DNA of 43,490 bases, from IMG/VR virus record IMGVR_UViG_3300033153_009214, positions 1 through 43,490 of that record. One strand, written 5' to 3'. Under the pieces are notes generated by a model that searched no databases, was not told the origin of the DNA, and was given only the letters and a program-made list of their open reading frames with translations. This stretch comes from a virus. How positions within the stretch are numbered: the stretch's first letter is position 1; every line of letters begins with the position of its first letter. The translations under genes and the position numbers were made by a program. Below, piece by piece: positions 1 to 43,490 of the stretch.

Positions 1-192
1 CAGGTCGATATACGTGTGCTTGTCAGGGGATCAGTCGTGGTGATAAAAGCCGCTGGTGCGATAGGATTGCATCAGGCAGTAGAAGCTGCTGCAAGTGGAG
101 AGGCTGTTGTATACGGTGGGTCAAACCCTGTTATCGGCTTGGCTCTCGCCGCAGCACTAACAGGTGATACTGAAGTGGAGATACTCTTCTAA
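1..192 (+). CDS. Capsid decoration (cement) protein, 3' end only
   Basis: The reading frame is open from the first base and stops with TAA at 190-192, so only the last 63 residues are present. The end is rich in Gly, Ala and Val and reads like the C-terminal beta-rich part of small capsid-stabilising proteins (DUF2190-like) that precede the major capsid gene in many tailed viruses. The major capsid gene starts 13 bases downstream. The family call rests on composition and position only. Confidence 0.5.
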   Translation, partial: QVDIRVLVRGSVVVIKAAGAIGLHQAVEAAASGEAVVYGGSNPVIGLALAAALTGDTEVEILF

Positions 193-205
193 GGAGGGAT
201 GAAAT

Positions 206-1024
206 ATGGCAGTAGGAAAAATTATATTCAAGGAAGATATACCTGACAGCATGGAAGCTGAGGTAATCGCCACTGAGATACTTGGGCTGGCTAGACCGTT
301 ATATGTTCTTAGGAACTTGACGCGTGTTATTCAGTTTGATGGAATCTCTGGAAAAGTTCCAATAGCGACCAAGCTATCTGGTACTGAGAAAGTGAAGGCC
401 GGTGTAGAAGCGCCTATCAACGGGCAGGCATACACCGATGTAGACTTTGATTTGTGGAAGAATGTCGTCCACATAGCAGTTTCCCTTGAGGCAACTCTGA
501 AATCAAAGTTCAACATTATACAGTTGCAGACAACCGATGCATCAAAGGCAGTTGCGAAGATGGAAGACGACCAGGTCGCAGTAGTTGTAGCTACTCTGAC
601 AGCCATTTCTGGCACAGACTGGGCAACAGCCACCAACGATCCTTTGTATGATATACGGAAGGCAATTGCAGCAATTGAAGACGAGGGTTACGAGCCCGAC
701 GCGATTGCTATGTCCAGAAGTGTTTACAGCGCTTTTGTATCAAACCCCTTTGTTAGAGAATCTTATGAAAGAGGGCAACTGGTACAGGGACAGCTACCAT
801 CTATTCTTGGCTTGACTCTATATCTGAGTACCAGCATAACAGCAAAGACCGCTGCAGTTGTTGATACCACAGCACCTTGTATGGCTCTCGCCGACGGCCC
901 TATGGCTGTTGAGAACTACAACAAGGATGGAGCATTTGTTCAGGGATGGGCGATGGGCAAGTTTGTTGAACCTAAACTTGTATTGTCTGCAGCCGGAAGG
1001 CAGCTGACTGGGCTTCTACCTTAA
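206..1024 (+). CDS. Major capsid protein, HK97 fold
   Basis: This 272-residue protein is likely the shell subunit. It has the size and layout of a small HK97-type capsid protein: an early segment (about residues 10-45), a beta-rich E-loop-like region with VPIATKL and VKAGVEAPINGQAY, a helical P-domain stretch with DPLYDIRKAIAAIEDEGYEP, and the typical 'DAIAMSRSVYSAF' turn followed by 'LPSILGLTLYLSTSI' and a short C-terminal strand. The start is set by AGGAGGGATGAAAT just upstream. It lies between a decoration gene and head-tail connector genes, as expected. No protease or scaffold is visible inside the window. Confidence 0.8.
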   Translation: MAVGKIIFKEDIPDSMEAEVIATEILGLARPLYVLRNLTRVIQFDGISGKVPIATKLSGTEKVKAGVEAPINGQAYTDVDFDLWKNVVHIAVSLEATLKSKFNIIQLQTTDASKAVAKMEDDQVAVVVATLTAISGTDWATATNDPLYDIRKAIAAIEDEGYEPDAIAMSRSVYSAFVSNPFVRESYERGQLVQGQLPSILGLTLYLSTSITAKTAAVVDTTAPCMALADGPMAVENYNKDGAFVQGWAMGKFVEPKLVLSAAGRQLTGLLP

Positions 1025-1080
1025 GGTTATTAGCCCCTAACCTTCTTACCCCTTAACCTATTTACTAACGAGGAATAAAC

Positions 1081-1449
1081 ATGGCAGTCAGTGTCGCTGA
1101 TGTTCGGATTTATCTGAATGATATCAGTACTACCGAAGTGGGAGATAGCACTATCTCGCAGAAGATAGATTACGCAGGTGCGTACGCTACAGGGCTAGGA
1201 ATCCCCGCCGGTTCAGGACACGATAGATATACATGCGCACTGGCTGCCTACAGATCCTTCATAGTTTCACGTTCATATACCTTGGTAGAACAAGGTACCA
1301 TAGAAGTCCGAAGGGACTTAAAAATGACAGCAGATGCATTGCTGGTGGAAGTAGACGAAATACTCGCCGAGGTCCTTCCAGGTGCAACTGGTATGTTAGT
1401 TGGTTCGACGCCTATGTTTGATGATAGGCCTGAAGACCCATACGCTTAA
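1081..1449 (+). CDS. Head-tail connector (gp6-like adaptor)
   Basis: A 122-residue, mostly helical protein directly after the major capsid gene. Size, helical content and position fit the adaptor that docks on the portal ring in HK97/SPP1-like viruses. No catalytic motif is expected or seen. A GAGGAATAAAC ribosome site precedes the ATG. Function is inferred mainly from gene order. Confidence 0.55.
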   Translation: MAVSVADVRIYLNDISTTEVGDSTISQKIDYAGAYATGLGIPAGSGHDRYTCALAAYRSFIVSRSYTLVEQGTIEVRRDLKMTADALLVEVDEILAEVLPGATGMLVGSTPMFDDRPEDPYA

Positions 1450-1493
1450 TAATGCGTCATTGGCGCATAGCTTCCGAATACCGGAGGTCTCAT

Positions 1494-1898
1494 ATGACAG
1501 GAACTGTAGTTACAGGGTACAACTACCATCTGCTTGCTAGTGATATTATAAATTCTCGCGATACGATACTAGAAGATATTGGTAAAGTGCTTGTAGACCT
1601 AACAGTTAAAAATATAATAAGTAATGGTCTTGTCAAGTCCGGCGAATTAAGAGATTCTATAAAATTCAGAATAGATGACGGTACATTGATATTATATTCT
1701 GATGTGGATTATGCTGCGATACATGAGTTTGGTGGAAGAATACGTATAAATGATGCAATGAGAAGCGTACTCCATTATAAAGGTATTCATGTAACTAAGA
1801 AAAGAAAGTTTATTATTATGCCTGCGAGACCTTTTATGAGGCCTGCAGTTGATCAGATTAAAAGCATGTATGGAGTAAATATAACTTATGTGATGTGA
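1494..1898 (+). CDS. Tail completion / virion morphogenesis protein (gpS/gp10-like)
   Basis: The 134-residue protein has the family signature 'YAAIHEFGG' (about residues 76-84) and 'MPARPFMRPAVDQ' near the end, both typical of phage virion morphogenesis proteins of the P2 gpS / HK97 gp10 kind, which finish the tail or neck. An ATG at 1452 would also be in frame, but GGAGGT at 1484-1489 sits at proper distance from the ATG at 1494, so the shorter start is preferred. Base composition becomes clearly AT-richer from here on than in the capsid genes. Confidence 0.7.
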   Translation: MTGTVVTGYNYHLLASDIINSRDTILEDIGKVLVDLTVKNIISNGLVKSGELRDSIKFRIDDGTLILYSDVDYAAIHEFGGRIRINDAMRSVLHYKGIHVTKKRKFIIMPARPFMRPAVDQIKSMYGVNITYVM

Positions 1899-1903
1899 TA
1901 TCA

Positions 1904-2248
1904 ATGGCTAACGAATGCTTTAAAGGCATGGCTGCAACACTCAAAATATTAGAGGTAAGTCTTACTAGGTATAGAAGTACTATTGATGCCACTGATGGTT
2001 ATAGAGTTCCTGTGCCTGATTCTGGTACCGCTTTCCTAGGAGTTATTACACCACATAAAGGTGGATTTAACGATCCAGATTTAGAAGGAATAGATTTGTC
2101 TTTAGCTGCTGATTTGAATGTCAGAGCGGACCAAAGCGTTACCATTGAGAACAGTGATATAATTGAAGATGGTGATGGAGTACAGTACAGAGTAATTAGA
2201 ATGAATGATTATACTGAAGAGTATATATGCATAATGGAGAGATTGTAG
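1904..2248 (+). CDS. Neck / head closure protein
   Basis: About 114 residues, largely beta, located between the tail completion gene and a candidate tail terminator. This is the place of the stopper or head-closure protein in siphovirus and myovirus neck modules. ATGs at 1895 and 1904 are both possible; GTGAT just upstream favours 1904. Identity is inferred from order and size. Confidence 0.45.
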   Translation: MANECFKGMAATLKILEVSLTRYRSTIDATDGYRVPVPDSGTAFLGVITPHKGGFNDPDLEGIDLSLAADLNVRADQSVTIENSDIIEDGDGVQYRVIRMNDYTEEYICIMERL

Positions 2249-3006
2249 TGTTAGATGATGTACAGAAGAAATACATATTTGATAATACTCCTTCTAGTGT
2301 TACTGTTCGAAGTGAAGCATTCACTTTTGCAAAGAGGTATGGTAACCAGTTTGACTTCTCTGTATATCCAGCAATAACTCTTACATATGTGATGCAGGAT
2401 ACACCTGCTGAAGGACCCATTAATGATAAGAGAAGAAAGACCAATCATCTACAAGAGGATTTTACTGGCACAGGTGCTGCTGATGAGTTTCAATTATCTT
2501 ATGATGCCAGGGAAATAACATATGTTAAGTATGTAAGTGGTTCTACATGGTATATATGGAAGAAAGGGGACCCCAATCCTACTAACTTCTTTACACAACC
2601 ATCAGCAGACATAGCAAAGATGACGAATATTCCGGATATTAGTACCAATGTAACAGTATATTACAAAATGGATGGTATGGTAAATAAACAAGGTTACTTG
2701 GTACATGATACATTACAAATAGATGTATATTCGAAAGATGAAGTTAAAGGTGCAAAAGGTATAAGCGGTGCTATATTAACAAATGAGATGGCGTTCCTTA
2801 TTAAGAAGTGGTTTGTATTCAATTATGAATACGATTATATTGTTGCCAGAGTAGTAACACCTATCAGGGACCTGAGCAAGTTAACAGGTGAAGAGGGTTA
2901 TTACAGAAAGCAATTTGACGTTCTTCTATATCACAGTGTAAATGCAGATGATGAAGAAATAGGTCTAGTAGAGACCGTGGACTATGAGGTGATCTTAGAT
3001 GTCTAA
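2248..3006 (+). CDS. Neck or tail terminator-like protein
   Basis: A 252-residue protein starting at a GTG that overlaps the previous stop codon by one base (TAGTG) and has GGAGAG seven bases upstream. An in-frame ATG at 2227 would lengthen it by seven residues. I do not recognise a conserved motif. The position between neck and sheath genes suggests a tail terminator or tail-connector role. It overlaps the next gene by eight bases, indicating translational coupling. Confidence 0.4.
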   Translation: MLDDVQKKYIFDNTPSSVTVRSEAFTFAKRYGNQFDFSVYPAITLTYVMQDTPAEGPINDKRRKTNHLQEDFTGTGAADEFQLSYDAREITYVKYVSGSTWYIWKKGDPNPTNFFTQPSADIAKMTNIPDISTNVTVYYKMDGMVNKQGYLVHDTLQIDVYSKDEVKGAKGISGAILTNEMAFLIKKWFVFNYEYDYIVARVVTPIRDLSKLTGEEGYYRKQFDVLLYHSVNADDEEIGLVETVDYEVILDV

Positions 3007-3346
3007 ATACGAGATAAAAGCGAAGAGAGCCGTGCAACTTATTACGCGCGGTAAGACCCTTATGAAAGGGCAATGTGTCGAAGTGGATAGTTTGAACGAA
3101 GAGGATATGAGAGCAAAACAGATTGGTCTTATATCAGTCAAGGAGATTAAAGAGCCTAAAGTAGAAAAGAAAGATCCTTGGCACAAGTCTGACAAGGACG
3201 AAAAAGCCGATAAGAAGAAGTCCAAGAAGTCAGGCAAGAAGAACAAAAAGAACAAAAAGAAGGACGAACCTGTGGTTGAAGAGCCAAAGGTTGAAGAGCC
3301 TGTGGTTGATGAACCCGTGGCTGAAGAGGAAACAAAGGAGGATTGA
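2999..3346 (+). CDS. Charged, low-complexity neck/tail protein
   Basis: A 115-residue protein. The first 55 residues look folded; the rest is a lysine-rich stretch (about 60-90) followed by an acidic tail of repeated 'EEP(V/K)VEEP'-type units. It lies between the neck genes and the sheath gene, five bases ahead of the sheath start. The bipartite basic/acidic tail suggests an extended, possibly scaffolding or RNA/DNA-contacting segment; function unknown. GAGGTGAT precedes the start. Confidence 0.6.
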   Translation: MSKYEIKAKRAVQLITRGKTLMKGQCVEVDSLNEEDMRAKQIGLISVKEIKEPKVEKKDPWHKSDKDEKADKKKSKKSGKKNKKNKKKDEPVVEEPKVEEPVVDEPVAEEETKED

Positions 3347-3351
3347 GATAG

Positions 3352-4611
3352 ATGCCTGTAAACCCAGTAACAGTAACAACCACCGTGACCATTGCAACTC
3401 AGAGAGTAGCTAGTTATGGTGAGATTTGTATAGTAGGGACAGAGGCTGGAGGAGCCGCACCAGATAACACTGTTGAGTTGATAGACAACCTGACAGATAT
3501 AGCTACGCGGTTTGGTAGTACAACCGATTTGTACTATGCAGCTGAGAGAATATTTGACCAAGGAGTCGCAAGCGTATATTGTGTTAGAGTAGGAAGTACT
3601 AATGTTCCTTCAGAGGCAGTGATTGTAGGAGCAGGTGTGTTGGCTAATTTCCCTGTGTATGGAAAATCAACAATAACTCTTGCAGCGTATACAGTACAGT
3701 TTACTACTGGAACTCCATCGGATCCTGGTGCCGGTAAGATAGAGATAAATACCAAAACTGGCGCAATATGGGTCGGAACTGGTGCAGGTGGTAATATAGC
3801 ATATGATTACCTCGACTGGACTGGTCTGTTTGCAGTTACAAAAGACTATAGTTTCGATATTATGGTTGCTGCAATGTACTTTACAGAAGAACAGGAATAT
3901 GGCGATGTTGATACATTACTAGACGACTGTGATTCCGAGAACCGAGTAATGCCTATAATGGCTGTAAAATCTGCAGCCGCTGCAGGTATTGTAACATTAG
4001 CTGCTGACTTTTCTTCAAAGAATGCTGTATTTATTGCACACGGTTGTGATGAAGATGCTGCAGCTGCAGTAGCTGGACGAATGTCTATTGTCAAACCATG
4101 GGAGAAAATGATGTGGAAAAAGATACCTGGTCTTACGATGGATGCATACTATGATGACTCTGATGTTGCCACTCTTGAAGCTGGTAATGTAAATGCCATC
4201 ATTTTGAGGAATAACGAGTACGATGTTATGTCTGATGGACTTACAACAGAGGGTAGTACTTATAAGTATATCGATATAACTAGAACACAGTATTACTTGG
4301 AAACTCAGATTATAACAGGTCTTGGCGATCTGATTGAAAGAGTAGATATACCATACACGCCTAACGGTCTTGATATGGTGAAGAGTAATATAGAGACTGC
4401 TTGTGAAACAGCTGTTGGTGTAGGAGCGGTAAGGGCGCCATTCGTCAATGACGATGGAGATTATAGTTCGCCTTATATCGTGCAGATGCCTGACTGGGAT
4501 ACCATATCATCAGCCGATAAGACAGCGAGACTATTGCAGAATATATATGTGACCGTATATCTGGCAGGACAAATACAGGCTATTAGTTTGTACTTGAACA
4601 TACAGATCTAA
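3352..4611 (+). CDS. Tail sheath protein
   Basis: The 419-residue protein forms the contractile outer tail tube. The N-terminal region has the sheath pattern of a short beta start followed by 'IVGTEAGG', an 'IDNLTDIATRFGS' loading segment and 'AAERIFDQGVASVYCVRVG'. The C-terminus has the conserved sheath end with 'RLLQNIYVTVYLAGQIQAIS' and a final beta strand that reaches the neighbouring subunit. AAAGGAGG precedes the ATG. The tube gene follows 12 bases downstream, which is the usual sheath-tube order and shows a myovirus morphology. Confidence 0.9.
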   Translation: MPVNPVTVTTTVTIATQRVASYGEICIVGTEAGGAAPDNTVELIDNLTDIATRFGSTTDLYYAAERIFDQGVASVYCVRVGSTNVPSEAVIVGAGVLANFPVYGKSTITLAAYTVQFTTGTPSDPGAGKIEINTKTGAIWVGTGAGGNIAYDYLDWTGLFAVTKDYSFDIMVAAMYFTEEQEYGDVDTLLDDCDSENRVMPIMAVKSAAAAGIVTLAADFSSKNAVFIAHGCDEDAAAAVAGRMSIVKPWEKMMWKKIPGLTMDAYYDDSDVATLEAGNVNAIILRNNEYDVMSDGLTTEGSTYKYIDITRTQYYLETQIITGLGDLIERVDIPYTPNGLDMVKSNIETACETAVGVGAVRAPFVNDDGDYSSPYIVQMPDWDTISSADKTARLLQNIYVTVYLAGQIQAISLYLNIQI

Positions 4612-4623
4612 TGAGGTGTTAAA

Positions 4624-5070
4624 ATGGCAGAAGTAGGAGTAGTTAGAGACCCTGAAGTATTTGATATTCGATACTGCCATCTAGTAATAGGTGGTAGAGA
4701 AATGACCGATATACATTCAGATGGTTATGGCATAACCCCGGAGTCAGAAATATCACTTATCCCTGGATTAGCTGGAGAGGCTGGTTTTAGCATAGACCCT
4801 TCCACAGCTGCCACGGCTACGGTGACCCTTTTGGCTCCAAGCGCAGACAATGAATATCTCTGGGAAATATATAGAAACCAGAGAGCCGGTGTCCAAGGAC
4901 CTGTGACTGTTGAAATTTCAGTTGACGCTGCAAAAGTAGACGCACTTGGTTTTAAAACCAGAACAATGGTATATGCGATGATTCAGAAACCATCAGCATT
5001 TGCAACAGCTGGGAAGGACTCACCCGGATTCGAGTTTACTTTCACTGGGTATGGATATACGCAGTCTTAA
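4624..5070 (+). CDS. Tail tube protein
   Basis: A 148-residue beta-rich protein just after the sheath gene, as in all simple contractile tails. It has a compact beta-sandwich layout and a 'GFEFTFTGYGYTQS' end typical of tube subunits. It forms the inner tube around the tape measure. A pentamer repeat (GTAGA, 5071-5087) lies between its stop and the next ribosome site. Confidence 0.75.
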   Translation: MAEVGVVRDPEVFDIRYCHLVIGGREMTDIHSDGYGITPESEISLIPGLAGEAGFSIDPSTAATATVTLLAPSADNEYLWEIYRNQRAGVQGPVTVEISVDAAKVDALGFKTRTMVYAMIQKPSAFATAGKDSPGFEFTFTGYGYTQS

Positions 5071-5104
5071 GTAGAGTAGAGTAGAGTAAAAGGAGGAATA
5101 GAAT

Positions 5105-5401
5105 ATGTCAGACGAAAAGGAAAACCCTTACGATGACCTATACGTAGACGAAGAGCCGTTGGAGTTCGATCTCCACGGTATTACCTTCGTTGTGAAAGCA
5201 ATGTCTACCGGAGAATACCTCGATATAGTAGACGACGTAAAAGCTGATAGTAAAGCAGATTATATGAGAAAGGTCTGGGAAAAAAGTGTATTATCACCCA
5301 AAGATCTTGATCTTGATAGGCTCAAACCAGATATATATGTCGAAATCGTTGGCCGGATAGAAGAGCTTATGGGTATGAGTGAGGACGGACAAAAAAACTG
5401 A
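5105..5401 (+). CDS. Tail assembly chaperone, short form (gpG-like)
   Basis: A 98-residue acidic protein (many Asp/Glu in the first 40 residues, then helical) between tube and tape measure genes. This is the place of lambda gpG-type tail assembly chaperones, which coat the tape measure during assembly. AAAGGAGGAATAG precedes the start. Its last codons hold the heptamer A AAA AAC in the correct phase (5392-5398), directly before the TGA, so a minor fraction of ribosomes should make a longer gpG-GT product by slipping back one base. Confidence 0.75.
   Translation: MSDEKENPYDDLYVDEEPLEFDLHGITFVVKAMSTGEYLDIVDDVKADSKADYMRKVWEKSVLSPKDLDLDRLKPDIYVEIVGRIEELMGMSEDGQKN
5392..5398 (+). promoter_or_regulatory. 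Minus-1 programmed frameshift heptamer A AAA AAC
   Basis: In the zero frame the end of the chaperone gene reads CAA AAA AAC TGA. The heptamer fits X XXY YYZ with XXY and YYZ as in-frame codons. A minus-1 slip leads to CTG at 5398 and an open frame to 5643. About 10-12 bases downstream is a hairpin: CTCC (5410-5413) with GGAG (5418-5421), or alternatively AACTCC (5408-5413) with GGGGTT (5421-5426). The distance and site type are those of known frameshift signals. Confidence 0.75.
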
Positions 5402-5643
5402 GAACCGAACTCCTGACGGAGGGGTTTGTGTATCTGGTATCGAAAGAGTGGGGTTTATCCCCATTCGAAGTGAGAAAATGGCCAATGTCTGAAGTTATGA
5501 AGTGTGCTATTTTCTTAAAAATGCAGAATGAGAGTACAGAAGAAGAATTAGATGATGATATAGATGCTGCTGAAAAAGATTTAAACAAGGCATATAGTTC
5601 CTCTAGTTCTTCGGTGAAGAAGCACAAGTATCAATTCAAATAA
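5398..5643 (+). CDS. Tail assembly chaperone, frameshifted extension (T part of gpGT)
   Basis: Read after the minus-1 slip, this adds 81 residues to the 98 of the short form, giving a product of about 179 residues. It begins with LRTELLTEGF and has helical content, then an acidic segment and a Ser-rich, Lys-rich tail. A GTG at 5428 with GGAGGGG upstream could also start a free 71-residue protein; this ribosome site lies inside the hairpin, so the hairpin could control it. Both possibilities stay open, but the phase of the heptamer makes the fusion more likely. Confidence 0.65.
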   Translation: MRTELLTEGFVYLVSKEWGLSPFEVRKWPMSEVMKCAIFLKMQNESTEEELDDDIDAAEKDLNKAYSSSSSSVKKHKYQFK

Positions 5644-5664
5644 TGCGTTCCTATGGGTGGTATA

Positions 5665-8619
5665 ATGGCAGACAAAGTATCTAACTTGCAAATGAAAATG
5701 ACATCCATAGGCTTCACCAAAACTGCTGCAGAGGGGCAAAGAGTTTCTAGTATGTTTGACGCTATAATAGCTAAAGCTAACCAGTTCAATGCAATACAGC
5801 GAACTATGTCAAAAGGTTCTATGATGGCGGGACCTATAGGAAGACAATTACCTACTAGATTTGCTGGCTCTGGTCTTCTAACTAGTGGAGGTGTAGGAGG
5901 AGGAGCTGGTGCAAGACAGATTCAAGCAACTACAAGAGCTGTTACAAGCTTGACATCTGAGAGTGCTAAATATAATAAAGTATCTGCTGAAACTACAGAA
6001 GAAACAGATACATCACGTAATGCGTTTTTGTTTCTAGCTTTCGGTATGATGGCCGCAGGCGGAATGATGTCGAGAATTGGAAGACAACTTGGTCAACTTA
6101 AAGACAACTTTATAGAAACATATAAAGTTATAGAAAATCAATCCGTTATTGTTACTACTATACTTGGCGAACAAGGTGATGTTCAAGAAGAAGTGTATAA
6201 TAAAATGATAGAATTGGGAGTTAAGACCAGATGGACTAGTGCTCAGGCTGGTGAAGCTATGCAGAAGCTAGCAATGGCTGGTTTGAAAACCAATGAAGTG
6301 CTAGGTGCTGTTGAATCTACTCTTAATCTAGCAACTGTTGGTTTAATTAGTACTGCTGAAGCAGCTGATTTAGCTGTTGGTATATATCGTGGTTTCAGTT
6401 ATGAAGCAGAAAATGTTAATCAAGTACATGCACAAATGGAGCATATTACAAGTGTATTAGCTAATGCTATTACACACAGTGCTTTAACCATGAGCCAACT
6501 GGCAGATGCTCTCAAGTTCGTAGCAGCTGCTGCTGAACAAGTAGGATGGAGTTTTGAATCAGTTACCGCTGCTATCATGACTGGTGCAGATAGTATGGTG
6601 AGAGCGGGTATAGCAGGTAGAGGTTTAAGATTCTCTATAGTGAATTTAAATAGACTAGCTGGTAAACAAGCAGATACATTCTTGACAGCTGAAAAAGCAT
6701 TAGATATGTATAATATACAGCTATTAGATATGAGCGGTGAGTTGAAGGCATTACCAGATATGGTAGATGAATTTAATGAAAAATTAACCGGTTTGAATAA
6801 AACTCAGAAATTAGCAATAATACAACAACTTGTTGGTACAAGGGCATTGACTTTATGGGCTGCGATGTTAGATGGGACAGGCGATGGTCTAAGAAAGAAA
6901 GAGATGGCTATGAAAATAAGTGCTGCTAGAGAGGCAATAGGTAATAAAACAACAGAGGATTCTGTCGATATTCTCAAAAAATGGAGAAGTGAACTGGGCG
7001 ATGATCAAACAGCTCTTGTATGGCTTACAGAAGAAATGGGGTATACAGTTGATGAAGCTTTGAACATAATGGAAGTCTTACAAGGAATGAGAGAAAACCA
7101 GGAATTATGGAATGATGCTATGAGTAATAGTAGTGAACTTTCTGATATTACAAACCAAAGATTAAGAACACTTCAAGGTACAACTCTTTTGCTTAAAAGC
7201 AGTGTGGATGCATTATATGCATCATTCGGTGAAACACTTGGACCGGCTCTTATATGGCTCAATAGAAACTTAAAGAAGCTGACAGATCTTGTGACCAGAT
7301 TACCAAAGCCTGTTAGGACTATTATAGCTGTAGCAGTATTGCTTGGTTTTGCAATCTTCACAGTAGCTGGAAAGATTATGATGACAGTTGGAACGTTATT
7401 TATGATGCAGGCAGCCATGATAGCTATAAAACACACTACTGGCGAGACTGTTACCACAATGATGTTGTTTCAGCAAACATTGCACGGCATAAATGCTTCT
7501 GCTAAACTTACAGGTACAGGATTAATCTATCTCGGTTCAACTATGAAATTTGTCGCATTGTCTGCTGCTTTGATGTATGTTACTATGTATGGAGCAATAT
7601 GGGTAACAGAAAAATTCGGAAAAGTAGCTGGTACTCTTACATTTATACTTGGATTGTTATTGCAAGTAAAGTTGGCCAATATAAGTCTAACGAGAATGGA
7701 TACTATTGCCACAAGATACAATAATGTAAGCAAAGTAACGGCATTAAAAATAATGAAATTCTATACCCTTAGGAGTATAAAGAAGGCTGCTGCAACAATG
7801 ATAGAAACAATATCTACTAAAATTAACACAGTAGCAACCATTATCAATACAAAAGTAAAGGTAGGGGCTGCTTTTGCGACTGGTATGCTGGCGGCTGTTA
7901 TAGCTACTTCTGTTGCTGCTTGGCATTCGGCCACTGCTGCTATTGTGGCTAATACAATTGCTATATTGGCGAATCCTATAGGATTGGTTATAGTAGGTAT
8001 AATAGCCCTTGTGATTGCATTATACGCTTTACATAAAAACTGGGATAAATTATCAGGCATAATGAAAATAGTCCTATTTTTAATGACTGCTACTCTTGCG
8101 CCTGTGATAGCTTTATATATAGCGGCTCGGTTGTTATACGAAAACTGGGATAAAGTAGCAGATGCTGCTGGTAGAGCATATAATTATCTGGTAAGACTAG
8201 GAACTGCTTTCGTTAGAATGATTAATCCTATAAAACAAGTAATGGACCTGCTTAGAGCGTTCAGAAAAGAAACAGATAAAGTGGGAGATGCATGGGATGG
8301 TTTGGCTAAAAAGTTTGATAAATTGATGGGTCATTCTCTCATACCTGAATATATAGAAGCGGGTGTTAAGCGCATAAAAGGAAGTATGTCCGAATTACAA
8401 GGAGCAAGTAGCGGAGGAGGAGGAGCAGGCAGTATAATGAGTGGTGTTTCTTCTATAGGCGGAGCAGTAGCTGTTAGTATAAATATAGAAAGTATAAATG
8501 CAAATGATACAGCAGAGGCGGATTATACAATTGATAAAATAAGAAGGGTAGTTGCACAAACAGTAACAGAAACGATGAGAAGAGAAAAATTATCTATTTC
8601 AAAGAGTCTGGTGGTATAA
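5665..8619 (+). CDS. Tail tape measure protein
   Basis: At about 984 residues it is the longest gene in the window. It sets tail length. The N-terminal third is helical and Ala-rich; a conserved 'TRWTSAQAGEAMQKLAMAGL' type block at about residue 190 is typical of the phage tape measure domain. Several strongly hydrophobic stretches occur between about residues 560 and 850, as in other tape measures that may form a pore. A Gly-rich linker lies near residue 920. Start: the ATG at 5665 follows GGTGGTATA, the same ribosome site as the next gene; an ATG at 5653 is less likely. Its end overlaps the next start. Confidence 0.9.
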   Translation: MADKVSNLQMKMTSIGFTKTAAEGQRVSSMFDAIIAKANQFNAIQRTMSKGSMMAGPIGRQLPTRFAGSGLLTSGGVGGGAGARQIQATTRAVTSLTSESAKYNKVSAETTEETDTSRNAFLFLAFGMMAAGGMMSRIGRQLGQLKDNFIETYKVIENQSVIVTTILGEQGDVQEEVYNKMIELGVKTRWTSAQAGEAMQKLAMAGLKTNEVLGAVESTLNLATVGLISTAEAADLAVGIYRGFSYEAENVNQVHAQMEHITSVLANAITHSALTMSQLADALKFVAAAAEQVGWSFESVTAAIMTGADSMVRAGIAGRGLRFSIVNLNRLAGKQADTFLTAEKALDMYNIQLLDMSGELKALPDMVDEFNEKLTGLNKTQKLAIIQQLVGTRALTLWAAMLDGTGDGLRKKEMAMKISAAREAIGNKTTEDSVDILKKWRSELGDDQTALVWLTEEMGYTVDEALNIMEVLQGMRENQELWNDAMSNSSELSDITNQRLRTLQGTTLLLKSSVDALYASFGETLGPALIWLNRNLKKLTDLVTRLPKPVRTIIAVAVLLGFAIFTVAGKIMMTVGTLFMMQAAMIAIKHTTGETVTTMMLFQQTLHGINASAKLTGTGLIYLGSTMKFVALSAALMYVTMYGAIWVTEKFGKVAGTLTFILGLLLQVKLANISLTRMDTIATRYNNVSKVTALKIMKFYTLRSIKKAAATMIETISTKINTVATIINTKVKVGAAFATGMLAAVIATSVAAWHSATAAIVANTIAILANPIGLVIVGIIALVIALYALHKNWDKLSGIMKIVLFLMTATLAPVIALYIAARLLYENWDKVADAAGRAYNYLVRLGTAFVRMINPIKQVMDLLRAFRKETDKVGDAWDGLAKKFDKLMGHSLIPEYIEAGVKRIKGSMSELQGASSGGGGAGSIMSGVSSIGGAVAVSINIESINANDTAEADYTIDKIRRVVAQTVTETMRREKLSISKSLVV

Positions 8620-9392
8620 TGGCAGAATCGGAACACTTCACACAGTATAGGAATGAACCCCTATGGATTATATACGATATAGGAGATTCGCATCAAACTG
8701 ATAGGTATGATGCTGCTCAGAAGGTAAGCGAATCATTGGTTATAGATACAGTAGATTATATGGCATCCAATACTGATGTTATTAATGAAGCATCTATATC
8801 TAAGCCGTCTATAATAACAATACCTATTATATGTTTTAATGATCGTATGATTCACAGACCATCATTCGATGATCCTAATGTAAATAATGTAGCTTATAAA
8901 AGCAGAACATATATGTATAATTCCTTGAAATCATTGGTAACAAACAAGTATTTGTTAACATTGGTAACTCCTCAGCATATATTTGATAATATGCTATTAG
9001 TAGGCTTCAAGTCTAGATCAGATATAAAAAGCATAGATACATTTATGGTAGAGCTGGTATTTAAGCACATGACTCTGGTGGAAGGATATGTTGTACAACA
9101 GGAAATAGTGGACGAACCCGATCAACCAATACATGATGAATCAGAAGTAGCTTTAAGTGATTATGATGAAGCGACTGATGAAGATAAGGGCTGGTGGGAT
9201 AGATTCTGGGAATGGGGTAATCAAGACGCAGGGCCATATGAAGACCAGGTGATAGGGTTGTTTCCTGATACACAATGGTGGAAAGATCATGATACTCTGA
9301 ATCCCTATAATTGGGGAAGCACATGGTCCAAAGGATATGATACATTAACCAGTATTGGTAAAGGTGAATATAGTATTGGGGGGTTGTGGTGA
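8619..9392 (+). CDS. Dit-like distal tail / baseplate protein
   Basis: A 257-residue protein following the tape measure. Residues 30-160 show a pattern like the N-terminal domain of Dit-like tail proteins: a beta segment around 'INEASISKPSIITIPII' and 'LKSLVTNKYLLTLVTPQH' with 'FKSRSDIKSIDTFMVELVF'. The C-terminal part is acidic and unusually Trp-rich (about residues 187-240) and may contact the next baseplate layer. Start overlaps the tape measure stop (ATAATGG). Assignment combines weak motif resemblance with order. Confidence 0.55.
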   Translation: MAESEHFTQYRNEPLWIIYDIGDSHQTDRYDAAQKVSESLVIDTVDYMASNTDVINEASISKPSIITIPIICFNDRMIHRPSFDDPNVNNVAYKSRTYMYNSLKSLVTNKYLLTLVTPQHIFDNMLLVGFKSRSDIKSIDTFMVELVFKHMTLVEGYVVQQEIVDEPDQPIHDESEVALSDYDEATDEDKGWWDRFWEWGNQDAGPYEDQVIGLFPDTQWWKDHDTLNPYNWGSTWSKGYDTLTSIGKGEYSIGGLW

Positions 9393-9393
9393 T

Positions 9394-9699
9394 ATGTCTG
9401 AAATAATTACATTAGATGTACCGGTAGATAAGGGTCTTCCTTCTGCTGTATATTTCTCTCTCAATAACTATATGTTTAGCGTATATGTAAGAATCAATTC
9501 ATGGGATGGCTCATATATAATGGGTGTAAGAAGAGAGATGGACCAATTGGGTTTGTATTATGGTGCTGTTAAGAAAGGAAATATATATGCAATAGTAGAC
9601 CCTTTCTTTAAGTCAGCTATATTCTTGTTAACTCCTATGATATTAGAAGACGGTAATATAAAAATAATGGTTAGATACAATATGGAATTGGTTGTGTAA
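9394..9699 (+). CDS. Small baseplate protein (DUF6983-like)
   Basis: About 101 residues, beta-rich. The pattern 'YFSLNNYMFSVYVRINSWDG' resembles small phage proteins with 'LDG..Y.LRF.YN.R.GFW', placed between Dit-like and hub genes. The ATG at 9394 follows GTGGTGAT; longer in-frame starts lie inside the previous gene and lack such a site. Exact role unknown; probably a hub accessory. Confidence 0.5.
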   Translation: MSEIITLDVPVDKGLPSAVYFSLNNYMFSVYVRINSWDGSYIMGVRREMDQLGLYYGAVKKGNIYAIVDPFFKSAIFLLTPMILEDGNIKIMVRYNMELVV

Positions 9700-9701
9700 T
9701 A

Positions 9702-10667
9702 ATGGCAGGGTTATTGACTAGAAGGATAGAAGTAGACTTTATGAAAGTCAATCATGATAGCTCTAGCCAGGAACAAACAGTGTATTCAAAGATTAGCATA
9801 ACCAGTGATATTGCACAGATAGATTTCGCTATAAGAAAGGATTATACTCTGGAACCAGATGAAGCAGAAATAGTAATATATAATACAGACTATTATCCTG
9901 TTAACGGAGACATAATAGTGGTGAAAGCTGGTTACAAACCTTCAGTATATCAATTATTTAGAGGAGTTGTCATAGGGCATGAAGAAGTAACGTCTGGTGG
10001 TAACTACGCTCATATCATAAAAGCAGTGGATGAATCGAAAGTATTCTTAGACACTGAGGTAGAAGCAACATATAAAAAAGGAGCCAAGTGGATAGGCGTT
10101 ATGATATCATTATGTGAGAAGGCTGGTTTGAAAATAGGATATGTTTCTTCTAAAGGGGTAACTGAAAAAGACAAAGTGTTTATGGATAAAAAGAAGACAT
10201 TTGAACTTAGACCGTTGTCTGAACACTTGCAGGAAATAAAAGATATAATTGGTATTGAAATAGAAGAAGACACCAATCTAGCGGAAGGATATAGGTTATA
10301 TATAACGGACGGTGCAATATATTCATATGAAGGAGCTGGTTATTATTCCACAGGTAGTTTATATAATACTGGTAACGGGATAATGGGTGGTTCATCTGTA
10401 ATAAATAAAAGAAACGGTCTTATGCAAATAGGTTTTGCTACAAGAGCGGGGTCAGATAATATGTACTTAGCACGCACAATATTAATGGGGATGTTTAGAG
10501 TAGATTCTGTTATATACATTGATGGTGAAAGAAACAAAGGAACTTTCAGAGTAGTTGAAATTGTACACAGAGCCAATGATAAAGAGTTCAATACAGAGAT
10601 GACAGTAGAAAAAGGTTCTGTTACAGCAGACCAGCAATTCCTGATATCTGGTAAAATATTGTATTAA
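9702..10667 (+). CDS. Baseplate hub protein (gp27/XkdQ/gpD-like)
   Basis: A 321-residue protein with the layout of tail hub proteins: an N-terminal beta domain with 'PDEAEIVIYNTD' and 'VNGDIIVVKAGY', a middle with 'LSEHLQEIKDIIGIEIEED', and a late segment 'MFRVDSVIYIDGERNKGTFR' plus 'VVEIVHRANDKEFNTEMTVE', typical of the second barrel of P2 gpD/XkdQ-type hubs. It would form the ring that carries the spike encoded next. Confidence 0.7.
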   Translation: MAGLLTRRIEVDFMKVNHDSSSQEQTVYSKISITSDIAQIDFAIRKDYTLEPDEAEIVIYNTDYYPVNGDIIVVKAGYKPSVYQLFRGVVIGHEEVTSGGNYAHIIKAVDESKVFLDTEVEATYKKGAKWIGVMISLCEKAGLKIGYVSSKGVTEKDKVFMDKKKTFELRPLSEHLQEIKDIIGIEIEEDTNLAEGYRLYITDGAIYSYEGAGYYSTGSLYNTGNGIMGGSSVINKRNGLMQIGFATRAGSDNMYLARTILMGMFRVDSVIYIDGERNKGTFRVVEIVHRANDKEFNTEMTVEKGSVTADQQFLISGKILY

Positions 10668-10676
10668 GGTGATAAC

Positions 10677-11309
10677 ATGGATGATTCAATGGGTAATATT
10701 ATTAGAAAACTTATGGGCGAAAAGCTCAACACCATGTGGACTGCTGTACCTTGTAAAGTGATAAATGTATATAAGATGACTGCTGATGTGGAACCAAGAG
10801 TAAGAGGTTTCGGAATAATAGCAAATATACCAGTAGCCATTATAAGAGGAGGTAATGCGGGTATTATACCACCCGTTGCTATAGGGGATGTAGTGCTTGT
10901 ATTGTTCAGCAAGTATGCACTAGATACTATGCTTAACAGCAAGAGCCAGACATCTTTTGATACTAGGCCTACGTTTGCTTATGCTGATGCTATTATTATA
11001 TCTTGTTTTGTGTTAGGGTCAGAAACAGGAACTACTGTTATAGGCACAAAAAAATGGGAAATAATAGACAATACTCTTCGCATACTTGCGGCTGATAATA
11101 TAGAAATACATGGAGATAATGTTACCATTGACGGAGAAAGTCTTTTGGTATTTAATGGAGGGGGCTCTGGGGATGGCGTCGTGAGAAAAAGTGACAATTT
11201 GACGGTCAGTGGGAATACAGGACCGCCTAGTAGTGGACCAGCTCATACGCATCCTGTAAGTTTGACGATTACAATTAATACTGCTAGTACAAAGGTAAGG
11301 TGTGGATAA
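10677..11309 (+). CDS. Baseplate spike protein (gp138/gpV-like)
   Basis: A 210-residue protein. The N-terminal 100 residues look like the OB-fold domain of phage protein gp138 and gpV ('CKVINVYKMTADVEPRVRG', then 'PPVAIGDVVLVLF'). The middle is a beta-helix-like repeat ('LRILAADNIEIHGDNVTI'). Near the end is 'GPAHTHPVSLTITI'; the His-x-His pair matches the metal-binding tip of P2/phi92 spikes. It would pierce the host envelope. A GGTGATAAC site precedes the ATG. Confidence 0.8.
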   Translation: MDDSMGNIIRKLMGEKLNTMWTAVPCKVINVYKMTADVEPRVRGFGIIANIPVAIIRGGNAGIIPPVAIGDVVLVLFSKYALDTMLNSKSQTSFDTRPTFAYADAIIISCFVLGSETGTTVIGTKKWEIIDNTLRILAADNIEIHGDNVTIDGESLLVFNGGGSGDGVVRKSDNLTVSGNTGPPSSGPAHTHPVSLTITINTASTKVRCG

Positions 11310-11680
11310 TGACGGACGAATCTAATACATTGCTGTTGGATGCAACTACTGATTTAAGCTATAATACAGATACACATGATATAGATATTGTGGATGGTAT
11401 TGATAAAATAAAGCAGGATTTGGTACTTCTCCTTCGCACGGTGAAGGGAGAAGATGCTATTAATCCTCTATTTGGAGTAGATTGGGTTAAAGTAATGGAA
11501 TATAGAAATGATGTCAATGTGTCTGATATTATAAGCAGAGCACTTCTTACATATCCTTTAGTAGATAATGTTATAGGAGTAGATGTAACAGGCATTGATA
11601 CTGCTACAAGACAAATGTCAATCAATGTATCGGTATTATTAACTACTAATGAAGCAATAACATTACAGACGGTGATATAA
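11309..11680 (+). CDS. Baseplate wedge protein (gp25/gpW-like)
   Basis: A 123-residue protein with the hallmark 'LLRTVKGEDAINPLFGVDW' (about residues 36-54), matching the 'T..GE....P.FG' core of the gp25-like sheath initiator. It connects sheath and baseplate wedges. The ATG overlaps the previous stop (TAATG). The next gene starts at its stop codon, so spike, wedge and J are translationally linked. Confidence 0.85.
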   Translation: MTDESNTLLLDATTDLSYNTDTHDIDIVDGIDKIKQDLVLLLRTVKGEDAINPLFGVDWVKVMEYRNDVNVSDIISRALLTYPLVDNVIGVDVTGIDTATRQMSINVSVLLTTNEAITLQTVI

Positions 11681-12750
11681 TGGTTAATCCAGGAATAAGT
11701 CCATTGGGTTTTATACCCAAAACATATACAGAGATAGTAGAAGAGCTTAAGACGCAGGCAAGGTCATTGTTCGGAAATGATGTAGATTTATCCGATACAT
11801 CCACTATATATAAGATTATACAAGTAATGGCGTATTCTTCTGCTCAGGTGTGGTCTCAGGCAGAAAGCGTTTATAACAGCGGCTTTGTAGATACAGCATC
11901 AGATATGTCTTTGGAACGAGTAGGTGCTCTTGTAGGTATAAATAGATTAACGGCTTCTTATGCTGTAGTTACTGTTACATTTACAGGAACTCCTGCTACT
12001 TCTGTACCTGCTGGTACTGTTGTATTGACAGGAGACGGTACAGAGTTTGAGACAGATACTATTGATGTAGTTGGCGGGGGCGGTACAGTAGATATTGCTT
12101 GTACTGCTATGATACCAGGAGCAGATGGAAATGTTGCTATTAGTACAATAGATGAATTGGAAACACCTATATCTGGTATTACAGGTGTTGATAATGCTGC
12201 TGCTGCTATAAGTGGAGAGGATGCGGAGAGCGATGAAGATTTGAGATACAGAATCAAGAATGCTGTGAAAGGAGCACAGACAGGTTCTCTTGAAGCTATC
12301 GAAAATGCTATATTAGAAGTAGCTGGTGTTACGTCTGTATTAATTACGGAGAATACTACCACTCATTCTGCTGCATGCACTGTGTTCGGTGTTACGTCAC
12401 CCAATGAAGATATCGACCAGGCTATATTAGATACAAGGCCTGTTGGTATTGCTGTTACATGGGCTGCTGCTACTACAGTTGCTATTGATGTAATTGCCAC
12501 CATTGCAATAGATGATGATACTGCTCCTACTGATGCGGATGATCAACTGGAAGATGCGATAGAATCATATACAGAAACCCTTGATCCAGGAGAAGATGTA
12601 ATATTTGATAAATTCTATCAGTACATATATAATACTGGCGATTGGGTAGAAGATGTTACTGCTTTGACTGTTAATACTGGTACTGCTAATATATCTATCT
12701 CTACTACACAGATAGCTATTGTTGGTTCTACTACAGTGACTACTACGTAA
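11680..12750 (+). CDS. Baseplate J protein (gp47/gpJ-like)
   Basis: A 356-residue wedge protein. It has the classic pattern: 'GFIPKTYTEIVEELKTQA' at the start, 'LERVGALVGINRLTAS', the beta stretch 'VPAGTVVLTGDGTEFETD', 'GADGNVAISTIDELETPISG' and the highly typical 'GEDAESDEDLRYRI' with 'GSLEAIENAILEVAGVTSV'. Order gp25-like then J-like is standard. No truncation seen. Confidence 0.9.
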   Translation: MVNPGISPLGFIPKTYTEIVEELKTQARSLFGNDVDLSDTSTIYKIIQVMAYSSAQVWSQAESVYNSGFVDTASDMSLERVGALVGINRLTASYAVVTVTFTGTPATSVPAGTVVLTGDGTEFETDTIDVVGGGGTVDIACTAMIPGADGNVAISTIDELETPISGITGVDNAAAAISGEDAESDEDLRYRIKNAVKGAQTGSLEAIENAILEVAGVTSVLITENTTTHSAACTVFGVTSPNEDIDQAILDTRPVGIAVTWAAATTVAIDVIATIAIDDDTAPTDADDQLEDAIESYTETLDPGEDVIFDKFYQYIYNTGDWVEDVTALTVNTGTANISISTTQIAIVGSTTVTTT

Positions 12751-12762
12751 TGAGGTGATTAT

Positions 12763-12921
12763 ATGAAATGTCCGTTATGTAAAACTAAATTAGACGAAGA
12801 GGAGATAAGAACTCCTTTTTACGACCCAGAAGAGGAAAAGGATTGCATGTTGATTGAAATAAATTACACATGTAGTCTGTGTCATTATACACATAAATGG
12901 AGGAATGTAATTGAATCATGA
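12763..12921 (+). CDS. Small zinc-ribbon protein
   Basis: A 52-residue protein preceded by GAGGTGATTAT. It has two CxxC knuckles (CPLC at residues 3-6, CSLC near residue 37) followed by HYTH, so it likely binds one zinc. It sits inside the baseplate operon and overlaps the next gene by 11 bases. Role unknown; could be a structural zinc protein or a regulator of late genes. Confidence 0.7.
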   Translation: MKCPLCKTKLDEEEIRTPFYDPEEEKDCMLIEINYTCSLCHYTHKWRNVIES

Positions 12922-14137
12922 TCCGATATTTGAAGAAAAATATTATGAATATACATCAGATGCGGCCAGTATAGATCCTACTAAATGGGACTTAACTGGT
13001 ACTTGTACAGGTTGGGGACCTATAGAGAAGGCACCTGTAAACAGACGCGGAACATCTCCTGATTATAGATATCTAAAAAGCGCACCGACTTTTGGAAGCG
13101 GACATGCTATTACGAAACAGACCTTTAAATATGCACAGTTGCATGTAGAGGCTGTAGCTTTCACGAATTATACGGCCGGTTCAAGTGGGCAAATAATGGG
13201 TTTCTGGAAAGATTCTAACAACTATGCTATTGTAAGACAAAATACATCTGGTTATCTAGTATTTGAGACTAAAAGCGGTTCAGATATAGAAACAACAGAT
13301 AATAATAATATATATGTAAATTATCTAGGATATAGTGTATATAGAATGGAAGATATTGATATAATATGGACCAAAGATGTAGTATTATATTATATAAACG
13401 GACAGTTGCAGGCTATGCATCATATAAGTCTTAATGTAGATTGCAGTGTTGCATTGTTTTTTACACAGTATTATTATATAGAAAAAATACAAGTGTTTGA
13501 TTTGATGTATGAGCCAGATTATAGATGGTTATTGCCTTCTAGTCTTGATAGAAATACAGATAGTAATTTTCATAATATAATGATAATGATAGAGGCTATG
13601 AGATACGACGCTATGTACTTGTATCACGAGATAGAGAAGTCCAAGTTGTTAGATACTTCATTTATATGGTCGTATGATATAAACGTTGGTAGAGAAGTTT
13701 CTCCTTTTGTTGGTAGCACATCACAACCTATTTCAAAAATGATTGAGCTAATTGGTATGCAACCAAGCCCTTTCTTCTTTGAAAATAGTATGCCTACTAA
13801 CGGATTGATATACTTGATAATAAAGCAATATATGGAGACACTGAGTAATATTACCACTGTTAATTATCTAATAGGTAGAATAGCTCTTGACCAAGAAATA
13901 CCTCTATCACAAGTAAGAGTAGTAGATGGATATTTAGATGCTGGAACATATGGTCATTTCACAGTTTCATGGCAAACAGATAACACTAAACTTAGAAGTA
14001 CAATTGATACTTCTCAAAGACTCTTGAGGGATTTTGCTATAAAATACTCGACATTAGGTACTATATGCGACTATGCTTCATTTTTGTTAGAAGACGAACT
14101 ACCACAATCAGAAGTATGGAATATAACTATAACATAA
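12911..14137 (+). CDS. Tail-tip protein with jelly-roll (LamG-like) segment
   Basis: A 408-residue protein beginning at TTG with GGAGG at 12899-12903. Residues 20-200 look like a carbohydrate-binding jelly roll: 'SSGQIMGFWKDSNNYAIVRQ' followed by 'VVLYYINGQLQAMHH'. The C-terminal 200 residues contain a helical segment with similarity in position to gpI-type baseplate proteins, which usually follow gpJ. It may link baseplate and fibre, or bind host sugars. No family is recognised with certainty. Confidence 0.45.
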   Translation: MNHDPIFEEKYYEYTSDAASIDPTKWDLTGTCTGWGPIEKAPVNRRGTSPDYRYLKSAPTFGSGHAITKQTFKYAQLHVEAVAFTNYTAGSSGQIMGFWKDSNNYAIVRQNTSGYLVFETKSGSDIETTDNNNIYVNYLGYSVYRMEDIDIIWTKDVVLYYINGQLQAMHHISLNVDCSVALFFTQYYYIEKIQVFDLMYEPDYRWLLPSSLDRNTDSNFHNIMIMIEAMRYDAMYLYHEIEKSKLLDTSFIWSYDINVGREVSPFVGSTSQPISKMIELIGMQPSPFFFENSMPTNGLIYLIIKQYMETLSNITTVNYLIGRIALDQEIPLSQVRVVDGYLDAGTYGHFTVSWQTDNTKLRSTIDTSQRLLRDFAIKYSTLGTICDYASFLLEDELPQSEVWNITIT

Positions 14138-14154
14138 ATTATAAAGGTGATATA

Positions 14155-14631
14155 ATGAAGGAAAGTATAAAAATGACCGGCAGGTTTAGAATAACTGCAT
14201 TAAATGATAAAGGAGAAGTAGTGGACACGCGCGAAGTACATAACCAAATTTTAGACAATGGTTTAAGTGAACTTCTTGGATATGTAGGGCATGGAAATAC
14301 AGAAGTATTTGCTGCTTTGTCTCTGGGTGATAGTGGTGCTGCTACTAGTAGGACGCAAACAGATATACAAGGTACGGAGTTATTGCTTATACCTCTCACG
14401 TCGTATAGAGTATATAGCCCTAGGATTGGCGTAATAACAGGTGTATACAGATATTCATGGGTTCCTTCTTCCTCTATATCTATGAGCGAGGCTGCTGTGG
14501 TGTTTGAAAATTTGGTAAAAGCTTCTAGAACAAAAGGTGCATTTAACAGATTGGTTGTTGATTATTATAACAATGGAGCAGGAATGTCTTTCGAGTTTGA
14601 ATACTTCTTAGACATGGAAGTAGAAAACTGA
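14155..14631 (+). CDS. Tail fibre-like protein, copy 1
   Basis: 158 residues from the ATG after AAAGGTGATAT. It opens with an anti-parallel beta start and 'NQILDNGLSELLGYVGHG', then 'LSLGDSGAATSRTQTDIQG'. This layout (short beta leader, 'N.IL..G', then a 'GD....R.QT' segment) occurs in small tail-fibre or tail-associated proteins. It is a diverged paralogue of the next gene. Likely part of the host-recognition apparatus; inferred. Confidence 0.45.
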   Translation: MKESIKMTGRFRITALNDKGEVVDTREVHNQILDNGLSELLGYVGHGNTEVFAALSLGDSGAATSRTQTDIQGTELLLIPLTSYRVYSPRIGVITGVYRYSWVPSSSISMSEAAVVFENLVKASRTKGAFNRLVVDYYNNGAGMSFEFEYFLDMEVEN

Positions 14632-14662
14632 TGTTGCTGTAACAAATTATTAAGGTGATAAC

Positions 14663-15100
14663 ATGAATATAAAGGGATTTTATGAAATTATTATAGACGG
14701 AAAGGTGGTTTGCAAAAAAGAGAACCAGATATTGCTGGGTGGTATAGAGTATATACTAGAACAATTAGGAGGACTACATACAGGTAAAAGGATAGATTTC
14801 TATGAGGTAGGAGATGACGATACACCTGCTGATAGAAATCAGACAGGTATTATAGGATCCTTAGTACATTCGAAAACAATGACCGGAGGAGCAGGTCCTT
14901 TTAATCCATCACCTGGTGTATGGTATTCTACAAGACAAGGTTCTACGTGGACTAATACAGGCGCTGATATCACATTCAAGGAGATATGCGTTTATTATGA
15001 TACAACGATTGCTTTTTCGAGGATGGTGCCAGATACGCCTTTAACGGTGCTTAATGGTGGAACATTAAACGTAAAATACTCATTATACTTATATAATTAA
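14663..15100 (+). CDS. Tail fibre-like protein, copy 2
   Basis: 145 residues, same architecture as the gene before: a leader with 'NQILLGGIEYILEQLGG', then 'YEVGDDDTPADRNQTGIIG' and a beta-rich end with 'TFKEICVYYDTTIAFSRM'. The pair probably arose by duplication and diverged. GGTGATAAC precedes the ATG. Probable receptor-binding or fibre accessory; not proven. Confidence 0.45.
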   Translation: MNIKGFYEIIIDGKVVCKKENQILLGGIEYILEQLGGLHTGKRIDFYEVGDDDTPADRNQTGIIGSLVHSKTMTGGAGPFNPSPGVWYSTRQGSTWTNTGADITFKEICVYYDTTIAFSRMVPDTPLTVLNGGTLNVKYSLYLYN

Positions 15101-15112
15101 GGAGGTGAGAAC

Positions 15113-15280
15113 TTGAGAAAACTATTCGGATATGATGCAAACAAAGACGGAAAGGATGACGTAGAAGTACATACCAAAGGAGAACAGTTATTTATCGTCA
15201 TAAAGGATATGAGAGTGGTAGCGGCTGCAATAGCTGTTGCTATTACTATGCTTACTCTTAAGTACTTTGGAGTGATGTAA
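15113..15280 (+). CDS. One-helix membrane peptide with EF-hand-like loop
   Basis: A 55-residue protein starting at TTG behind GGAGGTGAG. Residues 8-16 read DANKDGKDD, close to a calcium-binding DxNxDGxxD loop. Residues about 33-53 form one hydrophobic helix (VVAAAIAVAITMLTLKYFGV). At the end of the virion operon such a peptide could be a holin-like or membrane anchor protein. No endolysin is seen nearby, so a lysis role is only a guess. Confidence 0.6.
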   Translation: MRKLFGYDANKDGKDDVEVHTKGEQLFIVIKDMRVVAAAIAVAITMLTLKYFGVM

Positions 15281-15293
15281 GGGAGGAATACGT

Positions 15294-15713
15294 ATGCCAA
15301 AACGATGTAGTGCGTGTGGTGGTATGTACCCACCCACTCCTGAATTTTTTCGCAAAAGTAAGAACGGCCGTAATGGTTTATCTTCTAAATGCAAAGTATG
15401 TGACAGAATGTATCAAAAGGATAACGATTTAAGAAAAAAGTATAATATTTCTTTAGAAGATTACGCTTCTATGCATGATACGCAAGACGGGCGGTGTGCT
15501 ATATGTTTTAAAAGAGATACCAAAATGTTGGCAGTAGACCATGATCATCAAACAGGACAAGTAAGAGAATTATTGTGTCAGAAATGCAATATGGCTTTGG
15601 GTTTAATAGACGAAGATATAGATATCATGTTTATGATGATAGAATATGCGAAGTATTGGCATAATAAAAGACTGGAGAAGATGGGTTATAACTTTAAAAA
15701 AAGTACATTCTAA
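15294..15713 (+). CDS. HNH recombination endonuclease VII-like
   Basis: 139 residues. The N-terminus has a zinc module (CSACGG...CKVC). The C-terminal half has the endonuclease VII core: CAIC, then 'AVDHDHQTGQVRELLCQKCN' with the DHDH pair and second CxxC, and 'ALGLIDED'. Such enzymes resolve branched DNA or act as free-standing homing endonucleases. GGAGGAATACGT precedes the ATG. It closes the plus-strand operon. Confidence 0.85.
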   Translation: MPKRCSACGGMYPPTPEFFRKSKNGRNGLSSKCKVCDRMYQKDNDLRKKYNISLEDYASMHDTQDGRCAICFKRDTKMLAVDHDHQTGQVRELLCQKCNMALGLIDEDIDIMFMMIEYAKYWHNKRLEKMGYNFKKSTF

Positions 15714-15863
15714 ATCACTAGATGACTACTTGTATTAAATGATAAAGGCACCATAGCTCGCGTTTAACACAAGAAGTATTCGAACGCGTACTACTATATG
15801 AGAAAAATTCAACTCTCAAATTTCTAACGTCTGAGAATTTATAAAGAAAAAGAAAGTAGAGGA
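15714..15863. terminator. Convergent intergenic region with hairpins
   Basis: Two transcription units meet here. CGCGTT (15759-15764) pairs with AACGCG (15783-15788) around an 18-base loop. TCTCA (15814-15818) pairs with TGAGA (15832-15836), flanked by AAATT and AATTT. AT-rich tracts follow on both strands. These could end both transcripts; termination is inferred, not demonstrated. Confidence 0.4.
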
Positions 15864-16538
15864 TTACTCCTCATACTCTATAGGATCAACTGTTCCGTTA
15901 TTGATAAATGCTTGCCTTCTAAACCTGCAACTATCACAAACACCGCATGCTTTGTCTCTACCGTTGTAGCAACTCCATGTATGCTGATAAGGTATGTTAT
16001 ACCCAAGACCTACTTTGACAATATCGTCCTTAGTTAAGCTTATGATAGGAGTTTCTATGGTTATTGGAGAACCTTCCACTGCTCGCTTAGAACTAAGCGA
16101 AGCGAGACAGTTCCAAGCTTCTATGTATTCTGGTCGACAATCCGGGTACCCACTATAATCTACTGCATTAACACCCGTCCATATCTCGTCTATGTTGCGC
16201 GTTTCCGCCAACGACAATGCCGCTGCAATAAAAATAGTGTTTCGTCCTGGAACATATGATATAGGTATTCCGCCTTCGTATCCTTCTTCCGGTACCTCGA
16301 TGGCTTCATCTGTGAGTGCTGAACCGCCAAACTTACCTAAGAATTCTGTGTTTACCTCATGCCATATGACGTGGTAATAGTCACATAGTATTCTAGCGCA
16401 TCTGATTTCCCTTGTGTGTCTCTGCCCGTAGTAATATGTTACGGCTTCTACGTTCTTATGGCCGTGCTTATTTACAGCCATTCCTAGGCAAGTTGCAGAA
16501 TCTAATCCTCCTGATAGTATTACAAGTATTCGTGTCAT
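15864..16538 (-). CDS. queC: 7-cyano-7-deazaguanine (preQ0) synthase QueC
   Basis: 224 residues, normal length. QueC converts 7-carboxy-7-deazaguanine plus ammonia and ATP into preQ0. The PP-loop ATP site SGGLDS is at residues 9-14, followed by 'YYYGQRH'. 'YVPGRNTIF' and 'GVNAVDYSGYPDCRPEY' are typical of the family. The C-terminal zinc site is complete (C in HTWSCY, then CGVCDSC). No amidotransferase domain is fused, so it is QueC rather than Gat-QueC. It is the last gene of the minus operon, near FolE2. With QueD, QueE and a TGT-fold protein elsewhere in the window it makes a full pathway. Confidence 0.95.
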   Translation of the reverse strand: MTRILVILSGGLDSATCLGMAVNKHGHKNVEAVTYYYGQRHTREIRCARILCDYYHVIWHEVNTEFLGKFGGSALTDEAIEVPEEGYEGGIPISYVPGRNTIFIAAALSLAETRNIDEIWTGVNAVDYSGYPDCRPEYIEAWNCLASLSSKRAVEGSPITIETPIISLTKDDIVKVGLGYNIPYQHTWSCYNGRDKACGVCDSCRFRRQAFINNGTVDPIEYEE

Positions 16539-16864
16539 TCTTTTTCCTCCTTTGGTGCTGCTGCTGTATATACTGAAATAGGTTCCTCTTCTTCATCTAT
16601 GCATTCATCGGCTTCTTTAGTGAAGTATTTCTCATTACATTCTCCACATACAAACATAATACTTTGGCACATGATTTTTTTATTCCCTTCACCTTCCATG
16701 ATAGAAGGCGTATTAGTTACAAGCGTCATATCGCGCAATGAAATCATTTCATTACATATATCGCATTTACCATATGTTCTGTCTATCATGTAGTTATCTA
16801 TTTGCAATGACATCTCTTTCGCGGCTCTTTGGGCTACGGCAAATACTTCTAATAGTTCAGTCAT
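16535..16864 (-). CDS. Zinc-binding protein of unknown function
   Basis: 109 residues. Two CxxC pairs (CDIC near residue 34, CGEC near 73) frame a beta-rich middle, so one zinc is likely. The C-terminus is acidic. It overlaps QueC by four bases (ATGA) and the upstream small gene by eight, so it is co-translated with the preQ0 genes. I do not recognise the family. Confidence 0.65.
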   Translation of the reverse strand: MTELLEVFAVAQRAAKEMSLQIDNYMIDRTYGKCDICNEMISLRDMTLVTNTPSIMEGEGNKKIMCQSIMFVCGECNEKYFTKEADECIDEEEEPISVYTAAAPKEEKE

Positions 16865-17063
16865 CTACATCATCTCCAAATATTCTTTCAAGGTCTTCTT
16901 TAGTACAATCCGGTGGTTTACCGATTTCTTTCAAATTAATCAATGTTTTTCTGTCTATTCCTGCAAAGGCAGCTGTCAGTTGTTCAAAAGATACCTTTGA
17001 CTTCCTGACAACATCACACAATGTGTTTGTGATATGTTCTACAGTACTGTGTTCTTCATCCAT
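16857..17063 (-). CDS. Small helical protein
   Basis: 68 residues from the ATG at 17063, four bases after the FolE2 stop. The predicted helices and 'AFAGIDRKTLINLKEIGKPP' suggest a small helix-turn-helix-like fold. Longer in-frame starts lie within FolE2 and are not needed. Function unknown. Confidence 0.5.
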   Translation of the reverse strand: MDEEHSTVEHITNTLCDVVRKSKVSFEQLTAAFAGIDRKTLINLKEIGKPPDCTKEDLERIFGDDVDD

Positions 17064-17067
17064 ACGA

Positions 17068-17847
17068 TCATCTCTCAATAACAGCGTATGCGTTATGGTC
17101 GTGTATGCTTTCCTGATTCTCCACACGAACCATGTAGTGTTCGATATCCCACTCTTCTAACTCGACCGCTATCTTTCGAACGATATCTTCTACGAACATA
17201 GGATTCTCGTATGCTTTTTCAGTTACGACTTTCTCATCAATTCTCTTCAACAATGGGAATATCTCGCATGAACCGCAATTTTGTATGAGGTCTACTATCT
17301 CCTCAATCCATATGAAACCTTCTTCTTCTGATTCTTTTGTTTCCTTTACCTCTATACGGACTGTTATATCACCGCGCTGGTTGTGTGCTCCGTACTTGGA
17401 TATTTCCTTAGAACAAGGACATAGTGATGTAACATACATTGATACTTCGAGATAACGCTTAAAGTCTTTAACTTCAAATGCTACAGTTATAGGCAGTAGA
17501 CTCCTTTTCTTGGATGCAGGAGATACGACTGGTACGAAATAAGGAAACTCGATGCGCAATTTACCAGAATCCATTTCTTGTTCAGCTATTGCAAATCCTA
17601 ATACTTCCTCCACCACATCTATTGTAACTACACCATCCTCAAGATTTTCTAGAAGTACTTCTATGAATCTGCTCATATGTACGCCTTTTTGAGTGGACAT
17701 CAGTTCAGTACCTATCTCTATAGTTGCTATTGTTGATTGATATCCTCCGTCAGGCTGCTCTACCTGTATAGGTAGTTTGACTTTTGATATTCCTACTTCG
17801 TCTATCGCTATTTCGTGTTCTGCTGGTTCTTGCTGTACGTCTTTCAT
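17068..17847 (-). CDS. folE2: GTP cyclohydrolase I type B (FolE2/MptA)
   Basis: 259 residues. It opens the imidazole ring of GTP, giving a dihydroneopterin phosphate; in the 7-deazaguanine pathway this feeds QueD. Family marks: 'GVHMSR' at 55-60, 'SLCPCSKEIS' at 141-150 with the metal-binding Cys pair, and 'YGAHNQRG' at 152-159. The T-fold tandem layout is complete. The type B enzyme is the archaeal version (MptA). It overlaps the upstream gene by four bases and sits three genes from QueC. Confidence 0.93.
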   Translation of the reverse strand: MKDVQQEPAEHEIAIDEVGISKVKLPIQVEQPDGGYQSTIATIEIGTELMSTQKGVHMSRFIEVLLENLEDGVVTIDVVEEVLGFAIAEQEMDSGKLRIEFPYFVPVVSPASKKRSLLPITVAFEVKDFKRYLEVSMYVTSLCPCSKEISKYGAHNQRGDITVRIEVKETKESEEEGFIWIEEIVDLIQNCGSCEIFPLLKRIDEKVVTEKAYENPMFVEDIVRKIAVELEEWDIEHYMVRVENQESIHDHNAYAVIER

Positions 17848-18131
17848 TGTTTTGCCTCCTTGTATAATATAAATCCTTTGTTAAGCAATATGTCCCTGAA
17901 TAATATAGAACATGCTAATAAGTCTTTTTCTAATACCACGTGTACTTTTAGTCCTATCATGGTTGATTTGTCCTGTGGTGTAAAACCTACAACATCATAA
18001 TTTATACTGCCATTTGGCCCTTCTTTCAACTCCTTATATAACGGCTCGTATATAAGCATATCTGTTGGTTCAGGATGTCCTTCTTCAGTTGTTCTTGATA
18101 TTTCTCTTCTAATAAGACCAGCAGCGTTCAT
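17844..18131 (-). CDS. Hypothetical protein
   Basis: 95 residues, mixed alpha/beta, no Cys cluster except one, no membrane segment. It overlaps both neighbours by four bases, so it is part of a coupled cassette with the PD-(D/E)XK nuclease and FolE2. No family recognised. Confidence 0.55.
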   Translation of the reverse strand: MNAAGLIRREISRTTEEGHPEPTDMLIYEPLYKELKEGPNGSINYDVVGFTPQDKSTMIGLKVHVVLEKDLLACSILFRDILLNKGFILYKEAKQ

Positions 18132-19024
18132 TCTAATTTCTCCTGTTCTTCTTTCAAGTATCTAACATACTCGTCTGTCATAGGTTTCAGATTATCTAGC
18201 TGGCAGTCTTCAAACATTGTACACCACTCGCACAGCATTGTTTCCTTCTTCGGGAAATTTCTTTCCTCCAACATCTTAACCTGTGCATCTAGCTTCCTGT
18301 AGAACGCGTTTTCTGTCTGTGTTTTGAAAGTCACTGTGAATACTTCCTTTGTCTTGGGAAATATGATGGCTCCCTCTGTTATATTGAGACGATAGTCCTT
18401 TGGTAAACTGCCATCTTTCTTCATTTTATCAGTACACAGTTCTATCAGTGTCTTGTATCCGAATAGTTCAAGTCTGTACTTAGACATCAACCATTTATGC
18501 ATCTTTCCTGTCTTGTAGTCTATAACCATAGCAGTCTTACTTGTTATTTGGTCAAGACGATCTGTTGTGCCGCTAAACATTAAATCATATGATTCAAGGC
18601 GCTGTTCTCTCAACAAAGGCCAGAACCAGGATTTGTCTTCAAGATTATCCCATCGCTGTTGCTCCATCTTGGCCCAGTTTTCAAATATAACAACACCGTC
18701 TGGTATGTGCTGTAAGTAGCCCATGAAATCATAATTCATGTCTCCTTCTTCTGCATCCTCTGTTACATGTGGTAAGTGCTTCATGAATTCCTCATATACA
18801 TTACCAGCATCTATTTCATCATGGTCTACTTTATCGAATGCCACTTCTGCTAAGTCATGGAAGAATGTACCAAACTCCATAGCAGGTGATGCTTCTCCCT
18901 GTATTCCGATAAGGAACTTTATGAGATAAGAATATGGACAATTCGAGAACTGATGCAGTCCACTCTTTCGTCTCAAAAAACTCCCTTTTGCAGCATTTTC
19001 AGGTGTTACTAGATAATCGTTCAT
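18128..19024 (-). CDS. PD-(D/E)XK nuclease, Cas4/AddB-like
   Basis: 298 residues. The RecB-type nuclease core is clear: 'GTFFHDLAE' with His56, 'SGTTDRLDQI' with Asp155, and 'VIDYKTGK' with Asp169 and Lys171. An early Cys (residue 29) and a late 'CEWCTMFEDC' cluster are arranged like the four Cys of the iron-sulfur cluster in Cas4/AddB nucleases. A single-strand exonuclease role in recombination with the Sak4-like protein is likely. Confidence 0.85.
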   Translation of the reverse strand: MNDYLVTPENAAKGSFLRRKSGLHQFSNCPYSYLIKFLIGIQGEASPAMEFGTFFHDLAEVAFDKVDHDEIDAGNVYEEFMKHLPHVTEDAEEGDMNYDFMGYLQHIPDGVVIFENWAKMEQQRWDNLEDKSWFWPLLREQRLESYDLMFSGTTDRLDQITSKTAMVIDYKTGKMHKWLMSKYRLELFGYKTLIELCTDKMKKDGSLPKDYRLNITEGAIIFPKTKEVFTVTFKTQTENAFYRKLDAQVKMLEERNFPKKETMLCEWCTMFEDCQLDNLKPMTDEYVRYLKEEQEKLE

Positions 19025-19618
19025 TTAATCATCCTCTCTTTTCTTCATGTTATAATTATCCAAATAATAAGCAGCATTAATTATCCTCTGATAATCATCT
19101 CCTAATAATCCGATTGCTGTGTTACAGTTATTACATAATAAACCCCTTATTTCACCTGTATCGTGATCATGATCAACACAAAGTTCTCTTTCGCTCTTCT
19201 TATCACATATAAGACATTTTTCTTCCTGCAGTATAAACATCTCATTATACATTTCTGGTGTAATATTATATTTACTACTCAGCGCGTATTTTCTATTATT
19301 ATCAATTTTACATGCCTTGCATGTGTATGATAAACCATCGACTGTTCTGCGATTTCTATTAAAATAATCAGTATTTGCAGGGTGTTTAGTTTTACAAACA
19401 GAGCATACCTTTGTTGCACCTTCTACTACAACAAATTCTGTATCGTTTTTCTTATGCCATTTCCCGGTGCATGCTTTACAATAATATGATAATCCGTCTT
19501 TGCTTCTATTATTACTGTAGAAATGTTTCTTTGGATCATTGTATAATTTCTTACAAGTAAAGCATCTTTTTGTTGTCTTTTCAGAATCATCGATAAATTC
19601 TTCTTTTCTTATGGACAT
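19025..19618 (-). CDS. HNH endonuclease VII with duplicated zinc modules
   Basis: 197 residues. Two copies of a zinc module come first (CFTCKK...YYCKAC and CSVCKT...YTCKAC, each with a 'DGLSY' turn), then the endonuclease VII core with CLIC, 'CVDHDHDTGEIRGLLCNNCN' and 'AIGLLGDD'. It sits between unrelated genes and is probably a mobile, free-standing homing endonuclease. It shares the layout of the HNH gene at 15294. Confidence 0.85.
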   Translation of the reverse strand: MSIRKEEFIDDSEKTTKRCFTCKKLYNDPKKHFYSNNRSKDGLSYYCKACTGKWHKKNDTEFVVVEGATKVCSVCKTKHPANTDYFNRNRRTVDGLSYTCKACKIDNNRKYALSSKYNITPEMYNEMFILQEEKCLICDKKSERELCVDHDHDTGEIRGLLCNNCNTAIGLLGDDYQRIINAAYYLDNYNMKKREDD

Positions 19619-19639
19619 TCTACCACTCCTTTTTTCAAT

Positions 19640-20053
19640 TTACTCATTCCTGTAATAGTTGGGCATATAATATTCTTTCCCTACACATGCTCTGATTTCC
19701 GGAAGATTATAATCAGAATAAATTATATCGTAATCCCCTTCACCCATTGGTGCATAATTTATATGAATATACTTTTCAACCCGCGGAAATCTCATAATCA
19801 ATCCTTTCTTTATAGCATCTATCCATGTAGCTGGTTCATATATTTCAACAGCATTAGATGGCACTTTCTTTCTAAGATAATAAACCATGTTACCTGCTAT
19901 CAAATCAGCATACTCCTCTATATCGACATTCAATATCTCTTCTACTTTTATTCTTTTTCTAATTTCAAGGGATATGATATCAAATTTATGGGACATAGTT
20001 ATATTAGAATCCGCTCTACTGAGAGGAGTTAATATATCTGTATCTTCATCCAT
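19640..20053 (-). CDS. Hypothetical protein
   Basis: 137 residues, rich in Tyr, Ile and Glu in the second half. Residues 20-65 look helical. It overlaps the kinase gene start region by eight bases. No conserved motif is recognised; co-translation with a nucleotide kinase-like ATPase is the only hint. Confidence 0.55.
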   Translation of the reverse strand: MDEDTDILTPLSRADSNITMSHKFDIISLEIRKRIKVEEILNVDIEEYADLIAGNMVYYLRKKVPSNAVEIYEPATWIDAIKKGLIMRFPRVEKYIHINYAPMGEGDYDIIYSDYNLPEIRACVGKEYYMPNYYRNE

Positions 20054-20618
20054 TCACAATCCACTCCTCTCTAAGCGCGTTCTTAAACTCCTCAGTAGTA
20101 TGCAATCCATACATATAATCCATTAACTCTTCGCGCCGTTCGCCCTCTATCTTGTAATACTTGATCCCATCAAGTAATTGCTTTATGACTTCATCAATAA
20201 CGAGCTGATATTCCTTATCAGTAGACCTAACACCATCGTCAACCATCGGTATGTCAGGGGCCAAATAAATAATTATATCATATGTTTTTATCCAGGAGGC
20301 TAAGAATTGTCCAATTGCTATGACCATGTTCTTAATGAGGTCTGTGTCCTCTGCACGAAGAGAAGCGGCCATATATGCATAATTGTCGAGTAAGGTTCTG
20401 TCACATACGAAATCGTCGAACCTGTAGTCGAACTCCACCTCCTTTTGAAGCATTGCGCTAAAAATCCAGAGCTGTTGAACGGGCGAGGCCTCTTCATTTA
20501 TGATGAGAGGACTTGACCGGGCGACTTCTTTAATCATCGGTATACTTAATATATTTCTAATATTCGTAGCCATTGTGGTCTTTCCAGTACTGTGAGTGCT
20601 GCATATTCCTATCTTCAT
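20046..20618 (-). CDS. P-loop kinase-like ATPase (AAA_28/NadR-like)
   Basis: 190 residues. The P-loop 'CSTHSTGKTT' is at residues 6-15; 'FVCDRTLLDNYAYM' supplies the DR pair of nucleoside-kinase-like proteins, and 'DIIIYLAPD' is the next strand. This matches the AAA_28 group, which includes NadR-type and viral nucleotide kinases. Substrate unknown. It starts within the TAATG of the preceding tiny gene. Confidence 0.75.
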   Translation of the reverse strand: MKIGICSTHSTGKTTMATNIRNILSIPMIKEVARSSPLIINEEASPVQQLWIFSAMLQKEVEFDYRFDDFVCDRTLLDNYAYMAASLRAEDTDLIKNMVIAIGQFLASWIKTYDIIIYLAPDIPMVDDGVRSTDKEYQLVIDEVIKQLLDGIKYYKIEGERREELMDYMYGLHTTEEFKNALREEWIVNG

Positions 20619-20746
20619 TATCTCACCTCTCTTCTACCGCACTTGGTACATATCCAAAAATCACATATCTCGATACCCATTATGACATCTTTTATTACTT
20701 TAAATGTGTTATTCTCGCAATCTTCACATTCGTAATATTCGGTCAT
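20615..20746 (-). CDS. Tiny zinc-ribbon protein
   Basis: 43 residues with CEDC near the start and CTKC near the end (second pair preceded by C28), a minimal zinc ribbon. It overlaps the gene before by ATGA and the gene after by TAATG, which strongly supports that it is translated although it is very short. Role unknown. Confidence 0.65.
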
Positions 20747-20958
20747 TTGTCTTCACGCTCCTCTAGGTAATCAACCATGTTGTGCAGTATTCTAGTACTC
20801 CTCTTTATCAATATCAATATAGTTTTACACTTAGGACATATAACTTTACCGTTAACAGTGTATACTTCACTACATATCTTACAAGATGTTTTGTTCTTAG
20901 GATTCTCCGCGTCATTAGTATCATCTGCTTCGATGAATTCCTTGGCACTTATAGGCAT
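20743..20958 (-). CDS. Small zinc-ribbon protein with MPIS leader
   Basis: 71 residues. CKIC and CPKC pairs form a zinc ribbon in the middle. The N-terminus 'MPISAKEFIEADDT' closely resembles the first residues of two winged-helix proteins at 40216 and 40912 on the same strand. Overlaps both neighbours by a few bases. Possibly a DNA-binding accessory. Confidence 0.65.
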   Translation of the reverse strand: MPISAKEFIEADDTNDAENPKNKTSCKICSEVYTVNGKVICPKCKTILILIKRSTRILHNMVDYLEEREDK

Positions 20959-21473
20959 TAACGCTTCCCCCTTTTAGCAAGCTTATCAAGCCGCTCATGG
21001 TTTATGTCATTCTTTCTCATATAATGCCTGTATATATCTTTAGGCATGGCTCTAAACTTCTCGAACGCTTGTAACAGGAAGTGTAACAAATCAACACATT
21101 CTTCAGTACCCTTATCCTTGTTAATCTCTTCATTATTCCTCTTCCACCATTTCCAAGGAGTTTCGTTGGCTATTTCAGTGACTTCATCCATCATGGCTAT
21201 TATGAGCTGAGCCCATTGCTTCTCTTCTCTTTCTTGTTCAAGCAATTCTCTTACTTCATATGATATACTTATATTTTCTTCTATCAATTGTTCGTATATC
21301 TTGTCAATAGTATTCTTACGACCCTGCGCCATGGACCTATCTGTAAATTCAGAATTTCTTCTAAACATTAATGATAGCTTATCATCATCTGCGTTCATTC
21401 TATTATTACATCTGCCACATACACCGTTTACAGTGGCTGTGTTTTCTTCGTCTTTACATATATCACATGTCAT
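20958..21473 (-). CDS. Dimeric dUTPase-like hydrolase with zinc leader
   Basis: 171 residues. The first 25 hold a zinc ribbon (CDIC...CGRC). The rest is all-helical with the dimeric dUTPase signature: 'IIAMMDEVTEIANETPWKWW' then 'EECVDLLHFLLQAFE', giving the acidic metal sites EExxE-type and ExxD. It would hydrolyse dUTP (or dUDP) to dUMP, the substrate of ThyX encoded at 33671. The added zinc leader is unusual for the family. Confidence 0.8.
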   Translation of the reverse strand: MTCDICKDEENTATVNGVCGRCNNRMNADDDKLSLMFRRNSEFTDRSMAQGRKNTIDKIYEQLIEENISISYEVRELLEQEREEKQWAQLIIAMMDEVTEIANETPWKWWKRNNEEINKDKGTEECVDLLHFLLQAFEKFRAMPKDIYRHYMRKNDINHERLDKLAKRGKR

Positions 21474-21486
21474 TATTTCAACTCCT

Positions 21487-21675
21487 TTAATTCTTCTGTT
21501 TTACTACACAACAATTGGGTTTGATAACATTCTCTACATAACATGCCAAACAATAATATTCATTATGTCCTTCTATATCTACATGCTGTGCGTATTTCAT
21601 TTCACCGTGTATCGGGCAAACATACATATTATAATATATGTCAGTATTAATTGATATTTCTTCTTCTTCTGTCAT
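21487..21675 (-). CDS. Small Cys-rich protein
   Basis: 62 residues with CPIHGE, CLAC and a late CC pair, compatible with one zinc site. It overlaps the polymerase stop by four bases. Function unknown. Confidence 0.55.
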   Translation of the reverse strand: MTEEEEISINTDIYYNMYVCPIHGEMKYAQHVDIEGHNEYYCLACYVENVIKPNCCVVKQKN

Positions 21676-24083
21676 TCTTCATCTCCTCCAAAACTAAATA
21701 TAGATTGTTGTATCTGCCCTTGCATCAAGGCCAAAGTAGTCAGCTTTCTATCGATGATGCGTATGATAGGATCTATCTTGTTAGACAATATCTTCTCAGC
21801 TTGCAGCTTCCAATCAATCTTGTCTGCCCATTCGTCTAAATCATCATCACTCTTTAACGCTACACGATTAGTTGCTTTGTGTGTTATAGTACCATCTTTC
21901 TTCACGATTTCCATTATACCATTATCTGGTGTATGCTTCAAGTAGAAATTATATGCCTTCTCTCCTTCGAAGTCTTTTTCTAATACTTTGGTACTATATA
22001 ATACACCTATAATTGCTGCCTGTATCTTATAATCATGAAGTGCTTTATTAATAGACTGTGGTATGCCTACTTCTAGTACTGTTCTGTTCTGTAAGTCCTT
22101 TGACATATTAACAAGATACTTTGTAATCTCCTTGATAGTCTTGTCTTCTAATACCATTTTGAGTATAGTAGCTTGGACCTCTCGAGTCAGTGCACTGCTG
22201 TCACTTCTTCTCAACTCAAATCCTTTAGCCTTGAGGTCGTAGCATTCTCTCCCACCATCCCAAGTAACAATACCCGCGTACCTCTTCTTCTTGTCGCCGA
22301 AGAACATCTTCTGATAAAACTGTTCGAACTCAATTCTGGGTGTAAAGGTCCATTCTTCTTCTTTACCCTTCTGCTGAATCAACTCATTGAGCTTGTCTTC
22401 TAGTTTCTTTGCTTCCTCTATCTTGTCTTTACTATCAGATTCATCTCCGCCCATTATAACCATAATAGAGTCGGTATCTCCATATATAACTTCATATCCC
22501 ATCTTTTCTACAGCAGCGACACTCATTTTAATAAGCTTCCTTGCTTCAAATGTTGTACACTCACTAATCTCTGGGTAATATACAAGAGAGTATTTATTAG
22601 CCACGTATCCATACATAGCAGCAAGACATTGTTTTATACCGTACTGCATGTTGTCCAATACTTTGTATCTATCAGGATCTGTATCCTTTACCTGTTTCAT
22701 TTCCTTCTTTATTTTCGTTCTTAATACTGTTAATCCTTCAAATATGGTAGGTAGTATTCCTTTTATATCTTTTCTGAACCATATCTTCCTGTCTTCGTTT
22801 ATATCCATCTCAAAGTAGTTATCAGGATCTTTTGCAACAATGTTAGGATCTAATTCCATTGTTTCAAAGCTCATGTTATTTTTGCGTATCATGGTAGGAT
22901 ACATCTGTGAGTAATCTAATGTGGCACAGTTTTTATATCTACCAGGCTTGGGCTGTATAACATATGCTCCCTCATAGTCATAATCTTCATGTTCTGTTCT
23001 ATGTGGAAACACAAACTTACCAGCACATGCTCTCAGTATAAGAGATTCTGCATATCTTCCAGTCATAATGGTATCATCAAGATTACAACCTGCTACTATT
23101 TTAATACCCGTAAATTGGTCTATTATGCCGTGCTTTTTATCTAGCAAATAACACTTCATCACATCGTCTTCGTTGTAAGGCAGTATCATGTTGATATTAT
23201 GTCTGTTCATGTCTCTCTTATAATTGAAATGAGGCTCTGGAATGTCTAATCCGTATTGGTCGCTTCGGGCTGCGACTTTATCAAGCGCATAGCTCTCCAA
23301 CTTCTTGCCCTGGAAGTACTTCTCAAAACCCTTCTTCAAATCATATACTTCTACACCAGTGGCTCTTATGTTTTTCTTCCCGTACATGTATTTGAGTGTC
23401 TTTCCACCTTTGAACTTGATACCAGCTTTATCCATTCTGTTAACGAGTGTCATTACATCAAACTGTATATTCCATCCTATAAGTACATCGAAGTCTATAT
23501 CTTTCAGAGCACTGTTAAAGTTACGGAACATTACCTTCTCTTGTATCTCATCAGAAGCAGTCCATGCATACTTCTCAAGGCTGTCTTTGTTGGGGTCCCA
23601 TACCCATAAAACCATTGTTAATATCATCCAGTTAGCTTTGTGAGGGTCAGGGAATACATTACCTTTAACTTCTACCTCAATATCATAATATGCACGAACA
23701 AGACTTACTTCAGGCGGTTCAGCAGCCTCTATGCTGTAATCATTGGGTCCTGTGGTTTTATTCCATATTATGTTGAAGCCGCCGCCTATGTCTTTATCTT
23801 TTAATACCTGCTTTACATAGTTTATATCATTCTCAAAATAACGAGTCTCTTTGGGCACATCATAAGGGTCTTCGACTTCAACCTTTATGAGAGGTACCTT
23901 TACAGTGCTTAAAAGACCGATGTGTGGCCCGCCAACTGCTTCCATGTAATAGTAAGGTCTTGGAGCATTAACTCTGAACTCATGCCTTACGCCCTGTTTA
24001 TCTCTACCTGCTACTGTTATGCGTCCTGGGTATCGCTTATCATACCACGAGTTCGTCAGTAAAAACGGGCCGAGTTTATTCAT
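21672..24083 (-). CDS. polB: Family B DNA polymerase
   Basis: 803 residues, the replicative polymerase. Proofreading exonuclease: 'YYDIEVEV' (Asp134, Glu136), 'GWNIQFDV' (Asn205, Asp209), 'YNEDDV' (303-308). Polymerase: motif A 'LDYSQMYPTMI' (Asp390), motif B 'KQCLAAMYGY' (484-493) where the usual Asn-Ser is replaced, motif C 'YGDTDSI' (Asp536, Asp538). All catalytic residues are present. There is no TPR insertion typical of protein-primed enzymes, so RNA priming is expected, though no primase is recognised. The DpdA-like gene overlaps its start by eight bases. Confidence 0.95.
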   Translation of the reverse strand: MNKLGPFLLTNSWYDKRYPGRITVAGRDKQGVRHEFRVNAPRPYYYMEAVGGPHIGLLSTVKVPLIKVEVEDPYDVPKETRYFENDINYVKQVLKDKDIGGGFNIIWNKTTGPNDYSIEAAEPPEVSLVRAYYDIEVEVKGNVFPDPHKANWMILTMVLWVWDPNKDSLEKYAWTASDEIQEKVMFRNFNSALKDIDFDVLIGWNIQFDVMTLVNRMDKAGIKFKGGKTLKYMYGKKNIRATGVEVYDLKKGFEKYFQGKKLESYALDKVAARSDQYGLDIPEPHFNYKRDMNRHNINMILPYNEDDVMKCYLLDKKHGIIDQFTGIKIVAGCNLDDTIMTGRYAESLILRACAGKFVFPHRTEHEDYDYEGAYVIQPKPGRYKNCATLDYSQMYPTMIRKNNMSFETMELDPNIVAKDPDNYFEMDINEDRKIWFRKDIKGILPTIFEGLTVLRTKIKKEMKQVKDTDPDRYKVLDNMQYGIKQCLAAMYGYVANKYSLVYYPEISECTTFEARKLIKMSVAAVEKMGYEVIYGDTDSIMVIMGGDESDSKDKIEEAKKLEDKLNELIQQKGKEEEWTFTPRIEFEQFYQKMFFGDKKKRYAGIVTWDGGRECYDLKAKGFELRRSDSSALTREVQATILKMVLEDKTIKEITKYLVNMSKDLQNRTVLEVGIPQSINKALHDYKIQAAIIGVLYSTKVLEKDFEGEKAYNFYLKHTPDNGIMEIVKKDGTITHKATNRVALKSDDDLDEWADKIDWKLQAEKILSNKIDPIIRIIDRKLTTLALMQGQIQQSIFSFGGDEE

Positions 24084-24822
24084 CTACTTTACACGCCTTC
24101 ATGAATTTTGCATAAAATTCATCTTTGTCAGCTGTCCATTTATCATCTACCCAATTAAAACCAGGCATAGCGGTATCAGGCATATGTACGTCTATACCGT
24201 GTTCATTCAACTTGTCAGTTGAAAAATGCTTGCTAAGTTTGAAAGGATATGATGAATCAAAGCTTTTCACAACATTCCTGTTACAATATTGTATTTCATA
24301 TACATCATTACATCCTAAGAAATGCCATGGTTTATGCCCATAATTACCAAATGATAATGCTGCTCTGGTACTATGTCGTGGGTTATACATCAACTTCTTA
24401 GGTATGGCTATTGTATGAATAGCTTTACAACTCTCGTATTCGTCTATTATATCCACAAATTCCCTGAGATTTGAAGCCCATGCAACGGCTATCGCCTTGG
24501 GCTTCTTAAAGTCTTCAGGATATTTCTCCTTATATTCCTTTAAATCGTTAAAAATAAAATCGAATGTTCTTTCTGATGTTTGGTACCCTTTGCCAAATAC
24601 ATCTGGTATTACGTAATAATCTGGTTGTAGAGCCCTGATGATATCTAAATATTGTCTTGAGTCCATTGCTTCCCCGAACTCGTATGCTCCATTGTCGAGT
24701 ATAATCTCTTTACCAGATTTTCTATAATGGTCTATATGACCTTCAATGAATTGTGCCACTAGTAGCAGTGACTTGTGTCCCTCTAGCATGTGAGGAACTG
24801 GGCATATGGAAAAGTACTTCAC
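24076..24822 (-). CDS. dpdA: TGT-fold transglycosylase, DpdA-like (DNA 7-deazaguanine insertion)
   Basis: 248 residues, shorter than tRNA-guanine transglycosylases (about 370) and lacking a PUA domain or the zinc site. Key motifs line up with the TGT barrel: 'IILDNGAYEFG' (Asp43) for the acid Asp of DSGGFQ, 'YVIPDVFGKG' (Asp74) for the substrate-pocket strand, 'WHFLG' for the MGVG turn and 'KSFDSSYPFK' (Asp189) for the nucleophile motif FDC..PTR. Phage DpdA enzymes of this kind swap guanine in DNA for preQ0. Complete preQ0 genes in the same window and overlap with polymerase B support a DNA rather than tRNA target. The transglycosylase fold is well supported; DNA as target is inference. Confidence 0.75.
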   Translation of the reverse strand: MKYFSICPVPHMLEGHKSLLLVAQFIEGHIDHYRKSGKEIILDNGAYEFGEAMDSRQYLDIIRALQPDYYVIPDVFGKGYQTSERTFDFIFNDLKEYKEKYPEDFKKPKAIAVAWASNLREFVDIIDEYESCKAIHTIAIPKKLMYNPRHSTRAALSFGNYGHKPWHFLGCNDVYEIQYCNRNVVKSFDSSYPFKLSKHFSTDKLNEHGIDVHMPDTAMPGFNWVDDKWTADKDEFYAKFMKACKVDE

Positions 24823-25718
24823 TTTTGCCCAACTCCTTCGAATTGTCTAAATACTTTTCCAAGCCCTTCCCATTTAACATCTTCATCAACCACTCGGGCG
24901 AATTCATGTTTGGTACCTTCAAGAGCCAAGTTACCTTTGGCCTTTTCGATAGTGGCTTCAAATATTACACCGCCCAATTCTTCGTCTACTCTGCGCTCCA
25001 AAAATATCTTCTGGAACATCTTCTGCGGTGTATGAGATTCCCATTCTGGTTCTTCTCCCACAACTATCAATTCTTTATTAATCCTTTGTTTCTTTTCCTT
25101 TAGATGTGTTGTAAGAAAGAACCTATAAGGTAATCTCTTTAAAAGCAATAACAGTGCATTGTATCGCCTGTTTCTTATCGACCATTGGAACTGGTCAGAT
25201 AATCTTACATCAGGATTAATCTTTAAATCCTCAAAACGCATAACCATTTCGCAAATTTTGAAGAAATAACCCGCACCATCAAGTACCGTTCCTGCTACTC
25301 CATCCATATCTTCTTTAATGTACTTTGCAGCTGACATCATTTTGGCATATGTGGTAACGAAGTCAATTTCTCCGCCGGGCAATTGTTCCATGGGGTCTAA
25401 GACAGTGAAGTTCTTTTTGCTGTGAAATCTTTCGTATATAGGTCTTGCGCTTCCATCAACATCAAAAATTACCATTTGCATTCCTGTGTCGATTTCATCC
25501 TGTGTCATAGAATCCATACAGATTCCTGATTTACCTATACCGTCTGCACCGTAAAAAGCAGCTTTTATAGAAGAACCAGGAGACTTGCTTTCCTTTGATT
25601 TCTCGAACCATTTCTTTAGTTCCTTCTTAGCAATAACCTTGTCCGCTGATGCAGACTCTGGTGAACCTTCTATTATTTTTTCCTTCTCTTCTTCCTTAGA
25701 CGCCCATGGATCTCCCAT
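24819..25718 (-). CDS. Sak4-like RecA-fold ATPase
   Basis: 299 residues. Walker A 'GADGIGKSG' at 57-65; 'GTVLDGAGYFF' is the Walker B-like strand; the final third holds 'YRFFLTTHLKEKK' and a glutamate-rich loop. This is the layout of phage Sak4 single-strand annealing proteins (AAA_24). The candidate ssDNA-binding protein is encoded just upstream, the common partner of Sak4. Residues 1-40 are a charged leader. Confidence 0.75.
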   Translation of the reverse strand: MGDPWASKEEEKEKIIEGSPESASADKVIAKKELKKWFEKSKESKSPGSSIKAAFYGADGIGKSGICMDSMTQDEIDTGMQMVIFDVDGSARPIYERFHSKKNFTVLDPMEQLPGGEIDFVTTYAKMMSAAKYIKEDMDGVAGTVLDGAGYFFKICEMVMRFEDLKINPDVRLSDQFQWSIRNRRYNALLLLLKRLPYRFFLTTHLKEKKQRINKELIVVGEEPEWESHTPQKMFQKIFLERRVDEELGGVIFEATIEKAKGNLALEGTKHEFARVVDEDVKWEGLGKVFRQFEGVGQK

Positions 25719-25730
25719 TTCTATTCCTCC

Positions 25731-26702
25731 TCAGACCTTCTTAATACCCTGTATGTTTACAAGATAGTTTGTGTTTCCCTGATACTCATTCTCGACTGTT
25801 CCACCGACAACGACTACTCTGTCGCCTGCTTCGAGTTCCATATCCTGCAATCTCATTGGTAACCAAGAGGTCACTGTGTTCGAATCAAATGCAATGGAAT
25901 CGTCGTCAAGAGCTACCCTTTTGTTCTGTGTCTTCGCATTTGGTTCTTCATCCATATAGGATATGTCTGCTACGAATATACAGAATCTCTGAGAGTTGTC
26001 TGCGTTGTCGTCATGGAACTCTGCTATGCTTCCAAGCTCTATTGTGTTATCACCATAGTGCTCTTCAACAAGAGATAATACATCCCATTCTGCTTCGATT
26101 GATTCGAACTCAGTCATTGACGAAGGATTGAGCCAGAAGAACTCTTCATCCTTCTGTGTCTTTGCAGGTATTGCCCTGAAATTCACAGGTGTCAAGGTAG
26201 GAATTGTTTTCTTACCAGCGAGTTTATTGCCAAGAGTCATTTTGAACCTCTTCAGTTCTCCATCGACTTCTGCAATACCCCATACACGCTGAATGAATTC
26301 CTCATGCAGTGGCTTGCCGTATGCGTCGTTCTCTCTGCCGAATTTCTCTTCACGAGTATCCAGTGGAACTCCCTCTGCGTCTGTAAGTTTCAATTCGATA
26401 GCTTTCTCACTATTCGAATTAAACAATGCAGTTGCATCATTCATTGCGGTTCTGTTGGTATCCCATGGGTCTGCTGCTCCAACGATGATTCCTTTATATA
26501 GAGTAGAAGGACTCCTAACAAGTCTCCTATACTTTTTGCGGAACTCCCTGAATGCGGCTTCCTTGTCTCCACCATTATCCTTCGTAAGCTGTTTGAACTC
26601 AGCCTCAAGGTCTTTCTTCTTCATTTCTAGCTTCTTAACTGCAAGCTCATACACTGCTTTCAATTCCTTATCCACGTCTAGACTTTTGTTTAGTATTCCC
26701 AT
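25731..26702 (-). CDS. Candidate single-stranded DNA-binding protein (RPA-like)
   Basis: 323 residues. Residues 1-60 are a charged helical leader; the middle has 'YKGIIVGAADPWD'; the end has 'DMELEAGDRVVVVGGTVENE' and 'NYLVNIQGIKKV', an OB-fold barrel pattern. Position upstream of a Sak4-like gene and downstream of the AbrB regulator fits an RPA-like replication protein. The ATG at 26702 follows GGAGTGAT; the in-frame GTG nine bases earlier overlaps that site. The assignment is from fold pattern and context. Confidence 0.55.
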   Translation of the reverse strand: MGILNKSLDVDKELKAVYELAVKKLEMKKKDLEAEFKQLTKDNGGDKEAAFREFRKKYRRLVRSPSTLYKGIIVGAADPWDTNRTAMNDATALFNSNSEKAIELKLTDAEGVPLDTREEKFGRENDAYGKPLHEEFIQRVWGIAEVDGELKRFKMTLGNKLAGKKTIPTLTPVNFRAIPAKTQKDEEFFWLNPSSMTEFESIEAEWDVLSLVEEHYGDNTIELGSIAEFHDDNADNSQRFCIFVADISYMDEEPNAKTQNKRVALDDDSIAFDSNTVTSWLPMRLQDMELEAGDRVVVVGGTVENEYQGNTNYLVNIQGIKKV

Positions 26703-26707
26703 ATATA

Positions 26708-26902
26708 TCACTCCTTTTCAGCATTTAATGGTACGATAATGCCATCGTTAACATACTTCAATTCTCCTTCAGGTGTCATAATCTTCCTAACTTCTAAGAA
26801 AATAATGTCTCCTGTTTCTATTCCAAATAACTCCCGTGTCGATTTACGAATAGTTACCTGGCCGTTCTTTGCCATAGTGGCCTGTAAGATATTCGGATTC
26901 AT
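26708..26902 (-). CDS. AbrB/SpoVT-type swapped-hairpin regulator
   Basis: 64 residues. 'TMAKNGQVTIRKSTRELFGI' followed by 'ETGDIIFLEVRK' is the AbrB/MazE DNA-binding pattern. As the first gene of the long minus operon it is a good candidate to regulate it and the divergent plus operon. A TATA box is centred about 28 bases before its ATG with no ribosome site, so the mRNA is probably leaderless. Confidence 0.85.
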   Translation of the reverse strand: MNPNILQATMAKNGQVTIRKSTRELFGIETGDIIFLEVRKIMTPEGELKYVNDGIIVPLNAEKE

Positions 26903-26926
26903 CTAAATTTATAATAGCCCCTAAAG

Positions 26927-26934
26927 TATATAAA
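26927..26934 (-). promoter_or_regulatory. TATA box for the minus operon (leaderless AbrB gene)
   Basis: On the minus strand the sequence reads GCTTTATATACTTTAG. The box centre is about 28 bases from the ATG at 26902, which is the usual archaeal TATA-to-start distance. The transcript would begin at the start codon. Confidence 0.55.
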
Positions 26935-26953
26935 GCTTGCTGAATACAAATTA

Positions 26954-26972
26954 TTCCAACAAGTATATATAC
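26954..26972 (+). promoter_or_regulatory. BRE/TATA promoter for the plus operon
   Basis: TTCCAACAAGTATATATA (26954-26971) is a purine-rich BRE-like element joined to a TATA box. The same 18 bases occur on the minus strand at 40284-40267 ahead of a winged-helix gene. Transcription should start near 26995, giving a leader of about 55 bases before the first plus gene. Confidence 0.6.
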
Positions 26973-27049
26973 GATGAGCATCTATTATATATTGTATTAG
27001 ATTATTCTATCTGATACAGGTAGTACAGTGGTGACAGTGATGGTGTTGG

Positions 27050-27226
27050 TTGAAAGTGTTCAAGATAGTATTTTTAGATGGTAACTTGAGTAGCGGTAAT
27101 GCTCGTTCGTTAAAAGGAACAATCAAGGACGAAGATGAGCTTTACATATATCTCGAAAGACCAGAAGGCGACATAGTCAGAATTAATCATCACTTCATCA
27201 TTAAGATTGAGGAGGTGAGTGGTTGA
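27050..27226 (+). CDS. Small beta-rich protein
   Basis: 58 residues from a TTG with GGTG upstream (or 56 from the GTG at 27056). 'LKGTIKDEDELYIYLERPEG' and 'DIVRINHHFIIKIEEV' suggest a small SH3-like or Sm-like barrel. It is the first gene of the plus replication operon and overlaps the next gene by four bases. No family recognised. Confidence 0.5.
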   Translation: MKVFKIVFLDGNLSSGNARSLKGTIKDEDELYIYLERPEGDIVRINHHFIIKIEEVSG

Positions 27227-27750
27227 TTACGGCGATTGTAGGGCCAGATGGCTCCGGCAAAACTTATCACATTGATAATGTTATGAAAGTAGATGCTATG
27301 CATGCATGTAGTAGGACTAGATGGATAAAGGGTACGAACGATGTAATGCTTGTTGTTAAGGAGATTGCTATTGCACTTGAAAGAGCTTACACGTATGTTA
27401 TGATACGTTTAATAGAAGGGAAAGGGGATTTATATCTAGACCGTTGTTTTATAGATGCTATTGTTTGTAGCAGATTTTGGTCAGAGAAGACAGGTATAAA
27501 GATTCTTTCAAAGATAGGAAAGAGTACTGTGTTTTTGTCGCTACTACCAGAGCGCATAATATTAATGAGACCTCGATACGGGATGGCAGAACCCAAGAGA
27601 AAGGGTCTCTTTTCAGTTGATGATATTGAGACAATGTCTCAGATATATATTAATGTATTAATAGAGAATGATTATATGCTTAAATATAAAGAAGAATATA
27701 AAATGGGTCAGGTGATGACATATGAAAGAAGGATGGGAATATCTAGTTGA
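27223..27750 (+). CDS. Thymidylate kinase-like dNMP kinase
   Basis: 175 residues starting at TTG behind GGAGGTGAG. P-loop 'GPDGSGKT' at 7-14 and 'DLYLDRCFIDAIV' with the DR motif match thymidylate kinase-like P-loop kinases, though shorter than cellular Tmk (about 200). The LID region is not clear. It would phosphorylate dNMPs made by ThyX and the dCMP deaminase route. Overlaps the nuclease gene by 29 bases. Confidence 0.7.
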   Translation: MITAIVGPDGSGKTYHIDNVMKVDAMHACSRTRWIKGTNDVMLVVKEIAIALERAYTYVMIRLIEGKGDLYLDRCFIDAIVCSRFWSEKTGIKILSKIGKSTVFLSLLPERIILMRPRYGMAEPKRKGLFSVDDIETMSQIYINVLIENDYMLKYKEEYKMGQVMTYERRMGISS

Positions 27751-28390
27751 TACACGAGAATGGAAGATTACTATACCGTTGCTTAAGAGATTAGGCTTGA
27801 GCGACAAGTACAAGGAATATGCGCTCAATAGTGGAGACTTTGCTCTTAGAAGGAATGGACGTCTTGAAGTAGGTGTAGAGCGAAAACAGATGGGTGATTT
27901 AGTATCAAGTATCATGAGCCATCGTTTAGAGGACCAGATAACTCGAATGCGTATGCAATATAATGTATATATATTGATGATAACAGGGGATTTGGATGAA
28001 CACATAGCTTATATGGCTACTATAGGTGTGAAGATAAATAAGAACGTTGTATTAGGGCAAATAGCTTCTTTAGCTGTAAGACAACAAGTACAAGTTATGT
28101 GGTTTCCGGACGATGAAATAGGCGTTGATAGTATCAACAGGATTTTAACAAAGATAGTCGATGGGAAGTATGGCAAGATTGAGCGTCAAAGGGGTAAGAA
28201 GTTAGCAACACCGGTTGATTTGTTAACGTGTATTCCGAATATCTCTACCAAGAAGGCGTTGAATTTGTTGAAAAAGTTCGGGAGTATAGCGAATGTATCT
28301 AATGCATCTGTTGAAGAATTGGTAAAGGTGGATGGTATAGGGACTGCGACAGCTGCACTGGTTAATGATATATTAAACAGGAAGAAATGA
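27722..28390 (+). CDS. XPF/ERCC4-type structure-specific nuclease
   Basis: 222 residues. ERCC4 nuclease: 'YLVDTREW' (Asp10, Arg12, Glu13), 'NSGDFAL', 'GVERKQMGDL' (the ERKxxxD core at 53-59). C-terminal tandem helix-hairpin-helix: 'LTCIPNISTKKALNLLKKFG' and 'LVKVDGIGTATAALV'. This is the short archaeal XPF form without helicase. It cuts flaps and forks. Start set by GGTGATGACAT. Confidence 0.9.
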   Translation: MKEGWEYLVDTREWKITIPLLKRLGLSDKYKEYALNSGDFALRRNGRLEVGVERKQMGDLVSSIMSHRLEDQITRMRMQYNVYILMITGDLDEHIAYMATIGVKINKNVVLGQIASLAVRQQVQVMWFPDDEIGVDSINRILTKIVDGKYGKIERQRGKKLATPVDLLTCIPNISTKKALNLLKKFGSIANVSNASVEELVKVDGIGTATAALVNDILNRKK

Positions 28391-28391
28391 T

Positions 28392-29543
28392 ATGGACTTC
28401 TATGATACAACTTTGAAGTATTTCAAAGAAAATAAGGTTGTCTTGGCAGACAGGTTCGCCCCGTTCTATGTGTGTAGTACTACTATGCATCTTCTTAATC
28501 TTGCTAATTATGAGAGGGAGTTTTATTATGAGCAGGGTAAAGTGGCGAATTTAAGACTGCACGTTATGTTTTGTGCTCCTCCAGGTTTCATGAAAACATT
28601 GATGATGGAGAGATTATTAGATCCTTCTATAGGTGTTATAGGGCCTAGTTCAGTAGAAACAGGTATGGAAGGACATATGACTGAAGCAGCATTTGTAGGT
28701 ACTTACCGACTTGAGCAGGGTCAACCAACAGAAGTACAAGGTGCAGCATATGAACACAGAAGGGGTATTGTGGGTGTTGATGAGTTTCAATCTCTGGCTA
28801 ACGCTATGAAACAGGAGCATAGCCTGAATCTTGATAATGCTATGCTAACTGCTCTTGATAGCGGTTATGTACTAAAGAAAGTTAGTCTTGGAAAAGTTAA
28901 TTATAGGACTAATATGACGCTATGGGCAGGAAGTCAGCCTACTAGATTTGATTTAGCGAGTGGTCTTGCAAGAAGGTTTTGCTTCGTATTCTTTATACCT
29001 ACACCTAAGGAAGAGAAGATGATAAGGGTGGCTAGAAGAGAGGGTAAGAATATAAGGCCTAATTATAATACATTGGGATTGTTGCAGCAGCAGGTGGAGA
29101 CTATAACGAATAATCTTAAACTACTACAGGAGTTGGAATTTACTGACTCTCTGAATAATGCATTAGATGAAATAAATGTACCTCATTATGAAGAAATACT
29201 GTTTGAAAAAATGGCAATTGGTTACAATGTTGCTACTAAGAAAGTAGGACGTACATTAAAGGTAACAGTAGATGATAGATTAATGAGTCTATTTAAACAG
29301 GAAAAAATATACAGGAATAAGATAAAGAAGGGAGCAGATGTTAGTGAAGTATTGGATGTTATTAATAACATGAATTTGGCGAAGCTCTCTGATGTAAAGG
29401 ATAAGTTAACTGACTTTGGTTTGTCGTATAACAAGACAGCCGAGATATTGCAAAATCTTCAGAGACAAGGTCATATAGATATTAAGACTATGGATTCTCA
29501 TGGAAACGGGAAAAAAGTTAAAGTAATCATAGTGAACGAATGA
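28392..29543 (+). CDS. MCM-like AAA+ replicative helicase, short form
   Basis: 383 residues, about half a cellular MCM (600-700). Walker A 'CAPPGFMKTL' (61-70), Walker B 'GIVGVDEFQS' (125-134, Asp130 Glu131), sensor 1 'LWAGSQP' (177-183), then 'ASGLARRF' where MCM has 'LLSRFD' for the arginine finger. A C-terminal winged helix ('LTDFGLSYNKTAEILQNLQR') is present. The MCM N-terminal OB and zinc domains are missing. It is followed by a free multi-zinc protein which might supply a missing function; inferred. Confidence 0.75.
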   Translation: MDFYDTTLKYFKENKVVLADRFAPFYVCSTTMHLLNLANYEREFYYEQGKVANLRLHVMFCAPPGFMKTLMMERLLDPSIGVIGPSSVETGMEGHMTEAAFVGTYRLEQGQPTEVQGAAYEHRRGIVGVDEFQSLANAMKQEHSLNLDNAMLTALDSGYVLKKVSLGKVNYRTNMTLWAGSQPTRFDLASGLARRFCFVFFIPTPKEEKMIRVARREGKNIRPNYNTLGLLQQQVETITNNLKLLQELEFTDSLNNALDEINVPHYEEILFEKMAIGYNVATKKVGRTLKVTVDDRLMSLFKQEKIYRNKIKKGADVSEVLDVINNMNLAKLSDVKDKLTDFGLSYNKTAEILQNLQRQGHIDIKTMDSHGNGKKVKVIIVNE

Positions 29544-29552
29544 TGTGATTAA

Positions 29553-29933
29553 ATGATATGTCCAATATGTGAAGGAGAAGTAGTGGTTGCTGAGAATGCT
29601 AAATGTTATTGCAAGAAGTGTGATAAGTACTTCAAACGATGCGATAATTGTGGATTACCAGTTCCTCCAGCAAGAGGATTGAATGAATTGCTGAGACAAA
29701 GGAATGAAAGATTAAAGCGCTTCTGCTGTAAGAGATGTAGAATGGATTCGGCATCGGCAAGAAGATTTCAGAGATGGTACCCAGCACATAGGGAATATAG
29801 AAACAAGAAGGGTAGAGAGTACAGGAAGAAGTGGGCTAAAGAAGGTAAGTGTACTCGTTGCGGTAATGAAAAAATTGATGATGGTATGAAAGTATGTGAT
29901 GAATGTTTAAGACAACTAGGAAGAGGGAGATGA
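29553..29933 (+). CDS. Multi-zinc-finger protein
   Basis: 126 residues with at least three zinc sites: CPIC...CKKC (residues 3-24), CDNC...CCKRC, and CTRC...CDEC near the end, separated by a very basic linker (about 70-95). Such treble-clef strings bind nucleic acid. It follows the MCM-like helicase by nine bases. The DNA-binding role is an inference from charge and zinc count. Confidence 0.65.
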   Translation: MICPICEGEVVVAENAKCYCKKCDKYFKRCDNCGLPVPPARGLNELLRQRNERLKRFCCKRCRMDSASARRFQRWYPAHREYRNKKGREYRKKWAKEGKCTRCGNEKIDDGMKVCDECLRQLGRGR

Positions 29934-29937
29934 AACA

Positions 29938-30822
29938 ATGAAACTATTAAATTATGCAGAGAAGATGCCCGGTAGCTATGAGTTTGCAGCGACAGGTGAT
30001 CAGCACGGCGGAAATATGGATATAATGTGGAAAGCATTTCCATCATTTAGGAGGTGGGTAGTTGCTTCGAAGAATAGGTATTGGGGTAGCGGTGGAGATC
30101 AAATAGAGGCCATAGCAGTAGATGATAAAAGATTTCAGATAGATAATCATGTAGGTAATAGAAATTCACCCGACCATCCTGTAGAGAATATAGGAAGATT
30201 TACAAGGGTAAAGAATCAGTGCGATTTCTTTGTGCAACAGATGGATGCTATTGCTGATAAAGGATTGTATATGCTAGACGGTAATCATGAATTAAAACAC
30301 AGGAAAATAACTTTCTTTGCGCAAGAAATGGCAGAGGCTCTGGGGATAGATTATGGTACATATACCGTCAAGGCTGATTTTGGCGCTTTCAAGTTATACG
30401 ACTGGCATGGAAGCGGTGGATGTAATTCGAAGGCCGGTGATCAGATGCAGAGGTATAATAATGAATGTATATGGGTTAAGAGAAGACTCAGAGACCTTGC
30501 AGCTGATTGTGATGTAATGATAATGCATCATATACATAAGATAAGGATACACCCTCCTACATTACCGCTTATGTTGATGGATGATGGGGTAAAGATAATA
30601 CAGGACTACCCAGCACCTGTAAGAATACCATTAGATAATGGTAGATATTATATACAGGAGAGTCAGCGATGGTATGCATCTAGCGGTAGTATGCTAAGGT
30701 CACAGGCTATAGGTCATAGCGGGTATGCAGAGATAGCAGGCTATTCTCCTAATGAGTTAGGATTTGTAGTTGTTAAGGTTAAGAATGATAAATTGGTTAG
30801 CGTAACAGCGAAACATTATTGA
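29938..30822 (+). CDS. Calcineurin-like metallophosphoesterase
   Basis: 294 residues with the full two-metal signature: 'GDQHGG' (Asp21, His23), 'GGDQIEAI' (Asp54), 'LDGNHE' (Asn116, His117), 'DWHGSGG' and 'IMHHIHK'. Between the MCM-like and glutaredoxin-like genes it may be a replication or repair nuclease of the Mre11/SbcD type, or a phosphatase. No capping or Rad50-binding domain is evident. Confidence 0.8.
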   Translation: MKLLNYAEKMPGSYEFAATGDQHGGNMDIMWKAFPSFRRWVVASKNRYWGSGGDQIEAIAVDDKRFQIDNHVGNRNSPDHPVENIGRFTRVKNQCDFFVQQMDAIADKGLYMLDGNHELKHRKITFFAQEMAEALGIDYGTYTVKADFGAFKLYDWHGSGGCNSKAGDQMQRYNNECIWVKRRLRDLAADCDVMIMHHIHKIRIHPPTLPLMLMDDGVKIIQDYPAPVRIPLDNGRYYIQESQRWYASSGSMLRSQAIGHSGYAEIAGYSPNELGFVVVKVKNDKLVSVTAKHY

Positions 30823-30831
30823 GGTGATAAT

Positions 30832-30999
30832 ATGATATGTGCGAAATGTGGAAGGACTATAGAAATAAGACTAGTAAAGGACGGGCAAACATCCAGCATA
30901 CCCGTGGGAATAGAGATAGTGACTGATGTAAAGGTATGCTGTGAAGCATGTTGCAATGAAGGTAATACGGCCAAGGAATTCTTTAGTTTGTTGGGGTGA
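30832..30999 (+). CDS. Small Cys-rich zinc protein
   Basis: 55 residues behind GAGGTGATAAT. CAKC at the start and a later CCEACC cluster can hold one zinc. Located between a phosphoesterase and a glutaredoxin-like gene. Function unknown. Confidence 0.6.
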   Translation: MICAKCGRTIEIRLVKDGQTSSIPVGIEIVTDVKVCCEACCNEGNTAKEFFSLLG

Positions 31000-31003
31000 T
31001 ATA

Positions 31004-31372
31004 ATGGTAAGAAGAAAGAAGAAAGAAAGCGATTATGTATTTTCAGAGCACGTGGTTCTTATAACCAAGAAGGACTGTGACAAGTGTAGCTTTGTAAAAA
31101 GAAAGATAGCAGAGAGGATACCAAACTACGATAAGTATATGGATATTATAGATGCAGAGAGTTCTGACGGTCTGGCTATTATTGCGTATCACCAATTGAT
31201 AGAATGTGGAGCACCTATGCCTTTCTTAGAGATAGGACATGTATGGTATAAAGAAGGGTATAAGCAAGCGAAGTCACAAATAGATGACAAGATAGTATGG
31301 ACAGCTATTGCTTCAAAAGTGGCAAAGAAGCTAGAGGAGGAATTGCTAGAGATAATGGAGGACTTACATTGA
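31004..31372 (+). CDS. Glutaredoxin/thioredoxin-fold protein
   Basis: 122 residues. 'VVLITKKDCDKCSFVKRKI' places a CxxC redox pair (Cys25, Cys28) after the first strand; 'GAPMPFLEIGHVW' has the cis-Pro and following strand. It likely reduces a viral enzyme; the NrdD-related route or disulfide control are candidates. GGTGATATA before the ATG at 31004 fixes the start; earlier in-frame codons lie in the previous gene. Confidence 0.7.
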   Translation: MVRRKKKESDYVFSEHVVLITKKDCDKCSFVKRKIAERIPNYDKYMDIIDAESSDGLAIIAYHQLIECGAPMPFLEIGHVWYKEGYKQAKSQIDDKIVWTAIASKVAKKLEEELLEIMEDLH

Positions 31373-31512
31373 GCAAGACGACAGACATAGGGGATATACA
31401 ATTAACAGATGAAGATATGATGAATCTGTTAAAAGGATGTAAAATTATAGGGGAGATTAAGAAGGGTATCGTTACGATGAAGGTCGGATTTTATTGGGTA
31501 CAAGGAGAATGA
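31369..31512 (+). CDS. Small hypothetical protein
   Basis: 47 residues from a TTG with GGAGG nine bases upstream, overlapping the glutaredoxin-like stop by four bases. 'IQLTDEDMMNLLKGCKIIGE' then a beta hairpin. Ends the plus operon and overlaps the convergent minus gene by 41 bases at the 3' end. Confidence 0.5.
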   Translation: MSKTTDIGDIQLTDEDMMNLLKGCKIIGEIKKGIVTMKVGFYWVQGE

Positions 31513-31687
31513 TATCCTCTTCTCTTTTTTTCCTATTTTCATAACATCTTATACACCATCGAGAATATCCTTCTATTTCATTTCGAGCAACGAAAAAGAA
31601 ATATGAATTCATGGGTTTTGTTATACCACAATTTATACATTTTCTGTGCTTCTTTTTGCCATTACCCATTCTTTTTCTTCTAGTCAT
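31472..31687 (-). CDS. Orphan zinc module related to HNH endonuclease leader
   Basis: 71 residues. 'CINCGITKPMNSYFF' and 'GYSRWCIRCYENRKKRE' match the zinc modules found in front of the endonuclease VII cores at 15294 and 19025, but no HNH core follows. It may be a remnant of a homing endonuclease or a small DNA-binding protein. A GAGGATAT site lies before the ATG at 31687. Confidence 0.5.
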   Translation of the reverse strand: MTRRKRMGNGKKKHRKCINCGITKPMNSYFFFVARNEIEGYSRWCIRCYENRKKREEDIILLVPNKIRPSS

Positions 31688-31910
31688 TGTATATCCTCTA
31701 ACCATTAGAATCAATTGCCTTCTCTGGACCAGCGCAAATTGCTGTTGCCGTCGGTACGGCTAGACTAATATTTTAATTTCAGTGAAGGGTGTTAAACTTT
31801 GATCTCTGCGCGCATATAAAGTCCATTGTATGTTTTGATTGTTGTAAGATATGTTCTATTAAATTCAACAACATATTATAAATGTATGTATATCAACATA
31901 CAGAATCGCA
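31688..31910. other. Intergenic region with hairpin and TATA-like box
   Basis: No gene seen. GCCGTCGGTACGGC (31747-31760) forms a five-pair hairpin followed by a T-rich run, possibly a terminator for a plus transcript. GCGCATATAAAGTCC near 31808-31822 resembles a TATA box in either direction; on the minus strand it could serve the zinc gene ending at 31472. Confidence 0.3.
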
Positions 31911-32171
31911 TCAATCTATTATTCCAGAACCATTACAGTGTCCTTTGGCATATGTATTGCAATCTAATGCACAGAATGCTTGACCTCGATCAGGACATTC
32001 TAAATCATACTGTTCTTCTTGCTTCTTTTTCTTCTCTACCTCTTCTTCAATGATATCAAACATTTCTGCTTCTGCCCGAAGGTGTTCTAATTCATCTACG
32101 AGCTCCTCTTCGACACGCTTCTTATTAAACAATCTAATTTCCAAAAACCAATTCCCTAATGTTATTATCAT
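31911..32171 (-). CDS. Coiled-coil protein with Cys-rich tail
   Basis: 86 residues. The first 20 are hydrophobic/aromatic, then an acidic coiled-coil (about 19-55), then 'CPDRGQAFCALDCNTYAKGH' with four to five Cys and a His that may bind metal. Overlaps the dCMP deaminase by four bases. Function unknown. Confidence 0.5.
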   Translation of the reverse strand: MIITLGNWFLEIRLFNKKRVEEELVDELEHLRAEAEMFDIIEEEVEKKKKQEEQYDLECPDRGQAFCALDCNTYAKGHCNGSGIID

Positions 32172-32638
32172 GTTATCGCCTCTTTCTCTTTATACACTCT
32201 AAAAACTCCTCCACATTCTATCCATTTGTGTAGAATCTCTTTAGACAACTCATCATAGTAAGTTTCTCTTAATACTACTATCTCTTTTACTCCTGCTTCT
32301 ATGAGTTCAAGAAGACAGTCTTTACAAGGTATACCCATGTAACTATACAGAATAGAACCTTTTGTACATATACCATTTGCTGCTACTCTTAACAAGGCTC
32401 TTCTCTCTGCATGTACAGCAGGACATTTATGAGCATCTTTCCACCCATGTTCTGATTTTTTACAAGTAATACATTCTTCTAATATATCTGGAGGACCATT
32501 CCATCCTTCAAATGAATATATGTTGTTAGCAATCGGATGAGTCATTAATATACAGCCCAATTGTTTGTTACTACATGTAGATCTTTTAGCTGCCTCTTTT
32601 GCCTGCTTCATGTATTCTTTGTCATGGTCATAAGACAT
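32168..32638 (-). CDS. Deoxycytidylate (dCMP) deaminase
   Basis: 156 residues. Deaminates dCMP to dUMP for ThyX. Zinc site: 'CPAVHAERRALL' (His76, Glu78) and 'GIPCKDCLLELIEAG' (Cys105, Cys108). An insertion with extra Cys and His (CITCKKSEHGW...) before the catalytic His resembles the structural zinc site of phage T4-type dCMP deaminases. Next to HD, MazG-like and ThyX genes. Confidence 0.92.
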   Translation of the reverse strand: MSYDHDKEYMKQAKEAAKRSTCSNKQLGCILMTHPIANNIYSFEGWNGPPDILEECITCKKSEHGWKDAHKCPAVHAERRALLRVAANGICTKGSILYSYMGIPCKDCLLELIEAGVKEIVVLRETYYDELSKEILHKWIECGGVFRVYKEKEAIT

Positions 32639-33316
32639 CTAATCACCTTCTATCTCTTCCACATATCTTGTTACAAATTCTTCTACGAATTCATATCGTC
32701 CTTCTGCTATACGCCTTCCTTCTGAAGTATTAAAACTCTCCGGCTTCATTTTGAGAATCTTCTCATAAAAATGATTGATAGCAGTTGTTATTTCTCCATC
32801 ATATACCGGTTTGGCAGGAATAGATGAATCGTGTATAGGATATCCATAATAAACAGATGATTTAATAGTCCTTGCTATTATAACAGCGCCAAGAGCATCG
32901 AGTCTATCCGCATCCTGTAAGATTTTGGCCTCTATCGTTTCTGCTTTAAGATGTTTACTAAACCTATGAACGGATATAGCATAAGAAACCTGTGGTATCT
33001 TAAAAGCAGGAAATTGAATTTCTTTTTTGAGTAACTCCTCTGCCATTCTGGCTCCTTCTTCTGCATGACATATTGTATCTTTTCTTGTTATGCTATTACC
33101 ATATTTCTCTTTTGTTCTGGCTATATCGTGTAACAGAGCAGATGCACGTACTATATCAATATCTGTTTTTTCTGTATTTGCTATGACCTTTGAAATATTA
33201 TATACCCTATCAGTATGATCTATACCATGACAGGTTGCATAATCTAAATATGGTATTACAAGGTATCTTAATCTATGAAAGAATGATTCATCTAACACAC
33301 TATTTAAATTACTCAT
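32639..33316 (-). CDS. HD-domain phosphohydrolase
   Basis: 225 residues. 'HGIDHTDRV' (His34) and 'ALLHDIARTKE' (His63, Asp64) are the HD metal motifs; a further 'HAEEGARMAEELL' and 'LQDADRLDALG' follow. Similar proteins hydrolyse nucleotides or cyclic nucleotides. In this nucleotide-metabolism cluster a nucleotidase role is likely; substrate unknown. Confidence 0.85.
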   Translation of the reverse strand: MSNLNSVLDESFFHRLRYLVIPYLDYATCHGIDHTDRVYNISKVIANTEKTDIDIVRASALLHDIARTKEKYGNSITRKDTICHAEEGARMAEELLKKEIQFPAFKIPQVSYAISVHRFSKHLKAETIEAKILQDADRLDALGAVIIARTIKSSVYYGYPIHDSSIPAKPVYDGEITTAINHFYEKILKMKPESFNTSEGRRIAEGRYEFVEEFVTRYVEEIEGD

Positions 33317-33320
33317 TGGA

Positions 33321-33668
33321 TCACCTATTTACTTTATTCTTCCACTCTCTAGCAGCTATTTGTTCAAGTGCTAGTTGTACACCATTGATAGGATCTATAT
33401 CACACGCAAGAGCTGTAACCATAGCATTAACAATTACTTCTCCTATTGCTAATTCGACTGCTTCCTTGTTCCATTTTTTTCCACCGTACGCTTTATTATA
33501 TACAATGTGTTGCACGACTTCACCGGTTTCATATGTTAATATTCCTCCCCAAAATAACGGCGCTCTGTTTTCTTGTGATGCCAAGTGCCATCTCAAATAA
33601 TCTTCTATGAACCCCATTGATACTATGGCTTTTTTAATATCTGGTGACAAGTCTCTATCATTTTTCAT
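33321..33668 (-). CDS. MazG-like NTP pyrophosphohydrolase
   Basis: 115 residues, helical. 'ILTYETGEVVQHIVYNKAYG' and 'AIGEVIVNAMVTALACDID' fit the acidic helices of MazG-like enzymes (ExxE and ExxD-type spacing partly kept), ending in 'ALEQIAAREW'. It may clear non-canonical or host NTP signals. The metal ligands are less complete than in the dUTPase at 20958, so the call is moderate. Confidence 0.6.
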   Translation of the reverse strand: MKNDRDLSPDIKKAIVSMGFIEDYLRWHLASQENRAPLFWGGILTYETGEVVQHIVYNKAYGGKKWNKEAVELAIGEVIVNAMVTALACDIDPINGVQLALEQIAAREWKNKVNR

Positions 33669-33670
33669 GT

Positions 33671-34354
33671 TTAGTCACTCCAAGAATAGTCGTCCTTTTC
33701 TTTTGGTTCATGCCTTCTTGAATGTGTCTCTGCATATATGTATGGAATCTTTAACAAGTCCTTAAAGAGAAGAGGTGCCTTGTCGTGTGCTAAAAAGAAC
33801 ATTCTACCGGCCATTTCTCTTATCTCCCATTGTGCATGAGGATGTATGCGTAGTTCAAAGAAATGACGAAGTTCACGAGCATTCATTGTAATCATTATTT
33901 TAGTAGTACAAGCATTAGGTAGAACAAATCTAGCATCCTCAGGTTTCATGCCGCCGTCTATAAGATTCTTATATGTATCCCACGCAAGAATCATTGATAC
34001 TTTGAATTTTGCCACTTCTATATCAGATAGTTCAGGAGGCATAACATATGTAGGCTCTTTCATCTTAACATACCGCTGACTTTGTTGACTGTAACTTGCT
34101 AACCTATGCCTTACAAGTTGATGTGTCAATGTTCTAGATACCCCTTCTACATAGAATGTAAAAGATGCATGTTCTAGAACACTTTCATGCTTCATATTAA
34201 GACATGATTCAATTATTTTGCCTGCGTGTACCTTGTCTCTACATTTCTTCAACATATATTCTATCCCTCGCTCATCTGGCTCATGTGTTAGTTTGGCGGC
34301 TAAAGCTACATTCACTATCTGATCTACATTATGTGTCAATAATACTACGTCCAT
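33671..34354 (-). CDS. thyX: Flavin-dependent thymidylate synthase
   Basis: 227 residues. Contains the ThyX signature RHRLASYSQQS (RHRx7S, residues 82-92) and the preceding 'EHASFTFYVEGVSR' and 'HQLVRHR'. It methylates dUMP to dTMP using FAD, NADPH and methylene-folate (or an archaeal equivalent). It completes the route dCMP to dUMP to dTMP with its neighbours. Confidence 0.95.
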   Translation of the reverse strand: MDVVLLTHNVDQIVNVALAAKLTHEPDERGIEYMLKKCRDKVHAGKIIESCLNMKHESVLEHASFTFYVEGVSRTLTHQLVRHRLASYSQQSQRYVKMKEPTYVMPPELSDIEVAKFKVSMILAWDTYKNLIDGGMKPEDARFVLPNACTTKIMITMNARELRHFFELRIHPHAQWEIREMAGRMFFLAHDKAPLLFKDLLKIPYIYAETHSRRHEPKEKDDYSWSD

Positions 34355-34506
34355 TTAATCATCTCCTTTATCTTTATTATTATTCTACAGAACCAACAAT
34401 CAACTTCATAGTCTGCAGATGTACTAGCATAACGGCAATTCAGTTTTAAATACCATTTTATATCGAAAGGTATTCGATACACACAGAACCTGTACCATTT
34501 ATGCAT
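34345..34506 (-). CDS. Small hypothetical protein
   Basis: 53 residues starting at an ATG that overlaps the upstream stop (ATGA). Aromatic-rich with two or three Cys. Ribosome site weak. Support comes mostly from tight packing between two solid genes. Confidence 0.35.
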   Translation of the reverse strand: MHKWYRFCVYRIPFDIKWYLKLNCRYASTSADYEVDCWFCRIIIKIKEMIKWT

Positions 34507-34760
34507 CAAAAAGACCACTTCCTCTTTCCACAACTAGGACAAACAATAGCTCCCATCATTTCAGCTGAATTATCTTTGAATATACGAGAACACGAACACC
34601 TAAGAAATGGTGCAACATCGACTGTCAGTCCGTAATCTACTACATGCCCGCAATCTATACACACGGCTTCTTTACCAGCATTATTAAGAGGCCCCCCGCA
34701 TTCAGGACAGGCCCCTCTATTCACTGTTAAGAATTTGTCGCCTTCTCTCTTTTTGACCAT
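34506..34760 (-). CDS. Double zinc-ribbon protein
   Basis: 84 residues. CPEC and CIDC form one ribbon, CSC and CPSC a second. Two zinc ribbons in tandem suggest nucleic-acid or protein contact. The ATG at 34760 has GGATGTGG upstream and lies within the end of the exonuclease gene (34-base overlap). Confidence 0.6.
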   Translation of the reverse strand: MVKKREGDKFLTVNRGACPECGGPLNNAGKEAVCIDCGHVVDYGLTVDVAPFLRCSCSRIFKDNSAEMMGAIVCPSCGKRKWSF

Positions 34761-35395
34761 TCCACATCCTCCTTGATCCACATTTCACCATTAATATATT
34801 CAGCATGGCATGACCAGTGAAAACACTCTCCTTCTGGGTGGTATGTACAAGGATTCTTGTAGTTCCAATAAGCTAGTTGTTCTCCTGCCATTATTTTATC
34901 ATACAACTGTGTTGTGATTAATACATCATGTGCACAATACTCGGCTACTTCCATATAATGACCCTGTTGCCATTTCTTAACAGATTCTATACCGTCCATC
35001 GTCTTTGCACTCAATTTCTGTCTCTTCGCAAAGTTGTTCAGACTTATGCGTGTAGCTGTCTTCATTTTAACAAGATCTATAAAGTCCCTGAACGATGCAG
35101 GATTAGGATGAGATATGCCTGCTCTTCTGAATTCGTGCAATAATAAAGGCCAATCGAAATTACATATGTTGTACCCTATAACTATTGAACCATCTAGCAG
35201 CTCTCCAAGTTCTTTTATGTCCAGTACCTCGAAGTGTCCACTATATTCTTCACTTGCTTCTTTCACAGGAGAGTATATATAATACTTAGGGTCACCTTTA
35301 ACTCTAAGCAATACACACCCTATTGCTACTTCTCTCAGATCGTTCCAGTCATCGACTAGAGCGGCTGTTTCTATATCAAATATTACTTGCTTCAT
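34727..35395 (-). CDS. DEDD-family 3'-5' exonuclease
   Basis: 222 residues. RNase H fold with ExoI 'VIFDIETAA', ExoII 'IGYNICNFDWPLL' and ExoIII 'YCAHDVLIT' (DEDDy type). The C-terminus has a Cys/His-rich tail ('CTYHPEGECFHWSCHAEY') that may bind zinc. A proofreading or repair nuclease separate from polymerase B. The start overlaps the UDG stop by ATGA. Confidence 0.85.
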   Translation of the reverse strand: MKQVIFDIETAALVDDWNDLREVAIGCVLLRVKGDPKYYIYSPVKEASEEYSGHFEVLDIKELGELLDGSIVIGYNICNFDWPLLLHEFRRAGISHPNPASFRDFIDLVKMKTATRISLNNFAKRQKLSAKTMDGIESVKKWQQGHYMEVAEYCAHDVLITTQLYDKIMAGEQLAYWNYKNPCTYHPEGECFHWSCHAEYINGEMWIKEDVEWSKREKATNS

Positions 35396-35925
35396 TTGTT
35401 CATCTCCCTTATATGTTTCATCAATACCTTCCAATTTTCTTGCCATTCCTTACCCTTATAAGGATTGTGTAATTGTGCTGCCGGATGTATCATTGCAAAG
35501 AGCTTGTATTCTTCTCCTTTTATAACAACATCATAAAATCGTCCAAAACGAACACTTTTGCATATAAGGTCCTTTCCGGCAGATACTCCTAATGATATTA
35601 TCAACTCAGGTCTCTTCTCCGATATGTAATCGTAGAGAAGAGGTCTGCATTGATTTATGTACTCCTGTTTCATTTTATTCATAGGTGGGCGGCACCGCAC
35701 AATGTTAGTAATGGCATAATCTTTTAGGTCATACTTTTCAATCATCCATGTTAACAATCTGCCTGCTGAACCTATGAAAGGAACACCTATCCTGTCTTCA
35801 TCTTTACCAGGTGCCTCACCTATGAATATTATCCTAGGAGACTTGCTTCCTCGTTCTATTACTCTGCGTCTGTTGTATTTGTCGAGGGAACATCCTTCAC
35901 ATTGTTCGAATCTAGTTTTTGGCAT
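35392..35925 (-). CDS. Family 4-like uracil-DNA glycosylase
   Basis: 177 residues. Removes uracil from DNA. Four Cys for a 4Fe-4S cluster are spaced as in family 4 (Cys9, Cys12, Cys78, Cys93). Active site 'GEAPGKDED' (36-44) with 'PFIGSAGRLL', and 'MIHPAAQLHNP' near residue 150. With dUTPase it keeps uracil out of viral DNA. Cys9 and Cys12 show that the start at 35925 is right, which forces a 67-base overlap with the gene upstream. Confidence 0.92.
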   Translation of the reverse strand: MPKTRFEQCEGCSLDKYNRRRVIERGSKSPRIIFIGEAPGKDEDRIGVPFIGSAGRLLTWMIEKYDLKDYAITNIVRCRPPMNKMKQEYINQCRPLLYDYISEKRPELIISLGVSAGKDLICKSVRFGRFYDVVIKGEEYKLFAMIHPAAQLHNPYKGKEWQENWKVLMKHIREMNK

Positions 35926-36143
35926 CTTTCTGCCTCCTTAAGATTTTCAATATCAGCGGCTACTTTCATAGCAGTCTTAGGATCTAAGTGTTGTCCTTTA
36001 AACGCATGATGACCGCCAGCTGCGGCTATTCTATCGCGCTTTTCTCCCTGCCTCTTCTTGAAAGCTACTGACTTATTCTTTCTGTCCTTCGGGACACTGT
36101 TAAGTGCCTTTATATCATTCTTTTTCGTCCTCTTTTTTGCCAT
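35859..36143 (-). CDS. Basic hypothetical protein
   Basis: 94 residues, Lys/Arg-rich N-terminal half with 'GGHHAFKGQHLDPKTAM', then a helix. Net basic, so nucleic-acid binding is possible. The last 22 codons overlap UDG in another frame, and its first bases overlap the NrdD-like gene. No family recognised. Confidence 0.55.
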   Translation of the reverse strand: MAKKRTKKNDIKALNSVPKDRKNKSVAFKKRQGEKRDRIAAAGGHHAFKGQHLDPKTAMKVAADIENLKEAERCQKLDSNNVKDVPSTNTTDAE

Positions 36144-36453
36144 CTACGTCACTCCTGTAACGCTGTTTTAATTCAGCTTTCTTACCCTTGTTCCATCCGC
36201 TTATTTTTGAGAAGAAACCTGTTACTCTTGTTATATGGTCTACACGCTTTCCTTCGCCGAGACTTACAAACATATGTTCATAATTCTCTTCCGTTATATC
36301 TCCACATGCTATAAAAGATTCTTGCTCTGTGGCATTATTCCTAACGTATATTCCATCCCTTCCCTCAAGATTTCCTACTACTGCGTCTGTTGCTCTATCA
36401 CATTCTATCATTCCCATCAGTTTCTCAACTGGAGTCTTGCTTCCTTTGCTCAT
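36115..36453 (-). CDS. Protein with NrdD C-terminal-like motif
   Basis: 112 residues. The segment 'RVTGFFSKISGWNKGKKAE' resembles the tail of class III (anaerobic) ribonucleotide reductases, where 'R.TGY.....WN.GK..EL..R' surrounds and follows the glycyl radical. The zinc CxxC pairs of NrdD are missing and the protein lacks the catalytic barrel. It may be a stand-alone glycyl-radical-domain relative or a regulator of host NrdD. Evidence is motif resemblance only. Confidence 0.5.
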   Translation of the reverse strand: MSKGSKTPVEKLMGMIECDRATDAVVGNLEGRDGIYVRNNATEQESFIACGDITEENYEHMFVSLGEGKRVDHITRVTGFFSKISGWNKGKKAELKQRYRSDVDGKKEDEKE

Positions 36454-36458
36454 TCAAA

Positions 36459-36602
36459 TCACCCTATTGCACTTTTATTAATCTCTATATGCATGTCTTT
36501 GCTGTTAGAGACTCTAAAATGTATGTCCTTCTCTTGGACATTAATGCCGTATATTTCGTTTAATATCTCGCACAAGTCTTTCTTTCCTATTATCATCTTC
36601 AT
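36459..36602 (-). CDS. Small hypothetical protein
   Basis: 47 residues, mixed alpha/beta ('KKDLCEILNEIYG', 'IHFRVSNSKDMHIEI'). It stops five bases before the NrdD-like start. Its first part overlaps the Cys-rich frame that continues to 36541. Function unknown. Confidence 0.45.
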   Translation of the reverse strand: MKMIIGKKDLCEILNEIYGINVQEKDIHFRVSNSKDMHIEINKSAIG

Positions 36603-36828
36603 GTCTTACCCGCTCCCTTCTGCATTTGACTCGCATTGTACATATGTCTCTGCAAAATCTATCATGGTCCTTGTGCTCTCCGAAACATCCTCTACTGTCT
36701 GACTTTAGTGTTGGCGATATTCAATCACCTTCGGCTATCATATCAGACGATTTTAGTAAAGCCAATAATCTTATGTCATCGCGCAAACCCATACCATTAC
36801 GACATTCGCCTGCCACCACACCACACAT
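36541..36828 (-). CDS. Cys-rich frame interrupted by one in-frame TGA
   Basis: The ATG at 36828, directly after the QueE stop and its GAGGTG ribosome site, opens a 35-residue frame (start MCGVVAGECRNGMG) that meets TGA at 36723-36721. The same frame continues for 59 more codons with no usual start codon before its Cys cluster, reading CFGEHKDHDRFC then CTMRVKC (C-x10-C-x3-C-x5-C), a metal-binding arrangement known from small viral proteins. Either two tiny genes, an interrupted gene, or stop readthrough. The final part overlaps the gene at 36459-36602. Confidence 0.4.
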
Positions 36829-36829
36829 C

Positions 36830-38434
36830 TCATACACCTCTCTTCTTTGGGTCCCATAGAATCTTGTGCAGCTGGGGTAATATCATAACACGACTCATAT
36901 CCATTACGAACCGCTCATTCAATACCTTCTCAGTCAAGTCAGTTATATTGGTACCACCGACTGCCGTGATAACTATATCACTCCTAACAGGATGTGCCAT
37001 CATCACATACTTCATGGTGTTGTAGTCAAATGGATCTGCTACCACAAATTTAAGCTGGTCACATGCCCTTAAGCGGGGCAAATTCTCGTCCATCATTTTA
37101 GGTGTCATGCCACTAGATGGTAGTTTATAATCCATAGATATCTGCACACGTCGGAACTTGATTAAAGCGCTAACATCAAGACTGCCATTAGTTTCAATCA
37201 CGAAGAAGTGATTTTTCAATCTTCTGACAATCTCTAACACGACCTCTGGGTGTATCAGCGGTTCTCCGCCTGTGATACACACAAGGCGTGTGGAGGGGAA
37301 TGTCTTAATCTTATTTACAATTCCCTCTACAGTCATTTCTTTTCCGTCTTCGAATGCATAGGTTGTATCACAGTTATGTACAATGAATCCGTTTGCTATG
37401 AAGTTACCAGTACCTGTTGTTATATCGTATACGTTTGTTGTTCCGTGGCCAGATACATCTATTACTTCTGTTTTCTTTGAAGTTTGTATAGAATAATCTA
37501 TTCCTTTTTTTCTCTGTAACACAGGTTGACACTCACACATGAATCTTAAAGGTTCATGTATTATAATGGTATACATTTCACCATGTTTCTGTACATTATG
37601 ATCAAAACCGAGTTTCTTTATATATAATATTGTATTATTCACTACATCCATGTTCTTTTCAGACTGAGATATCCTAATGCATTGTGTATCAAAATGACCG
37701 TCTGCATCGTATATACCTGCTAAGTAACTTCTCATATATGCATCTGTTGTGTAATCTTCTGAATGAATCCACTTGCTGAGTTTCTCTGCTTCATTGCTAT
37801 TTGTTATTTCAATAGCTCTTATATTGTTTTTGCCTTTGAAGCCATTAGATGTGTGTATTATCTTTCTACTGTGTATGTCATGTTCTAATAGTATATCATA
37901 CAAAGTATCTATAAGTATATCATCATTAGACGCTAGCTTGAATCTCAGATACTTGTCTTTATACAAATGAAAATTACCATCACCGTCTGCATATCCTCTT
38001 ACCCATCCTCTATCACTTATAGGTAAATATGATGCAACATTTCTTACAAGTTTCCCTTTCATACTAGAAGCATTCTGATAAAATGTCTTGTGTGTCGCAT
38101 TCAGTACTTTGTGGTCTGGTGTTAGTATCAAATCATTGTGATTTGTAGACATTTTTACTACTTTTCTTCTTCCTCTGTTTACGGCATTAGTTACCAATGT
38201 CTCTGTATACTTCAAGTGTTTATTATATCCTTCTCTTTCTGCACCTATAACTTTATCACCTATACATACATCTTCTATTGATTTCCATGTATAATCAGCC
38301 ATAAGCACTTTTTCTCCCTCTCCTATGCACCATTCGCACCTTAGGTTACAGCCGGTAAATCGAACAAAGACCGTTGGCCTTCCTATTGTTGCTCCTTCTC
38401 CTTGTACGCTCAAAAATATCTCATTTATCTTCAA
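36830..38434 (-). CDS. queE: 7-carboxy-7-deazaguanine synthase QueE, intein-containing
   Basis: Radical SAM enzyme that turns 6-carboxytetrahydropterin into 7-carboxy-7-deazaguanine. From a TTG at 38434 (AAGGTGG upstream) the host protein reads '[10 protein letters not shown]', '[14 protein letters not shown]', then is broken by an intein; after it come '[10 protein letters not shown]', '[12 protein letters not shown]' and '[11 protein letters not shown]'. Spliced length is about 215 residues, normal for QueE, with the motif CNLRCEWC restored. In-frame codons upstream of 38434 belong to overlap with the previous gene. Without splicing the third iron-sulfur Cys is separated from the other two by 319 residues, so the precursor should be inactive. 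Confidence 0.93.
37373..38329 (-). mobile_element. LAGLIDADG intein inside QueE
   Basis: 319 residues. It starts with Cys1 in [12 protein letters not shown] (block A), has 'ILTPDHKVL' (block B, with His), two dodecapeptide motifs 'VRGYADGDG' and '[10 protein letters not shown]' of a homing endonuclease, '[20 protein letters not shown]' (block F and the C-terminal His-Asn, block G), and is followed by Cys+1. All residues needed for splicing are present, and both endonuclease Asp/Gly motifs look intact, so it may still be mobile. The +1 Cys is the third ligand Cys of the QueE 4Fe-4S cluster. Confidence 0.93.
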
Positions 38435-38606
38435 AGTATTCCACCTTCTTTTGACTTTTTGTAATATATGATATACGATATAGTCCTGTTTCGTATATTT
38501 CATTGAAGTACTTCTTTACAAAGTTCTTCGCCTTTCTTGTGGTAGCAAATGGATAGTCTACCAGTATTCTCTTCTTGAGAGTTATATAATAACCTTCTTC
38601 AGTCAT
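38421..38606 (-). CDS. Small basic hypothetical protein
   Basis: 61 residues between QueD and QueE, overlapping both (8 and 14 bases). '[19 protein letters not shown]' is a basic helix, then two beta strands. Starts at 38612 or 38615 are also possible. Tight coupling suggests it belongs to the preQ0 cassette, but no function is known. Confidence 0.5.
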
Positions 38607-39087
38607 CTCCATCACTCATGTCACTCCAACAAGACTGTACACTTGCAGTAGGAGATTCGAATACTTCGACATCTATCATTGTGATTTTATATCCCTCTTG
38701 ATTCCCTTTGTTTAGTATGTCTTTCAATATTTCGTTTGCTATGTTTTCTGCTGTGGAGCTAATAGAGTCTATGAACTTAACTCCTTTTATATTAAACTCC
38801 CCGAAGAATGTATCGGTTTGTATTGAAACCATTCCTTCTACAGCATTTATTTTAGTACAAAGTTGTGATGGTAATATAATCTTGTGGTCATATTTATCGA
38901 TTACCTTCTTCAATAATCTGAAGTCTATAATCATTCCATCCTTTCTCATCTCTCCTGCAAGAGATACTATCACTTTCCATGTATGTCCATGTATAAACCT
39001 ACACGGTGAGTCTTTTCCAGCTGTATGCACGAAGTGCGCTGCATCGAATGATAATTCTTTTACCAAATATTGCTCTTTTCTCAACAT
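38599..39087 (-). CDS. queD: 6-carboxytetrahydropterin synthase QueD
   Basis: 162 residues, T-fold. Converts dihydroneopterin triphosphate to 6-carboxytetrahydropterin. 'FDAAHF' gives the first zinc His (His18), Cys29 is the catalytic Cys, and 'FIHGHTW' the other zinc His (His33, His35). 'IDFRLLKKVIDKYDHKII' has the Asp-His pair and 'STAENIANEI' the substrate-binding Glu. It is somewhat longer than bacterial QueD (about 120), with an insertion near residues 75-100. Confidence 0.93.
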   Translation of the reverse strand: MLRKEQYLVKELSFDAAHFVHTAGKDSPCRFIHGHTWKVIVSLAGEMRKDGMIIDFRLLKKVIDKYDHKIILPSQLCTKINAVEGMVSIQTDTFFGEFNIKGVKFIDSISSTAENIANEILKDILNKGNQEGYKITMIDVEVFESPTASVQSCWSDMSDGDD

Positions 39088-39665
39088 ATATATCCTCCTG
39101 ATACTACTATATTTTCACCGAACTCTTCCTCGAAGAATTCAATACACTTTATAATCTTCTTCTCTATGAACAAACCAGGTGCTCCGTCGTTTATTAACTT
39201 TTGTACATCTGGCATAAAACACTGAAGGGCGATGATTTTATGGTCTAATTGTTCTTTTGTACTATTAAACATAACCATCACTCCTCCTATAATCTCTTCA
39301 TATGCTTCTCCTTCCTCTCCAATTCTTCCCTTAACTTGTTCACCGTGTTTTTCAAGCCACGCGGTTAACGGCTCATAATCTACTGTAACTGTGAAATAAC
39401 AATCTGTTGTAACATCTTTAACAGGGTCTCTGACGAATTCAGCTTTTACCCCTTTATTACCATCATACCATCCTTCTCTACCCCAGTTCCACTTCAATCC
39501 TGCATCTCTTATTAATTTTTTGAAGCTGTTCTTCTTGACGTGATATAAAGGCCCTTGTACATGGTATATTATACTAGAGCCTGAAACACTGTTCTTCTGC
39601 GACGATGACGGGGATGACTTCTTCTTCCTGTTTTTCCTCGCCAGTTCCGATAGTTTTATCGACAT
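39081..39665 (-). CDS. Hypothetical protein
   Basis: 194 residues. A basic, Ser/Lys-rich leader (1-30), then 'LIRDAGLKWNWGREGWYDG' and an acidic helix-rich end. The middle resembles small DNA-binding or structural domains only loosely. Start supported by GTGATAGAAG. Its first 30 codons overlap the next gene upstream in another frame. Confidence 0.5.
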   Translation of the reverse strand: MSIKLSELARKNRKKKSSPSSSQKNSVSGSSIIYHVQGPLYHVKKNSFKKLIRDAGLKWNWGREGWYDGNKGVKAEFVRDPVKDVTTDCYFTVTVDYEPLTAWLEKHGEQVKGRIGEEGEAYEEIIGGVMVMFNSTKEQLDHKIIALQCFMPDVQKLINDGAPGLFIEKKIIKCIEFFEEEFGENIVVSGGYIC

Positions 39666-39882
39666 CTTCTATCACTTCTCCATCATATAATGCAACAGAT
39701 AGTTGATTGGCTATCCATATAGCTTCATTCATATTAAACGTGTTTGTAAATATGATAATCTCCTTTCTGCTTACTTCGCTCGTATGTGTCGATAGTCCTC
39801 CTTCTAGAAGGTCAACTATCTTACTTTTATAGTCGCCAAATTTCTTGACGACGACGTGCGTGGTACAAACGTTTATTATCAT
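39574..39882 (-). CDS. Hypothetical protein
   Basis: 102 residues from the ATG at 39882, which lies at the end of the T-run of an upstream hairpin and has no ribosome site. 'EIIIFTNTFNMNEAIWIANQ' is the best-ordered part; the C-terminus is acidic. Translation start is uncertain and the gene overlaps its neighbour by 92 bases. Confidence 0.4.
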   Translation of the reverse strand: MIINVCTTHVVVKKFGDYKSKIVDLLEGGLSTHTSEVSRKEIIIFTNTFNMNEAIWIANQLSVALYDGEVIEDVDKTIGTGEEKQEEEVIPVIVAEEQCFRL

Positions 39883-39883
39883 A

Positions 39884-39921
39884 AAAAAAATAAAGGTGAG
39901 GGGTTTGACCCCCTCGTTAAA
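39884..39921 (-). terminator. Intrinsic-type terminator hairpin
   Basis: On the minus strand GAGGGGGTCAAACCCCTC folds into a near-perfect stem, followed by a T-rich run (TTTATTTTTTTT). It lies just after the winged-helix gene ending at 39929, so it should stop or attenuate that transcript. Confidence 0.65.
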
Positions 39922-39928
39922 GAGAGGA

Positions 39929-40216
39929 TTACTCCTCATCTTCTTCGTCGTCTTCTTCTACGAAGTCCGGGTTCCACATGTAGTAATACTTGTTGTCCAC
40001 GGATTTCTTTATAACCTTGTCCTCAGCGATGAGTTTCTTCAAGGTCTGATTCACTGTTGCTGGAACTGCTTCCAGGGCATCAGCTATCTCTTTCGCTGGA
40101 TACGCGTCACCACTGTTTTCCGTTAGGAATTCGGTGATTTTTGGTTTCCAGATCTGCTTTCTCACGACGGTTGCGTCGGTTCCTTGCTCTTCAAAATCTT
40201 CTCTACTTATGGGCAT
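39929..40216 (-). CDS. Winged-helix DNA-binding protein
   Basis: 95 residues. After the leader 'MPISREDFEEQG', residues 25-75 form a winged helix ('YPAKEIADALEAVPATVNQT', then 'LKKLIAEDKVIKK'). The last 12 residues are nearly all Asp/Glu. It has its own BRE/TATA promoter and an AGGAGGAAT ribosome site, then a terminator, so it is expressed as a single gene. Likely a viral transcription regulator. Confidence 0.75.
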   Translation of the reverse strand: MPISREDFEEQGTDATVVRKQIWKPKITEFLTENSGDAYPAKEIADALEAVPATVNQTLKKLIAEDKVIKKSVDNKYYYMWNPDFVEEDDEEDEE

Positions 40217-40260
40217 ATTTTATTCCTCCTATTTTATTTGTTTATAATTACTAATCGCTT

Positions 40261-40284
40261 TTACTATATATATACTTGTTGGAA
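40261..40284 (-). promoter_or_regulatory. BRE/TATA promoter of a winged-helix gene
   Basis: On the minus strand TTCCAACAAGTATATATA is identical over 18 bases to the plus-strand promoter at 26954. The TATA box lies about 28 bases before the expected start near 40244, leaving a short leader with the ribosome site. Confidence 0.65.
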
Positions 40285-40296
40285 TAGCTGATATTC

Positions 40297-40653
40297 CTAG
40301 TTAAACATGGGGTTGTCCACATGTTCCTTTACTTTCATCAGTGATTCCAATTCGTCTATATCTTTGTCGTTTTCAAACGAGACATATAATTCACCTTCAC
40401 ACCAGATAACCTTTACAAGACCATCTCGATGAAGTGCACGCACGATGTACTCTATTTCAGAGGGAAAGGCAACAAGCTTTTCTGCTAATTCTTTTATTGT
40501 GTGCCCCATCGATACCATCTCAGTTAGACTTCTTTCTTCTCCCTCCTTTTTTCCCAGACTTTTTGCGTCCTTTTCCCCTTGGTTTTTTGACTGGCTTGTT
40601 CTCTCTGGCTGGCTCTTCTGATTCTTCTGATTCATCTCTGACTGCTGGCTCAT
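40297..40653 (-). CDS. Winged-helix-like protein with Gln/Lys/Ser-rich leader
   Basis: 118 residues from the ATG at 40653 (AAGGAG upstream). The first 45 residues are Gln/Ser/Lys-rich and overlap the basic tail of the next gene in another frame for 134 bases. The rest is a winged helix ('HTIKELAEKLVAFPSEIEYI', 'RALHRDGLVKVIW'). A shorter start at 40509 would give 70 residues without the overlap. Confidence 0.55.
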   Translation of the reverse strand: MSQQSEMNQKNQKSQPERTSQSKNQGEKDAKSLGKKEGEERSLTEMVSMGHTIKELAEKLVAFPSEIEYIVRALHRDGLVKVIWCEGELYVSFENDKDIDELESLMKVKEHVDNPMFN

Positions 40654-40912
40654 TGTAATTCTCCTTCAACATTATATAATTATGTGGTAACCTCTTGTTA
40701 TCCACGCAGTACATCTTTCGTACTATCAATCCTTTAGCAGCCATGCTCCTGATTGTCTGATTTACCGATTGTCTCGATATATCAAGAATTACTTCCAATT
40801 CCTTGGCTCCAAAAGCTTTACCTTCATTGTCCTTCAGAATCTTAACAATCCTATCAGCGATGCTGTAATTGCCAGTGTCTTCCGATTTTTCGAATTCTTC
40901 TCTAGATATCAA
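40520..40912 (-). CDS. Winged-helix protein with strongly basic tail
   Basis: 130 residues. 'MISREEFEKSEDTG' leads into a winged helix ('AKELEVILDISRQSVNQTIR', 'SMAAKGLIVRK'). An acidic linker is followed by a tail rich in Lys, Arg and Gly, like histone or chromatin-protein tails. It stops four codons upstream of nothing else in frame and lies next to the histone gene, so a chromatin role is possible. Confidence 0.65.
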   Translation of the reverse strand: MISREEFEKSEDTGNYSIADRIVKILKDNEGKAFGAKELEVILDISRQSVNQTIRSMAAKGLIVRKMYCVDNKRLPHNYIMLKENYNEPAVRDESEESEEPARENKPVKKPRGKGRKKSGKKGGRRKKSN

Positions 40913-40916
40913 TTTA

Positions 40917-41162
40917 TCACCTATCCTTTGATAATTTTCTTGCGTTTGTTACATCTATACGTTTAATAGTCACCCTGTCTGAGTGTGACGCCAATGTAAC
41001 GCATAGTTCTGTTCGTCTTTCAATGAACCGTAAAATATCCACTTCTATTTCTTCCACTGCTTCCTTTGATATAAGTCTTACAGCTATATCGTCATCAGCT
41101 TCACACATTCTTGTTAGAATAGACGACATAATACGCTTTATTGTTTGTTTTGGTATCTTCAT
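40917..41162 (-). CDS. Archaeal-type histone-fold protein
   Basis: 81 residues from the ATG at 41162 (GGAGG nine bases upstream; the ATG at 41183 is less likely). It follows the histone plan: 'MKIPKQTIKRIMSSI' (first helix), a loop, 'AVRLISKEAVEEIEVDILRF' (long central helix), then 'SHSDRVTIKRIDVTNARKL', matching the HMf end 'ARHAGRKTIKAEDIELAVRR' with the Arg-Thr pair and TIK..D loop. It should wrap viral or host DNA. Slightly longer than HMf (about 68), with extra residues in the second helix. Confidence 0.8.
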   Translation of the reverse strand: MKIPKQTIKRIMSSILTRMCEADDDIAVRLISKEAVEEIEVDILRFIERRTELCVTLASHSDRVTIKRIDVTNARKLSKDR

Positions 41163-41175
41163 TTCATCTTCCTCC

Positions 41176-41328
41176 TTAATCAAGTGTTGTTTTTATAATC
41201 ATTAGCATTTTTTCAGGACATTTATCACCTGCTAGAATAATACCTGCCATCTTAGTATTGCGGCATTTCATCCATCTAACATTTAGATAAACGCACCCGT
41301 AACATTCATGTTTCTCATCTATTTTCAT
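41176..41328 (-). CDS. Small Cys-rich protein
   Basis: 50 residues. 'ECYGCVYLNVRWMKCRN' and a later CPEK give four Cys for one metal. Preceded by AAGGTGTAAT and a TATA box, so it probably starts the transcript that also carries the histone gene, which follows 13 bases downstream. Confidence 0.6.
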   Translation of the reverse strand: MKIDEKHECYGCVYLNVRWMKCRNTKMAGIILAGDKCPEKMLMIIKTTLD

Positions 41329-41365
41329 TTATTACACCTTTATTCGTATATTAACATCGCTTTTT

Positions 41366-41378
41366 TAGTATATATAGT
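41366..41378 (-). promoter_or_regulatory. TATA-box promoter ahead of the small Cys-rich and histone genes
   Basis: Minus-strand sequence ACTATATATACTAAAAAAG. Distance to the ATG at 41328 is about 44 bases, leaving a short leader with the ribosome site. Confidence 0.45.
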
Positions 41379-41420
41379 TATCGGTAATGGACAGTTCTTT
41401 GAGTACATTATCATGGTGAT

Positions 41421-41810
41421 TTAAAACTCCTCATGAATCCCACAGTTTGTACATCTATATCCCTGTAATATATATTCACTACAAGGTCTACCTTGGAACT
41501 CTCCTCTATCTTCATACGCTCCGTAGTAGTCATCATCGTTGAGCTCTTCACCACAAAACTCACAATAGTCTCCTCCTTTGTGTACTTGACAAAAGAGAGG
41601 TACTAGTTTATGTATTGGAGGTCTAACGGGTATCGGTCCATTACCTTCGTTGAATCTTGGTACAAATCTTGCAAGACTATAGTATATTTCATCATACCTC
41701 TTCTTGTCGATAGTACCTGTATCTTCTATTACTGATTCCTCTTCTTCCAGGGTGCATCTTTTACATATACACCAACTACCTCTTCTGTATACTTTTTCTT
41801 CTTTCCCCAT
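41421..41810 (-). CDS. Multi-Cys hypothetical protein
   Basis: 129 residues with CICKRC near the start, CEFCGEE in the middle and CTNC near the end, so two zinc sites are likely. Acidic and Tyr-rich between them. No family recognised; part of the early-type minus cluster. Confidence 0.55.
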   Translation of the reverse strand: MGKEEKVYRRGSWCICKRCTLEEEESVIEDTGTIDKKRYDEIYYSLARFVPRFNEGNGPIPVRPPIHKLVPLFCQVHKGGDYCEFCGEELNDDDYYGAYEDRGEFQGRPCSEYILQGYRCTNCGIHEEF

Positions 41811-41824
41811 TCATTATTCCCCCA

Positions 41825-42013
41825 TTAATTCAGCTTCTTCTGTTCTCCTTTACCATCAGTAGCATACTCACCTATAAACTTGGCAAGTGTTCTCTGCTGA
41901 TGCCCGAAACCACATCTATGAGATTGCTCTGCTATGATGGTAAAAGCCTGTTTGACATTGCCTCTTTCGATGTAATATACAGCTCTCTTTACATTGTCTT
42001 CTATTCGTCCCAT
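41825..42013 (-). CDS. Small helical hypothetical protein
   Basis: 62 residues, helix-rich: 'VKRAVYYIERGNVKQAFTII', then 'CGFGHQQRTLAKFIGEYA'. No recognised domain. The neighbours on both sides are small regulators or zinc proteins. Confidence 0.5.
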   Translation of the reverse strand: MGRIEDNVKRAVYYIERGNVKQAFTIIAEQSHRCGFGHQQRTLAKFIGEYATDGKGEQKKLN

Positions 42014-42017
42014 TGTA

Positions 42018-42263
42018 TCACTCCATTGTAAAAGGTCTTATCATTATGTAAAACCATGATTCTCTTCCTCTTTTTGTATTACCCATATATCTATATATCA
42101 CTTCGTCCTCTATTGCTTTTAATATATGAGCATAAGCTGTCTTATAATCTACTTTGAAGTGTCTGCAAAAAGCCTTTATGAAGTCGCTATGCATTGTTTT
42201 AGGATGTTCTTTCAGATAATCTGTTATCCACGACATCGCTTCAAAGTATGTAACATCTTTCAT
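42018..42263 (-). CDS. Small helix-turn-helix-like protein
   Basis: 81 residues. 'HSDFIKAFCRHFKVDYKTAY' followed by 'AHILKAIEDEVIYRY' and a wing-like 'GRESWFYIMIR' suggest a winged helix. Overlaps the upstream gene by four bases. Confidence 0.5.
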   Translation of the reverse strand: MKDVTYFEAMSWITDYLKEHPKTMHSDFIKAFCRHFKVDYKTAYAHILKAIEDEVIYRYMGNTKRGRESWFYIMIRPFTME

Positions 42264-42460
42264 CGTCCTAACTCCCTGTGTTGTGGTTTTCTAGCATCCA
42301 GGCTTATTCTTATAACATGTATGCAATGTTTGTTTATGATGCCGATATCTATTTTCTTTCGACATCTCGTAGGGTCAGGGCAACAATAAGCATGAGGATG
42401 GTCTTTATCTGCAACCATTCTCTGTCCGCATATGAGCTTTATGAATGACTCATCTTTCAT
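42260..42460 (-). CDS. Small Cys/His-rich protein
   Basis: 66 residues: 'LICGQRMV', 'AYCCPDPTRCRKK' and later Cys/His give a likely zinc site. Coupled by overlaps to genes on both sides. Function unknown. Confidence 0.5.
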   Translation of the reverse strand: MKDESFIKLICGQRMVADKDHPHAYCCPDPTRCRKKIDIGIINKHCIHVIRISLDARKPQHRELGR

Positions 42461-42557
42461 TTGGCCACCTATTGTTTACTTTGTCTCTGTGGTCGTTGTT
42501 GTGTCCTACTCTCCTTATACATCTGACTTCTCCACTTTTTGACTTACATTGTGTCAT
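42450..42557 (-). CDS. Tiny zinc-finger-like protein
   Basis: 35 residues with GGAGG upstream. CKSKSGEVRC followed by 'RRVGHNNDH' gives Cys2His2-type ligands, a pattern seen in tiny viral zinc proteins. Overlaps both neighbours (11 and 4 bases), which supports translation. Confidence 0.5.
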   Translation of the reverse strand: MTQCKSKSGEVRCIRRVGHNNDHRDKVNNRWPNER

Positions 42558-42850
42558 TTTTCTTCCTCCATTGTTTTAGCTAATTCATTATTCCTTAATC
42601 TTAAACTTGATATAGTCCAGTACGTCTTGCCATCTATTACTTTTCTCCTGATGGCATTGGAACCTTCTAATCTGACCAAAGCAGCATTTGCAGACGACGG
42701 ATGTTTTATTTTGGCAAACCGTTGTATCTCACCACTGGTCCATGCATTGCTTGGGTGTTGGTCTAGAAATGATAGTATGCGCTTTTCAACATTTCCTTCG
42801 GAAACATCTACTTTATCATTAAGCGCCTGAAATTCTGCCTTCTTTAGCAT
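42554..42850 (-). CDS. Winged-helix DNA-binding protein
   Basis: 98 residues from the ATG at 42850. 'VEKRILSFLDQHPSNAWTSG', 'EIQRFAKIKHPSSANAALVR' and 'AIRRKVIDGKTYWTI' are helices and wing of a winged helix. Overlaps the next upstream gene by 32 bases. Probable regulator. Confidence 0.65.
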   Translation of the reverse strand: MLKKAEFQALNDKVDVSEGNVEKRILSFLDQHPSNAWTSGEIQRFAKIKHPSSANAALVRLEGSNAIRRKVIDGKTYWTISSLRLRNNELAKTMEEEK

Positions 42851-43121
42851 TTTTACCCTTCCATGCAATGTATACGACGATTTCTGATTTCAAGTATGCT
42901 TCTCTATGTTTCCTTTCTCCGCTCAACTCTGGTTGCATAACGTTGTCTTTCACGAGTTGTTTATCTATCAATCCTTCTTTGAAAAGAGCCCTTACAATAG
43001 ACTTTGTAGAGCTGATAGATGTACTTGTCCTTTCGGCAAGTTCGCGGTACGAATAAAACGTATCGTCGTGGTCGTTCAAAAACTGGCGCACTTTGTCCAT
43101 ATTTGCTTTATGTTCTGACAT
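42819..43121 (-). CDS. Winged-helix DNA-binding protein
   Basis: 100 residues. 'KVRQFLNDHDDTFYSYRELA', 'ERTSTSISSTKSIVRALFKE' and 'GLIDKQLV' form a winged helix; the end is basic. First gene of the minus cluster at this edge. A GGAGAAAG ribosome site precedes the ATG. Probable early regulator. Confidence 0.65.
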   Translation of the reverse strand: MSEHKANMDKVRQFLNDHDDTFYSYRELAERTSTSISSTKSIVRALFKEGLIDKQLVKDNVMQPELSGERKHREAYLKSEIVVYIAWKGKNAKEGRISGA

Positions 43122-43490
43122 ATTTCTTTCTCCTGTTCGAAAGCAGGTTTGTGAGCCTTTGTTTCGTCTTGCTCAGGACGGCCTTGCGGACTTTTATCAC
43201 TCGGCTGCTCTGCGGTACACATTCAGAACAGGGTCATGATTGTAAGTTTGTGATATTTGGTTCCTTTGAGCCAGGCGTATCCCACTCCGGAAACACATCA
43301 GATACCACGTCATTTGTGCTTTAATGGGCTGACTCAAAGGGGACGCCACTCACCGGACGCAAATCCCGGCTAGACCATCCGTTTGGTTCATGGCTTCGCA
43401 CACTACAATGTCTCTCCTCCCTAGTTCATTGCCTAGGGGGACTATGTAGCGTTTGACTGTAAGTGCGGACCCAAGGGGGCGTTAACAGCA
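43122..43490. other. GC-richer non-coding edge region
   Basis: No convincing complete gene in about 370 bases. Base composition is clearly GC-richer than the AT-rich genes beside it, as is common for structured RNA in AT-rich archaeal genomes. A minus-strand frame is cut by the window edge and ends at TAG (43442-43444) with 15 codons visible, ending HLQSNAT. The 5' part (43122-43262) should hold the promoter of the winged-helix gene but no clear TATA box is seen. Confidence 0.5.
43263..43440 (-). ncRNA. Candidate structured RNA with pseudoknot
   Basis: Ten-base stem: 43263-43272 with 43331-43340 (CCTTTGAGCC and GACTCAAAGG). A second pairing, GGCGT (43274-43278) with ACGCC (43343-43347), crosses it and makes a pseudoknot. 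Inside are CCCA/TGGG (43281-43284, 43325-43328) and AAACACA/TGTGcTTT (43291-43297, 43315-43322). Further hairpins: CCGG/CCGG (43353-43369) and an eight-pair stem 43417-43424 with 43433-43440. Strand is not certain; minus is preferred because a truncated minus frame ends just upstream. Geometry resembles the 3' RNA of TnpB-type elements, but this is a guess. Confidence 0.45.

Follow-up and report, generated by a model that had tools for sequence, protein, structure and literature searches.

A very probable −1 frameshift site in the tail assembly chaperone genes of a contractile-tailed, probably archaeal virus, with a slippery heptamer kept across eight lineages

The stretch of DNA analyzed here, designated as the window, covers all 43,490 bases of a virus record that is classified as linear. 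On its plus strand, from position 206, the genes run in the order major capsid protein, head-tail genes, sheath, tube, two overlapping frames (G and T), tape measure, Dit-like protein, hub and baseplate J. The tail sheath (DUF3383; 3352–4611) was identified by Pfam PF11863 (E = 1.1e-9), with ChaoS9 and PhiCh1 as its best phage matches, and the tail tube protein (4624–5070) by phrog_280 (E = 2e-7) and its homologues. The tape measure protein (5653–8619) was recognized by Pfam PF10145 (E = 5.6e-32) and also by PHROG, where several families of tape measure proteins matched. The G and T frames therefore sit between tail tube and tape measure, the place of the lambda-type G/GT chaperones.

G (5105–5401, plus strand) yields a zero-frame product of 98 amino acids and ends at TGA (5399–5401). 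As the sequence-only reading had noticed, the heptamer A AAA AAC (5392–5398) is in phase and directly 5′ of this stop, within GAC GGA CAA AAA AAC TGA. The −1 frame is open from 5383 to 5643, and the T part (5398–5643, plus strand) comprises 81 codons past the shift followed by TAA (5641–5643); the G-T fusion would have 179 amino acids. The window's genes have 13,430 codon positions, at which canonical in-phase heptamers occur 39 times and A AAA AAN sites eight times. Since the overlap of the two frames spans six positions, chance would place 0.017 canonical and 0.001 A AAA AAN sites in it. Among the eight A AAA AAN sites of the window, only that at 5392–5398 is found where a gene ends. The peptide K-N-L-R, proposed earlier as evidence for the junction, needs a small correction: the tryptic peptide that joins the frames would be N-L-R only, too short for ordinary proteomics. 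With proteases other than trypsin, the sequence spanning the junction is MSEDGQKNLRTELL or MSEDGQKKLRTELL, and TELLTEGFVYLVSK is a T peptide encoded upstream of GTG 5428.

That G is a tail chaperone, also proposed from the sequence, is borne out by its position, by Pfam Phage_TAC_5 in its homologues and by Foldseek matches to tail assembly chaperones. Two of nine G homologues matched Phage_TAC_5 (PF08890, XkdN-like) weakly, with a best E-value of 9.1e-5, and PHROG 389 (XkdN-like) was matched as well; the window's own G had no Pfam family match. An AlphaFold model of this G (pLDDT 78) was used for Foldseek searches. In the PDB, the top match was YqbN (probability 0.60), and the HK97 tail assembly chaperone was also listed. 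In BFVD, many of the entries matched are named tail assembly chaperone, including that of ChaoS9 (probability 1.00). Foldseek E-values were weak (best 1e-3 for viral entries and 0.24 for the PDB). The E-values for the predicted kinship of G with chaperones are each weak alone, and are convincing when combined with gene order. A likeness to the XkdN-YqbN chaperones of PBSX/SKIN is seen in the two matching homologues and in the YqbN fold match; it is weak, and the window's own G did not reach that family's profile. For the T domain there was no informative Pfam or PHROG match; using hhalign, the window's T was matched to the T of ChaoS9 (E = 9e-6) and of PhiCh1 (E = 3e-5).

No DNA-level match to the window was found among 50,697 phage records, and single-sequence scans of IMG/VR with the tape measure and sheath proteins gave no match. 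Relatives were reached via iterated alignments, in which sheath, tube and baseplate J were each aligned with a first relative. The IMG/VR relatives form seven further lineages: L004, L008/L009, L011 (with L019–L021), L012 (with L023 and L024), L017, L018 and L022. Their tube proteins are 34% to 49% identical to that of the window. In every lineage a G homologue follows the tube gene, and T then lies in the −1 frame. Comparison of the site in relatives had been suggested with loss of the heptamer in mind; an in-phase A AAA AA(C/G) is kept in all eight lineages (A AAA AAC in the window, L008, L012, L017, L018 and L022; A AAA AAG in L004 and L011). The heptamer is retained although its distance to the zero-frame stop varies from 0 to 39 nt, being 0 in the window and L004, 12 in L008, L011 and L018, 24 in L022, 27 in L012 and 39 in L017. 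The product of chance probabilities over the eight lineages is 1e-10, assuming independence and counting any canonical site, and is a rough guide only because the lineages share ancestry. Codon usage alone does not account for the heptamer codons; in L008 these are CAA AAA, and CAA makes up 28% of Gln codons and AAA 26% of Lys codons there. L013 and L016 were left out of the eight-lineage set as more distant baseplate J relatives. The second chaperone ORF of L013 (3808–4516) is in the +1 frame, and L016 has T TTT TTA.

AAC occupies the A site in six of the clade's eight heptamers. It may be favored there because of archaeal tRNA-Asn, which is not known to carry queuosine. In E. coli, A AAA AAC is weaker than A AAA AAG (PMC5009743).

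From the shift onward, T is collinear among the lineages, with two lysine codons, 11 to 12 residues, [YF]L[IV]AKEF, the motif W(P) and, in most cases, YQF[KR] at the C terminus. For one close pair, L012/L024, dN is 0.054 and dS is 0.47 in the −1 frame (dN/dS about 0.11), and beyond the G stop 16 of 24 changes fall at third positions of T; the substitutions of this pair indicate that purifying selection acts on T as read in the −1 frame. A synonymous-constraint test of G in L008/L018 revealed nine identical codons spanning the heptamer and a Shine-Dalgarno (SD)-like sequence just upstream of it, but like runs were seen in 6 of 189 (about 3%) conserved 9-codon windows elsewhere, which makes this run a weak sign of constraint.

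Downstream of the heptamer, the window can form a hairpin (5401–5435, plus strand; −14.7 kcal/mol) with a core stem of 5406–5414 paired to 5420–5428 and a loop of 5415–5419. It is at the usual distance, as claimed before, with 7 nt from heptamer to core stem and about 5 nt to the next pairs. Its role as a likely stimulator is favored by synonymous recoding of T, in which only 0 to 2 of 1000 recodings were predicted to be as stable (42 to 48 nt folded). By dinucleotide shuffling, 14 to 40 of 1000 sequences were as stable, rising to 199 of 1000, not significant, when 60 nt were folded. A second strong hairpin is predicted inside T (5446–5466, plus strand), with the fold GAGUGGGG-UUUAU-CCCCAUUC. 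The hairpins of L004 (−19.7 kcal/mol) and L011 (−22.9 kcal/mol), 5 to 6 nt past the heptamer, are unrelated to that of the window and stronger. None of 1000 recodings was as stable in either case, and the L004 hairpin is the best within its 13-kb locus. By synonymous recoding, L008, L012, L018 and L022 have no significant downstream hairpin, and L017 is marginal (86 of 1000). An Rfam search found no known element.

The sequence GAGGTGGT(G/C)CA, with the SD-like GAGGTG, lies just upstream of the heptamer in L008 (5799–5815), L018 (5786–5802), L017 (5795–5811) and L022 (5678–5694). Predicted pairing of this element with the anti-SD is −11.5 to −12.1 kcal/mol, placing it in the best 0.3% to 0.7% of in-phase sites in each virus's own genes. 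The spacer to the heptamer in L008 and L018 is 5 nt from GAGGTG, or 7 nt from GAGG. No T-frame start codon is at a fitting distance, so initiation is not an obvious function of the SD-like sequence. Candidate stimulators are therefore a hairpin in the window, L004 and L011, and an SD-like sequence in L008, L017, L018 and L022; L012 has neither a clear hairpin nor an SD-like sequence near the site. The negative association between the two over eight lineages is not significant (p about 0.07 by an exact calculation that ignores kinship). A weakly supported tube tree has SD lineages mixed with hairpin lineages, and exchange of stimulators is suggested for this reason. We tentatively propose, while regarding it as somewhat doubtful, that the heptamer is fixed in the clade and that its stimulator has been repeatedly replaced, being either a 3′ hairpin or an internal SD-like sequence 5 to 7 nt upstream that would pair with the archaeal 16S tail. 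The E. coli dnaX site resembles the SD class of relatives, with A AAA AAG and an upstream SD-like AGGGAG. Stimulation by the upstream SD-like sequence is put forward as a hypothesis because the dnaX spacer is 10 nt, against 5 to 7 nt here. Among three known haloarchaeal sites checked (HCTV-1, HCTV-2 and Hardycor1), none has a strong SD.

Together, a heptamer and a −1 frame T conserved across eight lineages strongly support the −1 frameshift signal proposed by the sequence-only reading. The signal is almost certainly real because eight distantly related viruses keep it. Our interpretation, with a probability of roughly 0.92, is that G and T form a G/GT cassette for tail assembly chaperones, expressed by −1 programmed frameshifting, in a virus with a contractile tail and probably an archaeal host. 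At TGA 5399 most ribosomes would end and release the 98-amino acid G protein. A minority would slip one base back on A AAA AAC, where the tRNAs reading AAA and AAC would shift to pair with AAA AAA, and would go on to make the 179-amino acid G-T fusion as the minor product. In the window virus, slipping is probably stimulated by the hairpin 5 to 7 nt downstream. By analogy with lambda, the role of G would be to coat the tape measure protein, and that of T, present in the few G-T fusions, to recruit tube subunits.

It is very unlikely that the frame is changed not by the ribosome but by RNA polymerase, slipping on the A run and inserting one A. A run suited to this is present, with seven A in all lineages but one, which has six, but runs of 6 to 7 are short for known polymerase slippage. 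No longer run occurs, and in every lineage a C or G interrupts the run so that it fits X XXY YYZ. Seven of eight lineages also have either a hairpin at the spacing typical of ribosomal slippage or an SD-like sequence upstream, which argues for the ribosome.

Within the hairpin the window carries GGAGGGG (5418–5424, plus strand) followed by GTG (5428–5430), a possible but unsupported start for T that is not conserved in relatives. If T were a separate protein made from this GTG, with its start controlled by the hairpin, frameshifting would be minor or absent; we judge this highly improbable. The arrangement GGAGGGG-TTT-GTG does have good spacing and a strong predicted anti-SD pairing of −10.4 kcal/mol, and both elements overlap the hairpin, lying within or at its 3′ arm so as to be partly masked, as had been seen at the outset. 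Among the eight lineages, however, an SD-like sequence precedes a T-frame start in the window only. Upstream of the conserved [YF]L[IV]AKEF core, L011, L012, L017 and L018 lack any ATG, GTG or TTG; T-frame starts do occur in L004, L008 and L022, but with no strong SD. T is conserved from the shift site, and a start at GTG 5428, its codon 11, would cut a predicted helix (T residues 2–18). A separate start would also leave the conserved heptamer unexplained. The suggestion that the hairpin acts as a switch for separate initiation of T was thus not sustained, with the start codon/SD pair not conserved and at least four lineages having no start before the T core. T has no conserved start of its own across lineages, though the window has both GTG and an SD-like sequence, and we regard these as arising by chance from the purine-rich arm of the stem or, at most, as peculiar to the window virus. 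Homopolymers are error-prone and the window is a metagenomic contig, but a sequencing or assembly error that splits one true G-T frame, or a decayed gene with a dead T, is of negligible probability given the same arrangement in eight lineages, several with more than one contig (L008/L009, L011/L019/L020/L021 and L012/L024), and the purifying selection on T in L012/L024.

The proposed G/GT cassette resembles that of lambda in gene order, in the overlapping −1 frame and in having a slippery heptamer. The lambda site is G GGA AAG, whereas the window's clade uses A AAA AAC/G. The frameshift is described as conserved in long-tailed phages (Xu, Hendrix and Duda 2004, as cited in PMC5009743). A close parallel is the haloarchaeal siphovirus HCTV-2 (KC292028), in which A AAA AAC is directly before TGA and T is in the −1 frame. 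Its gene pair, flanked by the tail tube and tape measure genes, is annotated as one joined CDS for a chaperone. HCTV-2 differs in being a siphovirus, in a T of 164 codons and in a downstream hairpin of −9.7 kcal/mol that is ordinary for its genome, and its G is not recognizably homologous to that of the window (hhalign probability 0.2%, E = 0.25). The window site is a case of a known mechanism; HCTV-2 has the identical A AAA AAC TGA. The nearest annotated phages by sheath, the haloarchaeal myoviruses ChaoS9 and PhiCh1 (Vertoviridae), have a homologous T in the −1 frame, and the window's tail module is of Vertoviridae type, with homologous sheath, tape measure and T. In place of the window's heptamer, PhiCh1 has T TTG GGA/G GGA AAT. 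In ChaoS9, unlike the window, a canonical heptamer is absent and an ATG for T lies two bases after the G stop (L002, 8124–8180); frameshifting has possibly been lost there in favor of a separate T start.

The assignment to an archaeal virus made in the sequence-only reading is a probable one, the sheath, PolB, ERCC4-HhH nuclease and 7-deazaguanine set all pointing to archaeal viruses. The sheath matched ChaoS9 with an E-value of 8e-25 and PhiCh1 with 3e-8, and the best bacterial match among those listed had 5e-6. The longest PolB matches among phages are haloarchaeal. The only matches of the ERCC4-HhH nuclease (27722–28390) among the 50,697 phage records are to one Methanobacteriales virus, present as two records. 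Genes for QueC (15864–16538), FolE2 (17068–17847), a radical SAM protein that is QueE-like by context (36830–38503) and QueD (38599–39087) are on the minus strand; an intein that carries a LAGLIDADG domain interrupts the radical SAM protein. The QueC, FolE2 and QueD set is comparable to that of HVTV-1, and the window's 7-deazaguanine set is probably for DNA modification. The ORF at 24076–24822 may be a candidate DpdA-like transglycosylase; it had no family match. No sigma-70-like site was found in the divergent region 26880–27260. ThyX and UDG matches do not discriminate the host domain, the eight lineage records yielded no MCM (PolB is in three), and two scans of genome contigs gave no provirus relative. 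From its sequence, the virus is very likely archaeal.

It had been stated that few such signals have been examined in archaeal viruses. This is fair, but the window is not the first: sites have been described in HVTV-1, HCTV-1/2/5 and Hardycor1 (−1; G GGA AAT in Hardycor1, PMC7911831), and in HSTV-2 and the HF1 group (+1; probably so in the HF1 group, PMC7230728). For −1 frameshifting in archaea, what is known comes from Saccharolobus fucA1, the one host gene in which it has been demonstrated, and from a few predictions in haloarchaeal viruses (PMC8211752, PMC5009743). The trick is already known from other tailed viruses, and the window's cassette is a well-supported further case, among the better comparatively supported ones in archaeal viruses. 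The site is kept by an apparently undescribed clade whose tail proteins are about 25% to 50% identical to those of the window. If the proposed replacement of stimulators is true, archaeal ribosomes would, apparently for the first time, show signs of −1 frameshifting stimulated by an SD, and the clade would provide a natural series for stimulator exchange. The clade offers natural variants, AAC versus AAG and hairpin versus SD, for the question of how archaeal ribosomes slip.
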